Assembly (NCBI GenBank): GCA_022703505.1 | Contig: JAKLDN010000005.1 | Location: 124,001 to 188,000, forward strand | Length of the DNA stretch: 64,000 nucleotides | Origin: Spirochaetota bacterium | GTDB lineage: Bacteria; Spirochaetota; Spirochaetia; Treponematales; UBA12059 | Direction of reading: 5' to 3' | In this document: positions 1 through 64,000 of the stretch, in pieces | Position numbering within the stretch: the first letter of the stretch is position 1 | How the letters are laid out: each line of letters begins with the position of its first letter | The notes under the pieces: model-generated | What the model was told of the DNA's origin: nothing | The model's input: only the letters and a program-made list of their open reading frames with translations | Databases searched by the model: none | Program-made: the position numbers and the translations under genes

Positions 1-637
1 GGTGGTACCGGGCGGCGTCCGAGATGGCCCCGTCCAGGTGCCAGGCCGCCGCGATGAGGGCGCCTGCGTCCGCGTGGTCCAGCTCCAGGGTCCTCTTCTC
101 CGCCACGTGGAGGGAAACCCGGTCCCGGTCCGCTACGGCCATGGTCCGGACGTACTCCTCCGCCAGGGCGTTGTTCAGGGGGATCTTGCCGATGTCGTGC
201 AGGAGCCCCGCGGCGAAGTACTCCTCCAGGGACTTGGAATCCACGCCCCGCTTCTTGGCGATCAGCTTGGCGGTCACCCCCGCGCAGAGAGAATGCCTCC
301 AGAAGCCCTCCATGTTAAGGGCCCGGAAATCCTTGTTCGAGGTGAACTTGTCCAGCACCGCCGTGGAGAGGGCCAGGTTCTTCACCGTGTTGACCCCCAG
401 CATGATGATCGCCCGGACCAGGCTGGTCACCTGGGTCCCCAGGCCGTAGTACGCGGAGTTGATGAGCTTGAGCACCTTGCCCATGAGCACGGGATCCAGG
501 GCGATCACGCGGTCCAGGTCGATGGGGCTGGTCTTGGGATTGTTGCAGACTTCCAGGACCTTGGAAACGGTCGTCGGGAGGCTCGGCATGGAACCGATGT
601 AGTCCCGGACCTTCAGGAGGTTGCTAGTTCCTGCCAT
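1..637 (-). CDS. HDOD-domain signalling protein (3' end beyond window)
   Basis: The reverse strand from ATG 637 reads MAGTSNLLKVRDYIGSMPSL and stays open to the window edge, so about 212 N-terminal residues are seen. The pattern is that of an HDOD domain: LPTTVSKVLEVCNNP, then a run of helices (VLMGKVLKLINSAYYG, VNTVKNLALS) and an HD-like core AAGLLHDIGKIPLNN near residues 145-160. HDOD proteins are usually non-catalytic scaffolds in signalling or stress networks, although here an HD pair (H-D in LLHDIGK) is retained, so phosphohydrolase activity cannot be excluded. The start overlaps the stop of the upstream TPR gene by 14 bases, which implies translational coupling. A GAAGG sits a few bases before the ATG. 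Output domains, if any, lie outside the window. Confidence 0.85.
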   Translation of the reverse strand, partial: MAGTSNLLKVRDYIGSMPSLPTTVSKVLEVCNNPKTSPIDLDRVIALDPVLMGKVLKLINSAYYGLGTQVTSLVRAIIMLGVNTVKNLALSTAVLDKFTSNKDFRALNMEGFWRHSLCAGVTAKLIAKKRGVDSKSLEEYFAAGLLHDIGKIPLNNALAEEYVRTMAVADRDRVSLHVAEKRTLELDHADAGALIAAAWHLDGAISDAARYH

Positions 638-3600
638 GACCCTTCTCCCGGCGTATGATTTCGATCAATTTTGCCATCTTCGGGGAAACCGGAATCCCGC
701 AGACCTCCGTGGGCCGGCCCTGGGGATCGAAGACCACCGGGGTCTCCGCCTTCGGCGCGGCGTCGGATTCATCGGAGGGCGCCGCCTCGCCGGAAGCCGG
801 GATCCGTTCATCCCGGCGCCGGTCCTCCCGGACCCGTCGCGCTTCCCGGCGCCGATCCCCCCCGTCCCGCCGGTCCATCCAGGTCCTGCGTTCCTTGGGG
901 GTCGCGCGCCGGTCCGCGCCCGTCCTGCGGTCCTCCCCGCGGCGCTCCCCCAGCTTCTGGGCTTCCTTGAGCAGGGACGAGGCCCCGGGCACCGAGCCGT
1001 CCAGGGCCGCGGCGGCCCGGCCCACCTTGTCCTCCGCGGCCCGGCGGACAGACTCGTCCTCGGACTCCAGGTCCCCGTCCCCGAGGGCCTGGATCAGCTC
1101 GTCCATCTTCCGGGAGATCCCGCTGTCCTCCAGTTCCTTCCGCTTGTCCTCCGGGAGGGAATCCGTGAGGCCCTTCAGGTAGGAAAGGAGGTCCGCGATT
1201 TCCTCGCCCTGGCATTCCGGCCGGCCGGAGGCGCAACCCTCGGTTCCGGAACCGCCGTCCGCGGATCCCGGCTCCCCCGGCCCGGTTTCGTCCGGGGACG
1301 GTTCGCCTACCTCCTCCGGGGATGCTTCCGGCTCGGGTTCCGGCTCCAGGGGAGGGCGCTCCGGGGGCTCGACATCGGGCTCCTCCCCCTCCTCGAACAC
1401 GATCTCGGGCTCCTCCTCGCCGAGGTCCTCGTCGTATTCCTCGTACTCCGGCTCCGGCTCGGCCGTCGGAAGCTCGGTCTCCGGGGCGGTTTCCGCTTCC
1501 ACGGGCGGCTCCATCGGCTCCATCGGCTCCTCGTCCACAGGCTCCGGCTCGGGGCGCCGTTGGCGGGGTTCCTCCCGGGGGGCCGGGGGGTAGGCACGGG
1601 GAGGCGGCTGGGGCGGCGGATACGAGGCCTGCGGCGCGTAGGACGGCTGGGGGGCCGGCGCCGGAGACTGGGGCACCGGGGCCTGGGGGGCCGGAGCCTG
1701 GGGCGGCGGCGCGTAGGACGGGGCCGCCTGCTGGGGGGGAGGATAGGACGGCGGCGGATAGGAAGGAGGCGGATAGGGCTGGGGAGGATAGGCCTGGGGC
1801 GTGTACGGAGGGGGCGGCTCCGGGCTCCGGGTTTCCGGGGCATGGGGGGACGGACCTTCCGGTAGCGGAGTCCCGCCTTCCCGGCCGGAGGATTCCTCGC
1901 CCCGGCCCTCTCCGCCCCCTCCGCCTCCCACGGGCGAATCGGCGTAGAGCTCCTGGCCCGCCAGGAGCCGCTCGTCCTCGCCAAGGGGCTCCTCCTCTTC
2001 CTCCGAGAGGTCCACGGAATCCAGGGGGACCTCCTCCTCGGGCAGGGGCTCCTCGTACTCCTCCAGGAAGATGAGCTCCTCCGCCTCGTCCACCGGTATG
2101 GGCTCCGCGGAGGCCAGGGCAAGGACGGCCTCCATCCGCTCCTCCGGGGTGGGTTCCCCGGGGGCCGCCGACCCCTCCTCGGCCTGGAGGTTTTCCTTGA
2201 GGATTTGAATGTTGCGGTCCCATGCGTCCCGGACGTCCTGGGAATACGCCCCGACGGCCTTCTCGTAGAGGTCCAGGGAGCCTTCCAGGTCCTCGATATC
2301 CTCGGGCTTGCCCCGGCGTCCCCGGAGGTTCACCAGGCGGTCCGCGGCGGCCACCGCCTTCTCCTTCTCCCCCAGGGCCCGGTACACCGCGGAGAGCTCC
2401 AGCCAGGCCTCCGCGTCGTCCGGACGCTCCCGGGTCAGCTCCTCCAGGATGCTCTTGGCATGGGTCCGGTCCCCCCGGGCGGCCCGGGCCCGGGCAAGCT
2501 CCAGGCGGGCCTCGGGATTCCCCGGCCGGGCCTTCAGGAAGAGCTCCAGCTCCTTGACGGCGTCGTCCGGTCGGCCCTCTTCCCGGTAGATCCGGGCCAG
2601 CTCGATCCGGAACCCGATCTCCTTGGGGTCCAGGGAGACCACCTTGCGGAAGATCTTCTCCGCCTTCCCCTCCTCGCCCAGGGCCTTCAGCAGGAGGCCG
2701 TAGAGCTTGAGGGCTTCCAGGTTGTCGGGACTGCGGCGGAGGACGTCCACGACCGCGTCCCGGGACTTGTCGTTGTAGCCCAAGGTACGGTAGAGCCGGG
2801 CCAGGCGGAGCCGGAGGCCCAGGTTGTCGGGCATAACCTCCACGAGCCCCTGGATTTCCTGCAGGGCCTCGGCCTGGCGGCCGCTCTGCTCCAGGAGGCG
2901 CTCGATGTTCTCCGCGGCCTTGAGGAAGCCCGGATCGGCCTCCAGGGCCGCCCGGTACTCCCGGATGGCCTCGTCGACCTTGCCGGCCTCCGCGAACGCG
3001 ACGCCCAGGCCGTTTCGGGCTTCCGCGTTCCGGGGGGACACGGCCAGGACCTGGTGGAAGATATCCGTGGATTGCCGGGTCTTCCCGTTCCGGGCCAGGG
3101 CCAGGCCGTAGCGGTTCATGGCCTCCGTCCAGCCCGGCCGGGCCTTCACGGCCTGCTCGTACTCCCGGAGGGCATCCTCGGTCTTGCCCATGGCCTCGTA
3201 GGAGATGCCCAGGTTGAAGTGGAAGGAGGGGTAGTTCTGGTCCACCGCGAGGCCCTTCCAGAACACCTTGACGGCCTTCTCGTGGTCCCCCCGGGCCATG
3301 TGCACGGTGCCCAGGGAGTTCAGGGCCAGGACGTGCCGGGGATCCTTCTCCACCGCCCGGGCGAAGGACATCTCCGCGGCCTTCAGGTTCCCCATCTGGC
3401 GGTAGACGCTGCCCTCGTTGAACAGGAGCTCCGGATCGTCCGGGGCCAGCTCGAGCCCCCGGGCCAGGGCGGCCAGGGCGTCGTCCAGGCGGCCCAGGCG
3501 CAGGTAGACGGCTCCCAGGTTCTCCAAGGCCCGGACGTCCTTGGCGTCCCGCTCCACGATGGCGGCGAAGGCCCCGAGGGCGGGCTCGAAGCGGTTGGTG

Positions 3601-3758
3601 CGGAGATAGACCGTGCCGAGGACGAAGCGGGCGTCCCGGGACTCGGGCTTCTGGATCAGGTAGTTGCGGGCCAGGCGCTCCGCGGCCTCGAAGTCCCGGA
3701 GGCGGAGGGCGTTCCGGGCCCTCTCCAGGGCGTCCGAGGGAGGGTGGGGGGCCGTCAC
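624..3758 (-). CDS. Large TPR protein with proline-rich and acidic linkers
   Basis: 1044 residues. The GTG at 3758 is chosen because its GTGA overlaps the stop of the upstream gene. Residues 1 to about 500 are tandem tetratricopeptide repeats (for example ALENLGAVYLRLGRLDDALA and ALNSLGTVHMARGDHEKAVK), a protein-protein interaction solenoid. Residues about 640-735 are a Pro/Tyr/Ala-rich linker (YPPPSYPPPSYPPP), followed by a Glu-rich acidic stretch to about 815. A short predicted helical part follows, then an Arg-rich tract about 938-986 with repeated DRR triplets, and a conserved-looking C-terminal tail (VCGIPVSPKMAKLIEIIRRE). No signal peptide is apparent, so a cytoplasmic scaffold is likely. 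Its real partner is unknown; the overlaps with the secreted LamG protein upstream and the HDOD protein downstream suggest co-function. Confidence 0.88.
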   Translation of the reverse strand: MTAPHPPSDALERARNALRLRDFEAAERLARNYLIQKPESRDARFVLGTVYLRTNRFEPALGAFAAIVERDAKDVRALENLGAVYLRLGRLDDALAALARGLELAPDDPELLFNEGSVYRQMGNLKAAEMSFARAVEKDPRHVLALNSLGTVHMARGDHEKAVKVFWKGLAVDQNYPSFHFNLGISYEAMGKTEDALREYEQAVKARPGWTEAMNRYGLALARNGKTRQSTDIFHQVLAVSPRNAEARNGLGVAFAEAGKVDEAIREYRAALEADPGFLKAAENIERLLEQSGRQAEALQEIQGLVEVMPDNLGLRLRLARLYRTLGYNDKSRDAVVDVLRRSPDNLEALKLYGLLLKALGEEGKAEKIFRKVVSLDPKEIGFRIELARIYREEGRPDDAVKELELFLKARPGNPEARLELARARAARGDRTHAKSILEELTRERPDDAEAWLELSAVYRALGEKEKAVAAADRLVNLRGRRGKPEDIEDLEGSLDLYEKAVGAYSQDVRDAWDRNIQILKENLQAEEGSAAPGEPTPEERMEAVLALASAEPIPVDEAEELIFLEEYEEPLPEEEVPLDSVDLSEEEEEPLGEDERLLAGQELYADSPVGGGGGGEGRGEESSGREGGTPLPEGPSPHAPETRSPEPPPPYTPQAYPPQPYPPPSYPPPSYPPPQQAAPSYAPPPQAPAPQAPVPQSPAPAPQPSYAPQASYPPPQPPPRAYPPAPREEPRQRRPEPEPVDEEPMEPMEPPVEAETAPETELPTAEPEPEYEEYDEDLGEEEPEIVFEEGEEPDVEPPERPPLEPEPEPEASPEEVGEPSPDETGPGEPGSADGGSGTEGCASGRPECQGEEIADLLSYLKGLTDSLPEDKRKELEDSGISRKMDELIQALGDGDLESEDESVRRAAEDKVGRAAAALDGSVPGASSLLKEAQKLGERRGEDRRTGADRRATPKERRTWMDRRDGGDRRREARRVREDRRRDERIPASGEAAPSDESDAAPKAETPVVFDPQGRPTEVCGIPVSPKMAKLIEIIRREKGHGRN

Positions 3759-5320
3759 GGGACGTTCCTGGCGGGACGGGCGGATACTTCCCGGGAGAAT
3801 TCCCCCGGCCGCCGGGGGAGAACCGCGTCGTAGGAAGCCACGGCGAAATAGTAGAGCCTGCCGTTGGCGAGGCCCGTCAGGGTGATCGAGACCGTATTGC
3901 CCGTGTCCACCGGGGAGGCTCCCTGCACGGCTTCCCTGCCGTAATAGTCCCCCGGGGAGGTTCCGTAATACACCAGGTACCCCGCCAGGTCCGCCTCGGG
4001 CACCCGGCTCCACCGGAGGGTGACCCTCCCGTCCCCGGGCGCGGCCAGGACCTCCCCCGGGGGGGGCGGGGGGGGATCGGGCAGGTACCGTAGGGTGATC
4101 GAGGACAGGATCGGCCCGTCGGCGCCCCGGGGGTCCGGGTAGAGCTCCACCCGCACCTGGGCGTAGCGCCCCCGGGCGCTTTCCGGCAGGGACCCGCCCG
4201 GCCGGAAGGGTTTCCACTCGGGGCTGTCCGTCCTCCAGGTTTCGGGGAAATCCCCGACGCGGTAGAAGAAGGCGGCCCCGGAGTCCCCGGGGGTGCGGAT
4301 CTCGGCGTCGACGGAGGCGAGTCGGGTGTTGTTCCAGCCGAGGTCCACCAGGGGCGATACCGCAGATCCCGGCTCGGTCCCGTACCTTCCCAGGTTCGGA
4401 CGCTCCACCCAGGAGGAGGAGAGACGGAGCTCGTCCAGGAGCCCCGTGTAGTTCTGGCCCAGGGTCACGGGGGACGCCGTGCCCACCGAGGGGAGGTGGA
4501 CCGCCCCGCCCTCCCGCCCGGTGGCGGTGGCGTAGGCGGCTGCTTCGGAGACCCCGTTCATCAGGTACTCCACGAGCCCCGTGGAGGAATCGAAGCGCAC
4601 CAGGTGGTGGCTCCAGGTCCGAGGGACCAGGAGGGAGGTTCCGGTGAGGTTCAGCTGGAAGGCCCCTCCCCCGGGGGGGGCGAAGAAGTTGGCGAACGCG
4701 AAGACCATGCGGTTCCGGGAGAAGATCGCGGACACCTGCTGGGTCGTAGTCCGGGTCCCGTCCCGCCGGGCCCCCTTCCAGAGGAAGAGGATCTCCCCGG
4801 ACTCGACGTTGGCGGGGTAGAGCCAGAATTCCAGGGAGAAGTCCCCGGACACGGAGCCGGCGCCGAAGAGGGAGCTCTTCTCGGGGTGGAGGACCAGCTG
4901 GGAGCCGGGGGCCCGGAAGGAGGCCGCCCCGGATCCCATGTAGGCCAGGTCCGCGGGGGCGTGTTTGAAGCTGCCCCGGGGCTCGATCCTCCACCGTCCG
5001 GTCTCGTCCCACCCGGATTCGGCGTCGAAGTGGACAAGGAGATCCGTTCCCTCGGTCCACCGGTATCGGGCGGGCTCCAGGACCAGGACCCGGGCCGCGC
5101 CGGAGTCCGCGGCGGGGACCGCACTCGCGGCCGGGACCGCGCCTGCGGCAGGGACCGCACCCGCGGCCGGGACCGCGGCGACGCCCGAGAGGATCCAGGG
5201 GTGCGGTGAAGAGGCGGGCCGGGAGGAGGCGTCCAGGCGCAGGGACGTCTCTATCCCGGCGGCGGTGCATACCGCGGCCGAGGCTGCGAGGATCAGGGCG
5301 AGTATTCTCTTGGTCGTCAT
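3755..5320 (-). CDS. Secreted LamG-like / fibronectin type III protein
   Basis: 521 residues starting at ATG 5320. The N-terminus MTTKRILALILAASAAVCTA is a signal peptide with no clear lipobox. A low-complexity AVPAAG repeat occupies about residues 48-72. A concanavalin A/LamG-like jelly-roll domain follows (about 90-290; FSLEFWLYPANVESGEILFL, SHHLVRFDSSTGLVEYLMNG, GLLDELRLSS). After a middle beta-rich region there is a Pro-rich hinge (DPPPPPPG) and a C-terminal fibronectin type III domain (about 430-515; VTLRWSRVPEADLAGYLVYY). The protein is therefore exported and probably binds a glycan or protein at the cell surface or periplasm. It is the first gene of an overlapped set with the TPR and HDOD proteins. 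Ligand unknown. Confidence 0.85.
   Translation of the reverse strand: MTTKRILALILAASAAVCTAAGIETSLRLDASSRPASSPHPWILSGVAAVPAAGAVPAAGAVPAASAVPAADSGAARVLVLEPARYRWTEGTDLLVHFDAESGWDETGRWRIEPRGSFKHAPADLAYMGSGAASFRAPGSQLVLHPEKSSLFGAGSVSGDFSLEFWLYPANVESGEILFLWKGARRDGTRTTTQQVSAIFSRNRMVFAFANFFAPPGGGAFQLNLTGTSLLVPRTWSHHLVRFDSSTGLVEYLMNGVSEAAAYATATGREGGAVHLPSVGTASPVTLGQNYTGLLDELRLSSSWVERPNLGRYGTEPGSAVSPLVDLGWNNTRLASVDAEIRTPGDSGAAFFYRVGDFPETWRTDSPEWKPFRPGGSLPESARGRYAQVRVELYPDPRGADGPILSSITLRYLPDPPPPPPGEVLAAPGDGRVTLRWSRVPEADLAGYLVYYGTSPGDYYGREAVQGASPVDTGNTVSITLTGLANGRLYYFAVASYDAVLPRRPGEFSREVSARPARNVP
5109..5180 (-). repeat. Four 18-bp tandem repeats encoding an AVPAAG-type linker
   Basis: Four in-frame 18-bp units starting at 5109, 5127, 5145 and 5163 share the core GGACCGC and encode the six-residue repeat AVPAAG just after the signal peptide of the LamG/Fn3 protein. 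The units differ at a few bases. Because the unit is a multiple of three, copy-number change would alter linker length without breaking the frame. Confidence 0.75.
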
Positions 5321-5346
5321 TTCTCTGTATTCTAGTATCGAACGAT

Positions 5347-7164
5347 ATGGAGCAAAGTATAGCCCCCGCTTCGCAGGAACCCCGAAGAATCGCGCGAAGC
5401 GCCCCGGAATCCCCGGGAGTATACCTCATGCGCGACTCCGCGGGGCTAATTATATACGTAGGCAAGGCCAAAATCCTGAAAAACCGCCTGTCCTCGTACT
5501 TTTCCGGCCGTAAGGACCCGAAGACCCGGCTCCTGGTCTCCAGGATCGCGAGCCTCGAGTGGATCCTGACGGAGACCGAATACGAGGCTCTCCTCCTGGA
5601 AAACGAGCTCATCAAGCGGAACGCCCCCAAGTACAACATCAACCTGAAGGACGGGAAATCCTACCCGGTCATCCGCATCACCGCGGAGGAGTGGCCCCGG
5701 GTCTTCCGTACCCGGCGGATCGTGGACGACGGCAGCCTCTACTTCGGCCCCTTCCCCAGCGCGGAGATCATCGACGCCTACCTGGACCTGATCCGCCGGA
5801 TCTTCCCCCTGCGGCGCTGCAGGCGGATGCGGAAGCGGGACACCCCCTGCATGTACTACCACATCGGCCGCTGTTCCGCCCCCTGCGCCGGCCGGATCGA
5901 GCGGGAGGCCTACCTGGCTGTCGTGGAGAAGGTCCGCAAGCTCCTGGCCGGGGAGACCGACGAGCTCCTCGGATCCCTGAAGGCCCAGATGGAGGAGGCC
6001 GCGGCCGATCTCCGCTTCGAGGAGGCCGCCCGGGCCCGGGACACCCTCCAGGCCATCGAGGCCTTCCGGGGCGAGAGCCGGGTGGTGGACTTCGACCCCG
6101 AGAGCCGGGACTACGTGGCCGCCGCATTGGACGGGAGCCTTGCGACCTTCACGGTCTTCGCCATGCGGGGCGGGCGCCTGGCGGGACGGGATCTCTTCCG
6201 GTCCCGGGCCTTCGGCACCCCGGAAGAGGCGGTCCTGGACTTCCTCACCACCTACTACTCCGCGGAGCGCCCCCCCCCGCCCCGGATCTACCTCCGGGAT
6301 CCCCGGGGCATGGAACTGGCCCGGGAGTACCTCCGCCGGGAGCTCGGGGCGGAAACGGATCTGGCCGCCCCGGAAGACCGCCGCCACGAGGCCGCCCTGG
6401 CCATGGCGGAGCACAACGCCAAGGAGGACCTGGCCAAGCGGCGGAGGGAGACCGGGGACGTGGAGGCCCTGGAGGAGCTCCGGCGGACCCTGGACCTGGA
6501 AGTCCTGCCCGCACGGATCGAGGGCTTCGACATCGCCCACCTGTCCGGCAAATACACGGTCGCCTCCCTTGTTACCTTCTCGAACGGAGTACCGGACAAG
6601 AAGAACTACCGCCATTTCCGCATCCGCAGCCTGGAGGGAAAGATCGACGACTTCGCCGCCCTTCGCGAGGCCGTGGGCCGCCGCTACACGGGCCTGCTGA
6701 ACGAGGGGGAGGACCTGCCGGACCTCATCCTGGTGGACGGGGGCATCGGCCAGGTCAACGCGGTCAAGGAGATCCTGGACGCCCTGGAGGCGGACCTACC
6801 CCTGGCGGGACTGGCCAAGGAGAACGAGGAGATCTGGCTGCCCGGCGCCGAGGGGCCGATCGTCCTGTCCAAGGACTCCCCGGCCCTCCGGGTCCTGGTG
6901 GCCGTCCGAGACGAGACCCACCGCTTCGCCACCGGCCTGAACCAGAGGCTCCGGGGGAAGACCCTGCGCCTGACCGGCCTCGAGGCCGCGGAGGGGGTGG
7001 GCCCCGTACGGGCGGCCCGGATCCTTACGGCCTTCGGTTCCCTCCGGGCAGTGGCCGAGGCGGAGCCCGCCTACATCGCCGAGAAAGCCCGGGTGCCGAA
7101 AAAGACGGCGGAGGCCGCCCGGGAGGCGGCCCGCTCGGAGCTCTCCGCCGGGAGGATTGACTAA
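5347..7164 (+). CDS. uvrC: UvrABC excinuclease subunit C
   Basis: 605 residues, the usual UvrC length. The start is ATG 5347 (MEQSIAPASQ); the longer open frame upstream runs through the divergent gene and is rejected. The N-terminal GIY-YIG nuclease (GVYLMRDSAG, IIYVGKAKILKNRLSSYF), which makes the 3' incision, is at about residues 20-100. A UVR UvrB-binding motif (LRFEEAARARDTLQ) is near 220, the UvrC RNase H-like domain for the 5' incision is at about 385-520 (FDIAHLSGKYTVAS, LILVDGGIGQ), and helix-hairpin-helix DNA-binding motifs end the protein (LEAAEGVGPVRAARIL). It works with UvrA/UvrB in nucleotide excision repair. There is no good Shine-Dalgarno, and only 26 bases separate it from the divergent start at 5320. 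Confidence 0.97.
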   Translation: MEQSIAPASQEPRRIARSAPESPGVYLMRDSAGLIIYVGKAKILKNRLSSYFSGRKDPKTRLLVSRIASLEWILTETEYEALLLENELIKRNAPKYNINLKDGKSYPVIRITAEEWPRVFRTRRIVDDGSLYFGPFPSAEIIDAYLDLIRRIFPLRRCRRMRKRDTPCMYYHIGRCSAPCAGRIEREAYLAVVEKVRKLLAGETDELLGSLKAQMEEAAADLRFEEAARARDTLQAIEAFRGESRVVDFDPESRDYVAAALDGSLATFTVFAMRGGRLAGRDLFRSRAFGTPEEAVLDFLTTYYSAERPPPPRIYLRDPRGMELAREYLRRELGAETDLAAPEDRRHEAALAMAEHNAKEDLAKRRRETGDVEALEELRRTLDLEVLPARIEGFDIAHLSGKYTVASLVTFSNGVPDKKNYRHFRIRSLEGKIDDFAALREAVGRRYTGLLNEGEDLPDLILVDGGIGQVNAVKEILDALEADLPLAGLAKENEEIWLPGAEGPIVLSKDSPALRVLVAVRDETHRFATGLNQRLRGKTLRLTGLEAAEGVGPVRAARILTAFGSLRAVAEAEPAYIAEKARVPKKTAEAAREAARSELSAGRID

Positions 7165-7211
7165 AACCTCCATTTCCGGCAGAATGCGGGTGCCCCACGG
7201 GGAACAACAAC

Positions 7212-7898
7212 GTGCTCGACACCATCCTGCCCGAGGGGCTCCGTTTCGGTGTCCTCTTCGACCGCCTAACCTCGGTTCACAGTATTTACATCCGCGCGGA
7301 GGAGGCCTCGGCCTCCTTCCGCGCCCGTAACGGACTTTCCTGCCCGCCCGGCTGCGGAAGGTGCTGCGAAGGATTCATCCCCGACATTTTACCCCTCGAA
7401 GCCTCCTACCTGGCCGCCTGGCTCGTGCGGAACCGTCCCGAGCGCGCCCTGCGCATGGCCGATTCCGGCACCCTGCCCTCGAACCTCCGCGGCTGCCCCC
7501 TCTACGATCCGGACCGCCCGGACGCCCACTGCACGGTCTACCCCGGCCGGCCCCTCATCTGCCGCCTCTTCGCCTTCTCCGGCGTTCGAACCCGTACGGG
7601 ATCGCCCTCCTACTCCCTTTGCCGGGAGATGCCCGGCCTGCCGCCCCCCCGGTCCGGCACCCGTTCCTGGGAGGGCCCGGCCCTGGAAGACCTCTTCGGT
7701 ACGCCCCCCCTCATGTCCGACTTCGGGGCGGAACTCGAGGGGATCGTCCCCGGGGACGGCTCCCGGCGGGAAGCCCTGCCCGAAGCCCTGCCCGCCGCGA
7801 TCTGCCAGATCCTCTTCCTGGCCGGACTGGGAGGCAAGGACGATCCCAGCACCGACGACAACGATCCCGTCCTGCCTCCCCTGCCCCGGGCGTCTTAG
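7212..7898 (+). CDS. YkgJ-type Cys-cluster (Zn/Fe-binding) protein
   Basis: 228 residues from GTG 7212. The defining feature is the Cys cluster CPPGCGRCCEGF near residue 44, with later cysteines in RGCPLYD, HCTVYPGRPLICRLF and CREM. This is the pattern of the YkgJ/UPF0153 family, predicted to chelate zinc or an iron-sulfur cluster; no reaction is established for most members. The C-terminal 80 residues have no recognisable domain. It lies 47 bases after uvrC and 41 bases before the Rsm22-type gene, same strand, so co-transcription is plausible. A second, shorter member of the family is encoded at 40447-40734. Confidence 0.85.
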   Translation: MLDTILPEGLRFGVLFDRLTSVHSIYIRAEEASASFRARNGLSCPPGCGRCCEGFIPDILPLEASYLAAWLVRNRPERALRMADSGTLPSNLRGCPLYDPDRPDAHCTVYPGRPLICRLFAFSGVRTRTGSPSYSLCREMPGLPPPRSGTRSWEGPALEDLFGTPPLMSDFGAELEGIVPGDGSRREALPEALPAAICQILFLAGLGGKDDPSTDDNDPVLPPLPRAS

Positions 7899-7939
7899 CG
7901 GCCCTTGCCGCACCGCCGAGGCAGGGATATCCTAGGCCC

Positions 7940-9136
7940 ATGCCGGATTCCCGATCCCCGGAAAACCCCCTTGCCTCCCGCGTCGAGGCCCTCCTTAAAA
8001 GGCGGCACGAGCTGGTCGGACTGCCCCGGGGGCGCCCGGGAGAACCGGGATCGTCCGAGGGGCTGACCCACTCGGAGTACGCCCGGATGTCCGACGCCCT
8101 CTTCCGCCTCCAGCGCGGCCTGACCGGCAACCGTTCCCTGATCGGAGCCCGGTACATGGACGACCCGGACCTCCTGGCGGCCTACCTCTTCTTCTACTGG
8201 CCCGTATCCTACGCCCAGGTCGCGGGGGTCCTGGCCCAGTCGGGCCTCCGGCCCGCCCGGGTCCTGGACATGGGCTCGGGGCCGGGCCCCGCGACCGCCG
8301 CCCTCCTGGACGCCGGCGCGGTATCCGCGGTCCTCGTGGACTCCAGCTCCTCCGCCCTGGACCTGGCCCGCCGGGTCCTGGCCCAGGGCCGGGCATCCTC
8401 CGACCGCCTCCGGTACCTTGCCGCGGACCTGGAAGGACCCGCTCCCTACGGGGGTGCCGCGGACGCCGGTCCCTACGACTGCGTCGTGTTCGGACACTCC
8501 CTGAACGAGCTGTGGATCGGCGCGCACGACCGCCCGGAGCGGGTCCTGGCCCTGGCGGCGGCCGCCTCGGGCTGTCTCTCCACGGAAGGATTCCTCCTGG
8601 TCGTCGAGCCCGCCCTCCTGGCCACCAGCCGGGACGCCCTGGCCCTCCGGGACGGCCTGGCCGCCGCGGGCTGGTCCGTCTTCGCGCCCTGCCCGGGTCG
8701 GTCCCGCCTGGGCTGTCCGGCCCTGGCCGCCGGGCCGGCCCACACCTGCCACGACGAGCTGAGATGGGAGACCCCGGAGACGGTCCGGGTCCTGGCCAAG
8801 CGCACCGGCCTGGACAAGGACTCCCTGAAGGCGACCTGGTTCCTGGCCCGGCCGCCCTCGGCGCCCGCCGCCCTGCCCCGGTCCGCGTATCCGGAGGACT
8901 CCTTCCGGGTCGTTTCGGATCCCCTGCTCAACAAGGCGGGACGGATGCGCTATCTCCTGTGCGGGGCTGCGGGACGGTTCCCCTTTTCCGCCCCCGCGGA
9001 GGATCCGCGGTCGCGGACGTCGGGGTTTTCCTACCTTCGCAGGGGGGACGTGATCCGCGTGGAGAATCCCGAGATCCGGGAGAGCGGCTGGGGCCTGGGG
9101 CCGGCCACCCGCATCGAAGTCCTGCCCGGGGCTTGA
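7940..9136 (+). CDS. Rsm22-family ribosomal small-subunit methyltransferase-like protein
   Basis: 398 residues from ATG 7940 (MPDSRSPENPLASRVEALLK). The N-terminal helical part contains HSEYARMSDALFRLQRGL and YMDDPDLLAAYLFFYWPVSY. A Rossmann SAM-binding domain follows with motif I VLDMGSGPGPATAALLDAG (about residue 110) and an acidic turn VLVDSSSSALDLARRV. The second half has spaced cysteines CPGRSRLGCP, then AHTCHDELRW, then YLLCGAAGRF. This matches the [4Fe-4S]-type cysteine layout of the Rsm22/METTL17 family, which acts in small ribosomal subunit assembly. It ends 5 bases before the convergent lipoprotein gene. Family assignment is strong; actual methyl transfer is uncertain because some homologues act as assembly factors. 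Confidence 0.88.
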   Translation: MPDSRSPENPLASRVEALLKRRHELVGLPRGRPGEPGSSEGLTHSEYARMSDALFRLQRGLTGNRSLIGARYMDDPDLLAAYLFFYWPVSYAQVAGVLAQSGLRPARVLDMGSGPGPATAALLDAGAVSAVLVDSSSSALDLARRVLAQGRASSDRLRYLAADLEGPAPYGGAADAGPYDCVVFGHSLNELWIGAHDRPERVLALAAAASGCLSTEGFLLVVEPALLATSRDALALRDGLAAAGWSVFAPCPGRSRLGCPALAAGPAHTCHDELRWETPETVRVLAKRTGLDKDSLKATWFLARPPSAPAALPRSAYPEDSFRVVSDPLLNKAGRMRYLLCGAAGRFPFSAPAEDPRSRTSGFSYLRRGDVIRVENPEIRESGWGLGPATRIEVLPGA

Positions 9137-9141
9137 AGGGT

Positions 9142-9642
9142 CTACGGCGAGGGCGCGGTCAGGGGCAGGTCCGTACCGCCCACCGCGAAGGACAGGGGAA
9201 TCGCGTCCACGGGCAGGTCGTAGGCCAGGATGAAGCGGTTGGAGATCCTTACCCGCAGGGAGTCCCGTTTGGCCGCGCCCCCGGCCCCCGGGGTCGGGTC
9301 GTAGACCCAGAGCGGAGCGGATTCGCTCCGGCTCCCGTCCGGGGCTTCCCATCGCACCCGCAGGGCGAAGGCGGGCAGCTCCGCGGAGGGGGCGTTCCCG
9401 TCGTAGTCGATCCGCGCGTCCACGGTCAGCCATCGCCCGGAGGCCGGGTTTCCGGCGTACTCGGCCTGGCCGTCCTTCCAGGACACCAGGGTTACCGTCA
9501 GACCCGGGGCGTAAACGGCAGAGAGACCTGACTTCACGGCGCCCCCGGAGGCGCAGGCGGCCAGGATGAGCGCCAGCACCGCGGGTACGGAAAGCCCGGC
9601 GAGGGACGGGGCGGCTCGAAGAATCGGTCGACGGGTACGCAT
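9142..9642 (-). CDS. Hypothetical lipoprotein
   Basis: 166 residues from ATG 9642. A basic N-terminus (MRTRRPILRA) and hydrophobic stretch end in the lipobox LAAC at about residue 30, so a lipid-anchored protein is expected. The rest is beta-rich (LTVTLVSWKDGQAEYAGNP, WLTVDARIDYDG, FALRVRWEAPDGSRSE), like an immunoglobulin-like late-embryogenesis or DUF-type fold, but I cannot name a family. It is convergent with the Rsm22-type gene (5-base gap) and divergent from the MobB-like gene (55 bases), where any promoter must lie. Confidence 0.75.
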   Translation of the reverse strand: MRTRRPILRAAPSLAGLSVPAVLALILAACASGGAVKSGLSAVYAPGLTVTLVSWKDGQAEYAGNPASGRWLTVDARIDYDGNAPSAELPAFALRVRWEAPDGSRSESAPLWVYDPTPGAGGAAKRDSLRVRISNRFILAYDLPVDAIPLSFAVGGTDLPLTAPSP

Positions 9643-9697
9643 GCGCCCATCCTAGCGCCTTGCCCGGGCCGCCGCAATCCCCTATTATTCCCGTCGT

Positions 9698-10354
9698 ATG
9701 AGCTCCAAGACCGTCGCTTCTTTTTTCGGCTGGTCCAACACGGGGAAGACCACCTTCATCGAGGGCGCGATCTGTGCCCTGTCCGCCCGGGGACTACCCT
9801 GTGGGGCCCTGAAGGTGACCAAGCACCCCGGAAGCTTTCTGATACCCGGAAAGGACTCGACCCGGTTCTTCGAGGCCGGGGCGGAGACGGCCCTGGTGGG
9901 GGGCCCGGAGACGGTCCTGACCCTGCGGAGCCCCGGGACCCTGGACCGCGCCTTCCTGGACCGGCTCTTCCCGGATGCCCGGGTGATCCTGGTCGAGGGG
10001 GGGGAGGTCGACGGGGCCCTCCGAGTCCTGGCGGCCGGGGCGGCGGCCTCGGAGGCGGACCTGAAGGTGCCCCTGGAACGCGTGGACGTCCTCATCACCG
10101 GAGACCCGGGTCTGGCCGCCCGGGCCGTCGGGGCGGGGGTGAGGAGCCTGGCTCCGGACGATATCGACGAATTCATCAAGCTGTTGGAGGATCGAATGGA
10201 ACGAGACGTGACCGTGACCTGCGGGGGCAAGAACGTGCCCATGAACCCCTTCGTGAAGGGCCTCGTGCGGGACGTGAGCCTGGCGGTGATCAACTCCCTC
10301 AAGAAGGTGGAGGAGGGGGAGGAGATCGTCATAAAGATCGCCGCTCCCAAATAG
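9698..10354 (+). CDS. MobB-like P-loop GTPase with C-terminal extension
   Basis: 218 residues from ATG 9698. The N-terminal P-loop is GWSNTGKTT (residues 11-19), and the next strands (CGALKVTKHP, STRFFEAGAETALVGG, RVILVEGG) follow the MobB pattern. MobB binds GTP and helps MobA attach GMP to molybdopterin. The last 50 residues (VTVTCGGKNVPMNPFVKGLVRD) form a second small module that I recall from longer anaerobe MobB proteins. No other molybdopterin gene is in the window, so the role is inferred from the family alone. It is followed directly by a hairpin and the 83-bp tandem repeats. Confidence 0.82.
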   Translation: MSSKTVASFFGWSNTGKTTFIEGAICALSARGLPCGALKVTKHPGSFLIPGKDSTRFFEAGAETALVGGPETVLTLRSPGTLDRAFLDRLFPDARVILVEGGEVDGALRVLAAGAAASEADLKVPLERVDVLITGDPGLAARAVGAGVRSLAPDDIDEFIKLLEDRMERDVTVTCGGKNVPMNPFVKGLVRDVSLAVINSLKKVEEGEEIVIKIAAPK

Positions 10355-10355
10355 C

Positions 10356-10380
10356 ATGAGGGCGGCTTCGCCGCCCTCAT
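10356..10380. terminator. Hairpin after the MobB-like gene
   Basis: An 11-bp perfect inverted repeat, ATGAGGGCGGC then TTC then GCCGCCCTCAT, starts 2 bases after the stop codon. There is no U-tract, so it is terminator-like rather than a canonical intrinsic terminator. Its right arm is also the first 11 bases of the 83-bp tandem repeat. Confidence 0.55.
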
Positions 10381-10553
10381 GGCGCCGAACTGACGTTCGG
10401 CGATGTTTCCGATACCGACGGCACCGAGCTGACGCTCGGAGAACTACCGTACGCCGCCCTCATGGCGCCGAACTGACGTTCGGCGATGTTTCCGATACCG
10501 GCGGCACCGAGCCGACGCTCGGAGAACTACCGTACGCCGCCTTTACGGCGCCG
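10370..10553. repeat. 83-bp tandem repeat, 2.2 copies, hairpin-rich
   Basis: Unit 1 is 10370-10452, unit 2 is 10453-10535, and a partial unit runs from 10536 to about 10553. The first two units are nearly identical. Each holds two perfect hairpins: CGCCGAAC-TGAC-GTTCGGCG (10383-10402 and 10466-10485) and CCGAGC-NGAC-GCTCGG (10424-10439 and 10507-10522). The array lies between two convergent genes, and the stop codon plus last codons of the M28 peptidase are inside it. It looks like a bidirectional termination or REP-like element. Confidence 0.85.
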
Positions 10554-11768
10554 GGACGTCCCCGACTCGATCCGCCCGGCATACCGGGCCGTGAGACGAA
10601 GGCAGGCTTCGACCGCGTCGACACCGACCGCGTCCGGGGTATCCCTCGGCGTATGGTATACGAGCCCCTCCCGGACGACCGCCGTCGGCATGGCTATCAC
10701 CGTGGCCGCCTCAATCCCGGCCCGGGCCGCTTCCGCGGCGTCGGTTCCCCCGCCCCCGAACACCATGGGGAAGACCCTCGCCTTGTATCCGTCGGCACGT
10801 AGACATTCGACGGCGTCCTGTGCGACCTCCCGGGACAGCCGCAGGAACCCGTTCACGTCCCGATCCAGCACGTGCAGGTGGGCCGCGTCGTAGAGGGAAT
10901 CGAAGTTGAGCATCCACGCCGCCCGATCCCGGATCTCCCCGGCCCGGGACCGCATGTAGGCCGCGGAGCCCCGGAGACCCGCCTCCTCGGCGTCGAAGCT
11001 CAGCACCCGGATCCGGGTTCGCCGGAGCAGGTCGCCTTTCCGGGCGGCCAGTTCCCGGGCGATCTCCACGCAGAGCAACGACGACACGAGGTTGTCCCCC
11101 GCCCCCGGGCTCCCGCGCCGGGTATCGATCATGAGGAAGTACGCCGCCGCGAAGGGAAGTCCCGCCAGGAGGGCGGCGGACCACCCGGCCGGGACGGCCC
11201 GGATCCAGCCCGCGGCCCGGGCCGCCAGGAGCCCGAGCTCGAGGAGGAAGAAGGGGTACGGGGCGAAGATGGCGGCGGCGTAGAATTTCTGGAAAGGACC
11301 GGAATAGATGCGCGCCACCGGGGCGCTGTCATGGTGGCCGGACAAGAGGAGCTCGTATTCCGCCTTCCCCTCGGGCTCGACGACGCCCTCTACGTTGACG
11401 CAGGTCCGGGCCGGGAAGAGCCCGTCCCCAAGCCTCCCGTAGACCGCGAACTGGGAGACCATGAGGGCGATGCCCCCGGCGATGCCCAGGGCCGGAAAAA
11501 GGTAGAAACCCCGGTTCAGGAGAAGCGAGACCAGCCCCAGTACGTACACGAGGGGCAGGATCTTGGTGTAGGCGTAGAACGAGGCGGGATGCGCCCGGAA
11601 CTCCTCCAGCCGGACCCGGTCACAGAAGCCTTCCAGCCGGGCCGCGAGCTCCCGGGCGACGGACCGGCACGCCTCCGACCCGGCCAGCCGGGGACCGTAC
11701 CGGCGGACCAGCCGGTCCGTCTCCTCCAGCACCGTCCGTGCCGAGGCCCGGAAATCGATGTCCTCCAT
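10527..11768 (-). CDS. M28-family membrane metallopeptidase
   Basis: 413 residues from ATG 11768 (MEDIDFRASARTVLEETDRL), with GGGAGA about 9 bases upstream. The M28 di-zinc residues appear in order: His in GHHDSAP, Asp in GAGDNLVSS, Glu-Glu in FDAEEAGLRGS, Asp in NFDSLYD, and His in YHTPRDTPD. Two membrane hairpins interrupt the domain (about residues 70-115, LPLVYVLGLVSLLL and ALGIAGGIALMVS; and about 175-220, FAPYPFFLLELGLLAAR and AALLAGLPFAAAYFLM). It is thus a membrane-bound aminopeptidase-like enzyme, substrate unknown. Its last codons (RRRKGGVR) and stop come from the 83-bp tandem repeat, so the C-terminus looks like repeat-derived sequence. It lies 119 bases and two hairpins beyond hydA. 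Confidence 0.85.
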   Translation of the reverse strand: MEDIDFRASARTVLEETDRLVRRYGPRLAGSEACRSVARELAARLEGFCDRVRLEEFRAHPASFYAYTKILPLVYVLGLVSLLLNRGFYLFPALGIAGGIALMVSQFAVYGRLGDGLFPARTCVNVEGVVEPEGKAEYELLLSGHHDSAPVARIYSGPFQKFYAAAIFAPYPFFLLELGLLAARAAGWIRAVPAGWSAALLAGLPFAAAYFLMIDTRRGSPGAGDNLVSSLLCVEIARELAARKGDLLRRTRIRVLSFDAEEAGLRGSAAYMRSRAGEIRDRAAWMLNFDSLYDAAHLHVLDRDVNGFLRLSREVAQDAVECLRADGYKARVFPMVFGGGGTDAAEAARAGIEAATVIAMPTAVVREGLVYHTPRDTPDAVGVDAVEACLRLTARYAGRIESGTSRRRKGGVR

Positions 11769-11830
11769 AAATTCTATCTCCCCCGGTCGCGCCGGGACCG
11801 CTCCGGGCCGGCACCGGGCTCCCCATAGCA

Positions 11831-11884
11831 GAGGGGCGTCCCCCGCGGGACGCCCCTCCGGAAACTCCGCGCCCTGCGGCGCGG
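11831..11884 (-). terminator. Two hairpins closing the hydrogenase operon
   Basis: Immediately after the hydA stop (11888, reading leftwards) are CCGCGCC-CTGC-GGCGCGG (11867-11884) and GAGGGGCGTCCC-CCGC-GGGACGCCCCTC (11831-11858), both perfect. Neither has a clear U-tract, but the 12-bp GC stem is very stable. They separate the hydrogenase genes from the M28 peptidase gene. Confidence 0.7.
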
Positions 11885-11887
11885 GTC

Positions 11888-13639
11888 TCACTTGTACACG
11901 GGCTTCCGGGTGTAATGGGTATGCAGGAGCTTGTGGGCCTTGTGGGAACCCGGCTTCTCCAGGAACTCCTTGTACACCTGGCCGATGTAGGGGTTGCGGT
12001 GGGAACAGCGGTATTCGCTTTTCTCGTCGTCCGCGTAGATCCCCGCCATCCGCTTCTGGCGCACCTCGTCGGTGCAGCCGTAGGGCTGTCCGCCGCCGCC
12101 GATGCAGCCGCCCCGGCAGGCCATCACCTCGATGAAGTGCCAGGGAACCTCCTTGCCCTCGGCCTTGGCCTTCCGGACCTCCTCCAGGACCATGGCAATG
12201 TTGCCCATCTGGTGGGCCACCGCCACGCGGACGTCGGTTCCCTTGATGTGGACCCGGGCTTCCTTGACGCCGGAGATGCCCCGGACGCCGGTGAAGTTCA
12301 CGTCCTTGAGGTCCTCGTCGGTGATCAGGTAGTACGCGGAGCGCAGGGCGGCTTCCATGACGCCGCCGGTTGCGCCGAAGACGACTCCCGCCCCGGTGTA
12401 GGGCCCCATGGGGGAGTCCGGCTCCTCGTCCGGGAGGTTGAGGATGTCGATCCCCGCCTGCTTGATCATCCGGGCCAGTTCCCGGGTGGTCAGGGTTACG
12501 TCCACGTCCTTCTGGCCCGAGGAGTACATGTCGTCGTTGCGGCTGTTCTCGTACTTCTTGGCCGTGCAGGGCATGATGGAGACGGAGAAAATCTTGGACG
12601 GATCCGTGGAGGCCTTTTCGGCCCAGTAGGTCTTGATCATGGCGCCCATCATCTGCTGGGGGCTCTTGGCGGTCGAGAAGTTCGGTATCATATCCGGGTA
12701 GTACTTCTCCATGTAGTCCACCCAGGCGGGACAGCAGGAGGTTATCAGGGGCAGGGGGCCGTCGTCGGTGGTGAACCGCTTCACGAACTCCGTGCCCTCC
12801 TCCATGATCGTGAGATCCGCGGAAAAGCTCGTATCGAAAATGGCATCGAAGCCCAGGCGCCGGAGGGCGGCGTAGATCTTCTTGGTGATGACCGTCCCCG
12901 GTTCCAGGCCGAAGGCCTCGCCCAGGGCCACCCGGACCGCGGGGGCGATCTGGACCACGCAGGTCTTGGCGTCGGGGCCTTCCTTCATGAGGGCGTCCCA
13001 GACGACCTTGGTCTGGTCCATCTCGTAGATGGCTCCCACGGGGCAATGGGCGGAGCACTGGCCGCACTTGATGCACGGGCCTTCCGCCAGGGCCACGTCC
13101 GCGGCCGGGGCGATGCGGGTCTTCTCCCCGCGGCCCAGAAATTCGATGGCCCAGACGCCCTGCATGTCCTGGCAGACCTTCACGCAGCGTCCGCACCGGA
13201 TGCACTTCTCGGGGTTGAGGATGATGGTGCCCGTGGACTCGTCCGTGGCCAGGCCCCGGAGGCGCTTGGGGAAGGACTGCTCCCGGATGCCGAACTCCGC
13301 CGCCAGGGTCTGGAGCTCGCAGTCCCCGTTGCGGGGGCACTGGAGGCAGTCGTCCGGGTGGGTGGATAGGATCAGCTCGATCACGGTGCGGCGGGTGGCC
13401 ACCAGCTCCGCGTCGTTGGTGATGATGTCCATCCCGTCCTCGAGGGGGGTGCAGCAGGCCCGGAGCATCTTGGGGCTCTTGCCGTTCTTGACCACGCAGA
13501 TGCCGCAGGCCGCCCAGGGTTCCAGGTCGTTGTTGTGGCAGAGCTTGGGGATCTTGACGTTCACCTTCCGGGCGGCCTCCAGGATCGTAGTGCCCTTGGC
13601 GACATGCACCGGTATTCCGTTTATCTTCGCGTTTACCAT
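11888..13639 (-). CDS. hydA: [FeFe] hydrogenase catalytic subunit, bifurcating type
   Basis: 583 residues from ATG 13639, with AAGGAG upstream. Domains in order: a plant-type [2Fe-2S] domain (Cys 34, 45, 48, 62), a His-Cys [4Fe-4S] motif (HPDDCLQCPRNGDC), two [4Fe-4S] ferredoxin motifs (CIRCGRCVKVC, CIKCGQCSAHC), then the H-cluster domain. The three H-cluster signatures are intact: TSCCPAW near 300, MPCTAKKYE near 355 and MACRGGCIGGGGQP near 507. This is the group A layout of HydA in trimeric, NAD(H)- and ferredoxin-linked hydrogenases (Thermotoga and Acetobacterium types). It should make or consume H2 in the cytoplasm with HydB and HydC. The HydE/F/G maturation enzymes needed to build the H-cluster are not in the window. 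Confidence 0.97.
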   Translation of the reverse strand: MVNAKINGIPVHVAKGTTILEAARKVNVKIPKLCHNNDLEPWAACGICVVKNGKSPKMLRACCTPLEDGMDIITNDAELVATRRTVIELILSTHPDDCLQCPRNGDCELQTLAAEFGIREQSFPKRLRGLATDESTGTIILNPEKCIRCGRCVKVCQDMQGVWAIEFLGRGEKTRIAPAADVALAEGPCIKCGQCSAHCPVGAIYEMDQTKVVWDALMKEGPDAKTCVVQIAPAVRVALGEAFGLEPGTVITKKIYAALRRLGFDAIFDTSFSADLTIMEEGTEFVKRFTTDDGPLPLITSCCPAWVDYMEKYYPDMIPNFSTAKSPQQMMGAMIKTYWAEKASTDPSKIFSVSIMPCTAKKYENSRNDDMYSSGQKDVDVTLTTRELARMIKQAGIDILNLPDEEPDSPMGPYTGAGVVFGATGGVMEAALRSAYYLITDEDLKDVNFTGVRGISGVKEARVHIKGTDVRVAVAHQMGNIAMVLEEVRKAKAEGKEVPWHFIEVMACRGGCIGGGGQPYGCTDEVRQKRMAGIYADDEKSEYRCSHRNPYIGQVYKEFLEKPGSHKAHKLLHTHYTRKPVYK

Positions 13640-13661
13640 TTCGCTTCGTCTCCTTGCCGGA

Positions 13662-15449
13662 TCACTTCTTGAGGACCGCGTTGAATTTGCAGACCTTGAA
13701 GCACTCGCCGCACTTGATGCACTTGGACGTGTCGATCACGTGGGCCTGCTTCTTCTCCCCGGTGATGCAGTTGACCGGGCAGCGCCGGGCGCAGAGGCCG
13801 CAGCCGATGCACTTCTCCGGATCGATGGAGTAGACCACCAGGTCCTTGCACTTTCCGGCCCGGCACTTCCGGTCCTGGATGTGCTCCAGGTACTCGTCCC
13901 GGAAATGCTTGAGGGTGGAGAGGGTGGGGTTGGCGGCGGATCCGCCCAGGAGACAGAGGCTGGCCTTGGTCATGGCCTTGCCGATCCGTTCCAGCTTGTC
14001 CAGGTCCGACATCTCCCCCTGGCTCTTGGATATCTTGGTCAGGATGGAGTGCATCTGGTTCGTTCCGATCCGGCAGGGGGCGCACTTTCCGCAGGACTCG
14101 TCCACGCAGAACTCCATGTAGAACCGGGAGACGTCCACCACGCAGTCGTCCTCGTCCATGACGATCATGCCGCCGGAGCCCATCATGGATCCCAGGGCCG
14201 TGAGGCTCTCGTAGGTGATGGGGGAGTCGAGGTCCTTCTCGGTGATGATCCCGCCGGAGGGGCCGCCGGTCTGCACGCCCTTGAACTTCTTTCCGTCCTT
14301 GATCCCGCCGCCGATGTCGAAGACGATCTCCCGGAGGGTGGTGCCCATGGGGACTTCCACGAGGCCGGAATTGTTGATCTTCCCGGTCAGGGCGAAGACC
14401 TTGGTTCCCGGACTCTTCTCGGTCCCGATCTTGGCGAACCACGAGCCTCCCTTGGTCAGGATGACCGGGACGTTGGCGTAGGTCTCCACGTTGTTGATCA
14501 GGGTGGGTTTCTTCCATAGACCCGAGATCGCCGGGAAGGGTGGTTTCGGAACGGGCATGCCCCGCTTGCCCTCCAGGGACTGCATCAGGGCCGTCTCCTC
14601 TCCGCAGACGAAGGCGCCGGCGCCCAGGCGGATCTCGATGTCGAAGTTGAAGCCGGAGCCGAGGATGTCGTCCCCCAGGAGCCCCATCGCCTTGGACTGG
14701 GCGATGGCGATCTTGAGCCGCTCGATGGCAAGGGGATATTCCGCCCGGATGTACACGAAGCCCTTGTCGGAGCCGATGGTGTACCCTGCGATGGTCATGG
14801 CTTCCAGCACCGAATGGGGATCCCCCTCGATGGTGGACCGGTCCATGTAGGCTCCCGGGTCGCCCTCGTCGGCGTTGCAGATGACGTACTTGATGTCACC
14901 GGCGGCCTTGCGGGTCAGGTCCCACTTCATCCAGGTGGGGAAGCCGGCGCCGCCCCGGCCCCGGAGGCCCGCGGTCTTGAGCTCCGCGATCACGTCGTCC
15001 GGCTTCATCTCGAAAAGGACCTTCTCCAGGGCGGCGTAGCCGTCCCGGGCGATGTATTCCTCGATGTTCTCCGGGTTGATGACGCCGCAGTTCCGCAGGA
15101 CGATCCGGAACTGCTTCTGGTAGAACTCGATGTCCTCGAGCTTTACGATGTCCTTCTGCTGTTCCTTCTTGTACAGGAGGCGCTTGACCTCCCGGCCCTT
15201 CACGATCTGCTCGGAGATGATCTCCTTGGCATCTGAGGGCTTTACCTCGACGTAGAAGGACTCCGAGGGCAGGACCTTGACGATGGGTCCCTTCTCGCAG
15301 AATCCGAAACAGCCGGTCTTGACGACCTGGACCTCGCCCTTGACGCCCTGGGCTTCCGCCTCGGCCAGGAGGTTCTTGTAGATCTCGTCCGCCTTGGAGG
15401 ACTCGCAACCCGTTCCGCCGCAGACCAGTATGAAATTCTTGTACGCCAT
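13662..15449 (-). CDS. hydB: Hydrogenase NADH-binding (NuoF-like) subunit
   Basis: 595 residues from ATG 15449. An N-terminal thioredoxin-like [2Fe-2S] domain (CGGTGCESS, KTGCFGFCEKGP) precedes the NuoF core with the FMN/NADH site (GLRGRGGAGFPTWMKW near 160; CNADEGDPGAYMDR near 195) and the [4Fe-4S] motif CGKCAPCRIGTNQM. Two C-terminal ferredoxin clusters follow (CIGCGLCARRCPVNC, CIKCGECFKVC). HydB is the flavin subunit that splits electrons between NAD(H) and ferredoxin in bifurcating hydrogenases. It is 16 bases after the small [2Fe-2S] gene and 22 bases before hydA. The longer open frame upstream of 15449 belongs to another gene and is not used. Confidence 0.96.
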   Translation of the reverse strand: MAYKNFILVCGGTGCESSKADEIYKNLLAEAEAQGVKGEVQVVKTGCFGFCEKGPIVKVLPSESFYVEVKPSDAKEIISEQIVKGREVKRLLYKKEQQKDIVKLEDIEFYQKQFRIVLRNCGVINPENIEEYIARDGYAALEKVLFEMKPDDVIAELKTAGLRGRGGAGFPTWMKWDLTRKAAGDIKYVICNADEGDPGAYMDRSTIEGDPHSVLEAMTIAGYTIGSDKGFVYIRAEYPLAIERLKIAIAQSKAMGLLGDDILGSGFNFDIEIRLGAGAFVCGEETALMQSLEGKRGMPVPKPPFPAISGLWKKPTLINNVETYANVPVILTKGGSWFAKIGTEKSPGTKVFALTGKINNSGLVEVPMGTTLREIVFDIGGGIKDGKKFKGVQTGGPSGGIITEKDLDSPITYESLTALGSMMGSGGMIVMDEDDCVVDVSRFYMEFCVDESCGKCAPCRIGTNQMHSILTKISKSQGEMSDLDKLERIGKAMTKASLCLLGGSAANPTLSTLKHFRDEYLEHIQDRKCRAGKCKDLVVYSIDPEKCIGCGLCARRCPVNCITGEKKQAHVIDTSKCIKCGECFKVCKFNAVLKK

Positions 15450-15465
15450 GAATCGGCCCTCCGCC

Positions 15466-15861
15466 TTACCGCTTGATGATGTCCGCCGCGGGGCGGTCGA
15501 AGATGTGGTTCTCCACCAGCGACTTCTCCACGACGTGCTTCTGTACGATCTCCCGGGCCACAGCGGCGTCCACCTTGCCGTAGATGGTTGCGGGCATGCC
15601 GGGCATGGCCACCTCCACGGTGGGCTCCACGTAGCACAGTCCCATGCACCCGGTCTGGCGGATAACCACGTCCTTGTCCAGGTGGAACTCCTCCACGGCC
15701 GCGAGGATCGCGTCGAAGGTCTTCTTGGCCCCCGCGGCGATCCCGCAGGTCCCCATGCCGACGATGATCTGCACGCTCTTCCCCTCCACGTCACGGCGGC
15801 CCAAGTCCTTCTTCCTCTCGTCCCGCAGTTTCCGGAGATCCTCCAGGGTCATCTTTGCCAT
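15466..15861 (-). CDS. Thioredoxin-like [2Fe-2S] ferredoxin of the hydrogenase operon
   Basis: 131 residues from ATG 15861, with AGGAGAAGG upstream. The [2Fe-2S] thioredoxin fold is marked by VGMGTCGIAAGAKKT and later RQTGCMGLCYVEP, i.e. two widely spaced Cys pairs, the first reduced to a single Cys near residue 39. An N-terminal coiled segment (LEDLRKLRDERKKDLGRR) precedes it. Small proteins of this kind are common in bifurcating hydrogenase operons between the NuoE and NuoF subunits and probably add an electron-transfer site. The single Cys in the first motif raises doubt about a full four-Cys cluster. Confidence 0.85.
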   Translation of the reverse strand: MAKMTLEDLRKLRDERKKDLGRRDVEGKSVQIIVGMGTCGIAAGAKKTFDAILAAVEEFHLDKDVVIRQTGCMGLCYVEPTVEVAMPGMPATIYGKVDAAVAREIVQKHVVEKSLVENHIFDRPAADIIKR

Positions 15862-15894
15862 ATCCTTCTCCTTACGGTTCGAATCGTACTTCTT

Positions 15895-16458
15895 CTATCC
15901 GTCCGTCCCCGGATACTCCAGGGATTCCAGGTACCGGCCCACAAGGATCAGCGCCGAGGCGCAGCTCAGGTCCCCCGCCGCCTCCCGGAGCTCCGACCGA
16001 GCCGCCTCGTACTCCGTCCCCGGAGCTCCGGCCCGGGCTTCCCGCCGCCTTCGGATCCGCAGTTCGTACGCCCCGTCGAAGGCCAGGGCGGAACGGAACA
16101 GGCCCGGCACGTCCCCCAGGGGCGGAGTGTCCAGGTGCCCGGAGGGAAAAGAGAACCGGAGGGTCGTGCCCTGGTTCTTCCGGGACTCCAGGGAAAACTC
16201 CCCCTCCGCCGCCCGGACGGCCTGTTCCAGGAAGGGGAGCCCCAGGCCCACCCTCCGCCCGGGGTGCTTGCCCCCGCTGGACCGGAAGGGATCCAGGGCC
16301 CTGGACCGCTCTTCCTCCGTCATGCCGCGTCCGTCGTCCGCCACCCGGACCGAGATCCGGCCGCCCTCCTCGAACAGGTCCAGCTCCACGTTCCGGGCTT
16401 GCGCCTCGACGGAGTTCTGGACCACGTCCAGGACGTAGTCGCAGACGCTGGCGTGCAC
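15895..16458 (-). CDS. GHKL-type ATP-binding protein in the hydrogenase operon
   Basis: 187 residues if GTG 16458, 5 bases after the hydC stop, is the start; the longer frame runs back through hydC in another frame. It carries Bergerat-fold motifs of histidine-kinase/anti-sigma ATPases: N box VVQNSVEA (near residue 15), G1 box VADDGRGM, and a G2-like box GRRVGLGLPFLEQA. No dimerisation/His-phosphoacceptor or receiver domain is present. The second half (FPSGHLDTPPLGDVPGLF onwards) has no recognised fold. Similar lone ATPase genes occur in some [FeFe] hydrogenase operons, as I recall, but their role is unknown; regulation or assembly is a guess. Confidence 0.75.
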   Translation of the reverse strand: MHASVCDYVLDVVQNSVEAQARNVELDLFEEGGRISVRVADDGRGMTEEERSRALDPFRSSGGKHPGRRVGLGLPFLEQAVRAAEGEFSLESRKNQGTTLRFSFPSGHLDTPPLGDVPGLFRSALAFDGAYELRIRRRREARAGAPGTEYEAARSELREAAGDLSCASALILVGRYLESLEYPGTDG

Positions 16459-16463
16459 CCGCG

Positions 16464-16937
16464 TCAGTTCCGGTACTTGGCGATGATCTCCGGGAGCTGG
16501 TCCTTGGTCAGCTTGCCGTACACGTCGTTCCCGACCATCAGCACCGGAGCCAGTCCGCAGCAACCCACGCAGCGGACGGAATCGATGGAAAACTGCCCGT
16601 CGTCCGTCACCTCGCCGGCATTGATGTTCAGGATGCTCTCGCATTCCTCGATCAGGGTCTGTCCGCCCTTGAGGTAGCAGGCGGTGCCCATGCAGACCGC
16701 CAGGCGGTTCTTGCCGGGCTTGGTGGTCTTGAAGAAGTGGTAGAAGGTGACGACCCCGTAGATCTTGGCCATGGGCATGTCGATCATCTTCGCCAGGGTC
16801 TCCGCGGACTCCCGGGAAATGTACCCGAACTCCTCCTGGATGCGGTGAAGCATCATGATGAGGCTACCGGGCTTCCGCTTCCATTCCTCGATGAACCGCA
16901 CGAGATCCGCGGAAAATTCCGTCTGGACTGCAGCCAT
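16464..16937 (-). CDS. hydC: Hydrogenase NuoE-like [2Fe-2S] subunit
   Basis: 157 residues from ATG 16937, chosen over the TTG 12 bases upstream because GGAGG lies 5 bases before it. The NuoE pattern is complete: SLIMMLHRIQEEFGYIS, MPMAKIYGVVTFYHFF, and the four [2Fe-2S] cysteines in CMGTACYLKGG and VRCVGCCGLAP. HydC passes electrons to the FMN subunit HydB in trimeric hydrogenases. It is the first gene of the operon hydC - ATPase - [2Fe-2S] protein - hydB - hydA and sits about 45 bases downstream of a near-consensus promoter. Confidence 0.95.
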   Translation of the reverse strand: MAAVQTEFSADLVRFIEEWKRKPGSLIMMLHRIQEEFGYISRESAETLAKMIDMPMAKIYGVVTFYHFFKTTKPGKNRLAVCMGTACYLKGGQTLIEECESILNINAGEVTDDGQFSIDSVRCVGCCGLAPVLMVGNDVYGKLTKDQLPEIIAKYRN

Positions 16938-16987
16938 GAATTCCTCCAAGAATATATATAAGAAAATATCGATAATTAACTTTCCGT

Positions 16988-17016
16988 AGTATATGAAAGA
17001 ACCAAAAAGATGACAA
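16988..17016 (-). promoter_or_regulatory. Sigma-70-type promoter of the hydrogenase operon
   Basis: On the minus strand TTGTCA (17016-17011), 17 bases, then TATACT (16993-16988). Transcription would start near 16981, leaving a leader of about 45 bases before hydC, A/T-rich and with no obvious structure. Confidence 0.75.
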
Positions 17017-17179
17017 TAGGGTTGCCCGGGGTCGATCCGGAAAATTCCTGCTTTAATCGGTAGATTTTATCAATTCGGACCCGCCGCCGCCCTATGGAAC
17101 TTCCAGAATAAACCCGTTTTCACGGGCTGCGGGCGGGAAACGGTGCGCCTCGGGCAAATTTCATTTTCCGAGATTTCTC

Positions 17180-17207
17180 TTGACATACGGCGAGGGCGTG
17201 GTAAGCT
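17180..17207 (+). promoter_or_regulatory. Promoter of the TctC-type binding-protein gene
   Basis: Consensus -35 TTGACA (17180-17185), 16-base spacer, then a poor -10 TAAGCT (17202-17207). The start point would fall inside or just before the palindrome-like site at 17210-17223. The rest of 16950-17250 holds only the divergent hyd promoter and a small hairpin CCCGT-TTTC-ACGGG (17113-17126). Confidence 0.6.
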
Positions 17208-17209
17208 AA

Positions 17210-17223
17210 TTTTGTATTCAAAA
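17210..17223. promoter_or_regulatory. Operator-like site TTTTGTATTCAAAA
   Basis: This 14-bp near-palindrome (one mismatched pair) lies directly after the promoter of the binding-protein gene. The same site, as a perfect palindrome, follows the promoter of tctBA at 18604-18617. The TTGTATACAA core is typical of GntR-family repressors. No regulator gene of that family is in the window. Confidence 0.65.
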
Positions 17224-17250
17224 CTTTCCATACACTTCAAGGAGGCACCT

Positions 17251-18252
17251 ATGAAACGCATTCTTACGCTCGCCCTGGCTCTCCTGTGCCTCGGGGCGGC
17301 GGTCTTCGGCCAGGGAAGGTACCCGGCCAAGGACATCACCATCACCGTGGTCTTCGGCGCGGGCGGCGGCACGGACGTCCTGAACCGCCTGTTCGCGGGA
17401 GAGATGCGGGCGGCCCTGGGCCGCAACGTCGTGGTGGCCAACGTCACCGGCGGCGTCTCCGCGTCCAACGGCATGTTCCACGTCTGGAACCTGCCCCACG
17501 ACGGTTACAACCTGGCGGGCTTCTCCGAGTCCGTGGTCAGCGGCCCCGCGATGGGCGGCTTCGACAAGCGGATGAGCGCCTGGTATCCCTTCCTGATCGC
17601 GGGATCCCCGGACGTGCTCTCCGTGCCGGCGTCCTCGCCCTACAAGACCCTGACGGATCTCATCAACGCCGCCAAGGCCAAACCGGGCACCATCAAGGCC
17701 GGGGCCGGCAACGTGGGCGGCCTGCACCATCTCAACACCCTGGCCTTCGAGCAGGGCACGGGGGTCAAGTTCAACTACATCCCCTACACCGGATCCGGCC
17801 CGACCCAGACCGCCGCGGTCACCGGGGAGATCGACCTGGTGATCACCTCCATCGCGGAACAGCAGCAGCTGATCAAGGCCGGCCAGCTCCGGCCCCTCGG
17901 GATGCTCATCGCCACCCCCTTCAAGGTGGAAGGCTTCGGCGAGATCCCCTCGTCCTTCAAGTTCTATCCGGACCTCAAGAAGCACCTGCCCATCATGCAG
18001 GCCATCGGCTTCGGCGTACCCGACGACGTACCCGCGGACGTCAAGAAGAAACTGGACGACGCCTTCAAGAAGACCATGAAGTCCAAGAAGGTGGTGGAGT
18101 TCCTGGCGGCCAACTACTACGAGCCCATCGGCAAGTCCGGCAAGGACGCCGCGGCGATCTTCGCCAAGCTCGAGTCCCTGTTCTGCTGGACCCTCTGGGA
18201 CCTCGGACAGGCCAAGAACGACCCCGCGACCCTCGGCATCCCCAAGCCCTGA
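17251..18252 (+). CDS. Tripartite tricarboxylate transporter, substrate-binding protein
   Basis: 333 residues from ATG 17251, with AAGGAGG 5 bases upstream. A cleavable signal peptide (MKRILTLALALLCLGAAVFG) is followed by the TctC/Bug pattern: YPAKDITITVVFGAGGGTDV at the mature N-terminus, then VVVANVTGGVSASNG, KAGAGNVGGLHHLNTL and FNYIPYTGSGPTQTAAVTGE. Bug proteins capture carboxylates in the periplasm and deliver them to TctA/TctB. Here the gene is alone, closed by a terminator, with tctB-tctA 417 bases downstream as a separate unit. The substrate cannot be read from the sequence. Confidence 0.94.
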   Translation: MKRILTLALALLCLGAAVFGQGRYPAKDITITVVFGAGGGTDVLNRLFAGEMRAALGRNVVVANVTGGVSASNGMFHVWNLPHDGYNLAGFSESVVSGPAMGGFDKRMSAWYPFLIAGSPDVLSVPASSPYKTLTDLINAAKAKPGTIKAGAGNVGGLHHLNTLAFEQGTGVKFNYIPYTGSGPTQTAAVTGEIDLVITSIAEQQQLIKAGQLRPLGMLIATPFKVEGFGEIPSSFKFYPDLKKHLPIMQAIGFGVPDDVPADVKKKLDDAFKKTMKSKKVVEFLAANYYEPIGKSGKDAAAIFAKLESLFCWTLWDLGQAKNDPATLGIPKP

Positions 18253-18277
18253 CGATTCCGGGATACCTCTCTCCTGC

Positions 18278-18303
18278 GGCCGGCCCCTCGGGGCCGGCCT
18301 TTT
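18278..18303 (+). terminator. Intrinsic terminator after the binding-protein gene
   Basis: A 10-bp perfect GC stem GGCCGGCCCC-TC-GGGGCCGGCC (18278-18299) is followed by TTTT. It separates the highly expressed binding protein from tctBA. Confidence 0.8.
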
Positions 18304-18316
18304 GATTACAGGAATT

Positions 18317-18552
18317 GACCACGGAGGACACGGAGCTCACGGAGAGAAAGAGAGAAGGTGTGCCTCATTGAATCGACAGGATTCGGAAAAGCACCGCGCA
18401 AGCAAAGGCGAAGAATGCCCTTCCTTACCTTCCTTGTTCATCCCGAATTACCATATCTATCCCAAATACACATTTTCCTTTCTTCTCCGTGTCCTCCGTG
18501 AACTCCGTGGTGAGTCCAGAATAGCGCGCTCCGTGCCCTCGGTGGTGAGTCC
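18317..18552. repeat. CCACGGAGGACACGGAG-type intergenic element with inverted arms
   Basis: The left arm (18317-18350) repeats CACGGAG three times. The right arm (18483-18517) carries the inverted repeats CTCCGTG and CTCCGTGG, and a third partial copy is at 18529-18552 (CTCCGTGCCCTCGGTGGTGA). Arms about 130 bases apart can pair into a long hairpin. The A/T-richer middle (18351-18482) has no credible gene; the small open frames there read the repeat. It lies between the terminator of the binding-protein gene and the tctBA promoter. A lone right arm recurs at 26709-26736. Confidence 0.8.
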
Positions 18553-18574
18553 GACAAATCCGGTAGCTTTCCCG

Positions 18575-18602
18575 TTGACAAGATAGGGAAGTATAGTACA
18601 CT
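18575..18602 (+). promoter_or_regulatory. Promoter of tctBA
   Basis: TTGACA (18575-18580), 16 bases, TACACT (18597-18602). This matches the spacing of the promoter at 17180 and is likewise followed immediately by the operator-like palindrome. TATAGT at 18592 is too close to the -35 to serve with it. Confidence 0.6.
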
Positions 18603-18603
18603 G

Positions 18604-18617
18604 TTTTGTATACAAAA
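18604..18617. promoter_or_regulatory. Operator palindrome TTTTGTATACAAAA
   Basis: Perfect 14-bp palindrome just downstream of the tctBA promoter, about 50 bases before the tctB start. With the near-identical site at 17210-17223 it suggests one repressor coordinating the two transporter units. Confidence 0.7.
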
Positions 18618-18669
18618 TATCGACAACGCCGCGCTTCGGGCGGCGCCAGCTTCGATCCCGGGAGGACCT

Positions 18670-19443
18670 ATGCTGCCGAAAGAACGGCTCCGCCGAGCCG
18701 ACATCCTCTTCTCGTTCCTGGTCGTGCTCGCGGGGGCGGCCATCGTGATCAACGCGATGGGCTTCCCGCGTGGGGCGGAGCTCTCCGGGGTCCGGAACGA
18801 CTGGTACGTGTCCCCCGCCCTCATGCCCTACGTCATCGGGACGGGGCTGGTCCTCATGGGAATAGCCCTCTTCTTCACGGGGCTCAAGGAAACCGGGACC
18901 CAGGGGCTCCGGGAGGTCCTGGGCTCGATCGGAGGGCTGTTCATTCGCCGGCCGGCCCCCGGGGCCGGCTCGCTCCGCTTCCTGGCGGTCACGGCCACGG
19001 TGGTCCTGACCGTTTTCCTCTACATGCCCCGGGTCGATTTCGTGATCTCCGCGGCCTTCCTCCTCGTCGCCCTCATGACCATGTTCGCCTTCGAGGACGA
19101 CGCCCTGCTCAGGCGGCTCCTCGTCCTGTACCTTCTCCTGGCGGCGCCGATGATCGCCTACTTCGCCTCCGGCCTGGGCGCGCGGTTTGAAGAGGCATTC
19201 TATTACGCCTCGGACATCCCGGGAGGGCTGTTCCTTGTCCTGTACATCCTTCTGGCCGCCCGTACGGCCGGCCGGGAACGCCGAAGGCGATTCCTGCGCC
19301 TGGTCCTGATCGCCTTCGCGGTGCCCCTGATCCTGGTCCCCGTCTTCAAGTACCTGCTGTACATACCCTTCCCCCGGGAGGGCGGCGTCGTCGCCCTCAT
19401 GGATTACGTACGGTTCGACCTGCTCGATCCGGTCCAGGAGTAG
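18670..19443 (+). CDS. tctB: Tripartite tricarboxylate transporter, small membrane subunit
   Basis: 257 residues from ATG 18670, with GGAGG 5 bases upstream. Hydrophobic segments at about 13-31, 50-70, 103-120, 125-143, 149-167, 185-197 and 210-230 fit an inner-membrane protein. TctB proteins are usually about 150 residues with four helices, so this one is longer, with an extra C-terminal helical part. Position directly before tctA (3-base gap) supports the call more than sequence motifs do. Confidence 0.8.
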   Translation: MLPKERLRRADILFSFLVVLAGAAIVINAMGFPRGAELSGVRNDWYVSPALMPYVIGTGLVLMGIALFFTGLKETGTQGLREVLGSIGGLFIRRPAPGAGSLRFLAVTATVVLTVFLYMPRVDFVISAAFLLVALMTMFAFEDDALLRRLLVLYLLLAAPMIAYFASGLGARFEEAFYYASDIPGGLFLVLYILLAARTAGRERRRRFLRLVLIAFAVPLILVPVFKYLLYIPFPREGGVVALMDYVRFDLLDPVQE

Positions 19444-19446
19444 ACC

Positions 19447-20997
19447 ATGCAATTCCTAACCCTGCTGGGCCACATGGCCGCCTCCACGGGCTCCCTGCTG
19501 ATCAGCCCCCTGGCGATCGCCCTCCTGTTCGCCAGCGTTTTCCTGGGCATCGTCTTCGGCGCCCTCCCGGGCCTGACCGCCACCCTGGGGGTGGCCCTCC
19601 TGACCACGGTGACCTACGGCCTGGACTCCACCCTGGCTATGGTCAGCCTCCTGGGAATCTACGTGGGCGCCGTCTACGGCGGCAGCTACTCGGCGGTGCT
19701 GATCAACGTGCCGGGCACCCCCGCCTCCGCGGCCACGGCCCTGGACGGCTACCCCCTGGCCTGTCGCGGCGAGGCCGGGAAGGCCCTAGGAGTCACCACC
19801 ACCGCCTCCGCCATCGGAACCGTGGTCGGGATGATCGCCGTGATCGCCTTCTCCCCCATCATCACCCGCCTGGCCCTCCAGTTCACGAGCTTCGAGTTCT
19901 TCCTGCTGGCCTTCTTCGGCATCCTGATCTCGGGTTCCCTGGTGACCCCGGATCTGGTCCTGAAGGGCTGGATCGCGGGCTTCCTGGGGCTCTTCCTCTC
20001 CCTGGTGGGCCGGGACCGCCTCCAGTCCTTCCCGCGCTTCACCTTCGGGTTGCCCCAGCTGGACTCGGGGATCGACGTGGTGCCCATCCTCCTGGGCGCC
20101 TTCGGGATCCCCCAGATGATCGGCACCCTGAAGGACCGTATCGCCATCAAGGAGGTGCAGAAGCTCGGGCGCATACTGCCGGAGTTCCGCACCGTGCTGA
20201 GCCGCTTCCCGGACATCGTCCGGTCCAGCCTGATCGGGGTGGGGATCGGCGCCGTCCCCGGGCTGGGGGAGGATATCGCGGCCTGGACCAGCTACGGGGC
20301 GGCCAAGAAGGCCTCCAAGCACCCCGAGGAGTTCGGCAAGGGCTCCTACTCGGCCATCGTTGCCAGCGAGACCGCCAACAACTCCTGCATCGGGGGCGCC
20401 CTGATCCCCCTCTACACCCTCGGGATCCCGGGAAGTCCCCCGGCGGCCATGCTCCTGGGGGCCCTGATGCTCCACGGGCTCACCCCGGGCCCCCTCCTCC
20501 TGATCGAGAACCCGAAGTTCCTGCCCGAGACGGGGGCCATCCTCCTTCTGGCCGCGGCGGCCATGTGGGTGATCGGGATCTTCCTGGCCAAGCAGGTGGT
20601 CAAGGTCCTGCGCATCCCCCAGCCCGTGTTGATGCCCATCGTGGGCCTCCTGTGCATCATCGGGTCCTACTCCCTGGGGAACAACATCTTCAACCTCTAC
20701 CTGATGGTCCCCATCGGGATCGTGGCCTACTTCCTGGGCGAGATGGGATACCCCATAGCCCCCCTGGTCATCGGGATGATCCTGGGTCCCATGGCGGACG
20801 AGAGCCTGCGCCGAGCCCTCATGGTCTCCCAGGGGAGCTTCGCCCCCATGTTCACCCGGCCGGTATCCCTGATCCTCGTCATCCTCATCGTCCTGACCGT
20901 GGCCTCCCAGTTCCCCTTCGCCAAGAAGCTCACGGACCGGCTGGCAGTGTTCACGAAGAAGGCTCCCGCGGCCTGCGGGGACGGGGAGGGGAAATAG
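19447..20997 (+). CDS. tctA: Tripartite tricarboxylate transporter, large membrane subunit
   Basis: 516 residues, normal for TctA. Typical family stretches are present: FGALPGLTATLGVALL near residue 38, GIYVGAVYGGSYSAVLINVP with PGTPASAATALDGYPLA near 75-105, and the second-half repeat GAVPGLGEDIAAWTSYGAAKK near 270 followed by ETANNSCIGGALIPLYTLGIPGSP. About ten or more membrane segments are evident. TctA forms the permease of a secondary, binding-protein-dependent carboxylate carrier with TctB and the Bug protein encoded at 17251. Confidence 0.95.
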   Translation: MQFLTLLGHMAASTGSLLISPLAIALLFASVFLGIVFGALPGLTATLGVALLTTVTYGLDSTLAMVSLLGIYVGAVYGGSYSAVLINVPGTPASAATALDGYPLACRGEAGKALGVTTTASAIGTVVGMIAVIAFSPIITRLALQFTSFEFFLLAFFGILISGSLVTPDLVLKGWIAGFLGLFLSLVGRDRLQSFPRFTFGLPQLDSGIDVVPILLGAFGIPQMIGTLKDRIAIKEVQKLGRILPEFRTVLSRFPDIVRSSLIGVGIGAVPGLGEDIAAWTSYGAAKKASKHPEEFGKGSYSAIVASETANNSCIGGALIPLYTLGIPGSPPAAMLLGALMLHGLTPGPLLLIENPKFLPETGAILLLAAAAMWVIGIFLAKQVVKVLRIPQPVLMPIVGLLCIIGSYSLGNNIFNLYLMVPIGIVAYFLGEMGYPIAPLVIGMILGPMADESLRRALMVSQGSFAPMFTRPVSLILVILIVLTVASQFPFAKKLTDRLAVFTKKAPAACGDGEGK

Positions 20998-21112
20998 GCC
21001 CGGCGGCGGGGGCCGGCCCGATGGCCGCCGGCTCCCCTCCCGGAAGCGGGGGCCCGCCTCGTCCGATCCCCGCTTCAACAACGCCCCGGTTTCCGTTACT
21101 ATCCGACCATAC

Positions 21113-24100
21113 ATGCGCATAGAGATCTTCTTCACCGACCCGGCCCTGGACGGCCCCGGATCGGGGATTTCGGAAAAACTCTCCCGGGCCCTGGGTCGGG
21201 ACCTGCGGGTACGGGTGGTGGAGGTGATCCTGCCGGGGGTTCCGGTGCCCCGGCCGGTCGCGGAGGAAGCCTTCTCGGACCCCGTGGTCCAACGGGTGAC
21301 CCTGGACGAGCCGGCCGCCGCCCTCCTTCCGGGCTGGTCCGCCCTGGTCGAGACGGCCTGGAGGCCGGGGGTCACGGACACCCTGGCCCTGACCGCCCGG
21401 GAGGCCCTGGCCATCTGCGGGGGTCCTCCGGAATCCGAGTCCGCGGGCCTGCGGACCGCCCGGCAATATCTGCTGTACGGGGACGCCGGACGCCCGGAGG
21501 CCGAGGAGGCCGCCCGGCTCCTCCACAACCCCCTCATCCAGGAGGCCCGGATCCTCACCGTCGAGGACTGGGCCGCCGGGCTCCGCCCCCCGGCCTCCTA
21601 CCCCGGGGTCTCCGTCCACGATCGCCCGGACTGGGAGACCTTCGACCTGGAATCCCTCTCGGATACGGAGCTCGAAGCCCTGTCCCGGGACCGCCTCCTG
21701 GCCCTGACCCTGCCGGAGCTGCGGGCCCTGCGGGACCACTTCGCGGATCCCCGGACCGTCGAGGCGCGCAGGTCCGCGGGCCTGCCCGCGGAAGCCACGG
21801 ACGTGGAGCTCGAGATGGTCGCCCAGACCTGGAGCGAACACTGCAAGCACAAGATCTTCAACGCCGAGATCGAGTATTCCGAGACCGACGGGGCGGGCCG
21901 TCCCTCGGGTGCTCCCGAGACGATCCGCTCCCTCTTCAAGACCTACATCCGGGGCCTCACGGAGGAGCTGGCCCCCTCCAAGGACTTCCTGCGCTCGGTA
22001 TTCACGGACAACGCGGGGGTCGTCCAGTTCCGCCCCGGCTGGGCCCTCTGCGTCAAGGCGGAAACCCACAACAGCCCCTCCGCCCTGGATCCCTACGGCG
22101 GGGCGATCACGGGGATCGTGGGGGTCAACCGGGACATACTGGGCACGGGCATGGGGGCCAAGCCGATCTTCAACACCGACGTCCTCTGTTTCGCGCCGCC
22201 GGACACCCCGGAGGGCGAGGTCCCCGAGGGGCTCCTGCATCCCCGGGAGGTCCTGGAGGGGGTGCACAAAGGGATCGTGGACGGGGGCAACCAGTCCGGA
22301 ATCCCCACGGTCGCGGGGACCTTCCTCTTCGACGAGAGCTTCCTGGGCAAGCCCCTGGTTTTCTGCGGCACGGGCGGCATCCTTCCGGAGACGGTGAACG
22401 GAAAGCCCGCCTGGGAGAAGACCGTGAGCCCCGGGGACCGGGCGGTCATGCTGGGGGGCCGGATCGGCAAGGACGGGATACACGGGGCCACGTTTTCCAG
22501 TCTGGCCCTGGACGAGGGGAGCCCCGCCTCGGCGGTCCAGATCGGGGATCCCATCATCCAGCGGCGCATGACGGACTTCCTCCTGGAAGCCCGGGACCGG
22601 GGGCTCTACGCGGGGATCACGGACAACGGGGCCGGAGGCCTGTCCTCCAGCCTGGGGGAGATGGCCCAGTCCTCCGGGGGGGTCCGGATCGACCTGGACG
22701 CCTGTCCCCTCAAATATCCCGGGCTTTCCCCCTGGGAGATCCTGGTCTCCGAAAGCCAGGAGCGGATGAGCCTGGCGGTCCCGCCGGACCGGATCGACGA
22801 CTTCCTGGCCCTGGCGGCCCGGCGGGGGGTCGAGGCGACGGTGGTCGGGGAGTTCACGGACTCGGGGAACGTCGAGATCCGGTCCGGGGGCCGCACCGCG
22901 GGCCTCCTGTCCCTGGACTTCCTGCACGACGGGCTTCCGCCCCTGCGCCTTTCCGCCCGCTGGTCCCCGGTGTCCCTCCCCTCGGACCCCCTCCCCGCCC
23001 GGGAGGACTGGACGGAGACCCTGTACCGGATCCTGGCGGAGCCGAACTCCGCCTCCAAGGAGCCCTGGGTCCGGGAATACGACCACGAGGTCCAGGGCCG
23101 CTCCGTCGAGAAGCCCTTCACGGGAGTCCATCGGGACGCCCCCTCGGACGGGGCGGTCTTGAAGCCCCGGTACGACGACGGGGCCGGGATCACGGTCACC
23201 CACGGGATCTGCCCCCGCCTTTCGGACTACGACGCGGGCCTCATGGCCGCCTGCGCGGTGGACGAAGCCTACCGGGCCCACGTCGCCCTGGGGGGGGACC
23301 CGGACCGGGCCGCGGCCCTGGACAACTTCTGCTGGCCCGACCCCCTGCCCTCCCCGGGGAACCCCGACGCGGAGCGCAAGCTGGCCCAGCTGGTCCGGGC
23401 CTGCCGGGGACTGGCGGATGCCTGCAGGGCCTACGGTCTGCCCCTGGTCTCGGGCAAGGATTCCATGAAGAACGACGCGGTCGCCGGCGGCCGCCGCATC
23501 TCCGTCCGGCCTACCCTCTTGGTCACCCTGACGGGCTTCGTGGGGGACGTACGAAAGGTTCCGTCCACGGACTTCCCGGGCCCGGGTCTCCTGGTCTACC
23601 TCCTGGGCCGTACGGAGGGAGCCCTGGGGCTCTCGCTCCTCGAACGGGTGGAAGGCCTGCGGTTCGGGGATCCCCCGGGAATCGATACCGCCGCGGCGGT
23701 CCCCCTCTACCGGGCCCTGGCCCGGGGGATCTCGGGCCGCCTGGTCCTGTCCTGCCACGACCTGTCCGACGGGGGCCTGGCCGCCGCGGCGGCGGAGTCC
23801 TGCCTGGGCGGACGGGTCGGGGCGGACCTGGTCCTGGACGCCCTGCCCGGAGCCGAGGCCGCGGAGCCGGTCCGGATCCTCTTCTCGGAATGCCCCTCCC
23901 GGCTCCTTGTGTCCGTGCGGGCAGCGGACCGGGAGCGCTTCGAGCGGAGCTTCTCCGGGCTTCCCCACCGTCTCCTGGGGACCACGACGGCGGAACCCCG
24001 GCTGCGCTTCCGGCACGCGGGCCGGGAGGTCCTGTCCGCGGCCCTGGACGGGCTCGAGTCGGCCTACAAGACGCCGATCGCCGGAAGGAGGTACCCGTGA
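21113..24100 (+). CDS. purL: FGAM synthase, PurS-PurL fusion without glutaminase domain
   Basis: 995 residues from ATG 21113. The N-terminus resembles PurS (RPGVTDTLALTAREAL near residue 85), followed by a linker domain and the PurL catalytic core (EMVAQTWSEHCKHKIF near 238, AETHNSPSALDPYGGA near 318, DNGAGGLSSSLGEMAQSSGG near 505). It converts formylglycinamide ribotide to the amidine in purine synthesis. The length falls between small PurL (about 740, with separate PurS) and the 1250-1300-residue type that also carries glutaminase; here the glutaminase is the separate, overlapping purQ. No good Shine-Dalgarno precedes the ATG, and no motif is obvious in the 115 bases before it. Confidence 0.93.
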   Translation: MRIEIFFTDPALDGPGSGISEKLSRALGRDLRVRVVEVILPGVPVPRPVAEEAFSDPVVQRVTLDEPAAALLPGWSALVETAWRPGVTDTLALTAREALAICGGPPESESAGLRTARQYLLYGDAGRPEAEEAARLLHNPLIQEARILTVEDWAAGLRPPASYPGVSVHDRPDWETFDLESLSDTELEALSRDRLLALTLPELRALRDHFADPRTVEARRSAGLPAEATDVELEMVAQTWSEHCKHKIFNAEIEYSETDGAGRPSGAPETIRSLFKTYIRGLTEELAPSKDFLRSVFTDNAGVVQFRPGWALCVKAETHNSPSALDPYGGAITGIVGVNRDILGTGMGAKPIFNTDVLCFAPPDTPEGEVPEGLLHPREVLEGVHKGIVDGGNQSGIPTVAGTFLFDESFLGKPLVFCGTGGILPETVNGKPAWEKTVSPGDRAVMLGGRIGKDGIHGATFSSLALDEGSPASAVQIGDPIIQRRMTDFLLEARDRGLYAGITDNGAGGLSSSLGEMAQSSGGVRIDLDACPLKYPGLSPWEILVSESQERMSLAVPPDRIDDFLALAARRGVEATVVGEFTDSGNVEIRSGGRTAGLLSLDFLHDGLPPLRLSARWSPVSLPSDPLPAREDWTETLYRILAEPNSASKEPWVREYDHEVQGRSVEKPFTGVHRDAPSDGAVLKPRYDDGAGITVTHGICPRLSDYDAGLMAACAVDEAYRAHVALGGDPDRAAALDNFCWPDPLPSPGNPDAERKLAQLVRACRGLADACRAYGLPLVSGKDSMKNDAVAGGRRISVRPTLLVTLTGFVGDVRKVPSTDFPGPGLLVYLLGRTEGALGLSLLERVEGLRFGDPPGIDTAAAVPLYRALARGISGRLVLSCHDLSDGGLAAAAAESCLGGRVGADLVLDALPGAEAAEPVRILFSECPSRLLVSVRAADRERFERSFSGLPHRLLGTTTAEPRLRFRHAGREVLSAALDGLESAYKTPIAGRRYP

Positions 24101-24834
24101 GCGCGCCGGTCCTGATCGCCTGCGGCTTCGGCATCAACTCCGACGAGGAGCTCGCCGAGGCCTTCCGGCAGGCCGGGGCGGACCCCTCCCGGATCCACCT
24201 GACGGACCTCCTGGCGGAGCCGGGGATGTTGGCCCGGTTCCGCATCCTGGCGTTCCCGGGGGGCTTCTCCTTCGGGGACCATCTGGGTTCCGGCATGGTC
24301 CTGGCCAACCTGCTCCGTCGGCGGCTCCGCCCGGAGATCGAGGCCTTCCTGGCGGACGGAGGACTGGCCATCGGAATCTGCAACGGGTTCCAGGTCCTGG
24401 CCAAGACGGGGATCCTCACGAACCTTCGGGGCGGCTGGGAAAGGGAGATCACCCTGGTCCACAACGAGAAGCCCGGCTACGTGGACGACTGGGTGCGGGT
24501 CCGGGTCGAGCCGGAATGCCCCTGCGTCTGGACGAAGGGCCTCTCGACCCTGGACCTGCCCGTGCGCCACGGGGAGGGCCGGTTCACGGCCCGGGACCCG
24601 GGCACCCTGGCCCGGCTGGAATCGGAGCGACTCGTGGCCCTCCGCTACGAGGGGCGGAACCCGAACGGCTCGGCGAACGGGATCGCGGGGGTCTGCGACC
24701 GGACCGGCCGGGTCCTGGGCCTCATGCCCCACCCGGAGGCCTTCCTGATCCCGGACAACCACCCGGATCGGCGGAGGCGCCCACCCCGGGAGACGGGGCT
24801 GGAGATCTTCCGGAACGCCGTGGCACGGTCGTAG
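24097..24834 (+). CDS. purQ: FGAM synthase glutaminase subunit
   Basis: 245 residues from GTG 24097, which overlaps the purL stop as GTGA, with GGAAGGAGG 5-6 bases upstream. Class I glutamine amidotransferase motifs: FPGGFSFGDHLGSGMV near residue 52, the nucleophile Cys in GICNGFQVL near 93, and the His-Glu pair in MPHPEAF near 212. It supplies ammonia to PurL. The overlap predicts coupled, equimolar synthesis. Confidence 0.95.
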   Translation: MSAPVLIACGFGINSDEELAEAFRQAGADPSRIHLTDLLAEPGMLARFRILAFPGGFSFGDHLGSGMVLANLLRRRLRPEIEAFLADGGLAIGICNGFQVLAKTGILTNLRGGWEREITLVHNEKPGYVDDWVRVRVEPECPCVWTKGLSTLDLPVRHGEGRFTARDPGTLARLESERLVALRYEGRNPNGSANGIAGVCDRTGRVLGLMPHPEAFLIPDNHPDRRRRPPRETGLEIFRNAVARS

Positions 24835-24854
24835 ATTTTCGAGGCACAAGCGCC

Positions 24855-24860
24855 TATACT
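24855..24860 (+). promoter_or_regulatory. Possible -10 element before the GGDEF gene
   Basis: TATACT lies 33 bases upstream of the GTG start in the 58-base gap after purQ. No convincing -35 is visible at the right distance, so this is tentative. Confidence 0.35.
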
Positions 24861-24892
24861 GAGGCGAGAACGATACTTAGGATCGTACCGGG

Positions 24893-25942
24893 GTGACGAA
24901 GGACATGAAGGAAGAATCGACCGCGGCCATCGAGGAGTACGAACGCCAGATCTTCGACCTCCGCCAGCTCCTGGAGATCTCGAAAAGCCTCAACTCGACC
25001 CTGGACTACACCATCCTCATCGATTCCATCCTGTTCACCATCCTGGGACAGATGAAGGTCCTCAAGGCGGGGCTCTTCGCCAAGAAGAACCTGGATTCCC
25101 CCTCCTTCAGCCTCCACCGGAACCACCAGGGCTTCGACCTCCGGAGGGACGTGGAGTACTCCATCCCCGAGGACCATCCCCTGGTGGCTTATTTCACCCG
25201 GGCCTACGGCTGCCTGACCCTGGACGAGATCCGCCGATCCCTGGGATCCCTGGCCGGACTGGAGGGGCTGGCGGCCCTGGAACCAAGCCTGGTGATCCCC
25301 CTCAAGGCCAAGGGGGTCATCAACGGGATCCTGGTCATCGGGGAACGGATCGAGGGGGACGAGTTTTCCGCCACCGAGCGGGAGTACGTTATCAACATCG
25401 CCAACCTGGCGGCCATCGCGATCAGCAACGCCTTCCTCTTCGAGATGACCACCACGGACATGATGACCAAGCTCAAGATGAAGCACTACTTCTACACCGT
25501 GCTCCTGGAGCGGATGGACCGGGCCCGGACGGACCGGAGGCCCCTGTCCGTGCTCATGCTGGACATCGACCACTTCAAGCGCTTCAACGACACCTACGGG
25601 CATTCCTGCGGGGACCTTGTGCTCAAGCAGACCGCGGTGGTCCTCCAGGAGAGCGTCCGCCCGGGGGATCTGGCCGCCCGGTACGGGGGCGAGGAGTTCT
25701 GCCTGCTCCTGCCGGACACCGACGGCCCCCATGCCGCCTGCATCGCGGAACGGATCCGCAAGGGCGTGGAAGCCAACCGGATCGCCTACGAGGGCAAGAC
25801 TCTCGGGGTGACCGTTTCCATCGGGGCGGCCGGATACGACCCGGCCCGCGACATCTCCGCCAAGACCCTCCTGGACCGGGCCGACAAGGCCCTATACCTG
25901 TCCAAGCAGGAGGGTCGCAACCGGACGACCCTCTCCCCCTGA
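24893..25942 (+). CDS. GAF-GGDEF diguanylate cyclase
   Basis: 349 residues from GTG 24893 (MTKDMKEEST); ATG 24905 is an alternative. A short coiled coil (EEYERQIFDLRQLLEISKSL) leads into a GAF-like sensor domain (about 30-180; VIPLKAKGVINGILVIGE, INIANLAAIAISNAFLF) and a GGDEF domain (about 190-345). The active-site loop is RYGGEEF; the metal Asp is in LDIDHFKRFNDTYGH. An inhibitory RxxD site (RPGD) sits five residues before GGEEF, so product inhibition by c-di-GMP is expected. The protein is cytosolic, and the GAF ligand is unknown. A ferredoxin gene follows after 5 bases. Confidence 0.92.
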   Translation: MTKDMKEESTAAIEEYERQIFDLRQLLEISKSLNSTLDYTILIDSILFTILGQMKVLKAGLFAKKNLDSPSFSLHRNHQGFDLRRDVEYSIPEDHPLVAYFTRAYGCLTLDEIRRSLGSLAGLEGLAALEPSLVIPLKAKGVINGILVIGERIEGDEFSATEREYVINIANLAAIAISNAFLFEMTTTDMMTKLKMKHYFYTVLLERMDRARTDRRPLSVLMLDIDHFKRFNDTYGHSCGDLVLKQTAVVLQESVRPGDLAARYGGEEFCLLLPDTDGPHAACIAERIRKGVEANRIAYEGKTLGVTVSIGAAGYDPARDISAKTLLDRADKALYLSKQEGRNRTTLSP

Positions 25943-25947
25943 GCGCC

Positions 25948-26286
25948 GTGGCCGTCCTCCGGTACCGCGCCCCCGGGAGTCCGCTCGAAACCGAGGTCAC
26001 TGCGAACCTCGTCGATTCCATCCTGACCTCCCTGCTCAAGGCGGGCCGTCCGATCCGCCACGACTGCGGCGGCAAGGCCCTCTGCGGGACCTGCAGGGTC
26101 CGTGTCCTGGAGGGCGCCGCCGCCCTGAGTCCGATCTCCGACCGGGAGCGGTCCCGCCTGTCCGCCGTCGGCGCGGCCCCGGACGAACGCCTGGCCTGCC
26201 AGGCCCACGCCGCCCGGGACGCAAAGATCGAGGCGGTCCTGCCCCTGGAGGGCCCGGGCCCCGAAACCAAGGGCGTGACGGGATGA
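25948..26286 (+). CDS. [2Fe-2S] ferredoxin-like protein
   Basis: 112 residues from GTG 25948. The plant/adrenodoxin-type cluster motif is DCGGKALCGTC (Cys near 40, 46, 49) with the fourth Cys in RLACQAHAARD near 84. The N-terminal strand pattern fits the beta-grasp ferredoxin fold. It lies 5 bases after the diguanylate cyclase and overlaps the next gene by 4 bases, so it is in one transcription unit with both. Its electron partner is unknown. Confidence 0.85.
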   Translation: MAVLRYRAPGSPLETEVTANLVDSILTSLLKAGRPIRHDCGGKALCGTCRVRVLEGAAALSPISDRERSRLSAVGAAPDERLACQAHAARDAKIEAVLPLEGPGPETKGVTG

Positions 26287-26651
26287 ACAGGATGGAATTC
26301 GACGAAGAAGAAGCCCGAGCGCTGGCTCGGTCCATGGACAGGGCGCTTTACTACGTATACTTGCTCAAGAAGGGCTCCCGATGGTCGCCCGACTCGAGCC
26401 CCGAGATCGACGCTCTGCAGGAAGCGCATCTGGCCAACCTCCGCAGGCTGGGTGAGGAGGGCAAACTGGTGCTGAATGGCCCCCTCCTCGATTCCTTCCA
26501 GCTAAGCGGCGAGCTGCGCGGCATCGGAGTCCTCAAGGCGAAGTCCCTTGCCCAGGCGCGTGAATGGATCGGCACCGATCCCATGGTGCAGGCGGGCCGG
26601 CTGGTCTTCGAAGTCCACGCCTGGATGGTTCCGAAGGGCATCCTGCCCTGA
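26283..26651 (+). CDS. YciI-like (YCII-related) domain protein
   Basis: 122 residues, starting in an ATGA overlap with the ferredoxin stop. The ferredoxin-like alpha-beta pattern of YciI proteins is visible: YYVYLLKKGSRW near residue 22, HLANLRRLGEEGKLVLNGPL near 50, GIGVLKAKSLAQAREWI, and FEVHAWMVPKG at the end. YciI proteins are small dimeric proteins of mostly unknown activity. Codon choice looks slightly less GC-extreme than in neighbours, which might indicate later acquisition, but this was judged by eye only. Confidence 0.75.
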   Translation: MNRMEFDEEEARALARSMDRALYYVYLLKKGSRWSPDSSPEIDALQEAHLANLRRLGEEGKLVLNGPLLDSFQLSGELRGIGVLKAKSLAQAREWIGTDPMVQAGRLVFEVHAWMVPKGILP

Positions 26652-26708
26652 CCGCCTCATCCGTCGGGCCGTCCAGGATCCTCACCATCCCACCCCTCGT
26701 ATCGATCT

Positions 26709-26743
26709 TTTCTCCGTGCCCTCCGTGGTGATTCCTGTATAAT
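26709..26743 (+). promoter_or_regulatory. Lone arm of the CGGAG repeat ending in a TATAAT box
   Basis: 26709-26736 reads TTTCTCCGTGCCCTCCGTGG followed by TGATTCCT, matching the right arm of the element at 18483-18552. A perfect TATAAT (26738-26743) follows at its edge, 43 bases before the glucosidase start. There is no good -35, so if this is a promoter the repeat supplies the upstream part. Confidence 0.5.
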
Positions 26744-26785
26744 TGCATTCTCATTCTGCGGGTTTCATCGAACGAGGGGGAACGT

Positions 26786-28429
26786 GTGCAGTGGTGGAAC
26801 GACGCCGTTTTCTATCAAATCTACCCCCGGTCCTTCCAGGACTCGAACGGGGACGGGGTCGGGGACCTGGCGGGCATCGAGTCCCGGCTGGACTACCTGG
26901 CCGCCCTGGGGGTGGACGCCCTGTGGATCTCCCCCTTCTTCAAGTCCCCCATGAAGGATTTCGGCTACGACGTGTCGGACTACGTCTCCGTGGACCCCCT
27001 CTTCGGGGACATGGATGGCTTCAAGCGCCTCCTGTCGGCGGCCCACCGCCGGAACCTCCGGGTTGTGGTGGACCTGGTCCTGAACCACACCTCCGACGAG
27101 CACCCCTGGTTCCGGGAAGCCCAGGAGTCTCGGGATTCCCCGAAGCACGACTGGTACATCTGGAAGCCCATCCCGGAGCGCGGCCCCCGGCGGCCCCCGA
27201 ACAACTGGATCAGCCTCTTCGAGCTCCGTTCCGCCTGGTACGAGAATCCGGCCTCCCGGGAGTGGTACCTGGCCACCTTCACCCGGAACCAGCCGGAGGT
27301 GAACTGGCGGAACCCGGAGCTTCGCGAAGCGATGTACGGGGTGGTGAGGGCCTGGCTGGACCTGGGGGTGGACGGGTTCCGCCTGGACGTGGCCACGGGG
27401 TACTTCAAGGACGAGCTGTTCCGCACGAATCCCTTCAAGCCCCGCCTGGTTCCGGACCTCCTCCAGGAACATCTTTACGACCGGAACCGGCCGGAGGTCC
27501 ACGGGATCTTCCGGGACCTCCGAAGGATCGCGGACTCCTACGGCGGCCGGGTCCTGATCGCGGAGCCCCACGGCCAGGACCGGGCCCTGGCCGCCTCCTG
27601 CCACGGGTCTGCGGGGGACGAGCTCCACATGGCCTTCAACTTCGAGTTCCTGACCCGGCCCTGGGGGGCCGCGGCTTTCCGGGACTCGGCCCGGCGCTGG
27701 TACGAGGCACTTCCGCCCGGGGCCTGGCCCAACTTCACCCTGAGCAACCACGACCAACCGCGCCATATCCACCGCTACCGTCGGGGCGCGGAGACGGAGG
27801 CCCGGGCCCGGGTCGCCGCGGCGATGCTGTTGACCCTGCGGGGCACTCCCTTCCTCTACTACGGCGAGGAGATCGGCATGGGCTGCGTCCGCCTGCCCCG
27901 GGGCGCCCTCCGGGATCCCCTGGGCATCCGGACCTGGCCCCTGTCCGGCTTCGGCCGGGACCCCGAGCGCACCCCCATGCAGTGGGACGCCTCGGCGGGG
28001 GCCGGATTCACGACCGGAACCCCCTGGCTCCCGGTGAACCCCGACCATCCGGTACGGAACGTCGCGGCCCAGGAGGGAAATCCGGACTCTCTCCTGGCCT
28101 TCTACAAAAAACTCCTGGCTCTGCGTCGGAAGACGCCGGCCCTGCGTTCCGGGGACCTCGAGTTCCTGGGGGAGGATCCGGACGTCCTGGCGTACCGGAG
28201 GACCCCGGCCGAGGCGGCGGAGACGCGGAAGGCCGGCTCGGACTCCCGCGGACCGGCCGTCCTGGTGGTCCTCAACTTCGCGGGCGGCCGGAAGACTTTC
28301 GCCCTGCCCGAAGGGGGCCGGGTCCTGGCGGGCACGGGAAGGGCCGTGGGCACCCGGGTGGAAGGGGGGACGGTCGGGCTCGCGCCCTGCGAGGTCCTGA
28401 TCCTGGAAACGGAGGGCCGGAGCCGTTAG
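26786..28429 (+). CDS. GH13 alpha-glucosidase / oligo-1,6-glucosidase-type enzyme
   Basis: 547 residues from GTG 26786, with GAGGGGGAAC upstream. The (beta/alpha)8 GH13 core shows YQIYPRSFQDSNGDGVGDL, DLVLNHTSDEHPWF (region I), the nucleophile Asp in GVDGFRLDVA (near residue 198), the acid/base Glu in VLIAEPHGQ (near 258), and the transition-state Asp in LSNHDQPRHI (near 325). YYGEEIGMGC and ERTPMQWD are typical of the oligo-1,6-glucosidase/trehalose-6-phosphate hydrolase/alpha-glucosidase group. There is no signal peptide, so it acts on imported oligosaccharides. Its stop overlaps the convergent holA stop by 4 bases, leaving no space for a terminator. Confidence 0.92.
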   Translation: MQWWNDAVFYQIYPRSFQDSNGDGVGDLAGIESRLDYLAALGVDALWISPFFKSPMKDFGYDVSDYVSVDPLFGDMDGFKRLLSAAHRRNLRVVVDLVLNHTSDEHPWFREAQESRDSPKHDWYIWKPIPERGPRRPPNNWISLFELRSAWYENPASREWYLATFTRNQPEVNWRNPELREAMYGVVRAWLDLGVDGFRLDVATGYFKDELFRTNPFKPRLVPDLLQEHLYDRNRPEVHGIFRDLRRIADSYGGRVLIAEPHGQDRALAASCHGSAGDELHMAFNFEFLTRPWGAAAFRDSARRWYEALPPGAWPNFTLSNHDQPRHIHRYRRGAETEARARVAAAMLLTLRGTPFLYYGEEIGMGCVRLPRGALRDPLGIRTWPLSGFGRDPERTPMQWDASAGAGFTTGTPWLPVNPDHPVRNVAAQEGNPDSLLAFYKKLLALRRKTPALRSGDLEFLGEDPDVLAYRRTPAEAAETRKAGSDSRGPAVLVVLNFAGGRKTFALPEGGRVLAGTGRAVGTRVEGGTVGLAPCEVLILETEGRSR

Positions 28430-29436
28430 GGCCCGCGCTCCCCGGCCGGGACCGCGAGGGGAACCGGCCCCTTCTTACCGGCGCAGGCGTAGACGAAGAG
28501 CTCCAGCAATAGACGCTCATAGGGGGAGCCGAGGGCGCGGAGCTGGGCGTCCGTCTCCACCCCGAAGGCGATGAGGGACTCGCAGACGGACCGGGGCCAG
28601 AGCCGGCGGGCGGCGTCGTAGACTGCCTGGAGCTTCCGGCTGGTGATCCGCTGAAGGCGCACCGCCTGCTCCCAGGCCGCGCCCTCGGCCAGGTCCTCCT
28701 CCAGGGCCCGGAGGCGCCGGAAGCTCCACAGGAGTCCGCCCAGAAGGCCGATGCCCGTGCCCTCCCGGCTGACCAGGATGGCCCCCAGGGTCTCCAGGGA
28801 CCGCTCCAGGTCCCCCGAGGCCAGCCGGTCGAAGAGGCTGAAGGCGTCCTCCTCCCGGTTGTGGGCGATGTAGGCCTCCACGGCATCGGCGGTGACCTTG
28901 CCTCCGCGGGGAAAGAAGAGGGCCAGGCGGGAACATTCCGTCTTCAGGGCCTCGGTGTTGTTCTCCACCAACTCCAGGATCGCCTCCACCGCCTCAGGCT
29001 CGATCTCCAGACCCTCCCGCCGAAAGTAGTCCCGCACCCAGCGGTCCTTCTCGTCCGCGCCGAGCTCCCAGAAGATCTTCTTGCCGTCCTTGCCCGCCGC
29101 GTCCTCCAGGTACTTCTCGATCCCGTAGCCCTCGGTGACCAGGATCAAGGCCGTCTTCTCCGCGGGAGCCCGGAAGTACTGGGCCAGGGCGGCCAGGTCG
29201 GACTTGCCCTTGACGGCTTCGGCCCCGAACAGGAGGACCAGCTTTCCGTCGGAGAAGAGGGATCCGTTGCGCAGGAGGCCGAGGAGGTCCTGCACCCCCG
29301 TCTCGAAGGCGTACAGCCGGTGCTCCTCCGGGGGGGATCCCCAGGCCTCGGCGCAGTCCCGGCGGATCTGGGCGATGCGGTCGTTCCGGCGCCCCGTTTC
29401 GGGGCCGGCGAGGATCTCCACGGAAGGGGGAGGCAT
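28426..29436 (-). CDS. holA: DNA polymerase III delta subunit
   Basis: 336 residues from ATG 29436, whose first base is shared with the lexA stop (TGATG). The sequence follows HolA: an N-terminal degenerate AAA+ domain without a Walker A motif (VEILAGPETGRRNDRIAQI, SDGKLVLLFGAEAVKG, LILVTEG), DYFRREGLEIEPEAVEAILE, LKTECSRLALFF and a C-terminal helical collar domain (SLFDRLASGDLERSLE onwards). Delta opens the sliding clamp during clamp loading. Overlap with lexA ties it to the same transcript. Confidence 0.88.
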   Translation of the reverse strand: MPPPSVEILAGPETGRRNDRIAQIRRDCAEAWGSPPEEHRLYAFETGVQDLLGLLRNGSLFSDGKLVLLFGAEAVKGKSDLAALAQYFRAPAEKTALILVTEGYGIEKYLEDAAGKDGKKIFWELGADEKDRWVRDYFRREGLEIEPEAVEAILELVENNTEALKTECSRLALFFPRGGKVTADAVEAYIAHNREEDAFSLFDRLASGDLERSLETLGAILVSREGTGIGLLGGLLWSFRRLRALEEDLAEGAAWEQAVRLQRITSRKLQAVYDAARRLWPRSVCESLIAFGVETDAQLRALGSPYERLLLELFVYACAGKKGPVPLAVPAGERGP

Positions 29437-30035
29437 CAGTAGGTCCGGAGTATGCCCCGGAGGCGCCCCAGGATCCGGGCGTCCTGGGTGTAGATGGGAG
29501 CGTAGGAGGGATTCTCGGCGGATAGGCGGACCCTGCCGGTCTCCCGGTGGAAGCGCTTGAGGGTGACGGCGTCGTCGATCATGGCCACCACGATCTCGCC
29601 GTTCTCCGCCACCGGACGCTCCTCGATGACCGCCACGTCCCCGTCCAGGATCCCCGCGTCCCGCATGGAGTCCCCCCGCACCCGCAGGGCGAAGCCGGGC
29701 CGGGATCGGAGCATCTCCGCGGGGATGCGGATCGTGCCGTCCAGGTTCTCCTCCGAGAGGATGGGCCTTCCCGCGGCCACGGTCCCCAGGAGGGGGACCT
29801 CCGCGTAGCGGGCTCCCGGCTTTTCCCGAGCCAGGACCTCGATGGATCGGGAACGGTTCTCCCCCAGCCGGAGGGTGCCCTTCCGCTCCAGGGCCTTCAC
29901 GTGGTCGTAGGCGCCCTTGACGGATATGCCGAAACGCTCCGCGATCTCCCGGATCGTGGGAGGATACGAGTGTTCCTCGGAGAAGGAGGAGATATAGGCC
30001 AGCACTTCCTTCTGGCGGTCCGTCAGATCCTTCAT
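29436..30035 (-). CDS. lexA: LexA SOS repressor
   Basis: 199 residues from ATG 30035, in an ATGA overlap with the upstream response regulator. The N-terminal winged helix (LTDRQKEVLAYISSFSEEHS, PPTIREIAERFGISVKGAYD) binds DNA. The autocleavage domain has the Ala-Gly cleavage site (LLGTVAAGRP, near residue 87), catalytic Ser in VRGDSMRDAG and catalytic Lys in AVTLKRFHRE. RecA-stimulated self-cleavage releases the SOS regulon. No operator of a type I could recognise precedes the gene; it appears to be transcribed from upstream. Confidence 0.96.
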   Translation of the reverse strand: MKDLTDRQKEVLAYISSFSEEHSYPPTIREIAERFGISVKGAYDHVKALERKGTLRLGENRSRSIEVLAREKPGARYAEVPLLGTVAAGRPILSEENLDGTIRIPAEMLRSRPGFALRVRGDSMRDAGILDGDVAVIEERPVAENGEIVVAMIDDAVTLKRFHRETGRVRLSAENPSYAPIYTQDARILGRLRGILRTY

Positions 30036-31399
30036 TCCCCGCTCTCTATCCCGTATTTCTTCATCTTGGCGTGCAGGGCGCTGGGGTAGATCCCCGCGGC
30101 CTGGGCGGCCTTGGTGATAGTATACTCGCTTTCCCGCAGTTTTTGTACAAGATAGTTCCGCTCGAACAGTTCCTTGGCCGCCAGGAGCTTGAGGCCCGAA
30201 TACTCCCCGGGCACCAGGCAAGGGCCGGCGGTCACCCGTTCCCCGGAACCCAGGAGGCGGCTCACCGTCGCCTCGGAGATCTCGGCCTCGTCGGAGAGGA
30301 CGGAAACCCGCTCCATGAGGTTCCGGAGCTCCCGGATGTTTCCCGGCCAATCGTGGCCGGAGAGGAAGCGGAGGGCTCCGGCCGAGAGCTCCCGGGCCTG
30401 GCCGTTCCCGCCGGATTTCTGGGACAGGAAGAAGCGGCAGAGCCCGGGGATGTCCTCCCGGCGGGACCGCAGGGGCGGCACCCGGACCAGGACGACGGCG
30501 AGCCGGAAATAGAGATCCTCCCGGAATCGGCCCGCCGCGATCTGGGCATCCAGGTCCTTGTTGGTCGCCGCGATCACCCGCACGTCGGCGGAAAGAGATT
30601 CCTGGCCGCCGATCCTTTCGAAGCGCATGTCCTGGATCGCCCTAAGGACCTTGGCCTGGGCCGTCAGGCTCATGTCCGCGATCTCGTCCAGGAAAAGGGT
30701 GCCCCCGTCGGCCGCCTCGAACTTGCCGATCCTGCGGGAGACCGCGTCCGTGAAGGCCCCCTTCTCGTGCCCGAAGAGTTCGCTCTCGATCAGGGTGTCC
30801 GGGATGGCCGCGCAGTTCACCGCCACGAAGGGCCCCCGGGCCCGGCCGGAGGCGCCGTGGATCCGCCGGGCGACCAGTTCCTTGCCGGTCCCGTTCTCCC
30901 CGGTGATCAGGACCCGGGCGTCGCTCTTGGCCGCCTGGTCCGCCAGGTCCCGAACCTCCCGGATGGCCGCGGAATCCCCGATGATCTCGTCCTCCCCGAG
31001 GACCGCGCTGCGGAGCCGGCGGTTTTCCGCCCGCAGGGCCGCCATGGACAGGCCGTTCCGGACGGCGGTCAGGAGGCGATCGATGGAAAGGGGCTTCTCG
31101 ATGAAGTCGAAGGCTCCCAGGCGGACGGCCTGGACGGCCATGTCGATAGTCCCGTGGCCGGAGACGACCAGGACCTCCAGCTCCGGCTTCCGCTTCCGGA
31201 TCTCCCGGAGCACATCCATGCCCCCCATGCGGGGCAGGCGGACGTCCAGGATGACCAGGTCCGCCCGCTCGGTCTCCAGGATGTCCAGGCCCACGATCCC
31301 GTCCTCCGCCAGGAGCACCCGGTACTTCTCGTCCTGGAGGATGTCGCGCACCGCGGCGCGGATGGCGGGCTCGTCGTCGATGACCAGGATCGTGTTCAT
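30032..31399 (-). CDS. NtrC-family sigma-54-dependent response regulator
   Basis: 455 residues from ATG 31399. The receiver domain has VIDDEPAIRAAV, phospho-Asp in LVILDVRLPRMGG (about residue 52) and Lys in FIEKPLS. The central AAA+ domain has Walker A GENGTGKE, the sigma-54 contact loop GAFTDA, and Walker B GGTLFLDEIADM. A Fis-type helix-turn-helix closes it (EYTITKAAQAAGIYPSALHA). Partner kinase is the gene 13 bases upstream; the sigma factor itself is encoded at the head of the same cluster. Target promoters are unknown. Confidence 0.95.
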   Translation of the reverse strand: MNTILVIDDEPAIRAAVRDILQDEKYRVLLAEDGIVGLDILETERADLVILDVRLPRMGGMDVLREIRKRKPELEVLVVSGHGTIDMAVQAVRLGAFDFIEKPLSIDRLLTAVRNGLSMAALRAENRRLRSAVLGEDEIIGDSAAIREVRDLADQAAKSDARVLITGENGTGKELVARRIHGASGRARGPFVAVNCAAIPDTLIESELFGHEKGAFTDAVSRRIGKFEAADGGTLFLDEIADMSLTAQAKVLRAIQDMRFERIGGQESLSADVRVIAATNKDLDAQIAAGRFREDLYFRLAVVLVRVPPLRSRREDIPGLCRFFLSQKSGGNGQARELSAGALRFLSGHDWPGNIRELRNLMERVSVLSDEAEISEATVSRLLGSGERVTAGPCLVPGEYSGLKLLAAKELFERNYLVQKLRESEYTITKAAQAAGIYPSALHAKMKKYGIESGE

Positions 31400-31412
31400 T
31401 CGGGCGATTTCC

Positions 31413-33164
31413 TCAGGAGTCGAAGGGGAGGTCCAGGAAGAAGACGGTCCCCGCGCCGGGCTCGGATTCGAACCGCACCCGTCCCCCGTGGTCCTGGACG
31501 ATGCGCTCGGTGATCGACAGGCCCAGACCGGTCCCCGCCCGCTTGGTCGTGAAATAAGGTACGAAGATGCGGTCCCGGTTCTCCGGCGGGATCCCCCGGC
31601 CCGTATCTCGTATCTGGAGCCTACAATAGCGGGATTCCGCGGCCTTGACAAGGTCGGAGCGGAACGTGACCGATCCCTTCCCGTCCATGGCGTCCAGTGC
31701 GTTGGAGATCAAGTTCTCCAGGGCCTGGCGCATCCGGGTCCGGTCCACCCTCAGCACCAGGTCGGGATCCACGTTTCCGGTGTCGAAGCGGGTTTCCGGG
31801 AAGGAGGCGCGGTAGGGGGAGCAGGCTTCCTCCACCAGGGCACGGAGATTGGTCCAGTCCGGCGCGGGTTCCGGCAGGCTGGCGAAGGACCGGAAGTCCG
31901 AGAGCAGGGAGTTCATGACCTGGGTTTCCTGGAGGATCGCGAGCATGGAGGGCTCCAGGATCTCCCCCGCCGAGGCCGGGTCCGACCGCCACTTTCGCAG
32001 GACACGCTCCGCGGACAGGCGGATGGGGGTCAGGGGATTCTTAAGCTCGTGGGCCAGGCGCTGGGCGATATCCCTCCAGGCGGCCACCTTCTCCGCCGCC
32101 GCGGCCTCGTACCGGGCCGCCTCCACCCCCGAGAGCATGCGGTTCCACGCGGACACCAGGCCCCCCAACTCGTCCCCCGGCCGGGGGAGGAGGCGGGGAG
32201 TAAGATCCCCCCGGGCGGCGGCCAGGGCCGCCTCCTCCAGGGCCGCCACGGGCCGGACGATGGTATCCGCGGCGGAAAGCCCCGCGAGCAGGGCGATCGC
32301 CAGGGGCGGGAGGGCGAAGAGGAACCAGTAGAAGGCCAGGAAGGGGGCGAAGCGGCGGTCCATGAAGCCCGGAACCGCCTCCATCCGCCGGACGCGGCCC
32401 AGGGCGGCGGCGGCCCGGTCGATCTCGGGGGGAAGTCGGAGGCTCACCGCCACGGACCTCGCCCCGGATCCCGGGGCCCGGGCCAGGTGGCGCAGGTAGA
32501 CGGTGTCCCCCGCGCCTACGCGGGACAGGGGACCCGGGGAGGCGGCCCGGACGTCCCCCAGCCGCGCCGTCTCGGCCCCCGCGAAGCCCGCGGAAAGCCC
32601 GTCCCGGAAGACCTCCACCGCCGCGGCCCCGGACTCCCTCTCGGCCAGGGCGGCCAGGAGGACGGAGGCGTCCCATCCGAGCCGCTCCCCCAGGACCACG
32701 GCGTCCCGCTCCGTCAGGTAGGCCAGCCGGGCCAGGCGCTCCTCCTGGAAGGCGACCGCCACCTGGAAGCCCGCGTCCAGGGCGTCCTGGGTGGTGGCCG
32801 TCCAGGGGGCCCGCACGGCCGTTCGCAGGAGGGCTCCCAGGAAGACACCGTGGGGGACCGAGGCCAGGAGGGCTATCAGGAGGAACTGGCGGGAAAGCTT
32901 GGCCCGGAGCCGGCTTCCGTAGCCCCGGACCCGGTAATCCGCGACAAGGCCCCGGATCCGGAAGGCCAGGATTCCCAGGAGGGAAAGGGGAACGACGGCC
33001 AGCAAGGCGGCGTAAACCAGGGTCGGGGTTCCGGCACGGGGCGCCCCGGACAGGAGCGCGGCCCGGGCCAGGGGGAAGGATCCCCCGGCGACCAGGGCGA
33101 AGGATGCCACGAGGGCGGCCAGTCCGAACCGGGGCGCCGGACCCGACCCCTCGGGGGAACTCAT
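31413..33164 (-). CDS. NtrY-like membrane sensor histidine kinase
   Basis: 583 residues from ATG 33164, overlapping the ptsH stop as ATGA. N-terminal membrane segments (about 10-33, 49-70 and 92-113) are followed by an extracytoplasmic sensor region (about 115-275), another membrane helix (FYWFLFALPPLAIALLAGL) and a HAMP-like linker. The phospho-accepting His is in AHELKNPLTPIRLSAERV (near residue 371). The ATPase has the N box NLISNALDAM, IRDTGRGIPPENRD and GTGLGLSITERIV. Layout and H-box match NtrY. It should phosphorylate the sigma-54 activator encoded next. The signal is unknown. Confidence 0.93.
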   Translation of the reverse strand: MSSPEGSGPAPRFGLAALVASFALVAGGSFPLARAALLSGAPRAGTPTLVYAALLAVVPLSLLGILAFRIRGLVADYRVRGYGSRLRAKLSRQFLLIALLASVPHGVFLGALLRTAVRAPWTATTQDALDAGFQVAVAFQEERLARLAYLTERDAVVLGERLGWDASVLLAALAERESGAAAVEVFRDGLSAGFAGAETARLGDVRAASPGPLSRVGAGDTVYLRHLARAPGSGARSVAVSLRLPPEIDRAAAALGRVRRMEAVPGFMDRRFAPFLAFYWFLFALPPLAIALLAGLSAADTIVRPVAALEEAALAAARGDLTPRLLPRPGDELGGLVSAWNRMLSGVEAARYEAAAAEKVAAWRDIAQRLAHELKNPLTPIRLSAERVLRKWRSDPASAGEILEPSMLAILQETQVMNSLLSDFRSFASLPEPAPDWTNLRALVEEACSPYRASFPETRFDTGNVDPDLVLRVDRTRMRQALENLISNALDAMDGKGSVTFRSDLVKAAESRYCRLQIRDTGRGIPPENRDRIFVPYFTTKRAGTGLGLSITERIVQDHGGRVRFESEPGAGTVFFLDLPFDS

Positions 33165-33427
33165 TCCTCCTCGAATTTCCTGTCGAAGAGGAGGGCCACG
33201 GCTTCCACGGCCTGGGCTTCGTCCTCCCCCTCGGCCAGGACGCGGAGTTCGACCCCGAACCCCGCTCCCAGGGTGATGATGCCCATGATGGACTTGGCGT
33301 TGATGCGGTCGGAATTCTTCTCGATGAAGATCTTGGACTTGAACTTGGAGGCGGTCTGGACGATGAGGGCCGCGGGACGAGCGTGGATACCCGCGCGGTT
33401 CTTGATGGAAACGGACTTCTCGGTCAT
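33161..33427 (-). CDS. ptsH: Phosphocarrier protein HPr
   Basis: 88 residues from ATG 33427. Both phosphorylation sites are present: His15 in NRAGIHARPAALI (PEP/enzyme I site) and Ser46 in NAKSIMGIITLGA (HPr kinase site). It lies 22 bases after hprK. No enzyme I or EII gene is in the window, so whether this HPr feeds sugar transport or is purely regulatory is open. Confidence 0.96.
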   Translation of the reverse strand: MTEKSVSIKNRAGIHARPAALIVQTASKFKSKIFIEKNSDRINAKSIMGIITLGAGFGVELRVLAEGEDEAQAVEAVALLFDRKFEEE

Positions 33428-33449
33428 GGATTCCTCGCTCGGCGGCGTT

Positions 33450-34439
33450 TCATAGGATGTCGTCCTGGCCGAAATACACGGCCCGCGCGTTCTCGCTTTC
33501 CAGCCAACGGAGAATGTTGCGGTTGAATTCCTTGGCGGAGTGGTAGCCCATCTTCTTTAGCCGCTCGTTCATGGCCGCGGTCTCGATGATGATGGGGATG
33601 TTCCGCCCCGGCTTCACGGGTATGTCCAGCTGGGGGACCATGACCCCCAGGATGTCCACGGTCTTTTCGTCCGTGCCGATCCGGTCGTAGACCTTGTCCG
33701 CGTCCCACTCCTCCAGGTTGCAGACCAGCTGGATCTGCTTCTTGTCCCGGATGGCCCCCACGCCGAAGAGGTGGGTCACGTTGATGATCCCCAGGCCCCG
33801 GATCTCCATGTGGTGCCCGACGATCTTGTTGGCTCCCTGGCCCATGAGGTAGTTGCCGTTCACGCAGCGGATTTCCACCACGTCGTCCGCCACCAGGCGG
33901 TGCCCCCGCTCGATCAGCTCCAGGGCCGTCTCGCTCTTGCCCACCCCGGAATCCCCGGACAACAGGATCCCGATCCCGAAGACCTCCACCAGGACCCCGT
34001 GGATGGAGGTCTTGGGGGCGAAGATGTCCGAGAGAACCCGGAGGATGCGGCCGACGAACTCGCTGGAGGAAAGATCGGTCTGCAGGATGGGGCAGTTGGC
34101 CGCCTCCGCGGAGGCCAGGAACTCGGCCTGGGGGGCCAGGCTGTGGGTGAAGATGCAGCAGGGCATCTCGAACTCGAAGACCCGCTTGGCGACGCCCAGG
34201 GAGCCCTCCCGCTCGAGCTTCTCCAGGTAGGCGTACTCCCCCCGGCCGAAGACCTGGATGCGCTGGAAGGCGAAGGCGTCGAAGAAGCCCGAGAGGGCCA
34301 GGCCGGGCCGGTTGAGGTCCGGCACGGAGATCTGCCTCCCCAGGCCCTTGCGCCCCCCGATGCAGCGCAGGTTCAGGGCATTGTGCTCCCGGAGGTCCAG
34401 GTTGAGGAGGTCCAATACGGAGAACCGGACGGTATCCAT
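33450..34439 (-). CDS. hprK: HPr kinase/phosphorylase
   Basis: 329 residues from ATG 34439. The C-terminal catalytic domain has Walker A LLSGDSGVGKSETALELI (near residue 158), then HRLVADDVVEIR, and the family signature MEIRGLGIINVTHLFGVGAI. The N-terminal domain (FSVLDLLNLDLREHNAL, CPILQTDLSSSEFVGRI) is the usual HprK regulatory domain. The enzyme phosphorylates and dephosphorylates Ser46 of HPr according to ATP, bisphosphate sugar and phosphate levels. Substrate gene ptsH is directly downstream. Confidence 0.96.
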   Translation of the reverse strand: MDTVRFSVLDLLNLDLREHNALNLRCIGGRKGLGRQISVPDLNRPGLALSGFFDAFAFQRIQVFGRGEYAYLEKLEREGSLGVAKRVFEFEMPCCIFTHSLAPQAEFLASAEAANCPILQTDLSSSEFVGRILRVLSDIFAPKTSIHGVLVEVFGIGILLSGDSGVGKSETALELIERGHRLVADDVVEIRCVNGNYLMGQGANKIVGHHMEIRGLGIINVTHLFGVGAIRDKKQIQLVCNLEEWDADKVYDRIGTDEKTVDILGVMVPQLDIPVKPGRNIPIIIETAAMNERLKKMGYHSAKEFNRNILRWLESENARAVYFGQDDIL

Positions 34440-34466
34440 GCTCGGGGGAGTGTACTACGGGGAGAG

Positions 34467-34599
34467 GTGAATAGTGAATAAGTGAATAAGTGAATAGGCT
34501 AATTGGGAACAGAGGAAGATTGCATGGCGAAGCGGATGCATGCGGCCTCTCGAAGTCCCTCCCCTATTCACCTATCCACGATTCACCCATTCACCTCAC
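34467..34599. repeat. GTGAATA-type intergenic element with inverted arms
   Basis: The left arm (34467-34497) is four GTGAATA-like units with 7-8-base period. The right arm (34563-34599) is inverted (CTATTCACC, GATTCACCC, ATTCACCTCAC). The arms are about 65 bases apart and could pair. The element fills the gap between hprK and hpf, and its right arm includes the hpf stop codon. The core 34498-34562 shows nothing gene-like. Confidence 0.8.
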
Positions 34600-34889
34600 T
34601 TGTTCCTGTCCTGCACCTTCTCCTTTTCCTTCCGTACTTTCATTTCCATCTTGTCCATAAGCTTGTCGATGCCCGCGGCCAGTTCGAAATCCCGTTCCTG
34701 AATATGGGCCTGATGCCCCCACCGGAAGTGGATGGTGGACTCGCAGATGAAATCCTTTTCCTTGGTGAACGCGAAGTCGACCGTGACGATGGTATCCTTC
34801 GCGAAATTCAGGCGCTCGAGCTTCTTGTCCAGGTAGTCCCGGGTCGGGGCCCCCAGATCGAAGTGGACGGACCGTACATCGACGTTCAT
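34596..34889 (-). CDS. hpf: Short-form ribosome hibernation promoting factor
   Basis: 97 residues from ATG 34889, with AGGAGG 5 bases upstream. The beta-alpha-beta HPF/RaiA pattern is present: MNVDVRSVHFDLGAPTRDYL, DKKLERLNFAKDTIVTVDFA and a basic C-terminal helix (GIDKLMDKMEMKVRKEKEK). It lacks the C-terminal dimerisation domain of long HPF. It would bind the 30S subunit in stationary phase. Its place after rpoN mirrors the rpoN-hpf pair of proteobacteria. Confidence 0.9.
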   Translation of the reverse strand: MNVDVRSVHFDLGAPTRDYLDKKLERLNFAKDTIVTVDFAFTKEKDFICESTIHFRWGHQAHIQERDFELAAGIDKLMDKMEMKVRKEKEKVQDRNK

Positions 34890-34921
34890 GCGCACCTCCT
34901 AGCGTATCGTGATTCCAGGTA

Positions 34922-34937
34922 CCGGCGGATCCGCCGG
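34922..34937. other. 16-bp perfect palindrome between rpoN and hpf
   Basis: CCGGCGGATCCGCCGG lies in the 88-base gap between the rpoN stop and the hpf start. It could be a processing hairpin or weak terminator; it has no U-tract. Confidence 0.45.
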
Positions 34938-34977
34938 CGTCGTACTGTTCCGCGTCGTGTTCGGCTCAAGGCGGACC

Positions 34978-36351
34978 CTATTCGTGCCTGCGGCCGAAGG
35001 AGGAGTCCATGTTCAGTTCCAGCCGGTACTTGGCCACGGTCCGCCGCGCCAGGTTGATGCCCTTGCGGGCGAGCTGGTCCGCGATGTCCCGGTCGGACAA
35101 GGCCCGGGCCTCGTTCTCGATGATCTCCTTGATGACCTGCTTGACCCCCTCCTTGGAAAAGCGGGATCCCGAGGACCCGGCCCCGGATATGGAGTTGGTG
35201 AAGAAATACTTGAGCTCGAAGATCCCCCAGTCGGTCTGGACGTACTTCCGGTTGGCCAGCCGGGAGATGGTGGTCTCGTGGACCCCGACCTCCCCGGCGA
35301 TGTCCCGGAGGGTCAGGGGCGCCAGGTGCTTGGGTCCCTTGGTGAAGAAGGACCTCTGGAACTCCACGATGGCGCGGGTGGCCTTGAGCAGGGTCTTGTT
35401 CCGCTGGTGGATGCTCTGGATGAACCACTTGGCCCGGCGGATGTTCTCCTTCACGAAAACGTCCGTGGTCCGGTCGTGCTTCTCCTCGGACAGGCGGTCG
35501 AAGAAGGGATTGATGCCCAGGACCGGAATCTCCTCGTCGTTCAGGACGATGACGAACTCCCCATCCTTGAGCTTCACCTGGATGTCCGGGATGACGTACT
35601 GGGGTTCCGAGGAGGAGTACTGCCTGCCCGGGAAGGGATTCAGGGTCTTGATGAAGGCCAGGATGGAGGACAGGTCGGCTTCCGAGAGCTTGAGGCGCTT
35701 GCGGATATCCTCGTGCTTGCCCTTTTCCAGAAGCTCGATGTGGTCCCGAAGGACCTCCACGGTGCGGGGGGGGGCCTCGGGGCACAGTTCGGCCTGGACG
35801 ATCAGGGATTCCCGGTAGTCCGAGGCGCAGACCCCGACGGGCTCGAAGCCCCGGACCAGGGAGAGGGCGGACTTGAAGGCGTCCTCCGGCGTGTCCCGGC
35901 AGACCAGGCGAGGATCCTCCTTGTGGAAGCCGTCGCTGTCCAGGTTCTGGATGAGGTTTTCCGCGGCCGCACGCACCTTTTCCGGCACGGGCTGGAGCCG
36001 GAGCTGCCACAGCAGGTGCTCCTGGAGGGTCTCCGCCCGGGAGATGGCCCCTTCCAGGAACATGCGCTTGGAGTCGTCGTTGGGATCCCGGCCCCGGCCG
36101 TACCCGGGGTCCGAGGCGTTCTCGTAGACCCGGGCCGCGTCGGAATCCGACTCCCGTTCCTCGGGGAAGGATTCCAGGGAGACCGTGGAGCGGTCCTCCA
36201 GGACCTCCAGGGCCGGATTGGCCTCGATCTCCTGCTGGATCTCGTCCTTGAGTTCGGGAAGGGGCAGGGCCATGAGCCGGATGGATTGGATCATCTGGGG
36301 GCTGAGTTTCTGGCGTTGTTCCTGTACCAGCACCGGCTTCTGAAGCTGCAA
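34978..36351 (-). CDS. rpoN: RNA polymerase sigma-54 factor
   Basis: 457 residues from TTG 36351, preferred because GGGAGG lies 8 bases upstream; a TTG at 36381 would add ten residues but lacks a ribosome site. Region I is LQLQKPVLVQEQRQKLSPQM, the activator-interaction region with LPLPELKDEIQQEIEANPAL. An acidic linker follows, then the core-binding domain, helix-turn-helix TLRDIAGEVGVHETTISRLA (-12 recognition), and the RpoN box ARRTVAKYR near the C-terminus (-24 recognition). It partners the NtrC-like activator encoded downstream. Confidence 0.94.
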   Translation of the reverse strand: MQLQKPVLVQEQRQKLSPQMIQSIRLMALPLPELKDEIQQEIEANPALEVLEDRSTVSLESFPEERESDSDAARVYENASDPGYGRGRDPNDDSKRMFLEGAISRAETLQEHLLWQLRLQPVPEKVRAAAENLIQNLDSDGFHKEDPRLVCRDTPEDAFKSALSLVRGFEPVGVCASDYRESLIVQAELCPEAPPRTVEVLRDHIELLEKGKHEDIRKRLKLSEADLSSILAFIKTLNPFPGRQYSSSEPQYVIPDIQVKLKDGEFVIVLNDEEIPVLGINPFFDRLSEEKHDRTTDVFVKENIRRAKWFIQSIHQRNKTLLKATRAIVEFQRSFFTKGPKHLAPLTLRDIAGEVGVHETTISRLANRKYVQTDWGIFELKYFFTNSISGAGSSGSRFSKEGVKQVIKEIIENEARALSDRDIADQLARKGINLARRTVAKYRLELNMDSSFGRRHE

Positions 36352-36504
36352 CGAAGGCTCCTCCCGAATTCCTATCTTCAAATGTTACCGCCCCACCCCG
36401 GAAAGTCAAGGATCGGGGCTCCGCGGGGCCCGGTCCGGACTTCCCGGGACCGCCGGCGCCCCCGGCAGACGGATGGGGTTCGCATGCCCGGGAACGCTTT
36501 TCCC

Positions 36505-36534
36505 TTGACCCTTAAAAAACATCCTCGGTATTTT
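36505..36534 (+). promoter_or_regulatory. Promoter of grpE-dnaK-dnaJ
   Basis: TTGACC (36505-36510), 18 bases, TATTTT (36529-36534), ending 33 bases before the grpE start. No CIRCE inverted repeat is visible nearby, so HrcA control is not indicated. The remaining 36385-36500 between rpoN and this promoter is GC-rich and shows no rpoN promoter I could recognise. Confidence 0.55.
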
Positions 36535-36567
36535 ATGGATACATTATTCCCCATACCAGGTGATCGA

Positions 36568-37230
36568 ATGTCCAAGACGTCCAAGACCGAGAGCAAAACC
36601 GAATCCAAAACCACAGCCCCGGAGCAAGCCTCCGGGACGGGCCCCCTTCCCGAGGATGCCTGCGAGGCCACCGAGGACCTTGCCCGCATCCTGGAGGCCC
36701 GCATGGCGGAAGCCCAGAAGCGGGCCGCGGAACTCCAGGCGGAGAACTCCGAACTCAAGGACCAGTACTTGAGGAAACTCGCGGATTACGAAAACTTCCG
36801 GAAACGGATGTTCCGGGAAAAGGACGACGCCGTCCAGTTCGCCAACTCGGCCCTCCTGCACGACCTTCTAGGCATCCTGGACGATTTCGACCGGGCGGTC
36901 TCGAGCTCCGAGGTGTCCCGGGACTTCCAGGTACTCCATGACGGGATCGTCATGGTCCGGAACCGGATGCTGTCCACCTTGGAGGGAAAGTACGGGCTGG
37001 CCCGCTTCGATTCCGCGGGAGCCTCCTTCGACCCGAACGTCCACGAGGCGGTGGCCATGGAGAAGGGCCCCGTGCCGGACCCCGTGGTCGCGGAGGAGTT
37101 CCAGAAGGGCTACAAGCTGCACGGACGGGTCCTCCGGGCGGCCCGGGTCAAGGTCCGGATGCCCGACGGCTCCGCCCCGGAAGCCCCGGCTCCGGACGCG
37201 CCGCCCCCCTCCGCGGGGGAGACGAAGTGA
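36568..37230 (+). CDS. grpE: Nucleotide exchange factor GrpE
   Basis: 220 residues from ATG 36568, with GGTGA upstream. A charged, disordered N-terminus is followed by a long coiled coil (LEARMAEAQKRAAELQAENS) and the GrpE signature region (LRKLADYENFRKRMFREKDD, LLHDLLGILDDFDRAVSS, PNVHEAVAMEKGPVPDPVVA, KGYKLHGRVLRAARVKV). It drives ADP release from DnaK. The C-terminus is an Ala/Pro-rich tail. Confidence 0.96.
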   Translation: MSKTSKTESKTESKTTAPEQASGTGPLPEDACEATEDLARILEARMAEAQKRAAELQAENSELKDQYLRKLADYENFRKRMFREKDDAVQFANSALLHDLLGILDDFDRAVSSSEVSRDFQVLHDGIVMVRNRMLSTLEGKYGLARFDSAGASFDPNVHEAVAMEKGPVPDPVVAEEFQKGYKLHGRVLRAARVKVRMPDGSAPEAPAPDAPPPSAGETK

Positions 37231-37275
37231 ACATGAGTACTATGCGCCGAAGAGGAATACAAGGAGAGTACGGAA

Positions 37276-39213
<1,938 letters not shown>

Positions 39214-39283
39214 GATCCGGCCGGCGCGGCCGCCGTTCCGGCACTGCCGGCGGCGCCGCCCCCCGGTCCGATAAGGACGTCAC

Positions 39284-40429
39284 GTGGCGAAACGGGATTA
39301 CTACGAGGTCCTGGGGGTTCCCAAGGACTCCTCCAAGGACGACATCAAGAAGGCCTATCGGAAGATGGCCATCGCCAACCATCCGGACAAGAACCCCGGA
39401 AACAAGGCCGCGGAGGAGCGGTTCAAGGAAGCCACCGAGGCCTACGAGATCCTGGGAGACGACCAGAAGCGGGCCGCCTACGACCAGTTCGGCTTCGCCG
39501 GAGTGGAGGGCATGGGCGGGGGCGCGGGGGGCCAGCACGACTTCTCCTCGGTCTTCCGGGACTTCGAGGACATCTTCGGGTTCGGGGACTTCTCCAACAT
39601 CTTCGACTCCTTCTTCGGCGGCGGCCGGGCCGGGGGAGCCCGGGGACGGTCCGGGGTCGGGAAGGGCCAGGATCTCCGGTACGACCTGGAGCTGACATTC
39701 GAGCAGGCGGTCTTCGGCACCGCCGTGGAGATCTCCTACGCCCGCAACGATTCCTGCCCCACCTGCAAGGGGACCGGGGCTTCCTCCGGGGGCGGCCGAA
39801 AGGTCTGTCCCCAGTGCCAGGGCTCCGGTCAGGTCCGCAGGAGCTCGGGCTTTTTCTCCATAGCCTCCCCCTGCCCCGCCTGCGGGGGGGACGGGTACAT
39901 CGTGGAGAACCCCTGCCGGGACTGCGCCGGCACGGGGCTGGCCAAGAAACGGCAGAAGATCAAGGTGACCATCCCCGCGGGGGTGGACGACGGAAAACGA
40001 GTCCAGATACCCGGACAGGGCGACACGGGGGCCAACGGCGGCCCCCCCGGGGACCTGTACGTGTTCATCCACGTCCGGCCCCACGAGTTCTTCGAACGGG
40101 ACGGCTACGATCTCTACTGCGCCGTCCCCGTCACCATCGCCCAAGCCGCCCTGGGAGCCGAGATCACGGTGCCCACCATCGAGGGCAAGAAGATCAGCAT
40201 CGCCGTGCCCGCCGGGGTTCCCCACGGCAAGGTCTTGCGGATCCGCGAGGAGGGGGTTCCCCACGCTAGCTCAAATTCACGCCGGGGGGACATGTACGTG
40301 AAGGTGATGATCCAGGTACCCGCAAAGCTTTCAAAGCGGGGCCGGGAACTCCTGGAGGAATTCGCCCGGATCGAGAACGACCCCACGGATCCGCGCCCCC
40401 TGCGGCTCTCGGAGCTGAAGAACAACTGA
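39284..40429 (+). CDS. dnaJ: Chaperone DnaJ (Hsp40)
   Basis: 381 residues from GTG 39284, with AAGGA upstream. J domain with the HPD motif (MAIANHPDKNPG), Gly/Phe region (FEDIFGFGDFSNIFDSFFGG), four zinc-finger CxxCxGxG repeats (CPTCKGTG, CPQCQGSG, CPACGGDG, CRDCAGTG) and C-terminal substrate domains. Type I DnaJ, co-chaperone of DnaK. The 70-base gap after dnaK contains small GC inverted repeats. Confidence 0.98.
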   Translation: MAKRDYYEVLGVPKDSSKDDIKKAYRKMAIANHPDKNPGNKAAEERFKEATEAYEILGDDQKRAAYDQFGFAGVEGMGGGAGGQHDFSSVFRDFEDIFGFGDFSNIFDSFFGGGRAGGARGRSGVGKGQDLRYDLELTFEQAVFGTAVEISYARNDSCPTCKGTGASSGGGRKVCPQCQGSGQVRRSSGFFSIASPCPACGGDGYIVENPCRDCAGTGLAKKRQKIKVTIPAGVDDGKRVQIPGQGDTGANGGPPGDLYVFIHVRPHEFFERDGYDLYCAVPVTIAQAALGAEITVPTIEGKKISIAVPAGVPHGKVLRIREEGVPHASSNSRRGDMYVKVMIQVPAKLSKRGRELLEEFARIENDPTDPRPLRLSELKNN

Positions 40430-40437
40430 GCATACGG

Positions 40438-40463
40438 CCCGCCCCCTCAGGGGCGGGTTTTTT
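40438..40463 (+). terminator. Intrinsic terminator of the dnaK operon
   Basis: Perfect 8-bp stem CCCGCCCC-CTCA-GGGGCGGG (40438-40457) followed by six T. It starts 8 bases after the dnaJ stop and overlaps the 3' end of the convergent gene at 40447. Confidence 0.92.
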
Positions 40464-40734
40464 CTTCCAGGTCCGCCAGCCAGGCCAGGGCGTATTCCCG
40501 GGACTCCCCGCACATCTCGGGGTCCGCGCGCAGGGATCCGCAGAACGCCGGTCGCTCCGGCCTTCCCCAGAGGGCGCAGCGGAAGTCCACGGTCAAATGA
40601 GGGCAGGGGACGCCCGCGGGCTTCCCCTCCGGCAGGGCCGGCAACGTCGGGGCTATGGAGGGGGCGACGCAGCAGGCCCCGCAGCCGGACCTGCACTCGA
40701 AAGCGGATTTCAGTTCCGGCGACGTATCGGGCAT
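40447..40734 (-). CDS. Small YkgJ-type Cys-cluster protein
   Basis: 95 residues from ATG 40734. The cluster CRSGCGACCVAP (Cys near 14, 18, 21, 22) is followed by CPHL, RCALWGRPERPAFCG and MCGES cysteines. This is the short form of the YkgJ/UPF0153 family, predicted to bind Zn or Fe-S; activity unknown. It is related to but much shorter than the protein encoded at 7212. Its final codons are read from the antisense of the dnaJ terminator stem. Confidence 0.8.
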   Translation of the reverse strand: MPDTSPELKSAFECRSGCGACCVAPSIAPTLPALPEGKPAGVPCPHLTVDFRCALWGRPERPAFCGSLRADPEMCGESREYALAWLADLEEKTRP

Positions 40735-40786
40735 GCCGTAAGCCTAACGGAGCGGGCTCGAGGAGGCAATCCGGAACCCTCCGCCC

Positions 40787-40815
40787 TTGACCACCGTCCC
40801 CGGGAAGTGTATCAA
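40787..40815 (+). promoter_or_regulatory. Promoter of tRNA-Leu
   Basis: TTGACC (40787-40792), 17 bases, TATCAA (40810-40815), predicting a start about 4 bases before the tRNA 5' end. Confidence 0.65.
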
Positions 40816-40825
40816 TACCCGAAAG

Positions 40826-40908
40826 GCCGGCGTGGCGGAACGGCAGACGCGGTGGACTCAAAATCCACTGTCCGCAAGGATGTATGGGTTCAAGTCCCAT
40901 CGCCGGCA
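40826..40908 (+). tRNA. tRNA-Leu (anticodon CAA)
   Basis: Acceptor stem GCCGGCG pairs with CGCCGGC, with discriminator A at 40908. The anticodon stem GTGGA/TCCAC encloses the loop CTCAAAA, giving CAA. The long variable arm TGTCCGCAAGGATGT is typical of class II tRNAs, and the T arm is ATGGG-TTCAAGT-CCCAT. CCA is not encoded. It reads UUG codons. Confidence 0.95.
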
Positions 40909-40948
40909 TACCTTACCCTTGTGCGCTTCCAGCGCATCTCCATAATCG

Positions 40949-41015
40949 ATGCCGGCGATGGGACTTGATCCGAGCGAGCGGCCCCGGAAGCGCGAGTTAT
41001 CGAGCGCTTCCGGGG
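40949..41015. repeat. Inverted copy of the tRNA 3' end plus a 12-bp hairpin
   Basis: 40949-40971 is the reverse complement of 40887-40909 (T arm, acceptor strand and two flanking bases of tRNA-Leu) with one mismatch in 23. Downstream, CCCCGGAAGCGC (40982-40993) and GCGCTTCCGGGG (41004-41015) form a perfect 12-bp stem with a 10-base loop. The 155-base gap 40909-41063 holds no gene. Confidence 0.85.
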
Positions 41016-41063
41016 TGAGCGCGCCGAGCGCGCGAACACGAGCGAGGCGGCCCGGAGCGGCGC

Positions 41064-41633
41064 CTAACCTTGGCACTCCTTCCAGCGGAAACAGCTCACC
41101 AGGTGGTCGTTCACGAGGCCCGCGGACTGCAGGAAGGCATAGATGATCACGGACCCGACGAAGTTGAAGCCCCGGCGTTTCAGGTCCTCGGAGATCCTAT
41201 CGGACAGGTCCGTTCGGGCGGGGACCTCGGACATGGATTTCCACCGGTTCACGACGGACCGTCCCTCCGTAAAGCCCCAAAGATAGTCGGAGAAGGATCC
41301 CCGTTCCTCGCGGAGGGCCAGGAAGGCGCGGGCGTTCCGGACCGCGGAGCCCACCTTGAGGCGGTTCCGTACGATGCCCGGATCCGCCAGCAGTCGGGCC
41401 TCGTCCGCGGGGCCGTACCGGGCGATCCGTTCGGGATCGAACCCCTCGAAGGCCCGGCGGTACCCTTCCCGGCGCTTGAGTATGGTGATCCAGGAAAGGC
41501 CGGCTTGGGAGCCCTCCAGGACGAGGAGCTCGAAGAGGGCTCGGTCGTCCCGCAGGGGCATGCCCCATTCCTCGTCGTGGTAACGGACGTAGTCCGGATC
41601 GGTCCCGGCCCAGGGACAGCGTTTCGGTGCCAT
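41064..41633 (-). CDS. tag: DNA-3-methyladenine glycosylase I
   Basis: 189 residues from ATG 41633, close to the 187 of E. coli Tag. The N-terminus RCPWAGTDPDYVRYHDEEWG carries a zinc Cys and His and the catalytic Glu. The C-terminal zinc ligands are in LVNDHLVSCFRWK. EGSQAGLSWITILKRREGYR is the helix-hairpin-helix region. The enzyme removes 3-methyladenine from alkylated DNA. The longer open frame upstream reads through the intergenic repeat and is rejected. Confidence 0.95.
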   Translation of the reverse strand: MAPKRCPWAGTDPDYVRYHDEEWGMPLRDDRALFELLVLEGSQAGLSWITILKRREGYRRAFEGFDPERIARYGPADEARLLADPGIVRNRLKVGSAVRNARAFLALREERGSFSDYLWGFTEGRSVVNRWKSMSEVPARTDLSDRISEDLKRRGFNFVGSVIIYAFLQSAGLVNDHLVSCFRWKECQG

Positions 41634-41662
41634 GCGCACAGGGTAGCGCGGGCGGAGGCAGA

Positions 41663-41800
41663 GGGCAACAGGACACAGGAGCCAGGCGATCGGTTGGCTT
41701 CCAGACGTTCGGCGATCGGGAGAATCCGCGGTCGTCGGCTCGGCCGTCGACCCTGACTCCTGTCCCCGGAGTCCTGAGTCCCGTTGACTGTCCACGATTC
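41663..41800. repeat. CAGGACACAGGA-type intergenic element
   Basis: The left arm is 41663-41684 (CAACAGGACACAGGAGCC). The inverted right arm is 41752-41785, with TGACTCCTGTCC, GGAGTCCTGAGTCCCG and TTGACTGTCC units. Between them GGCGATCGG occurs twice (41684 and 41711). It occupies the gap between the divergent tag and thioesterase genes, with no other content recognised there. Confidence 0.65.
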
Positions 41801-41839
41801 CCGATCTACCCTGGTCGCAAGAATCTTCTGGAGGTTGCC

Positions 41840-42235
41840 ATGCCGAATCTCGTGCCCGGCCTGACCGGAGAGCGCACCCTGATCGTGGAGGAGCGGCATA
41901 CCGCGGCCCACCTGGGCTCCGGAGGCGTACCCGTCTACGCGACGCCCATGATGATCCTGGCCATGGAGGAGGCGGCCCTGTCCGCGGTGGATCCGCGGCT
42001 GGAGCCCGGTCAGGTCACGGTGGGCTACCACCTGGACGTGAAGCACCTGGCGGCCACCCCCCTGGGGATGCGCGTGACCGCCCGGGCGGAACTCCTGGCC
42101 GTGGACGGAAGGATGCTGTCCTTCAAGGTCGAGGCCTTCGACGAGAAGGAGAAGATCGGGGAGGGCACCCACGTCCGGGCGATCATCAACGTCGCCAAGT
42201 TCAAGGAAAAGCTGGCGGCCAAGTCCGGCGTCTAG
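41840..42235 (+). CDS. Hotdog-fold thioesterase (FlK-like)
   Basis: 131 residues from ATG 41840, with GGAGG 4 bases upstream. Single hotdog domain: VEERHTAAHLGSGGVPVYAT, MMILAMEEAALSAVDPRLEP, VTVGYHLDVKHLAATPLGM, LSFKVEAFDEKEKIGEGTHV and RAIINVAKFKEKL. The layout matches fluoroacetyl-CoA thioesterase-like and similar acyl-CoA thioesterases, including a Glu/His/Thr set. The true acyl-CoA substrate is unknown. Confidence 0.85.
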   Translation: MPNLVPGLTGERTLIVEERHTAAHLGSGGVPVYATPMMILAMEEAALSAVDPRLEPGQVTVGYHLDVKHLAATPLGMRVTARAELLAVDGRMLSFKVEAFDEKEKIGEGTHVRAIINVAKFKEKLAAKSGV

Positions 42236-42321
42236 GCCGCCCGTGAGCGCTCCGGCACGGTGGTCGCGGGGGCCGAGGGGTCGGATTTCCGCGCGGCCGC
42301 GAGCCTATATCGCTAAATAAA

Positions 42322-42350
42322 TTGACATATCAGGCCGCGCGTAGTTTACT
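42322..42350 (+). promoter_or_regulatory. Promoter of the BMP/ABC operon
   Basis: Consensus TTGACA (42322-42327), 17 bases, TTTACT (42345-42350). The predicted leader of about 80 bases contains a GC stem (CCCGCC ... GGCGGG) but I cannot match it to a known riboswitch. Confidence 0.75.
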
Positions 42351-42437
42351 CCTAAGAAAGTGTCACCGGGATCCCCCGCCAGGACCCCCTGGGCCGAGGC
42401 GGGACCACGAATACCCGAAACCGTAAAGGAGCCCTCT

Positions 42438-43535
42438 ATGAAGAACAGGTGGAATCTTCTTTGGATCCTCCTCGCCGCCGCCCTGATCGCGGGCTGCGCG
42501 AAGAAGTCCGAGCCCGCCGCCGTCGCGGCCAAGGCCGAGCCGTACAAGGTCGCCTTCGTCTACATCGGCCCCCCCGGGGACCTCGGCTGGACCCATGAGC
42601 ACGACCAGGGCCGCAAGGCCGTGGAGGCGGAGTTCGGGGACAAGGTCAAGACGGTCTACATCGAGAACGTGCCGGAGGGCCCCGACGCCACCCGCATCAT
42701 CCGCCAGTACGCCCAGGAAGGCTACGACATGATCTTCGCCACCTCCTTCGGCTATATGGACCCGATGGTCGAGGTCGCCAAGGAGTTCCCGAAGGTCAAG
42801 TTCGAGCACTGCTCGGGCTACAAGACCGCGGAGAACATGTCCACCTACTTCGGCCGGATCTACCAGCCCCGCTACCTCTCGGGCATCGTGGCCGGCAAGA
42901 TGACCAAGAGCAACATCATCGGCTACGCCGCCGCCTTCCCGATCCCCGAGGTCGTCCGCGGGATCAACGCCTTCACCCTGGGCGCCCGCTCCGTCAATCC
43001 CAAGGTCCAGGTCCGGGTGGTCTGGACGAACACCTGGTACGACCCCGTCAAGGAGCGCGAGGCCGCGGTGGCCCTCCTGGACGCCGGCGCCGACATCATC
43101 GCCCAGCACCAGGACACGGTGGAGCCCCAGAAGGCCGCCAAGGAGCGCGGGAAGCTCTCCATCGGCTACGACTCGGACATGCGCGCCTTCGTGGGCGACA
43201 CGGTCCTAACGAGCCCGGTGTGGAACTGGGGTTCCTACTACAAGGATACCATCGGCAAGGCCATGGCCGGCACCTGGACCACCCACCAGTACTGGGAGGG
43301 CCTCAAGGCCGGCGTGGTCCGCCTGGCGGACATGAGCCCCCTCGTTCCCCAGGATGTGAAGGACCTGGTCAAGGCCGCGGAGCAGAAGATCCTGGACGGG
43401 ACCTGGGACGTGTTCTACGGCCCGATCAAGGACAACACCGGCGCCGTGAAGGTGGCCGCGGGCGCCAAGATGACCGACGGCGAGATGCTCTCCTTCGACT
43501 GGTTCGTGGAAGGCGTCGTCGGAAAGGTAAAGTAA
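42438..43535 (+). CDS. BMP-family (PnrA/TmpC-like) substrate-binding lipoprotein
   Basis: 365 residues from ATG 42438, with AAAGGAG upstream. The lipobox is LIAGC (Cys near residue 22). The mature protein reads YKVAFVYIGPPGDLGWTHEH, YDMIFATSFGYMDPMVEVA, YLSGIVAGKMTKSNIIGYAA and DIIAQHQDT, the pattern of the basic-membrane-protein family that includes treponemal TmpC/PnrA purine nucleoside receptors. It should deliver nucleosides, or a related ligand, to the ABC transporter encoded next. Confidence 0.94.
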   Translation: MKNRWNLLWILLAAALIAGCAKKSEPAAVAAKAEPYKVAFVYIGPPGDLGWTHEHDQGRKAVEAEFGDKVKTVYIENVPEGPDATRIIRQYAQEGYDMIFATSFGYMDPMVEVAKEFPKVKFEHCSGYKTAENMSTYFGRIYQPRYLSGIVAGKMTKSNIIGYAAAFPIPEVVRGINAFTLGARSVNPKVQVRVVWTNTWYDPVKEREAAVALLDAGADIIAQHQDTVEPQKAAKERGKLSIGYDSDMRAFVGDTVLTSPVWNWGSYYKDTIGKAMAGTWTTHQYWEGLKAGVVRLADMSPLVPQDVKDLVKAAEQKILDGTWDVFYGPIKDNTGAVKVAAGAKMTDGEMLSFDWFVEGVVGKVK

Positions 43536-43591
43536 GACAAGCACGGGAAGCCCGGCGGCCCTCAGGGCCCGCCGGGTGTCCGTACCGGAGG

Positions 43592-43618
43592 CCTCCCCCG
43601 TGCCGGGGAGGTTTTTTT
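43592..43618 (+). terminator. Terminator/attenuator between binding protein and ABC genes
   Basis: Stem CCTCCCC-CGTGCC-GGGGAGG (43592-43611) followed by seven T. A second GC hairpin (CCCGGCGG ... CCGCCGGG) precedes it. No new promoter is clear before 43684, so partial read-through would give more receptor than transporter. Confidence 0.85.
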
Positions 43619-43683
43619 CGCGGGTCCCCGGCGACGCTCCGGCGTCCGAAGCCCGGACAATTCCGCTCGACAAGGTGATTCCT

Positions 43684-45222
43684 ATGGACGCTAGCGAACC
43701 GAAGGTCCCCCTGGTGGAGATGAGGGGCATCCGAAAATCCTTCCCCGGGGTCACGGCCTGCGACGGCGTGGACCTCCGCCTGGGCCGGGGCGAAGTCCTG
43801 GCCCTGCTGGGGGAGAATGGGGCGGGCAAGAGCACCCTCATGAACGTGCTGGCGGGCCTGTACCGCCCCGACGAGGGGGAGATCCGGATCGGCGGCAAGC
43901 CGGTCGAGATCCGTTCCCCCCGGGACTCGGCCGCCCACGGGGTGGGCATGGTCCACCAGAACTTCATGCTGGTGGACACCATGACCGTGGCCGAGAACGT
44001 CGTCCTGGGCATGGCCGGGCTTCCCCTGGTGCCCGACATGGCCGAGGTGAAGCGTTCCGTCCTGGAACTGGCGGAAAAGTACGGCCTCCGGGTGGACCCG
44101 GATGCCTACGTCTGGCAGCTTTCCGTGGGAGAGCAGCAGCGCGTGGAGATCCTGAAACAGCTCTACCGCAAGGCGGAGATCCTGGTCCTGGACGAGCCCA
44201 CCGCGGTCCTCACACCGCAGGAGTCCGAGGAGCTCAACGTCGTGGTCCAACGCATGAAGGCGGAGGGCAAGAGCGCGGTCTTCATCACCCACAAGATGGA
44301 GGAGGTGATGACCTTTTCCGACCGGGTCATGGTGCTCCGGAAAGGAAAGGTTGTAGTGGAGAAGGTCACCTCCGAGACCAGCCCCCGGGACCTGGCCAAG
44401 CTCATGGTCGGAAGGGAGGTCCTGTTCCGGGTGGAGAAGAAGTCCTTCGAGCCGGGGGCGGTCATCCTGGAGCTCAAGGATGTCCGCGCCCTGGACGACC
44501 GGGGGCTTCCGGCCCTGCGGGACCTGTCCCTCAAGGTCCGGGCCGGCGAGATCCTCGGCATCGCCGGGGTGGCCGGGAACGGCCAGCGGGAGCTCTCCGA
44601 GGTCATCACGGGCCTGCGGCCGGTGAGCTCCGGGGGGATCTCCATCAACTGCGTGGAGACGACGAACAAGACCCCCCTCGAGATCATCCGGAGCGGGGTC
44701 AGTCACATTCCCCAGGACCGGATCGCCGTCGGCGCCGTGGGAGACATGAGCGTGGCCAGCAACCTGGCCATGAAGGGCTACCGGGACGCGCCCATTTCCC
44801 GGGGGGTCCTGCTGTTGCCGCGTCGCATCCTGGACCTGGCCCGGCGCATGATCGAGAGCTTCCGCATCGCCACCCCCTCCCCGGAGACCCGGGTGAAGTT
44901 CCTGTCCGGGGGCAACATCCAGAAGACCATCTTGGCCCGGGAGATCGAGTCCTGCCGCAGCCTCCTGGTGGCCGTCTACCCCTCCCGGGGGCTCGACATC
45001 GGCGCCACCGAGGCGGTCCGCAAGGAGCTGGTGGCCCAGCGGGACGCGGGCATGGCGGTCCTCCTGGTATCCGAGGACATCGAGGAGCTCCTATCCGTGG
45101 CCGACACGGTTCTCGTCCTCTACGAGGGCCGGGCCATGGGGACCTTCCCCTCCGCGGAGGCGGATCCCGAGGAGCTCGGGCTCCTCATGGCCGGAGTCGA
45201 GCGCAAGGAGACCGTGTCATGA
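43684..45222 (+). CDS. Nucleoside-type ABC transporter ATPase (two ATPase domains)
   Basis: 512 residues from ATG 43684, with AAGGTGA upstream. First ATPase: Walker A LLGENGAGKSTLM, signature LSVGEQQRVEILKQL, Walker B ILVLDEPTAVLTP. Second ATPase: degenerate Walker A GVAGNGQREL, signature LSGGNIQKTILARE, and Walker B-like VAVYPSRGLD. This asymmetric fused pair is standard for the RbsA/NupO/YufO class that works with BMP receptors. A long leader frame upstream of 43684 is rejected as it crosses the terminator. Confidence 0.95.
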   Translation: MDASEPKVPLVEMRGIRKSFPGVTACDGVDLRLGRGEVLALLGENGAGKSTLMNVLAGLYRPDEGEIRIGGKPVEIRSPRDSAAHGVGMVHQNFMLVDTMTVAENVVLGMAGLPLVPDMAEVKRSVLELAEKYGLRVDPDAYVWQLSVGEQQRVEILKQLYRKAEILVLDEPTAVLTPQESEELNVVVQRMKAEGKSAVFITHKMEEVMTFSDRVMVLRKGKVVVEKVTSETSPRDLAKLMVGREVLFRVEKKSFEPGAVILELKDVRALDDRGLPALRDLSLKVRAGEILGIAGVAGNGQRELSEVITGLRPVSSGGISINCVETTNKTPLEIIRSGVSHIPQDRIAVGAVGDMSVASNLAMKGYRDAPISRGVLLLPRRILDLARRMIESFRIATPSPETRVKFLSGGNIQKTILAREIESCRSLLVAVYPSRGLDIGATEAVRKELVAQRDAGMAVLLVSEDIEELLSVADTVLVLYEGRAMGTFPSAEADPEELGLLMAGVERKETVS

Positions 45223-46313
45223 GCATCCTCTTCGAGAAGCGCAAGAACATCTCCCGGACCGCCCAGGTCCTGGTTCCCGCGGCCTCCTTCGTCGTGTCCC
45301 TGATCCTAACGGGGATCCTGCTCCTGGCCTTCGGGGCGGACCCCTTCGCCACGTACCGGGCCATGTTCCGGGGGGCCTTCGGGAGCGGACGGGCCTTCAC
45401 GGAGACCCTGGTCAAGGCGATTCCCCTGATGCTCACCGGCCTGGGCGTGGCCCTGGCCTTCCGGCTCCGGTTCTGGAACATCGGAGCCGAGGGCCAGCTG
45501 ACCCTGGCCGGGGTCGCGGCGACGGGGGTGGCCATCTTCTGGGGCCGGTGGATGCCCTCCTTCCTGCTCCTGCCGACGGTCATCCTGGTCGGCTGCCTGG
45601 CCGGCGCCGCCTGGGCGGGCATACCCGCCCTGCTCCGGACCCGGCTGAAGGTGGACGAGACCCTGGTCACCCTGATGCTCAACTACGTGGCCATCCTCTT
45701 CTCGGAGTACCTCTACTACGGCCCCTGGCGGGACCCCAAAGGCTACGGGTTCCCGGGCACGGAGCCCTTCCCCGAGGCCGCCTGGATGCCCCGCATCGCG
45801 GGCCGCGCCCACCTGGGCCTCGTCTTCGCCCTGTTCCTGGCCTTGGCGCTCTGGTTCGTGCTGAACCGTACCCGCTGGGGCTTCGAGCTCAAGATCCTCG
45901 GGGCCAGCCCCCAGGCTGCGCGCTACCAGGGCATCTCGGTGGAGCGCAACATCGTCCTGGCCATCCTGGTGTCCGGGGCCCTCTGCGGCCTTGCGGGGGT
46001 GGGCGAGGTGACGGGCATCTCCCGGCGCCTCCAGCAGGGCCTTTCCCTGGGCTACGGGTACACGGCCATCATCGTGGCCTGGATGGGCCAGTTGAACCCC
46101 CTGGCGGTGCCCTTCGTGGCCGTCCTGATGGCGGCCCTCCTGGTCGGGGGGGACCAGGTGCAGATGATGATGGGCCTCCCGGCCTCCATGGGCATCCTGA
46201 TGCAGGGGATGATCCTCTTCCCCCTCCTGGCGGGATCCCTCTTCACGGAGTACAGGATCAAGCGGACGGCGCGGCACCCGGCGGCGGGCGCCGCGGCCGA
46301 GGGAGCGGAATGA
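45219..46313 (+). CDS. ABC transporter permease 1 (nucleoside type)
   Basis: 364 residues, start in an ATGA overlap with the ATPase stop. About eight to ten membrane helices. Family stretches: PLMLTGLGVALAFRLRFWNIG and AEGQLTLAGVAATG near residue 70-95, LVTLMLNYVAILFSEYL near 145, GFELKILGASPQAARYQGIS near 220. Pairs with the second permease at 46310 in BMP-dependent importers (YufP-like). Confidence 0.93.
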   Translation: MSILFEKRKNISRTAQVLVPAASFVVSLILTGILLLAFGADPFATYRAMFRGAFGSGRAFTETLVKAIPLMLTGLGVALAFRLRFWNIGAEGQLTLAGVAATGVAIFWGRWMPSFLLLPTVILVGCLAGAAWAGIPALLRTRLKVDETLVTLMLNYVAILFSEYLYYGPWRDPKGYGFPGTEPFPEAAWMPRIAGRAHLGLVFALFLALALWFVLNRTRWGFELKILGASPQAARYQGISVERNIVLAILVSGALCGLAGVGEVTGISRRLQQGLSLGYGYTAIIVAWMGQLNPLAVPFVAVLMAALLVGGDQVQMMMGLPASMGILMQGMILFPLLAGSLFTEYRIKRTARHPAAGAAAEGAE

Positions 46314-47263
46314 TGGACCTGATCACCTCGATATTGACGATCACCCTGAGGGCGGGCACGAGCCTCGTGTACGCCACCATAGGGGAAACCTACACGGAAC
46401 GGGCGGGCATCCTGAACCTGGGGCTCGAGGGCATCATGCTCATGGGGGCGGTTTCCAGCTTCGCCGTGGTCTACTACTCCGGGAGCCTGGCCCTGGCCCT
46501 CCTGACCGCCGTGGCCGTGGGAGGCCTGCTCTCCCTGATCCACGCCTTCCTGACGGTCACCATGCGGGCCAACCAGGTGGTGAGCGGCCTGGCGATCACC
46601 CTCTTCGGAACCGGATTCGCCAGCTTCCTGGGCCAGCGCCTGGGGCCGGCCTCCAACGGCCGCTACCTGGTGGGACTCACGGGACCGAGGTTCGCCCCGG
46701 TCGACCCGGGCGCCCTGGGGCGGATCCCCGTGCTCGGGGCCTTCCTGAACCAGGATCTCCTGACCTACGGGATCTACCTGCTGATCCCCCTGGCCTGGTT
46801 CTATCTCTACCGGACCCGTAACGGCCTGTGGCTGCGGGCGGTGGGCGAAAATCCCCGCACCGCGGACGCCATGGGGGTCCCGGTGTTCCGGGCCAAGTAC
46901 ATCTACACGGTCCTGGGCGGCATGCTGACGGCCCTGGGCGGCGCCCACCTCTCCCTGGCCTACACCCCCGGCTGGTCCGAGAACATAACCGGCGGCCGGG
47001 GATGGATCGTCATCGCCCTGGTGATCTTCTCCATGTGGAACCCCGCCCGGGCCATAACCGGAGCCCTGATCTTCGGGGGGATCAACGCGGTCCAGTTCAG
47101 GCTCCAGGCCTCGGGGACGAACATCCCCGCGGGATTCCTGAACATGCTGCCCTACATCGCAACCATCGTCGTGCTGGTGGCGATCACCTGGTGGGAGACC
47201 CTGAGCAAGCGGATCGGCGCCCCGGCGTCCCTGGGCACCTCGTACATGCGGGAAGACAAATAG
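46310..47263 (+). CDS. ABC transporter permease 2 (nucleoside type)
   Basis: 317 residues from ATG 46310 (ATGATG), overlapping the previous stop by 4 bases; ATG 46313 is equivalent. Family stretches: AGTSLVYATIGETYTERAGI, LNLGLEGIMLMGAVSSF, ANQVVSGLAITLFGTGFAS, GLWLRAVGENPRTADAMGV. About eight membrane helices (YufQ-like). Last gene of the BMP operon. Confidence 0.93.
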   Translation: MMDLITSILTITLRAGTSLVYATIGETYTERAGILNLGLEGIMLMGAVSSFAVVYYSGSLALALLTAVAVGGLLSLIHAFLTVTMRANQVVSGLAITLFGTGFASFLGQRLGPASNGRYLVGLTGPRFAPVDPGALGRIPVLGAFLNQDLLTYGIYLLIPLAWFYLYRTRNGLWLRAVGENPRTADAMGVPVFRAKYIYTVLGGMLTALGGAHLSLAYTPGWSENITGGRGWIVIALVIFSMWNPARAITGALIFGGINAVQFRLQASGTNIPAGFLNMLPYIATIVVLVAITWWETLSKRIGAPASLGTSYMREDK

Positions 47264-47270
47264 CAGCGTT

Positions 47271-47354
47271 GCTGTCCAAAAAGCGGTTGGCTTTTTGGAC
47301 AGCTGGTTCTAGTACTGCAGGTGTGCCCATTGGTAACCGACCGATGGGCACACC
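47271..47354 (+). terminator. Two perfect hairpins after the BMP operon
   Basis: GCTGTCCAAAAAGC-GGTTG-GCTTTTTGGACAGC (47271-47303; 14-bp stem) is followed by GGTGTGCCCAT-13 bases-ATGGGCACACC (47320-47354; 11-bp stem). Neither has a following U-tract. Both stems are perfect, and the first is A/T-containing, unlike the usual GC hairpins of this genome. Confidence 0.65.
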
Positions 47355-47391
47355 GGGCTTCGTCGAAGTATAGTCACGGATCACGGGGACC

Positions 47392-47420
47392 TTTGATTTT
47401 TCCCGCTCAGAGGCTATACT
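47392..47420 (+). promoter_or_regulatory. Promoter of the helicase-like gene
   Basis: TTTGAT (47392-47397), 17 bases, TATACT (47415-47420). The predicted start near 47427 leaves about 44 bases to GTG 47471. Confidence 0.65.
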
Positions 47421-47470
47421 AACGGCAACGGCAGTCCAATCCCCGAGGGGTTCCGCCGAGAGAACGACGA

Positions 47471-49489
47471 GTGAGCGTCGCCTCTCCGGTACCCCGTCCC
47501 GGCGCCCCGAGCGCCTCCGCGGTCCGCCGGACCGCGCCGCCCCAGCCTCAGGCCGGCGGCAATTCGTATCGCGAAGCGAGTAACCGTATGAACCTTATTG
47601 ATTTGGGCCTCCAGGAAGGCCTGCTTCACGCGTTGGAAGCGCGGGAACCGGATGCGGCGTATCCGTTCCTCGAAAAGATCGTTCAGGCCGTGAACCGACG
47701 GAGAGAGAACGTCTCCGCCCAGGTCCGGATCGGCACCGGCCGGGAGCTTTTGTACCTGGCGCCCCTGCTCCAGTGGCTCCTCGAGGAGGACCCCGAGGGC
47801 CGGGGCCTGGTGGTCGTGCCCTCGGATCAGGACGTGGCCGCGGCAGCCGACGGCGCGGCCGCCCTGACGAAGGAGCTGGGGATCACCGCGCACATCCTGG
47901 GCCGGGATCCGGATACCGAGGATTCCACGGCCCGCCTGGCCGTCGGTTCCGTGGAGGCCCTGTCCTCCCGCCAGGAGGCGGGCAGCCTGGACCTGGGAGG
48001 CTTCGGCTTCGTGGTCGTGGACGGGCTATCCCGATTCATCGAGCCCCCCTTCAGCGGAGCCCTTCGCAGGATCGGCGCCCGGCTCCGCCCTCCCCGGGAG
48101 CGGCGGACCATCCTCTTCTCCGAGCGCCTGGGCCTGAAGGAGCAGACCCTGGCCCTGGAGCTGGCGGACGCTCCCGAGGAGCTATACCTGGAGGAGGAGG
48201 CGGAGAAGACCAAGCACCTCCCCCAGACGACCTGGTACGTAGCGGCGGAGAACAAAGTCCGCCTCCTCCTAGGGGTCCTGGGTTCCGAGCCCAAGGGTCC
48301 CGTCGCCGTCCTGTGCAACCTGCCGGAGACCGCCCAGGACCTGGTCCGCAGACTCGGCGCGAACGGAAAGCGGGGGGAAGCCGTCCTCGAGAATCCCGCC
48401 CCGTCCCGGAAGGAGGCCATCCTAGCCCGAGCCCGGTCCGGGGAGTTGGAGGCGGTGGTCCTCACGGATGAAAGCCTCCGGGGCCTCCCCCGGGGCGCCT
48501 TCCGCCAGGTGATCAACTACGACATCCCCCTGGAGGGGGAACCTTACCTGGAACGGATCCGGCTGTTGGACGCCTCCGCTCCGGGGGCTCGGATCCTGAA
48601 CTTCGCCTGCGACCGCTACGTCTACGGCATCCCCGCGGTGGAGCAGTTCATGGGCATCTCCCTGGGGGCCGTCCAGGCCGACGATTCCCTTCTGGCTCCG
48701 GCGGACCGGAGCTCGGCCGCGGCCCCGGGCCGCGGCAATCGTCCCCGGGACGACCGGAACGGCTGGAGGTCGGACCGCCCCCAGGAACGGGGCCGGGAGG
48801 ACCGGCCTTTCCGGGACGGCAGCCCGGACCGCGGACAGGTCCGCCGGGAAGCGGGACCCCGCCCCCGGAACGAAGGGGGCTTCCGCCGGGACGGCCGCGG
48901 CCGCGACCGGGAGGGCGACCTGCGCAACCAGGAGTCCATCCGGGCGGGGATCGCGGAGCTCACGGGGGTGAACCTTGGCGGATCGAGCGCCCGGTCCCGA
49001 GGTCCGGATGCTCCGCCCCCCCGGGACCGGGAATCCCAGGACCGCGGCCCCCGTCCCGAGGGGCCGGGCCGCGGGAACCGGAGGAACAAGCGCGGACGGC
49101 GCGGTCCCGCGGGCGGAGGCGCTCCCCGCGGCGCCGGACCCGTGACCCAGCCCTCCTTCGCGGACCCCTACTCCCTGCCCATGGAGGAGAGGATGCGGCT
49201 GTACAAGGAGAAGTACGGCAAGCACCTGGCCGAGAATCCGGAGCCGAAAGCCCAGGGCCGCAAGAAAGGCCGCAGGCGGCGGGGCAGGCATCCCGGAGCC
49301 GAGGGACCGGGCGGCGGGCCCCAGAACGGGGCTCCGTCGCGCACGGAATCCGGAGGAACCCCCTCCGATTCGACCGGCCCGTCCTCCGCGGGCGCCCCCG
49401 ACTCCTCCTCCCAGCCGGGCGGCGCGGATCGAAGCGGTCTGTTCGGCCGCATCTTCAACGGCTCCCGTAAGGAAGAAGACCGGGACTGA
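47471..49489 (+). CDS. Degenerate DEAD-box helicase-like protein with RGG/DR-rich tail
   Basis: 672 residues from GTG 47471; ATG 47588 (MNLIDLGLQEGLLHAL) is an alternative where homology appears to begin. The order of two RecA-like domains of a DEAD-box RNA helicase is recognisable, but motifs are altered. Motif I is RIGTGREL instead of AQTGTGKT, motif II is VVDGLSRF where VLDEADRM is expected, motif III reads FSE, and motif VI lacks HRxGR (YLERIRLLD). Domain 2 keeps VAVLCNLPETAQDLVRRL and RQVINYDIPLEGEPYLERI. Residues about 410-670 are disordered, rich in Arg, Gly, Asp and Pro, typical of RNA-binding tails. It is unlikely to hydrolyse ATP; an RNA-binding scaffold is inferred. Confidence 0.75.
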   Translation: MSVASPVPRPGAPSASAVRRTAPPQPQAGGNSYREASNRMNLIDLGLQEGLLHALEAREPDAAYPFLEKIVQAVNRRRENVSAQVRIGTGRELLYLAPLLQWLLEEDPEGRGLVVVPSDQDVAAAADGAAALTKELGITAHILGRDPDTEDSTARLAVGSVEALSSRQEAGSLDLGGFGFVVVDGLSRFIEPPFSGALRRIGARLRPPRERRTILFSERLGLKEQTLALELADAPEELYLEEEAEKTKHLPQTTWYVAAENKVRLLLGVLGSEPKGPVAVLCNLPETAQDLVRRLGANGKRGEAVLENPAPSRKEAILARARSGELEAVVLTDESLRGLPRGAFRQVINYDIPLEGEPYLERIRLLDASAPGARILNFACDRYVYGIPAVEQFMGISLGAVQADDSLLAPADRSSAAAPGRGNRPRDDRNGWRSDRPQERGREDRPFRDGSPDRGQVRREAGPRPRNEGGFRRDGRGRDREGDLRNQESIRAGIAELTGVNLGGSSARSRGPDAPPPRDRESQDRGPRPEGPGRGNRRNKRGRRGPAGGGAPRGAGPVTQPSFADPYSLPMEERMRLYKEKYGKHLAENPEPKAQGRKKGRRRRGRHPGAEGPGGGPQNGAPSRTESGGTPSDSTGPSSAGAPDSSSQPGGADRSGLFGRIFNGSRKEEDRD

Positions 49490-49519
49490 TCCTTACCGAA
49501 AGGCTTGGAACCATCGGTC

Positions 49520-49627
49520 GGACAGGATGTACAGGATTAAAACCGGATAGACAGGATGGGAATGGGGAATTGACCACCTCCTCATGTATCCTGTCCATCG
49601 TTTCTTCATCCTGTTCATCCTGTCAAA
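49520..49627. repeat. ACAGGAT-type intergenic element with inverted arms
   Basis: Left arm 49520-49558 (GACAGGATGTACAGGATT, CCGGATAGACAGGATGG) and inverted right arm 49588-49627 (ATCCTGTCCATCG, ATCCTGTTCATCCTGTCA). The unit is 9-10 bases. The arms are about 30 bases apart. It sits between the helicase-like gene and glgP, upstream of the glgP promoter; nothing else is seen in this 275-base gap. Confidence 0.8.
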
Positions 49628-49670
49628 TATGCCGGAAGTCTGCTGTAGTTGTACTAACCGGCACTGTTTC

Positions 49671-49700
49671 TTGACACCCCGGACTCCACTCGACTAGGCT
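49671..49700 (+). promoter_or_regulatory. Promoter of glgP
   Basis: Consensus TTGACA (49671-49676), 18 bases, TAGGCT (49695-49700). The leader is about 58 bases. Confidence 0.55.
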
Positions 49701-49764
49701 TAACCCAGCCGCGGGGGCTTTCCGCCCGACGGATACCCCCCTCCCCCGCCGCTAGGAGTCCCCC

Positions 49765-52302
49765 ATGAGGATCATCACCCACACGGTCAAGCCGAAGATC
49801 CCCGAGCCCCTCCTGCCCCTGGAGGAATTGGCCCATAATCTCTGGCTGTCCTGGAATTTCGACGCGGTCATGCTCTTCATCCGGCTGGACTACGACATCT
49901 GGCTCCAGAGCCGTCAGAACCCGGCCAAAATGCTGGGGATGGTCTCCCAGGAGCGGTACGAGCAGGTGGCCCAGGACGATTCCTATCTGGCGGCCCTGGG
50001 GGACGTGTACCAGCGCTTCACCCGATACCGGGACGGGGAGACCTGGTACAAGGGGAGCCACGAGGACCGGGTGGCCTACTTCTCCATGGAGTACGGCCTG
50101 GACATCTCCCTGCCCACCTACTCCGGGGGCCTGGGGATCCTCTCGGGGGACCACATCAAGACCAGCTCCGACCTGGGCCTGCCCCTGGTGGGGGTGGGCC
50201 TCCTGTACCGGCAGGGCTACTTCAAGCAGTACCTCAACCCCGACGGCTACCAGCAGGAGGAGTACCCCGAGAACGACTGGTACAACATGCCGGTCAACCG
50301 CTGCAAGAAGCCCGACGGCTCCCCGGTCATGATCTCCGTGGACAACGCCGGCCGGGTCGTGACCGCCCAGGTCTGGGAGGTAAAGGTGGGCCGGGCCTCC
50401 CTCTACCTCCTGGACACGAACATCGACGAGAACTCCCCGGAAGACCGGCTCATCACCGCCACCCTCTACGGCGGGGACAAGGAGATGCGGATCCGCCAGG
50501 AGATCCTCCTGGGGATCGGCGGGATCCGGGCACTGAGAGCCCTGGGGATCAATCCCGCGGTCACCCACATGAACGAGGGGCACTCCGCCTTCCTGGCCCT
50601 GGAGCGCCTGCGGGAGGTCATGCAGGCCAAGGGCTTCGCCTGGAAAGAGGCCCTCCAGACCCTCTGGCCCACGAACATCTTCACCACCCATACCCCCGTT
50701 CCCGCGGGAAACGAGAGATTCGGCATCGACCTCATGGAGAAGTACTTCCGGGGGCTCTGCCACGAGCTCAAGATGGACTGGAAGGAATTCCTGTCCCTGG
50801 GCCGAGAACGTCCGGAGGACGACTCCGAGCCCTTCTGCATGACCGTCTTCGCCCTCAAGGTCAGCGCCTACGCCAACGGGGTGGCGGCGCTGCACGGCAA
50901 GGTCTCCCGGCAGATGTGGCGGGGGATCTGGAACGGACTGTCCGTGGAGGAGGTCCCCATCGGGCACGTCACGAACGGCGTGCACCCCCGGACCTGGATC
51001 TCCAACAACATGCTGGAGCTCCTGGACCGGTACTTCGGGCCCCGGTTCTACGACGAACCCACGGACCTGGACATCTTCGACCGGATCGACCGGGTCTCCG
51101 ACGAGGAGCTCTGGCGGACCCACGAGCGCCGCCGGGAACGCCTGGTGGTCTTCGCCCGGGACCGGATCCGGAAGCAGATGCAGCGCTCCGGGGTTTCCGA
51201 GAGCCGCCTCTTCCACGCCGAGGACGCCCTCTCGCCCTCCATCCTGACCATCAGCTTCGCCCGCAGGTTCGCGACCTACAAGCGGGGCAACCTTCTCCTA
51301 CGGGACCCGGAGCGCCTGATCCGCCTGCTCCAGGACAAGGACCGGCCCATCCAGCTGATCTTCGCCGGAAAGGCCCACCCCCACGACCTGCCCGGCAAGG
51401 AGCTGATCAAGGAGCTGGTCCACTTCTCCCGCCGGGAGGACGTGCAGAGCCGCATGGTCTTCCTGGAGGATTACGACATGACCATGGCCCGGTACATGAC
51501 CTCCGGCTCGGACCTCTGGCTCAACACCCCCAAGCGCCCCCTGGAAGCCTCGGGCACCAGCGGCATGAAGGCCGGGATGAACGGGGTCCTCAACTGCTCC
51601 GTCCTGGACGGGTGGTGGGACGAGGGCTACGAGCCCGGGATCGGCTGGGCCATCGGCCGCGGGGAGGAGTACCAGGACGATGAGCTCCAGAACGAGGTGG
51701 AGAGCAAGGCCCTCTTCGACCTCCTGGAGAGGGAGATCGTCCCGATGTTCTACGCCCGGGGCCGGGACAACCTCCCCCGGGAGTGGATCCGCTCCATGAA
51801 GGCCTCCATGCGGCAGGTGGGCAAGAAATTCTCCTGCCACCGGATGCTGATGGAGTACGCGGACAAGTACTACTTCCCCGCCCTGGACAACTACCGCGCC
51901 ATGGCGGAGAAGGACTTCGCCCCGGCCAAGGACGTCGCGGCCTACCTGGAGAAGGCCCGGCGGGAGTGGCCCCGGCTGGCGGTCCTGGACATCCAGACCG
52001 ACGCCCAGCCCATCATGGAGCGGGGGGACACGGTCAACGTGACCGCCCGGGTGGAGCTGGCGGGCTTGGCTCCCGGGGACGTGGCCGTGGAGCTCTACCA
52101 CGGCGGCATGTCCAGCCAGGGCGAGATCGTGAAGCCCCTGCGGGCCGAGATGGCCCCGGGTAAACAGGCGGGACAGGGCTGGAACTACCACGTGGCGGTG
52201 ACCTGCGCCGTCACCGGCCAGCACGGGTACTCGGTCCGGATCCTGCCCAAGCACCCGGCCCTGGTCCATCCCTTCCTGCCGGGACTGGTCCGGTGGGCCT
52301 GA
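49765..52302 (+). CDS. glgP: Alpha-glucan (glycogen/maltodextrin) phosphorylase, GT35
   Basis: 845 residues from ATG 49765, with AGGAG 6 bases upstream. The N-terminal DUF3417-like part (LLPLEELAHNLWLSWNFDAV) leads into the phosphorylase fold: YFSMEYGLDISLPTYSGGLG near residue 108, THMNEGHSAFLALERL near 270, HTPVPAGNERF near 310, and the PLP-binding site EASGTSGMKAGMNG near 594 with the Schiff-base Lys. This is the short bacterial alpha-glucan phosphorylase subfamily that releases glucose-1-phosphate. An additional beta domain of about 100 residues ends the protein. Catabolic use of stored or imported glucan is implied. Confidence 0.95.
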   Translation: MRIITHTVKPKIPEPLLPLEELAHNLWLSWNFDAVMLFIRLDYDIWLQSRQNPAKMLGMVSQERYEQVAQDDSYLAALGDVYQRFTRYRDGETWYKGSHEDRVAYFSMEYGLDISLPTYSGGLGILSGDHIKTSSDLGLPLVGVGLLYRQGYFKQYLNPDGYQQEEYPENDWYNMPVNRCKKPDGSPVMISVDNAGRVVTAQVWEVKVGRASLYLLDTNIDENSPEDRLITATLYGGDKEMRIRQEILLGIGGIRALRALGINPAVTHMNEGHSAFLALERLREVMQAKGFAWKEALQTLWPTNIFTTHTPVPAGNERFGIDLMEKYFRGLCHELKMDWKEFLSLGRERPEDDSEPFCMTVFALKVSAYANGVAALHGKVSRQMWRGIWNGLSVEEVPIGHVTNGVHPRTWISNNMLELLDRYFGPRFYDEPTDLDIFDRIDRVSDEELWRTHERRRERLVVFARDRIRKQMQRSGVSESRLFHAEDALSPSILTISFARRFATYKRGNLLLRDPERLIRLLQDKDRPIQLIFAGKAHPHDLPGKELIKELVHFSRREDVQSRMVFLEDYDMTMARYMTSGSDLWLNTPKRPLEASGTSGMKAGMNGVLNCSVLDGWWDEGYEPGIGWAIGRGEEYQDDELQNEVESKALFDLLEREIVPMFYARGRDNLPREWIRSMKASMRQVGKKFSCHRMLMEYADKYYFPALDNYRAMAEKDFAPAKDVAAYLEKARREWPRLAVLDIQTDAQPIMERGDTVNVTARVELAGLAPGDVAVELYHGGMSSQGEIVKPLRAEMAPGKQAGQGWNYHVAVTCAVTGQHGYSVRILPKHPALVHPFLPGLVRWA

Positions 52303-52313
52303 GAAGCGCGCCG

Positions 52314-52329
52314 GGCCGCCCGGGCGGCC
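52314..52329. other. 16-bp GC palindrome after glgP
   Basis: GGCCGCCCGGGCGGCC, perfect, lies between the glgP stop and the GTG of the next gene. It could be a processing or partial termination hairpin; no U-tract. Confidence 0.4.
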
Positions 52330-52362
52330 GCGCATCCGATACCTGAACGAGAGGAACGGCGA

Positions 52363-53811
52363 GTGGGATCCAAGAATTTCGAGGGCGGCGCCTACGACGT
52401 CGCGATCATAGGGGCGGGGGTCTGCGGGGCGAACATAGCCCGCAGGCTCTCCCAGTACGAACTGAAGGTCATCCTCCTGGACAAGGAAGCGGACGTCTCC
52501 TTCGGCACCTCCAAGGCCAACTCCGGCATCGTCCACGGGGGCTTCCACCACAGCCCGAAGTACCTCAAGGCGCGGCTGGAGGTCCAGGGCGCCCTGATGT
52601 TCGACCGGCTCCACCGGGAACTGGGCTTCCCCTTCCGGCGCTGCGGGATCGTGGTGGCCGCCCTCCACGAGGACGAGATGCGGGTGGTGGACCAGCTCTA
52701 CCGGCAGGGGGTGGAGAACGGGGTCATCGGGATCGAGATGTGCTCCCGGGAGCGGATGCTGGAACTGGAGCCCAAGCTGAACCCCGACACCGTGGGGGGC
52801 CTCTATGCCCCGGCGGGGGGGATCGTGGAGCCCTACCGCTTCGTCTTCTCCCTGGTGGAGTCCGCCCAACGGAACGGGGTGGAGGTGCGCACGTCCTTCA
52901 AGGCCGAACGGGCCGAGCGGGAGGGGGACCTCTGGCGGATCCGGGCCGAGGACGGGGCCTCCCTTTCGGCGCGCTATGTCGTGAACGCCGCGGGGCTATT
53001 CGCGGACGAGGTCTCCCGGGCTTTCGGGGCCGAGGACTACACGATCCGGGCCCGGAAGGGGGAGTACTACCTCCTGGACCGGATGACCCGGGCCCGGCCG
53101 GACCGGGTGGTCTTCCCGGTGCCCACCTCGGTATCCAAGGGGATGCTCGTGGTGCCCACCGTGGAGGGGACGGTCCTGATCGGCCCCACCGCCGAGATGA
53201 CCGACGACAAGTCCGACACGGCCACCACCCGGGAGCGATTGGAGATGATCCTGGGCAACGCCCGGGCCATGATCCCGGCGATCTCGGAGAACGACGTGAT
53301 CACCTCCTTCGCGGGCCAGCGGCCCGTCCTGGAGGAGGACTTCCACATCGAGCCCTCCGGGAAGGTGCCCGCCTTCATCCACGTGGCGGGGATCCAGTCT
53401 CCGGGGCTCACCGCCAGCCCCGCCATCGGGGAATACGTGAAGGACCTCCTCAAGGAGGCGGGGCTCCGGCTGGTGGAGAAGCCGGGCTACGACCCGGTCC
53501 TGCCGGACCGTCCCCGGATGTTCGACATCGACCACTACCAGGCGGACGCCCTGGTGGCCCGGGATCCCGCCTACGGCAACATCGTCTGCCGCTGCGAGAA
53601 GGTCAGCGAGGCGGAGATCGTGGCGGCCATCCGGGCCGGCCATACCACCCTGGACGGTATCAAGTACTTCACCCGGGCCCAGATGGGCCGCTGCCAGGGA
53701 GGGTTCTGCACGTACAAGATCCTCAAGATCCTGATGCGGGAGACCGGAATGAGCTGGGACCGGATCACCAAGCGGGGAGGCGGGAGCGAGCTGCTCTCGG
53801 GGCGCCTATGA
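52363..53811 (+). CDS. GlpA-like FAD-dependent glycerol-3-phosphate dehydrogenase
   Basis: 482 residues from GTG 52363. The FAD-binding N-terminus is YDVAIIGAGVCGANIARRLS. SKANSGIVHGGFHH and RYVVNAAGLFADEVSRAFG are typical of the DAO/GlpA/LhgO group. The C-terminus carries a BFD-like [2Fe-2S] domain (IVCRCEKVSEAEIVAAIRAG, RCQGGFCTYKIL) with four cysteines, as in anaerobic GlpA. Overlaps the next gene by ATGA. With its two neighbours it resembles the GlpA-GlpB/NAD(FAD)-oxidoreductase-DUF1667 set in anaerobes. Oxidation of glycerol-3-phosphate is the best guess; another 2-hydroxyacid-like substrate is possible. Confidence 0.85.
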   Translation: MGSKNFEGGAYDVAIIGAGVCGANIARRLSQYELKVILLDKEADVSFGTSKANSGIVHGGFHHSPKYLKARLEVQGALMFDRLHRELGFPFRRCGIVVAALHEDEMRVVDQLYRQGVENGVIGIEMCSRERMLELEPKLNPDTVGGLYAPAGGIVEPYRFVFSLVESAQRNGVEVRTSFKAERAEREGDLWRIRAEDGASLSARYVVNAAGLFADEVSRAFGAEDYTIRARKGEYYLLDRMTRARPDRVVFPVPTSVSKGMLVVPTVEGTVLIGPTAEMTDDKSDTATTRERLEMILGNARAMIPAISENDVITSFAGQRPVLEEDFHIEPSGKVPAFIHVAGIQSPGLTASPAIGEYVKDLLKEAGLRLVEKPGYDPVLPDRPRMFDIDHYQADALVARDPAYGNIVCRCEKVSEAEIVAAIRAGHTTLDGIKYFTRAQMGRCQGGFCTYKILKILMRETGMSWDRITKRGGGSELLSGRL

Positions 53812-55058
53812 GGGAGCTTTCCTACGACGCCGCCGTCATCGGCGGGGGGGCCGCGGGCATGGCCGCCGCCCTGGAGATCCGGGCCGCCGGGCTGTCCTGC
53901 GTGGTCCTGGAGCGGGAGGAGCATCTGGGAGGCATCCTCCTCCAGTGCGTGCACAACGGCTTCGGGCTCATCGAGTTCGACGAGGAGCTCTCGGGTCCGG
54001 AATTCGCGGAGCGGATGGAGGAAAAGTTCCGGGCCTCCGGGGCGGACGCGTACCTCGGCGTCACGGTCATGGACGTGGAGGACCCGGGAGACCGGAAGGT
54101 CCTCTTCGGCTACTCCGCGGAGCACGGGATCCTCCGGGTGTCCGTCCGGGCCGTGGTCCTGGCCATGGGCTGCCGGGAGCGCAACCGGGGGAACATCCGC
54201 ATTCCCGGGGCCCGTCCGGCGGGGGTCTACACCGCGGGGCTGGCCCAGCGCCTGGTGAACATGGAGGGCTACCTCCCCGGCAAGGACGTGGTGATCATCG
54301 GGTCCGGTGACATCGGCCTCATCATGGCCCGTCGGATGAGCTGGGCGGGGGCCCGGGTCCACGGGGTCGTGGAGATCCTGCCCTACCCCTCGGGGCTGAC
54401 CCGCAACATCGTCCAGTGCCTCCACGACTTCGGCATCCCCCTCTACCTCTCCCACCTGACCTCGGGGATCTTCGGAGGGGACCGGGTCGAGTCCGTGGAG
54501 ATCGCCCCCATCGAGGACGGGGCGGTGCGCTTCGAGAAGGCCTTCCGGATCCCCTGCGACACGGTCCTGTTGTCCGTGGGCCTTGTGCCGGAGAACGAGC
54601 TGTCCAAGAAAATGGGGGTGGAGCTCAACCCCATGACCAACGGTCCCTGGACGGACTCCATGATGATGACCAACGTCCCCGGGATCTTCGCGGCGGGAAA
54701 CGTCCTGCACGTCCACGACCTGGTGGACTACGTGGCCGAGGAGGCCCGGCGCGCGGGGGCCGCCTGCGCCCGGTGGATCCGGGGCGAACGTCCCGGCCGG
54801 GAGCTCCGGGTCAAGGCGGGCCCCAACGTCCGCTATGCGGCCCCCTGCCGGGTCGGCCCGGAGGCACCGAACAAGCTCTACCTGCGGACCCTGATCGTGA
54901 AGAACGACGCGGTCCTGGAGGTCCGCCTGGACAACCGCGTCATCCAGAGCCGTAAGAAGCCCCACGTCCAGCCCTCGGAGATGATCTCCGTGACCCTGGA
55001 TCCCAAGGACCTGGCGGACGCCGGACCGGATTCCACGATCGAGATAGCCATACTGTGA
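53808..55058 (+). CDS. NAD(P)/FAD-dependent oxidoreductase subunit of the G3P dehydrogenase set
   Basis: 416 residues from ATG 53808. Two Rossmann nucleotide sites: FAD at AAVIGGGAAGMAAALEIRAA and NAD(P) at KDVVIIGSGDIGLIMARRMS. VVLAMGCRERNRGNIRIPGA and GIFAAGNVLHVHDLVDYVAE are typical of the pyridine nucleotide-disulphide oxidoreductase fold, but there is no CxxC redox pair. In similar three-gene sets this protein passes electrons from the GlpA-like subunit. It overlaps the upstream gene and is followed by DUF1667 after 10 bases. Confidence 0.85.
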   Translation: MRELSYDAAVIGGGAAGMAAALEIRAAGLSCVVLEREEHLGGILLQCVHNGFGLIEFDEELSGPEFAERMEEKFRASGADAYLGVTVMDVEDPGDRKVLFGYSAEHGILRVSVRAVVLAMGCRERNRGNIRIPGARPAGVYTAGLAQRLVNMEGYLPGKDVVIIGSGDIGLIMARRMSWAGARVHGVVEILPYPSGLTRNIVQCLHDFGIPLYLSHLTSGIFGGDRVESVEIAPIEDGAVRFEKAFRIPCDTVLLSVGLVPENELSKKMGVELNPMTNGPWTDSMMMTNVPGIFAAGNVLHVHDLVDYVAEEARRAGAACARWIRGERPGRELRVKAGPNVRYAAPCRVGPEAPNKLYLRTLIVKNDAVLEVRLDNRVIQSRKKPHVQPSEMISVTLDPKDLADAGPDSTIEIAIL

Positions 55059-55068
55059 GGATAGCCCG

Positions 55069-55425
55069 ATGCCCGAAGAGCTGATCTGCATCACCTGCCC
55101 CCTGGGCTGCCGCCTCTCGGTGGAGCGCCTGCCCGCGGGAGGACTCTCCGTTTCCGGGAACCGCTGTACCCGGGGCGCCCGATACGCGGAGGAGGAGCTC
55201 CTGGCCCCCAAGCGGGTGGTCACAGCCACCTGCCGCGCCCTGCCCGCGGACCGGTGCCGGGTGCCCGTGCGCACCGCCGCGCCCTTTCCCAAGGACCGGG
55301 TGGAGGAACTGATCCGGGTCCTCTACTCCCTGGAGGTCCGGCTACCGGTGAAGCGGGGGGACGTGCTGGTGCCCGACGCCCTGGGAACGGGGATTCCCGT
55401 GATAGCCACCCGGACCCTGGATTGA
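55069..55425 (+). CDS. DUF1667-family Cys-motif protein
   Basis: 118 residues from ATG 55069. N-terminal ICITCPLGCRLSVE and GNRCTRGARYAEEE give a CxxCPxGC...C pattern that defines DUF1667. A Pro-Val core follows (LPVKRGDVLVPDALGTGIPV). DUF1667 proteins accompany GlpA-like and NAD(FAD) oxidoreductases in many anaerobes; the Cys set suggests metal or Fe-S binding. Third gene of the glycerol-3-phosphate set. Confidence 0.87.
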   Translation: MPEELICITCPLGCRLSVERLPAGGLSVSGNRCTRGARYAEEELLAPKRVVTATCRALPADRCRVPVRTAAPFPKDRVEELIRVLYSLEVRLPVKRGDVLVPDALGTGIPVIATRTLD

Positions 55426-55558
55426 GGACCGGGCGCGTACCGGCCGCCCGGGCTTCGCAACCGGATGCCGGCTTTCGCGTCGAACTAGGTGCGGGTCCGT
55501 TCCGGGGGCATACGGCCCCGCGGGGAGCCCGTGAAATCCCGGAACCCGAGGTGCAACC

Positions 55559-55897
55559 GTGACGAACCTTCCCGCGGCTTCCCAGATCATCGTCTCCGTC
55601 ATCCCCATCGTGGGGATCGTCGCCGGGGCCGTCGTGATCTTCTTCTACCTCCTGTGGAACCACAAGGAAAAGGCCGTCCTGATCGAGCGGGGCGAGTACC
55701 GTCGCCCGGTCTTCGACCTGGACACCTTCTGCCTCCTGGCGGGGCTGCTCCTGGCGGGGGTGGGCACGGCGCTGACCGCCGTCCTGGCCCTGATGAACGG
55801 GCTGGGGTACGAGATCCTGGGCGGGGCCATACCCCTGGCGGTAGGAGCCTCCTTCCTGGCCTTCTACGGCTTCCGGGCCGCCCGCGGAAGGAGATGA
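55559..55897 (+). CDS. Small membrane protein preceding an ECF sigma factor
   Basis: 112 residues from GTG 55559, with GAGGTG upstream. Three membrane helices are likely (about 8-32, 54-77, 83-103), with a charged loop between (NHKEKAVLIERGEYRRPVFD). No family I can name with certainty; proteins of this design often precede ECF sigma genes. Its stop overlaps the sigma start by 4 bases. The 133 bases between the DUF1667 gene and this start show no clear promoter. Confidence 0.75.
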   Translation: MTNLPAASQIIVSVIPIVGIVAGAVVIFFYLLWNHKEKAVLIERGEYRRPVFDLDTFCLLAGLLLAGVGTALTAVLALMNGLGYEILGGAIPLAVGASFLAFYGFRAARGRR

Positions 55898-56448
55898 CGG
55901 AGGCGCCGGGCGTTCCGGACGAGGTTCTGGTGGCCCAGGTCCTGGACGGACAAGCCGCCGCTTTCGGGGAGCTCACCCGGAGGCACCAGCGCCGGGTCCT
56001 GCGCATCGGGTACGGGTTCTTCCGGAACCCCGAGGACGCGGCGGACTTCGCCCAGGACGTGATGATCAAGGCCTACACGGCCCTGGCGACCTTCCGGGGC
56101 GCGGCCAAGTTCTCCACCTGGCTCACCCGGATCGCCTACAACACGGCCATCAACGAGGCCCGTCGGAAGCCCCGGTACGATCCCTTGGAAGTCGACCCCG
56201 TGGACACCCGGGAGCTGGCCCCGGAGGACCGGCACATCCGGGAGGAAACCGTGGCGGCCCTTCGAAAGGCCATGGGGGACCTGCCCCAGAAGTACGCGGT
56301 CTGCCTGGACATGTATTTCTATCTGGGCATGAAGTACGGGGAGATCAGCGAGGCCACCGGATTCCCCGTGAACACGATCAAGTCGCACGTCTTCCGCGCC
56401 AAACGGGAGCTGCGGGCGGCGCTGGGCGCCGCGGAGGTGGACGCATGA
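55894..56448 (+). CDS. ECF (sigma-70 group 4) sigma factor
   Basis: 184 residues from ATG 55894. Region 2 is AAFGELTRRHQRRVLRIGYG with PEDAADFAQDVMIKAYTAL (core binding and -10 recognition), TFRGAAKFSTWLTRIAYNTA; region 4 is LPQKYAVCLDMYFYLGMKYG with the helix-turn-helix ISEATGFPVNTIKSHVFRAK (-35 recognition). It overlaps an anti-sigma gene, so release on an envelope or redox signal is likely. Confidence 0.94.
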   Translation: MTEAPGVPDEVLVAQVLDGQAAAFGELTRRHQRRVLRIGYGFFRNPEDAADFAQDVMIKAYTALATFRGAAKFSTWLTRIAYNTAINEARRKPRYDPLEVDPVDTRELAPEDRHIREETVAALRKAMGDLPQKYAVCLDMYFYLGMKYGEISEATGFPVNTIKSHVFRAKRELRAALGAAEVDA

Positions 56449-56897
56449 ACTGCGAAGTCTTCGAGGAACGGTACGACCGGGCGGAGGACGGCGCCAAGCT
56501 CTCCCCGGCCCTGGCCCTGCACCTGGCCCGCTGTCCCCGCTGCGCGGCCCGGGTGGACCTGCGCCGCCGGGCCCTGGAGCTCTACCGTCTCCCGGGCACC
56601 GGTCCGGACATCGCCTCCCGGGTCCTGGCCGCCCTGCCCTTCCTGCCCCGGCCGCACCGGTCGGTTTCCCTGCGGGACTGGATCCTGGCGGGCCTGGCCC
56701 TCTCCGCGTCCGTGATCCTGGTGCCCGCCCAGAGGGTCTTCTCCCTGGTGATCGAGGAGTACGGGAACCGCTGGATGCTGCCCTTCGTCCTGGTGTTCGG
56801 CCTGGCGGTCTCGGTCTTCGGGGCACTCTTCATCGGGACCCACATGGACGAGCTGTCCGGCCTTGTCGGCCGCCCCCGGGAGAAGCCGGCGCGGTAG
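56445..56897 (+). CDS. Membrane anti-sigma factor with zinc-binding motif
   Basis: 150 residues, starting in an ATGA overlap with the sigma gene. The N-terminal HLARCPRCAARVD (His and two Cys, plus Cys3) is a ZAS-like anti-sigma motif. Two membrane helices follow (about 82-103, 108-130), then a short basic tail. It would hold the ECF factor inactive at the membrane. The zinc motif suggests redox or metal sensing, but this is inference. Confidence 0.85.
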   Translation: MNCEVFEERYDRAEDGAKLSPALALHLARCPRCAARVDLRRRALELYRLPGTGPDIASRVLAALPFLPRPHRSVSLRDWILAGLALSASVILVPAQRVFSLVIEEYGNRWMLPFVLVFGLAVSVFGALFIGTHMDELSGLVGRPREKPAR

Positions 56898-56905
56898 GGG
56901 CGGAG

Positions 56906-56986
56906 ACCGGGGCGGCCCGCGCCGCACGGACCGCCCCGGTACGTCCGGTCGATAAAAAAACGGGCCGCCCCTGCCGGGCGGCCCGT
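56906..56986. terminator. Back-to-back terminators between anti-sigma and hsp20 genes
   Basis: ACCGGGGCGG (56906-56915) pairs with CCGCCCCGGT (56931-56940) for the plus-strand operon. ACGGGCCGCCC-CTGCC-GGGCGGCCCGT (56960-56986), preceded by seven A (56954-56960), is an intrinsic terminator for the minus-strand hsp20 gene. Confidence 0.85.
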
Positions 56987-57004
56987 TCATATCCTGTGTT
57001 CGGC

Positions 57005-57538
57005 TCAGTTCGAGTCCGGTTCCTTCACGATCTCGATCTTGATGCCCTCGGCGGTCTCCATCTCCTCCTTGGGGGGGACGGTCACCCGGAGGATGCCGTT
57101 CTTGAACACCGCCTTGACCTTTTCCTGGGCGAACTTGTCCGCGGGGACATAGTACTTCTGCTTTTCGATGTCCTTCAGCTTGAGGCGGCGCTTGATGAAG
57201 CGCACCCCGTCCTCGGGCGCGGCCTCGAGGCCGATGCGCGCGGAGAAGAGCATGTAGTCCCCCTGGAAGGAGAGGCTGATGTCCTTCTCGTCGAATCCCG
57301 CCACGGCGAACTCGAACACCAGGGTCCGGTCGGGGGTCAGGAAGATGTTCATGGGCGGATAGGAGAAGTTGGGGTACCAGTCGGTGTTCTCGTCGAAATC
57401 CGGCCCGTGGAACCAGGGACCGCGGGGGGCCCCGCCGGGACCGAACTTGTCCTGCATCTCTTCGCCGAAGTTCTTGGCCGCGTCGAAGATCTCGTCCAGC
57501 ATGGACCCGATGTCCACGTACATTCTGTTGCCCTTCAT
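57005..57538 (-). CDS. Hsp20/alpha-crystallin small heat-shock protein
   Basis: 177 residues from ATG 57538, with GGAGG 6 bases upstream. The alpha-crystallin domain occupies about 60-165: PPMNIFLTPDRTLVFEFAVA, GFDEKDISLSFQGDYMLFSA, FIKRRLKLKDIEKQKYYVPA, AVFKNGILRVTVPPKEE, with the A-x-x-x-NGxL/I signature. The N-terminal arm is Gly/Phe/Asp-rich. It holds denatured proteins for DnaK. The promoter must be within 57539-57683, but I see no confident boxes. Confidence 0.93.
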   Translation of the reverse strand: MKGNRMYVDIGSMLDEIFDAAKNFGEEMQDKFGPGGAPRGPWFHGPDFDENTDWYPNFSYPPMNIFLTPDRTLVFEFAVAGFDEKDISLSFQGDYMLFSARIGLEAAPEDGVRFIKRRLKLKDIEKQKYYVPADKFAQEKVKAVFKNGILRVTVPPKEEMETAEGIKIEIVKEPDSN

Positions 57539-57683
57539 AGCATTCCTCCGTTCTGCGAGGATCGTCCCGGGACCTTCCCGGTCTCACGGGGCGTTGATCG
57601 CGCCCTCCATACGGAGCGGCGCCGACGGACCGGGCATCCTTGGGGGACCGTCCGTTCCGGTAATGTTAAAATAGCGATAATTC

Positions 57684-57719
57684 TCAAAAAAGACAACCGC
57701 CGCCCTCAAGGGCGGCGGT
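57684..57719 (-). terminator. Intrinsic terminator of the 5'-nucleotidase gene
   Basis: ACCGCCGCCCT (57696-57706) pairs with AGGGCGGCGGT (57709-57719), and the minus strand continues TGTCTTTTTT. Strong terminator 18 bases beyond the stop at 57737. Confidence 0.9.
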
Positions 57720-57736
57720 ATATGTTTGCGGCGTGT

Positions 57737-59605
57737 TTACTTGGCCGGCGGATACAGGTAGGAATAGTTCTTCTTGGCCCCCGCGGCCGCCCAATCCTCG
57801 GGAAGCACCTTCCAGTTGTTGTCCGAGGCGGGGGCGATTACGCCCGTCTGCTTCTCGAACCACTTGAGCATGTAGTACCGCAGGTCCTTTGTGGTGGAGG
57901 AGGTCACCATCTCCAGGCGGGCCAGCTTCTTGGCGTCCAGGCCCACGCCCTTGGTCAGATGCCCGCCGCCGCCGGAGCCGCGGTAGGAGTTGATGGCCAC
58001 GCTGTAGGTCTTGGCCGGGTCGAAGGGCTTGCCGTCGGACATGCCGGTGATCGTGACGCGACTGCCCACCGGCTTGGAGACGTCCACCGTGTAGTTCAGG
58101 CCCGCGAAGGAGTCGTAGTTGTACGCCCGGGTGACGGTGTCGTAGGAGTTATACCGGGCGTTGAAGATCAGCTTGCCCTCCTTGTCCTTGGCGAAGGCGA
58201 TGAGGTCGTCCTCGGGACCGGCCATGGTGTTGAACCATCCGCCGTAGGAGAACTCCATGAACTTCTTGATCTGCTCCCCCGTCAGGTCCATGGTGTACAG
58301 AAAGTTCTCGTACTTGTAGAGGCTGAACATATCCCGGACCTTTATCGTCCCGTCCGCGGTGGTGGGAAGGTAGGCGTACATGTCCAGGGGGGCCGCGATG
58401 GAGATCTGGGCGGGCTTGAGGCCCATGGCGGGATCCGCGCAGAGCTCCAGCTGGATCTTGTGGATCAGGTCCACGAAGGCGGAATCCCCGAACATGGCCA
58501 CGTCCGAGGTGATCTTGCCGCTCATCTTGCCGATGGGCCTCTCGACCCAGGCCATGAGCTCCGCCTTGTAGGGGTCGAACTTGGCCAGGAAGTCCGGGTC
58601 CGCGGGCCGGTCCTTGAGGGCCAGGAGGGTTCCGTTCACCTCCTTGATCCAGGTCTTGTTCGGCCTGTCCCAGCGCAGGGAGACTTCCACCACGGGGACG
58701 GCGGCGGCTCCGGCCAGGGCGCCGTAGATGGGCACGACCTTTCCGGCCGGGTCCTTGACCCACATCTTCTTCTTGGTGGCCGGGTCGAAGCCCATGCCGT
58801 CCCAGCCCGCGTGGTCGTGCCCGACCAGGATGAAGTCGAAGCCCGGGACGCGCTCGGCGACCAGCTGGCTGCCGCTCTCGTTCTTGGGGGTGTCCGCGGT
58901 CTGACCGCCGTAGGTGTAATCCACCCCGGCGTGGAAGAGGCCGACCAGGAGGTCGGGCTTCTCCTTTTCCAGGATGATCGGGACCCACTTCTTCGCGGTT
59001 TCCACCATGTCCAGGATGTCCATACCGCTCCAGAAGGCCCGGGGGAGCTGCTCGGTGATCTTGGGCTCCGTGAGGCCCAGTATGGCGATCTTCACGCCCT
59101 GGCGGGTCACGACGGCGTAGGGCTTGAAGTAGGGCTCGCCCGTCTTCTCGTCCACCACGTTGGCGCAGATGAAGGGCATCTTGAGCTCTTTCACCATCTT
59201 GTCGTACACGGGGTGTCCGGCCTCGATGTCGTGGTTCCCCACCGTGACGGCGTCGTAGGCCAGGTAGTTGAGGACATCGGACCAGATGTGGGGGACCCCG
59301 GTCTTCTCAAAGTTGTAGTAGTAGACCGTGGGCTGGCCCTGGAGGGAGTCCCCGTCCTCCAGGAGCACGACCTCCCCGGCGGCCCGTTTCTCCTTCACGA
59401 GGCCTGCGACCTGGGCCATGGAGGTGGCCAGGGGCTTTCCTGTGATGAAGTCGTAGGGAAAGATGGCCCCGTGGATGTCCGAGGTCTCGATGAAGGTGAT
59501 CTTGAGGGGCTGATCGACGAACTGGTCGAACTTCGTCGCGCAGGACCCCAGGAACAAGGCCGCGATCAGGGCGATCGCCGCCAGAGTGCGGAACCGACGT
59601 TTCAT
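57737..59605 (-). CDS. 5'-nucleotidase / 2',3'-cyclic phosphodiesterase lipoprotein
   Basis: 622 residues from ATG 59605, with AAAAGGAGG upstream. The lipobox ALFLGSC marks a lipid anchor at Cys22. The N-terminal metallophosphatase domain has TSDIHGAIFPYD (near 42), EDGDSLQGQ, GNHDIEAGHP (near 122), GLFHAGVDYT and GHDHAG (near 260). The C-terminal 5'-nucleotidase domain binds substrate (TMDLTGEQIKKFMEFSYGG, YDSFAGLNYTVDVSK, INSYRGSGGGGH). It should hydrolyse extracellular nucleotides; the released nucleosides could be taken up by the BMP system encoded at 42-47 kb. Confidence 0.94.
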   Translation of the reverse strand: MKRRFRTLAAIALIAALFLGSCATKFDQFVDQPLKITFIETSDIHGAIFPYDFITGKPLATSMAQVAGLVKEKRAAGEVVLLEDGDSLQGQPTVYYYNFEKTGVPHIWSDVLNYLAYDAVTVGNHDIEAGHPVYDKMVKELKMPFICANVVDEKTGEPYFKPYAVVTRQGVKIAILGLTEPKITEQLPRAFWSGMDILDMVETAKKWVPIILEKEKPDLLVGLFHAGVDYTYGGQTADTPKNESGSQLVAERVPGFDFILVGHDHAGWDGMGFDPATKKKMWVKDPAGKVVPIYGALAGAAAVPVVEVSLRWDRPNKTWIKEVNGTLLALKDRPADPDFLAKFDPYKAELMAWVERPIGKMSGKITSDVAMFGDSAFVDLIHKIQLELCADPAMGLKPAQISIAAPLDMYAYLPTTADGTIKVRDMFSLYKYENFLYTMDLTGEQIKKFMEFSYGGWFNTMAGPEDDLIAFAKDKEGKLIFNARYNSYDTVTRAYNYDSFAGLNYTVDVSKPVGSRVTITGMSDGKPFDPAKTYSVAINSYRGSGGGGHLTKGVGLDAKKLARLEMVTSSTTKDLRYYMLKWFEKQTGVIAPASDNNWKVLPEDWAAAGAKKNYSYLYPPAK

Positions 59606-59658
59606 GGATGCCTCCTTTTAGAATCCCCGCGGGTCGCTCTTCGGCGCGCGGGGGATCC

Positions 59659-59688
59659 AGTATACACCCGGGCAGCCGTGTTTGTTAG
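59659..59688 (-). promoter_or_regulatory. Probable promoter of the 5'-nucleotidase gene
   Basis: Minus strand CTAACA (59688-59683), 18 bases, TATACT (59664-59659), about 55 bases before the start codon. The -10 is good, the -35 four of six. Confidence 0.5.
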
Positions 59689-59755
59689 GGAAATGTGAGT
59701 CCTCCGCCGGATCCCGCAATCGGAGCCGGATCGCCCGCCCCGGTTGCGCTTCGAT

Positions 59756-60280
59756 TCATACCCGTGCGCCGCCCTTCAAGGCCCGGTAGCGGCGGTCCGC
59801 GGCCCGGGCCCCCCGGCGGTCCCCCAGTTCGGAGCAGGCGTCCCGGAGGTTGAACCAGGCGTCCGCGTAGTCATCCCGGAGGGCGACGGCCCGTTCGAAG
59901 GCTTCCCGGGCCTCCCGGTACCGGGCGGAGACGAAGAGGACGACGCCGAGGTCGTTCCAGGCTTCCGGGTAGGCGGGATCCAGGCGGAGGGCCTCGCGAT
60001 AGAGGGTCTCCGCACCGGGGCCGTCCCCCTCTTCCCAGGCCAGGAGGCCCAGGGCCGTAAGGGCGTCCGCCCGGGGAGGGGCCGCGTCCAGGGCCGCCAG
60101 GAAGGCGGACCGGGCTTCCCCGCGAAGGCCCCGGTCCCGGAGGACAGTGCCCAGGTTATAGAGGAGGTCCGGGCTCCCGGGATCGAGTTCCAGGGCAGAC
60201 CGGAAGGCCGCCTCCGCCCCCTCCAGGTCCCCCCGGTCCGTGAGCTCCCGGCCCCGGGCATCCCAGTCCGCGGCGTCCAC
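59756..60280 (-). CDS. Small TPR protein
   Basis: 174 residues from GTG 60280, 10 bases after the GH42 stop. It is made almost entirely of tetratricopeptide repeats: GRELTDRGDLEGAEAAFRSA, LLYNLGTVLRDRGLRGEARS, LTALGLLAWEEGDGPGAETL, AWNDLGVVLFVSARYREARE, AWFNLRDACSELGDRRGARA. No signal peptide. It probably acts as an adaptor; the partner is unknown. Last gene of the cyclase - GH42 - TPR unit. Confidence 0.85.
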   Translation of the reverse strand: MDAADWDARGRELTDRGDLEGAEAAFRSALELDPGSPDLLYNLGTVLRDRGLRGEARSAFLAALDAAPPRADALTALGLLAWEEGDGPGAETLYREALRLDPAYPEAWNDLGVVLFVSARYREAREAFERAVALRDDYADAWFNLRDACSELGDRRGARAADRRYRALKGGARV

Positions 60281-60290
60281 GGAGGTCCCG

Positions 60291-62291
60291 CTATCCCCGC
60301 TTGGGGACCACCGCCCAGCCCCAGGGCTCCAGGGTCCGTCCCAGGACCCGCCTGCGACGGGGACTGTGGTTCAGGATGACGGAAACCTCGGAGCCGTCGG
60401 ATAGCCTACGGTCCACGATCTCCACACCCGGCCCCGCGAATCGGGGGGCTATGCCCGCGGACTTGAATATGCGGCGGTATAGCAGGAAGGTCGCCGCGGG
60501 GTCCGGACTGGTGCCTACGTACCAGACCGTTCCCTTGCCCAGGGAATTCACGGTGACGCAGGGGGCGCCCCGGTAGAACTTCTTCCGGTCCGTCCAGAAG
60601 GCCGCGGGCCGGGCGGTCTCGGGCTCCACGATATCCGCCCATACCTCCCCGTGCGCGGGGATCGGCAGTCGGCCGACCCTCAGACGGGCCTTGGTCTTGC
60701 CCAGGGCCTCGAAACGCGGGATCCGGACCCCCGCGAGCGCGCGGAAGAGCCCCGGCAGGGGTTCGGAAACATTGCGGTTCGAGAGGTCCCGGGCGCCCGC
60801 CCGGTAGGACAGGACCAGGACCCCGCCCCGGTCCACCCAGGCGGCCAGGCGCTCCACGAAGGCGGGGTCGGCCATCTGGTAGAGGGGCAGGGAGACGAGC
60901 TTGTACCGGTCGAGGTCCACGGACCGGACGCTCTTGACGTCCGCGTTGACGTTCAGGGCCACGAAGGGGGCGAACCACTTTGCCAGCTCCGCGTCCAGGC
61001 CCGCCTGCATCCAGTCGTTGGCGCGGTGGTAAAGCCCCAGGGAAAGATACTGTTCCCGAAGGAGGCGGGCGTCGTCCTTGGAGTAGACCAGGCAGGCGGG
61101 GCTCTCCACGGGCTCCGAGGCGAGGTCCGAGAAGGCCGTCTCGGCGCGGGTGAGGTTCTCCCCCAGGACCCGCATCCGCTCGGTCTCCCGGTTGTCCGTG
61201 TCCAAAAGGCCGTAGCAGAGCTGTTCCTGGGCGAAGGCGGCGGTGCGCCAGCGGAAGTAGACGATCCGTTCGGCCCCCCGGGCGACGGCCTGGGCGGTCC
61301 ACAGGGCCACCTGCCGTTCCGACGGGAGGTGGCCCAGGCAGACGTGGGCCTGGATCCCGCTCATCTGCTCCATGACCGTAAAGGCCCGGTCCTTCTTCAA
61401 GCCCCGGACGTAGGTCATCAGGAAGGACTGGAAGAAGTACGGCAGGGGGGCCTCGTCCTCCCCCCAGACCGGGTAGTTGTCCCAGGAGGCGAAGTCCATG
61501 CCCCGGGTGACATCCTCCATGTCCAGGGACAGGGAGAAGGGAACGGGGAAGAGGTTCGTGGTGATCCACTTCTCCGGGGTCGAGGCGGCCCGGAGGACCT
61601 CGACCTGCTCGTTCACGAAGGCCGCGGCGGTATCCGAGAGGAAGCGGTCGTAGTCCAGGAGCAGGGCGGGGTTGTGCCGGGTGGCCGGCTGGATCCGGGG
61701 TACGGGCACCTGGGAGAAGTCCGAGATCGTCCGGCCCCAGAACACCGTTCCCCAGGCCTCGTTCAGGGCCTTCACGTCGCCGTAGCGCCGGGCCAGCCAG
61801 GCGCGCCATTCCCGGGCGCAGTGGGGGCAGACGCAGCGGTCCGAGCCCTCGTGGCCCAGCTCGTTGTCGATCTGGAAGCCCTCCACCTCCGGCCGCTTCC
61901 CGTACCGAGCGGCGATCGCCCGTACCAGGCGTCGGGAGGCCTCCCGGTAGGCGGGGGCGTTCCAGCACCCCTCCCGGCGGGCCCCGAAGTCGCGCACCCG
62001 CCCCGACGGATGGGTCTGGAGGACTCCGGAGGGGTCGCCGGCCAGCCAGGCCGGAAGGGTGGCCGTGGGGGTTCCCAGGATTACGGAGATCCCGCGGTCC
62101 GCGAGCACCCGGATCGCCTCGTCGAAGAGAGAAAAATCGAAGCGCCCGGGCTCGGGCTCCACCAGGGCCCAGGCGAATTCCATCATGCGCACCGTCCGGA
62201 CGCCGAAGGCCTTCATCCGGTCCGCGTCGGATTCCCACAGCGACCTTTCCCATTGCTCGGGATACCAGTCGACTCCGAAGCTCAGTCCCAT
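60291..62291 (-). CDS. GH42 beta-galactosidase
   Basis: 666 residues from ATG 62291, with GGAGGAAGC upstream. The TIM barrel starts FGVDWYPEQWERSLWESDAD; the acid/base Glu is in FQIDNELGHEGSDR (near 145), and the nucleophile Glu in TVMEQMSGIQ (near 307). A zinc-type Cys set (CVCPHC with the Cys of REGCW) follows GH42 A-type enzymes. The middle trimerisation domain has MADPAFVERLAAWVDRGGVL. It lacks a signal peptide, so it acts on imported galactosides. In one operon with the cyclase (15-base gap) and the TPR gene. Confidence 0.94.
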   Translation of the reverse strand: MGLSFGVDWYPEQWERSLWESDADRMKAFGVRTVRMMEFAWALVEPEPGRFDFSLFDEAIRVLADRGISVILGTPTATLPAWLAGDPSGVLQTHPSGRVRDFGARREGCWNAPAYREASRRLVRAIAARYGKRPEVEGFQIDNELGHEGSDRCVCPHCAREWRAWLARRYGDVKALNEAWGTVFWGRTISDFSQVPVPRIQPATRHNPALLLDYDRFLSDTAAAFVNEQVEVLRAASTPEKWITTNLFPVPFSLSLDMEDVTRGMDFASWDNYPVWGEDEAPLPYFFQSFLMTYVRGLKKDRAFTVMEQMSGIQAHVCLGHLPSERQVALWTAQAVARGAERIVYFRWRTAAFAQEQLCYGLLDTDNRETERMRVLGENLTRAETAFSDLASEPVESPACLVYSKDDARLLREQYLSLGLYHRANDWMQAGLDAELAKWFAPFVALNVNADVKSVRSVDLDRYKLVSLPLYQMADPAFVERLAAWVDRGGVLVLSYRAGARDLSNRNVSEPLPGLFRALAGVRIPRFEALGKTKARLRVGRLPIPAHGEVWADIVEPETARPAAFWTDRKKFYRGAPCVTVNSLGKGTVWYVGTSPDPAATFLLYRRIFKSAGIAPRFAGPGVEIVDRRLSDGSEVSVILNHSPRRRRVLGRTLEPWGWAVVPKRG

Positions 62292-62306
62292 GCTTCCTCC
62301 GGGCCG

Positions 62307-64000
62307 CTAATCCTTCTTCCGCCAGCACACTTCCATGTAGAATTTGGACGCCCCGTCCTGGGGAAGGAACTCCAGGGCCTTCTGGAAGTAGTGGAAGCCC
62401 GCCAGGAAGTCCTTCTGGTAGTACCGGAGCATTCCCTGCTCGAAATAGGTGCTGGCCTTCATCTTCTGCTCGTCGAAGGCCTCATCCTGGGTGTCCCCGA
62501 AGATTTCGAAGCAGGACACCGGGGCGGCCTTGCCCTTGACCCGGACCTTGCCGATGAAGCGGTACTTGAAGAGGGTGGGATCCTCCAGGGACTTGAAGGA
62601 CTGCTCGCTGACCACCACCCCGATGTTGAAGGCCTTGGCGATGGCCTGGAGACGGGAAGCGAGGTTCACCGCGTCGGAGATGACGGTGTTCTCCATCCGG
62701 TCCTGGACTCCCACCACCCCCAGCATCAGGGTCCCCGTGTGGATGCCGATCCCCATCTCGATGGCCCGGTAGCCCACGCTGGCCCGGTGGCGGTTGTACT
62801 CGACCACCCGGCTCTGCATCTCCAGGGCCGCACGCAGCGCCTGGTCGGCCCCGCCCGTGTCCGGGAACAGGGCCATGATCGCGTCCCCGACGTACTTGTC
62901 CACGAAGCCGCCCCGCTCCTTGATGACGGGGACCATCCGGGCCAGGTAGGAATTGATGAAGGCGAAGGTCTGCTCCTCCGTCAGGGACTCCGAGAGCTGG
63001 GTGAAGCCCCGGATGTCGGAGAAGAAGATGGTCATCGCCTTCTCCACGTGGTCCCCGAGCTTGAGGTCCGTCACGTCCGTCTTCTGGAGGTAGTCCATGA
63101 ACTCCGCGGGGATGAATCGCTTGACCGAGGTGGACACGCTGTCCACGTAGGCGGACAGGTTTTCCGCCTCCTCGAAGGCGTCCCCCACCTTGCGGATCAT
63201 GGTCAGGGAGGCCAGGACCGTGAACGCCCCCGCCCCCGCGGGTTCCAGGAGCCGGGCCAGGAGCAGGGTATCCGGCACCGCCAGCCGGGCCCCGTAGGCC
63301 GCGGCCAGCAGGATTCCGCCCAGCAGGACGGGTACGGCGCGGCGGTCGCCCCGGAGGGAACGGAAGGCGGACCACCCGATCAGGGCCGCGAAGGACAGGG
63401 CCGTCCAGACCAGGGCGGCGGCGTGCACGGGAAGCAGGATCGGCAGGGGCAGGAAGGCCGCCCCGGCCAGCAGGAGGGGCGGAACCGTCAGGGCCGGGCG
63501 GACTGGGGCCGGGAGGGCCCGGTCGCAGAGGGCCAGGGCCAGGACGGCCAGGGCCGAGGTCTGGAGGGACCAGGCCGAGGAAAAGAGCCGGTCCAGGAAG
63601 TACGAGTCCAAGGGTATCCAGCCCAGGACGGAGGCGTCCCGGACCAGGAAGTAGACCAGGGTGCCCGCGAGGTAGATCGCCAGGGAGAGGAAGCCCTTGC
63701 CCCGGCGGCTGATCAGGGCGAAGAGCAGGGACACAAGGAGAGCCCCGCCGAAGGCCCCTACCTTGACCCCCGCGAGGAGGGCGACCAGGCTCCGGTAGTC
63801 CTCCACGGCTTCCGAACTCCCCAGGATGAACGGCGTCGCCGCGAGGGTCGGGCGGCCGGGGGATCGACCGCCTGCGGGGACCTCCACCCGGAGTACCCCG
63901 GATGCGTCCGGAGGGAGCTCGAGGATCCGGGGCCGGGCCGGGCCGGCTCCCCCCGCGGAGCGCTCCCAGACCGTCCGGGAATCCAGGTACACCCCGGTGA
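62307..64000 (-). CDS. Membrane class III adenylate/guanylate cyclase (5' end beyond window)
   Basis: The frame is open to the window edge, so the N-terminus is missing; about 564 residues are seen. The first visible part (LELPPDASGVLRVEVPAGGR) looks like the end of an extracytoplasmic 7TMR-DISM-type domain. About seven membrane helices follow (about 70-270), then a coiled linker (AENLSAYVDSVSTSVKRFIP). The class III cyclase domain has metal Asp residues in IFFSDIRGFTQLSE and FVDKYVGDAIMALFPD, and DAVNLASRLQAIAKAFNI. A TPR-like C-terminal tail (YFEQGMLRYYQKDFLAGFHY) ends it. It makes cAMP or cGMP; which one cannot be settled from the sequence. Confidence 0.92.
   Translation of the reverse strand, partial: TGVYLDSRTVWERSAGGAGPARPRILELPPDASGVLRVEVPAGGRSPGRPTLAATPFILGSSEAVEDYRSLVALLAGVKVGAFGGALLVSLLFALISRRGKGFLSLAIYLAGTLVYFLVRDASVLGWIPLDSYFLDRLFSSAWSLQTSALAVLALALCDRALPAPVRPALTVPPLLLAGAAFLPLPILLPVHAAALVWTALSFAALIGWSAFRSLRGDRRAVPVLLGGILLAAAYGARLAVPDTLLLARLLEPAGAGAFTVLASLTMIRKVGDAFEEAENLSAYVDSVSTSVKRFIPAEFMDYLQKTDVTDLKLGDHVEKAMTIFFSDIRGFTQLSESLTEEQTFAFINSYLARMVPVIKERGGFVDKYVGDAIMALFPDTGGADQALRAALEMQSRVVEYNRHRASVGYRAIEMGIGIHTGTLMLGVVGVQDRMENTVISDAVNLASRLQAIAKAFNIGVVVSEQSFKSLEDPTLFKYRFIGKVRVKGKAAPVSCFEIFGDTQDEAFDEQKMKASTYFEQGMLRYYQKDFLAGFHYFQKALEFLPQDGASKFYMEVCWRKKD

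Follow-up and report, generated by a model that had tools for sequence, protein, structure and literature searches.

Retention under purifying selection of a DEAD-box paralogue lacking its catalytic motifs in two families of spirochaetes

Background

Pseudoenzymes are well known among kinases; pseudohelicases are few, and the paper describing Utp25 counts two (PMC9539457). According to that 2022 paper, Utp25/Def, a eukaryotic DEAD-box pseudohelicase of the small-subunit (SSU) processome that is essential in yeast, is just the second pseudohelicase to have been proposed, PriA of Deinococcus radiodurans being the first (PMC9539457). PriA of this species is a bacterial pseudohelicase that binds nucleic acid and a partner helicase and is without ATPase activity (PMC4504706). 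The literature searched, most subscription literature being outside its reach, contained no previous description of a bacterial DEAD-box pseudohelicase.

The window, that is, the whole stretch of 64,000 nucleotides that was analysed, encodes on the + strand, like all features of the gene given below, a 633-aa protein (47588..49489) related to DEAD-box helicases. Like Utp25/Def, it combines two DEAD-box-type RecA-like domains, in which the motifs are vestigial, with a long disordered region; for Utp25, too, duplication followed by divergence has been proposed as the origin, and Utp25 is functional without catalysis (PMC9539457). However, Utp25 is eukaryotic and its disordered part is N-terminal; no specific relationship is claimed, and the spirochaete degeneration is a separate event that started from an RhlB/CshA-like bacterial helicase. 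Like D. radiodurans PriA, the protein belongs to a bacterial helicase family with degraded motifs common to a lineage (PMC4504706), whereas PriA acts in DNA replication restart, is not a DEAD-box protein and has no described active sister. The window protein shares with its RhlB/CshA-type sister, L098, the domain order, a full-length profile match, the tail composition, a tail motif and a C-terminal peptide. Unlike L098, which has all catalytic motifs, it keeps no ATP-site motif intact.

Results

Profile searches indicated homology to the DEAD-box superfamily across both RecA domains. The degenerate RecA1-like domain (47588..48202) alone matched Pfam DEAD with 31.5 bits (cut-off 26), and the RecA2-like domain (48203..48709) gave a weak match to Pfam Helicase_C (E 0.022). 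Against solved structures, the single protein found DEAD-box helicases (CshA, E 4e-12), and the clade profile matched solved DEAD-box proteins over both domains (E 1e-37) and the active sister family over 377 columns (E 1e-68). AlphaFold with three close sequences modelled most of RecA2 well, with pLDDT values mostly of 77-91 over residues 231-310. The RecA2 model matched DEAD-box RecA2 structures with Z of about 15-17 and rmsd mostly of 2.4-3.0 over approximately 130 residues, indicating a predicted DEAD-box RecA2 fold. With the three sequences only, pLDDT was under 50 for residues 1-219 (RecA1), so the assignment of RecA1 as a RecA-like fold rests on the sequence profiles. The two-domain helicase order recognised in the preliminary description was confirmed, and the structure prediction it had proposed agreed with a DEAD-box fold for RecA2, RecA1 being poorly modelled.

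Motif I was found as RIGTGREL (47726..47749), with the Walker A lysine changed to arginine, while VVDGLSRF (48014..48037) stood in place of DEAD and LFSERLG (48113..48133) in place of the motif III SAT. The motif V remnant LTDESLRGL (48461..48487) kept Thr-Asp. In the motif Vb/VI region, INYDIPLEGEPYLERIRLLD (48512..48571), only the first arginine of HRxGRxxR was left, and C-terminal to motif VI a clade signature, FACDRYVYGIPAVEQ (48602..48646), had its R and Y in 30/30 sequences. The Walker A GxGKT, DEAD and HRxGRxxR sequences and the RecA1 RNA contacts expected of a DEAD-box enzyme were not present.

These losses were counted over the clade of orthologues. The Walker A lysine was found in 0/30 sequences (arginine in 23/30) and the Q-motif glutamine in 0/30, compared to 18/18 for both in the active sister family. 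The threonine next after the lysine was also absent (0/30), while the catalytic glutamate of the DEAD motif and the motif III threonine were each left in 1/31. Both the motif VI histidine and arginine finger R2 were found in 0/31 sequences, against 18/18 in the active family; arginine finger R3 was left in 9/31 and was absent from the window protein. The RecA1 RNA contacts (PTREL, TPGR and GG) were gone as well, with the Ia arginine in 2/30, the Ib arginine in 0/31 and the first glycine of GG in 0/31. In the active family, the motif residues examined were nearly all 18/18. Since the same residues were missing clade-wide yet complete in the sister family, the substitutions are, on this alignment, neither sequencing error nor chance. 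The residues kept in the clade were the cysteine of motif IV (CN) in 31/31, the threonine (26/31) and aspartate (27/31) of motif V, the aspartate and proline of NYDxP (31/31) and the first arginine of motif VI (31/31). Over half of the clade still had glycines in the Walker A loop, and the replacement residues at the lost motifs differed from genus to genus.

Judged by its sequence, the protein can be firmly classed as a DEAD-box pseudoenzyme, presumably dead in catalysis. The preliminary description had read RIGTGREL, VVDGLSRF, FSE and the missing HRxGR correctly, and its further claim that all catalytic motifs were lost was accurate for motifs I, II and III and too broad for motif IV (CN), motif V (Thr-Asp) and the first arginine of motif VI. 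Its proposed alignment of orthologues in search of conserved substitutions revealed the same losses across the 31-genome clade.

RecA2 was the better conserved of the two domains, with a mean pairwise identity within the clade of 0.40 compared to 0.29 for RecA1, whereas both domains reached 0.67 in the active family. The mean net charge of RecA1 was -5.3 in the clade versus 0.2 in the active family, and the core of the pseudohelicase was acidic (pI 4.9). The lost RecA1 contacts, the charge shift of RecA1 and the identity gap between the domains together suggest that the core has probably ceased to act as an RNA clamp and that constraint appears to fall on RecA2.

A search of 59 relatives gave two score classes. 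When 294 genomes from the order were searched with a profile, the matches above about 380 bits were full-length and all fell in two families, f1 and f4, while a second, active family scored 230-270 bits. The catalytic motifs were absent in every case from the high-scoring class and were retained in the second family wherever they were read. Genus g17 of f4 (G030, G036, G044 and G050) was divergent, lower-scoring and likewise degenerate. Intact orthologues without stops were present in 31 genomes, all from these two families of one Treponema-type spirochaete order. In the phylogenetic tree, a single clade (support 100) contained the 31 degenerate proteins and lay next to the active RhlB-like family; within this clade, all f1 proteins grouped together (99) and those of f4 fell into two groups. 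The tree shows that the clade had a single origin. One clade with support of 100 fits a single duplication and a single loss of catalysis before the f1/f4 split, followed mainly by vertical descent. At E 1e-85, a search of 393 genomes sampled from the phylum gave no pseudohelicase outside f1 and f4; this cut-off would overlook divergent members such as genus g17. The pseudohelicase was also missing from several genomes of its own family (G004, G007, G013 and G014).

Within the genus of the window, dN/dS (NG86) was 0.22-0.26 for the core and 0.23-0.35 for the tail, values that are estimates because dS was 0.5-0.9; the core of the active sister gave 0.06-0.08. NG86 is quoted since the dS of YN00 was unstable: every comparison between active sisters, and one between pseudohelicases, gave errors. 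Purifying selection acts on the gene, though less strongly than on the active sister, and relative to dS the gene evolves 3-4 times faster than the sister. Its faster evolution and its absence from the four genomes named above indicate that the pseudohelicase is dispensable.

A glucan phosphorylase gene was the neighbour in 18/28 loci compared, including the window, in a comparison where one congener was represented only by L039 and another by L071. Oxidoreductase and polyprenyl synthetase genes were neighbours in most relatives and were absent in the genus of the window. A functional operon with any of these genes was considered and rejected, the arrangement being read as shared position only. 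Intact orthologues, conserved gene order and dN/dS rule out a pseudogene. The earlier impression that the gene is retained rather than decayed was borne out by the 31 intact orthologues, their single clade, the shared gene order and the core dN/dS of 0.22-0.26, which is far below 1. An intact copy kept under selection in about thirty spirochaetes is probably a working RNA-handling scaffold or adaptor and not a dead gene.

The genome of the window encodes the active sister L098, in which every catalytic motif was kept. A search of 26 genomes with the active sister showed that the three from the window's genus carry it (92-100% identity), and both copies occurred together in most family-1 genomes. 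The sister was not found in eight genomes (G030, G033, G036, G038, G044, G050, G053 and G062) in which the pseudohelicase sequence had been read. The best matches in these eight were other DEAD-box types of 32-40% identity, and the true f4 sister (G028, G041) scored far above them. Some of the sister-less genomes are drafts of 88-99% completeness, and assembly loss alone is unlikely to explain all eight gaps. The pseudohelicase of these genomes is thus not merely a subunit of the sister. The sister family resembles RhlB/CshA. Against the RhlB subfamily NF003419 (NCBIfam), the pseudohelicase scored 99 bits, below the curated cut-off of 588 for membership.

RNase E/G was absent in 16/16 genomes tested, and RNase E was accordingly rejected as a partner. 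RNase Y exceeded the cut-off in 14/16 and was split in G053. G044 (93% complete), unlike the other genomes tested, had no significant full RNase Y match (best E 5e-5). G041:C41:10018-11514 gave a full-length RNase Y match with one in-frame TAG, which may reflect a sequencing error, a pseudogene or recoding.

The tail (48710..49486) consists of 259 aa and is basic, R/G/P-rich and, by composition, of disordered type, with 48 R, 47 G, 30 P, 11 RG and 9 DR, a pI of 11.3 and no Pfam domain. What had been called an RGG/DR tail of about 260 residues was right in length and in having RG and DR pairs, although the 259 aa contain no RGG triplet. Comparison of tails revealed a motif, NQESIRAGIAELTGVN (48926..48973), retained across much of the clade. 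Another, DPYSLPMEERMRLYKEKYG (49163..49219), was common to the pseudohelicase and the active sister and occurred in no further protein of the window's genome. The profile of this motif, PYxLSMEERMKLYKEKYG, found at most two proteins per genome in 11 genomes, always the pseudohelicase and the sister or whichever was present; no other protein of the 11 genomes carried it, and the remaining matches had E > 0.2. A C-terminal peptide, SGLFGRIFNGSRK (49433..49471), of a type shared with the active sister, was amphipathic as judged solely by its hydrophobic moment (about 0.64). The two paralogues thus have in common a basic low-complexity tail, the PYxLSMEERMKLYKEKYG motif and the C-terminal amphipathic peptide. 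A private motif common to a dead and a living paralogue suggests a shared docking partner. Since the core is acidic and the RecA1 RNA contacts are lost, RNA binding, if any, probably resides in the basic tail.

The ORF was present and intact in the window. The preliminary description had listed the gene from 47471, where a GTG stands; indels in two congeners break the frame between this GTG and position 47588, making it an unlikely start, and comparison with the same number of congeners showed that ATG 47588 (conserved in L039 and L040) and most bases directly 5' of it were invariant. ATG 47588 is therefore almost certainly the real start. Upstream, two promoter-like sites (47345-47374 and 47393-47420) were observed versus 0.1 expected, and the second, a sigma-70-like TTGATT-16-TATACT, was kept in L040, in agreement with the proposal that the gene has its own promoter. 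Folding and congener comparison pointed to a structured 5' leader of about 160 nt (47428..47587), within which a hairpin, GCGGTCC/GGACCGC (47518-47536), was seen in 3/3 congeners. The series of leader hairpins was alike in the window (47428-47587), L039 (378-520) and L040 (4851-5000), with z of -1.9, -1.1 and -3.0, respectively. The leader is possibly autoregulatory; every Rfam match around the gene was below the gathering score.

Two BPD_transp_2 permease genes (45219-47263) lie upstream of the pseudohelicase gene, where most relatives have a divergent oxidoreductase gene instead; the locus has been rearranged locally in the genus of the window. Between these genes and the pseudohelicase gene are two strong inverted repeats, 47271-47303 (14 nt, perfect) and 47320-47354 (15 nt at 93%), possibly a transcription end.

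Discussion

We consider it somewhat probable (about 55%) that the protein is a lineage-specific pseudohelicase that arose by duplication of an RhlB/CshA-like gene and serves as a non-catalytic adaptor or scaffold of RNA decay, with a docking function, an RNA-holding tail and a membrane peptide. The duplication would have preceded the split of the two spirochaete families. One copy would then have lost ATP binding and hydrolysis together with the RecA1 RNA contacts, while retaining its fold, its RecA2 surface and the docking motifs of its tail. Through RecA2 and the MEERMxLYKEKYG motif, this copy would bind the partner that the active helicase also binds; RNA would be held by the Arg-rich tail, and the complex may be kept at the membrane, the site at which RNase Y starts decay, by the amphipathic peptide at the C-terminus. 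An adaptor of this kind would agree with three observations, namely a tail motif that is specific to the family and common to both paralogues, the conservation of the RecA2 surface and the occurrence of RNase Y. We infer that the protein would be inactive in vitro, that its tail binds RNA, that it attaches to the membrane and that it has a partner in common with the sister, for which RNase Y is a candidate. Least certain in this mechanism are the involvement of RNase Y and the attachment to the membrane.

The two chief alternatives are regulation of the sister and a role in ribosome assembly. The shared tail motif and C-terminal peptide, the restriction of the motif to this family and the occurrence of both copies in most family-1 genomes would also suit a regulator that tunes the activity of the sister, either by pairing with it or by competing with it for a docking site that both use. 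This is rather unlikely, and the eight pseudohelicase genomes without the sister mean that it cannot be the only role. DEAD-box proteins frequently act in ribosome assembly. A factor acting there in the manner of eukaryotic Utp25 in the small-subunit processome would account for the same kind of degeneration, which in Utp25 accompanies an essential function in yeast (PMC9539457), but it is improbable given that no ribosomal genes lie in the neighbourhood, that the sister family resembles the decay-type helicases RhlB/CshA and that the pseudohelicase is not universal in its family.

Arginine in place of the Walker A lysine in 23/30 sequences and the loop glycines in more than half could be read as signs of a nucleotide-dependent enzyme still active with unorthodox residues. 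This is very unlikely, because the Q-motif glutamine, the threonine after the lysine, the catalytic glutamate, SAT, the histidine and R2 have almost entirely disappeared from the clade and what replaces them differs between genera. It is hardly credible that the gene is a decaying paralogue on its way out; it evolves faster than the sister and is absent from some genera, but the ORFs are intact in 31 genomes of two families, dN/dS is far under 1, and position, RecA2 and tail motifs are conserved.

Beyond the adaptor reading, we suggest only tentatively that this class of bacterial DEAD-box pseudohelicase has replaced an RNA-decay helicase in its structural function. One branch of the second family would then have lost the sister, leaving the pseudohelicase as sole bearer of the docking motif, and G009 would be a further case, since the only RhlB/RhlE/DeaD-type protein found there is degenerate. 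A family with an active sister, an exclusive docking motif and natural losses of the sister would allow DEAD-box catalysis to be cleanly distinguished from scaffolding in RNA turnover.

In G009, which is 99% complete, L103 (2368-4149, - strand) encodes a protein of 594 aa that carries the tail motif of the family and has no GKT, DEAD or HRIGR; at E 1e-15, nothing else in this genome matched the active sister. Support for putting this copy inside the pseudohelicase clade was 93-94, and the alternative placement with the active f1/f4 sisters, with an AU p of 0.33, was not rejected; its degeneration is perhaps a second, independent loss of catalysis.
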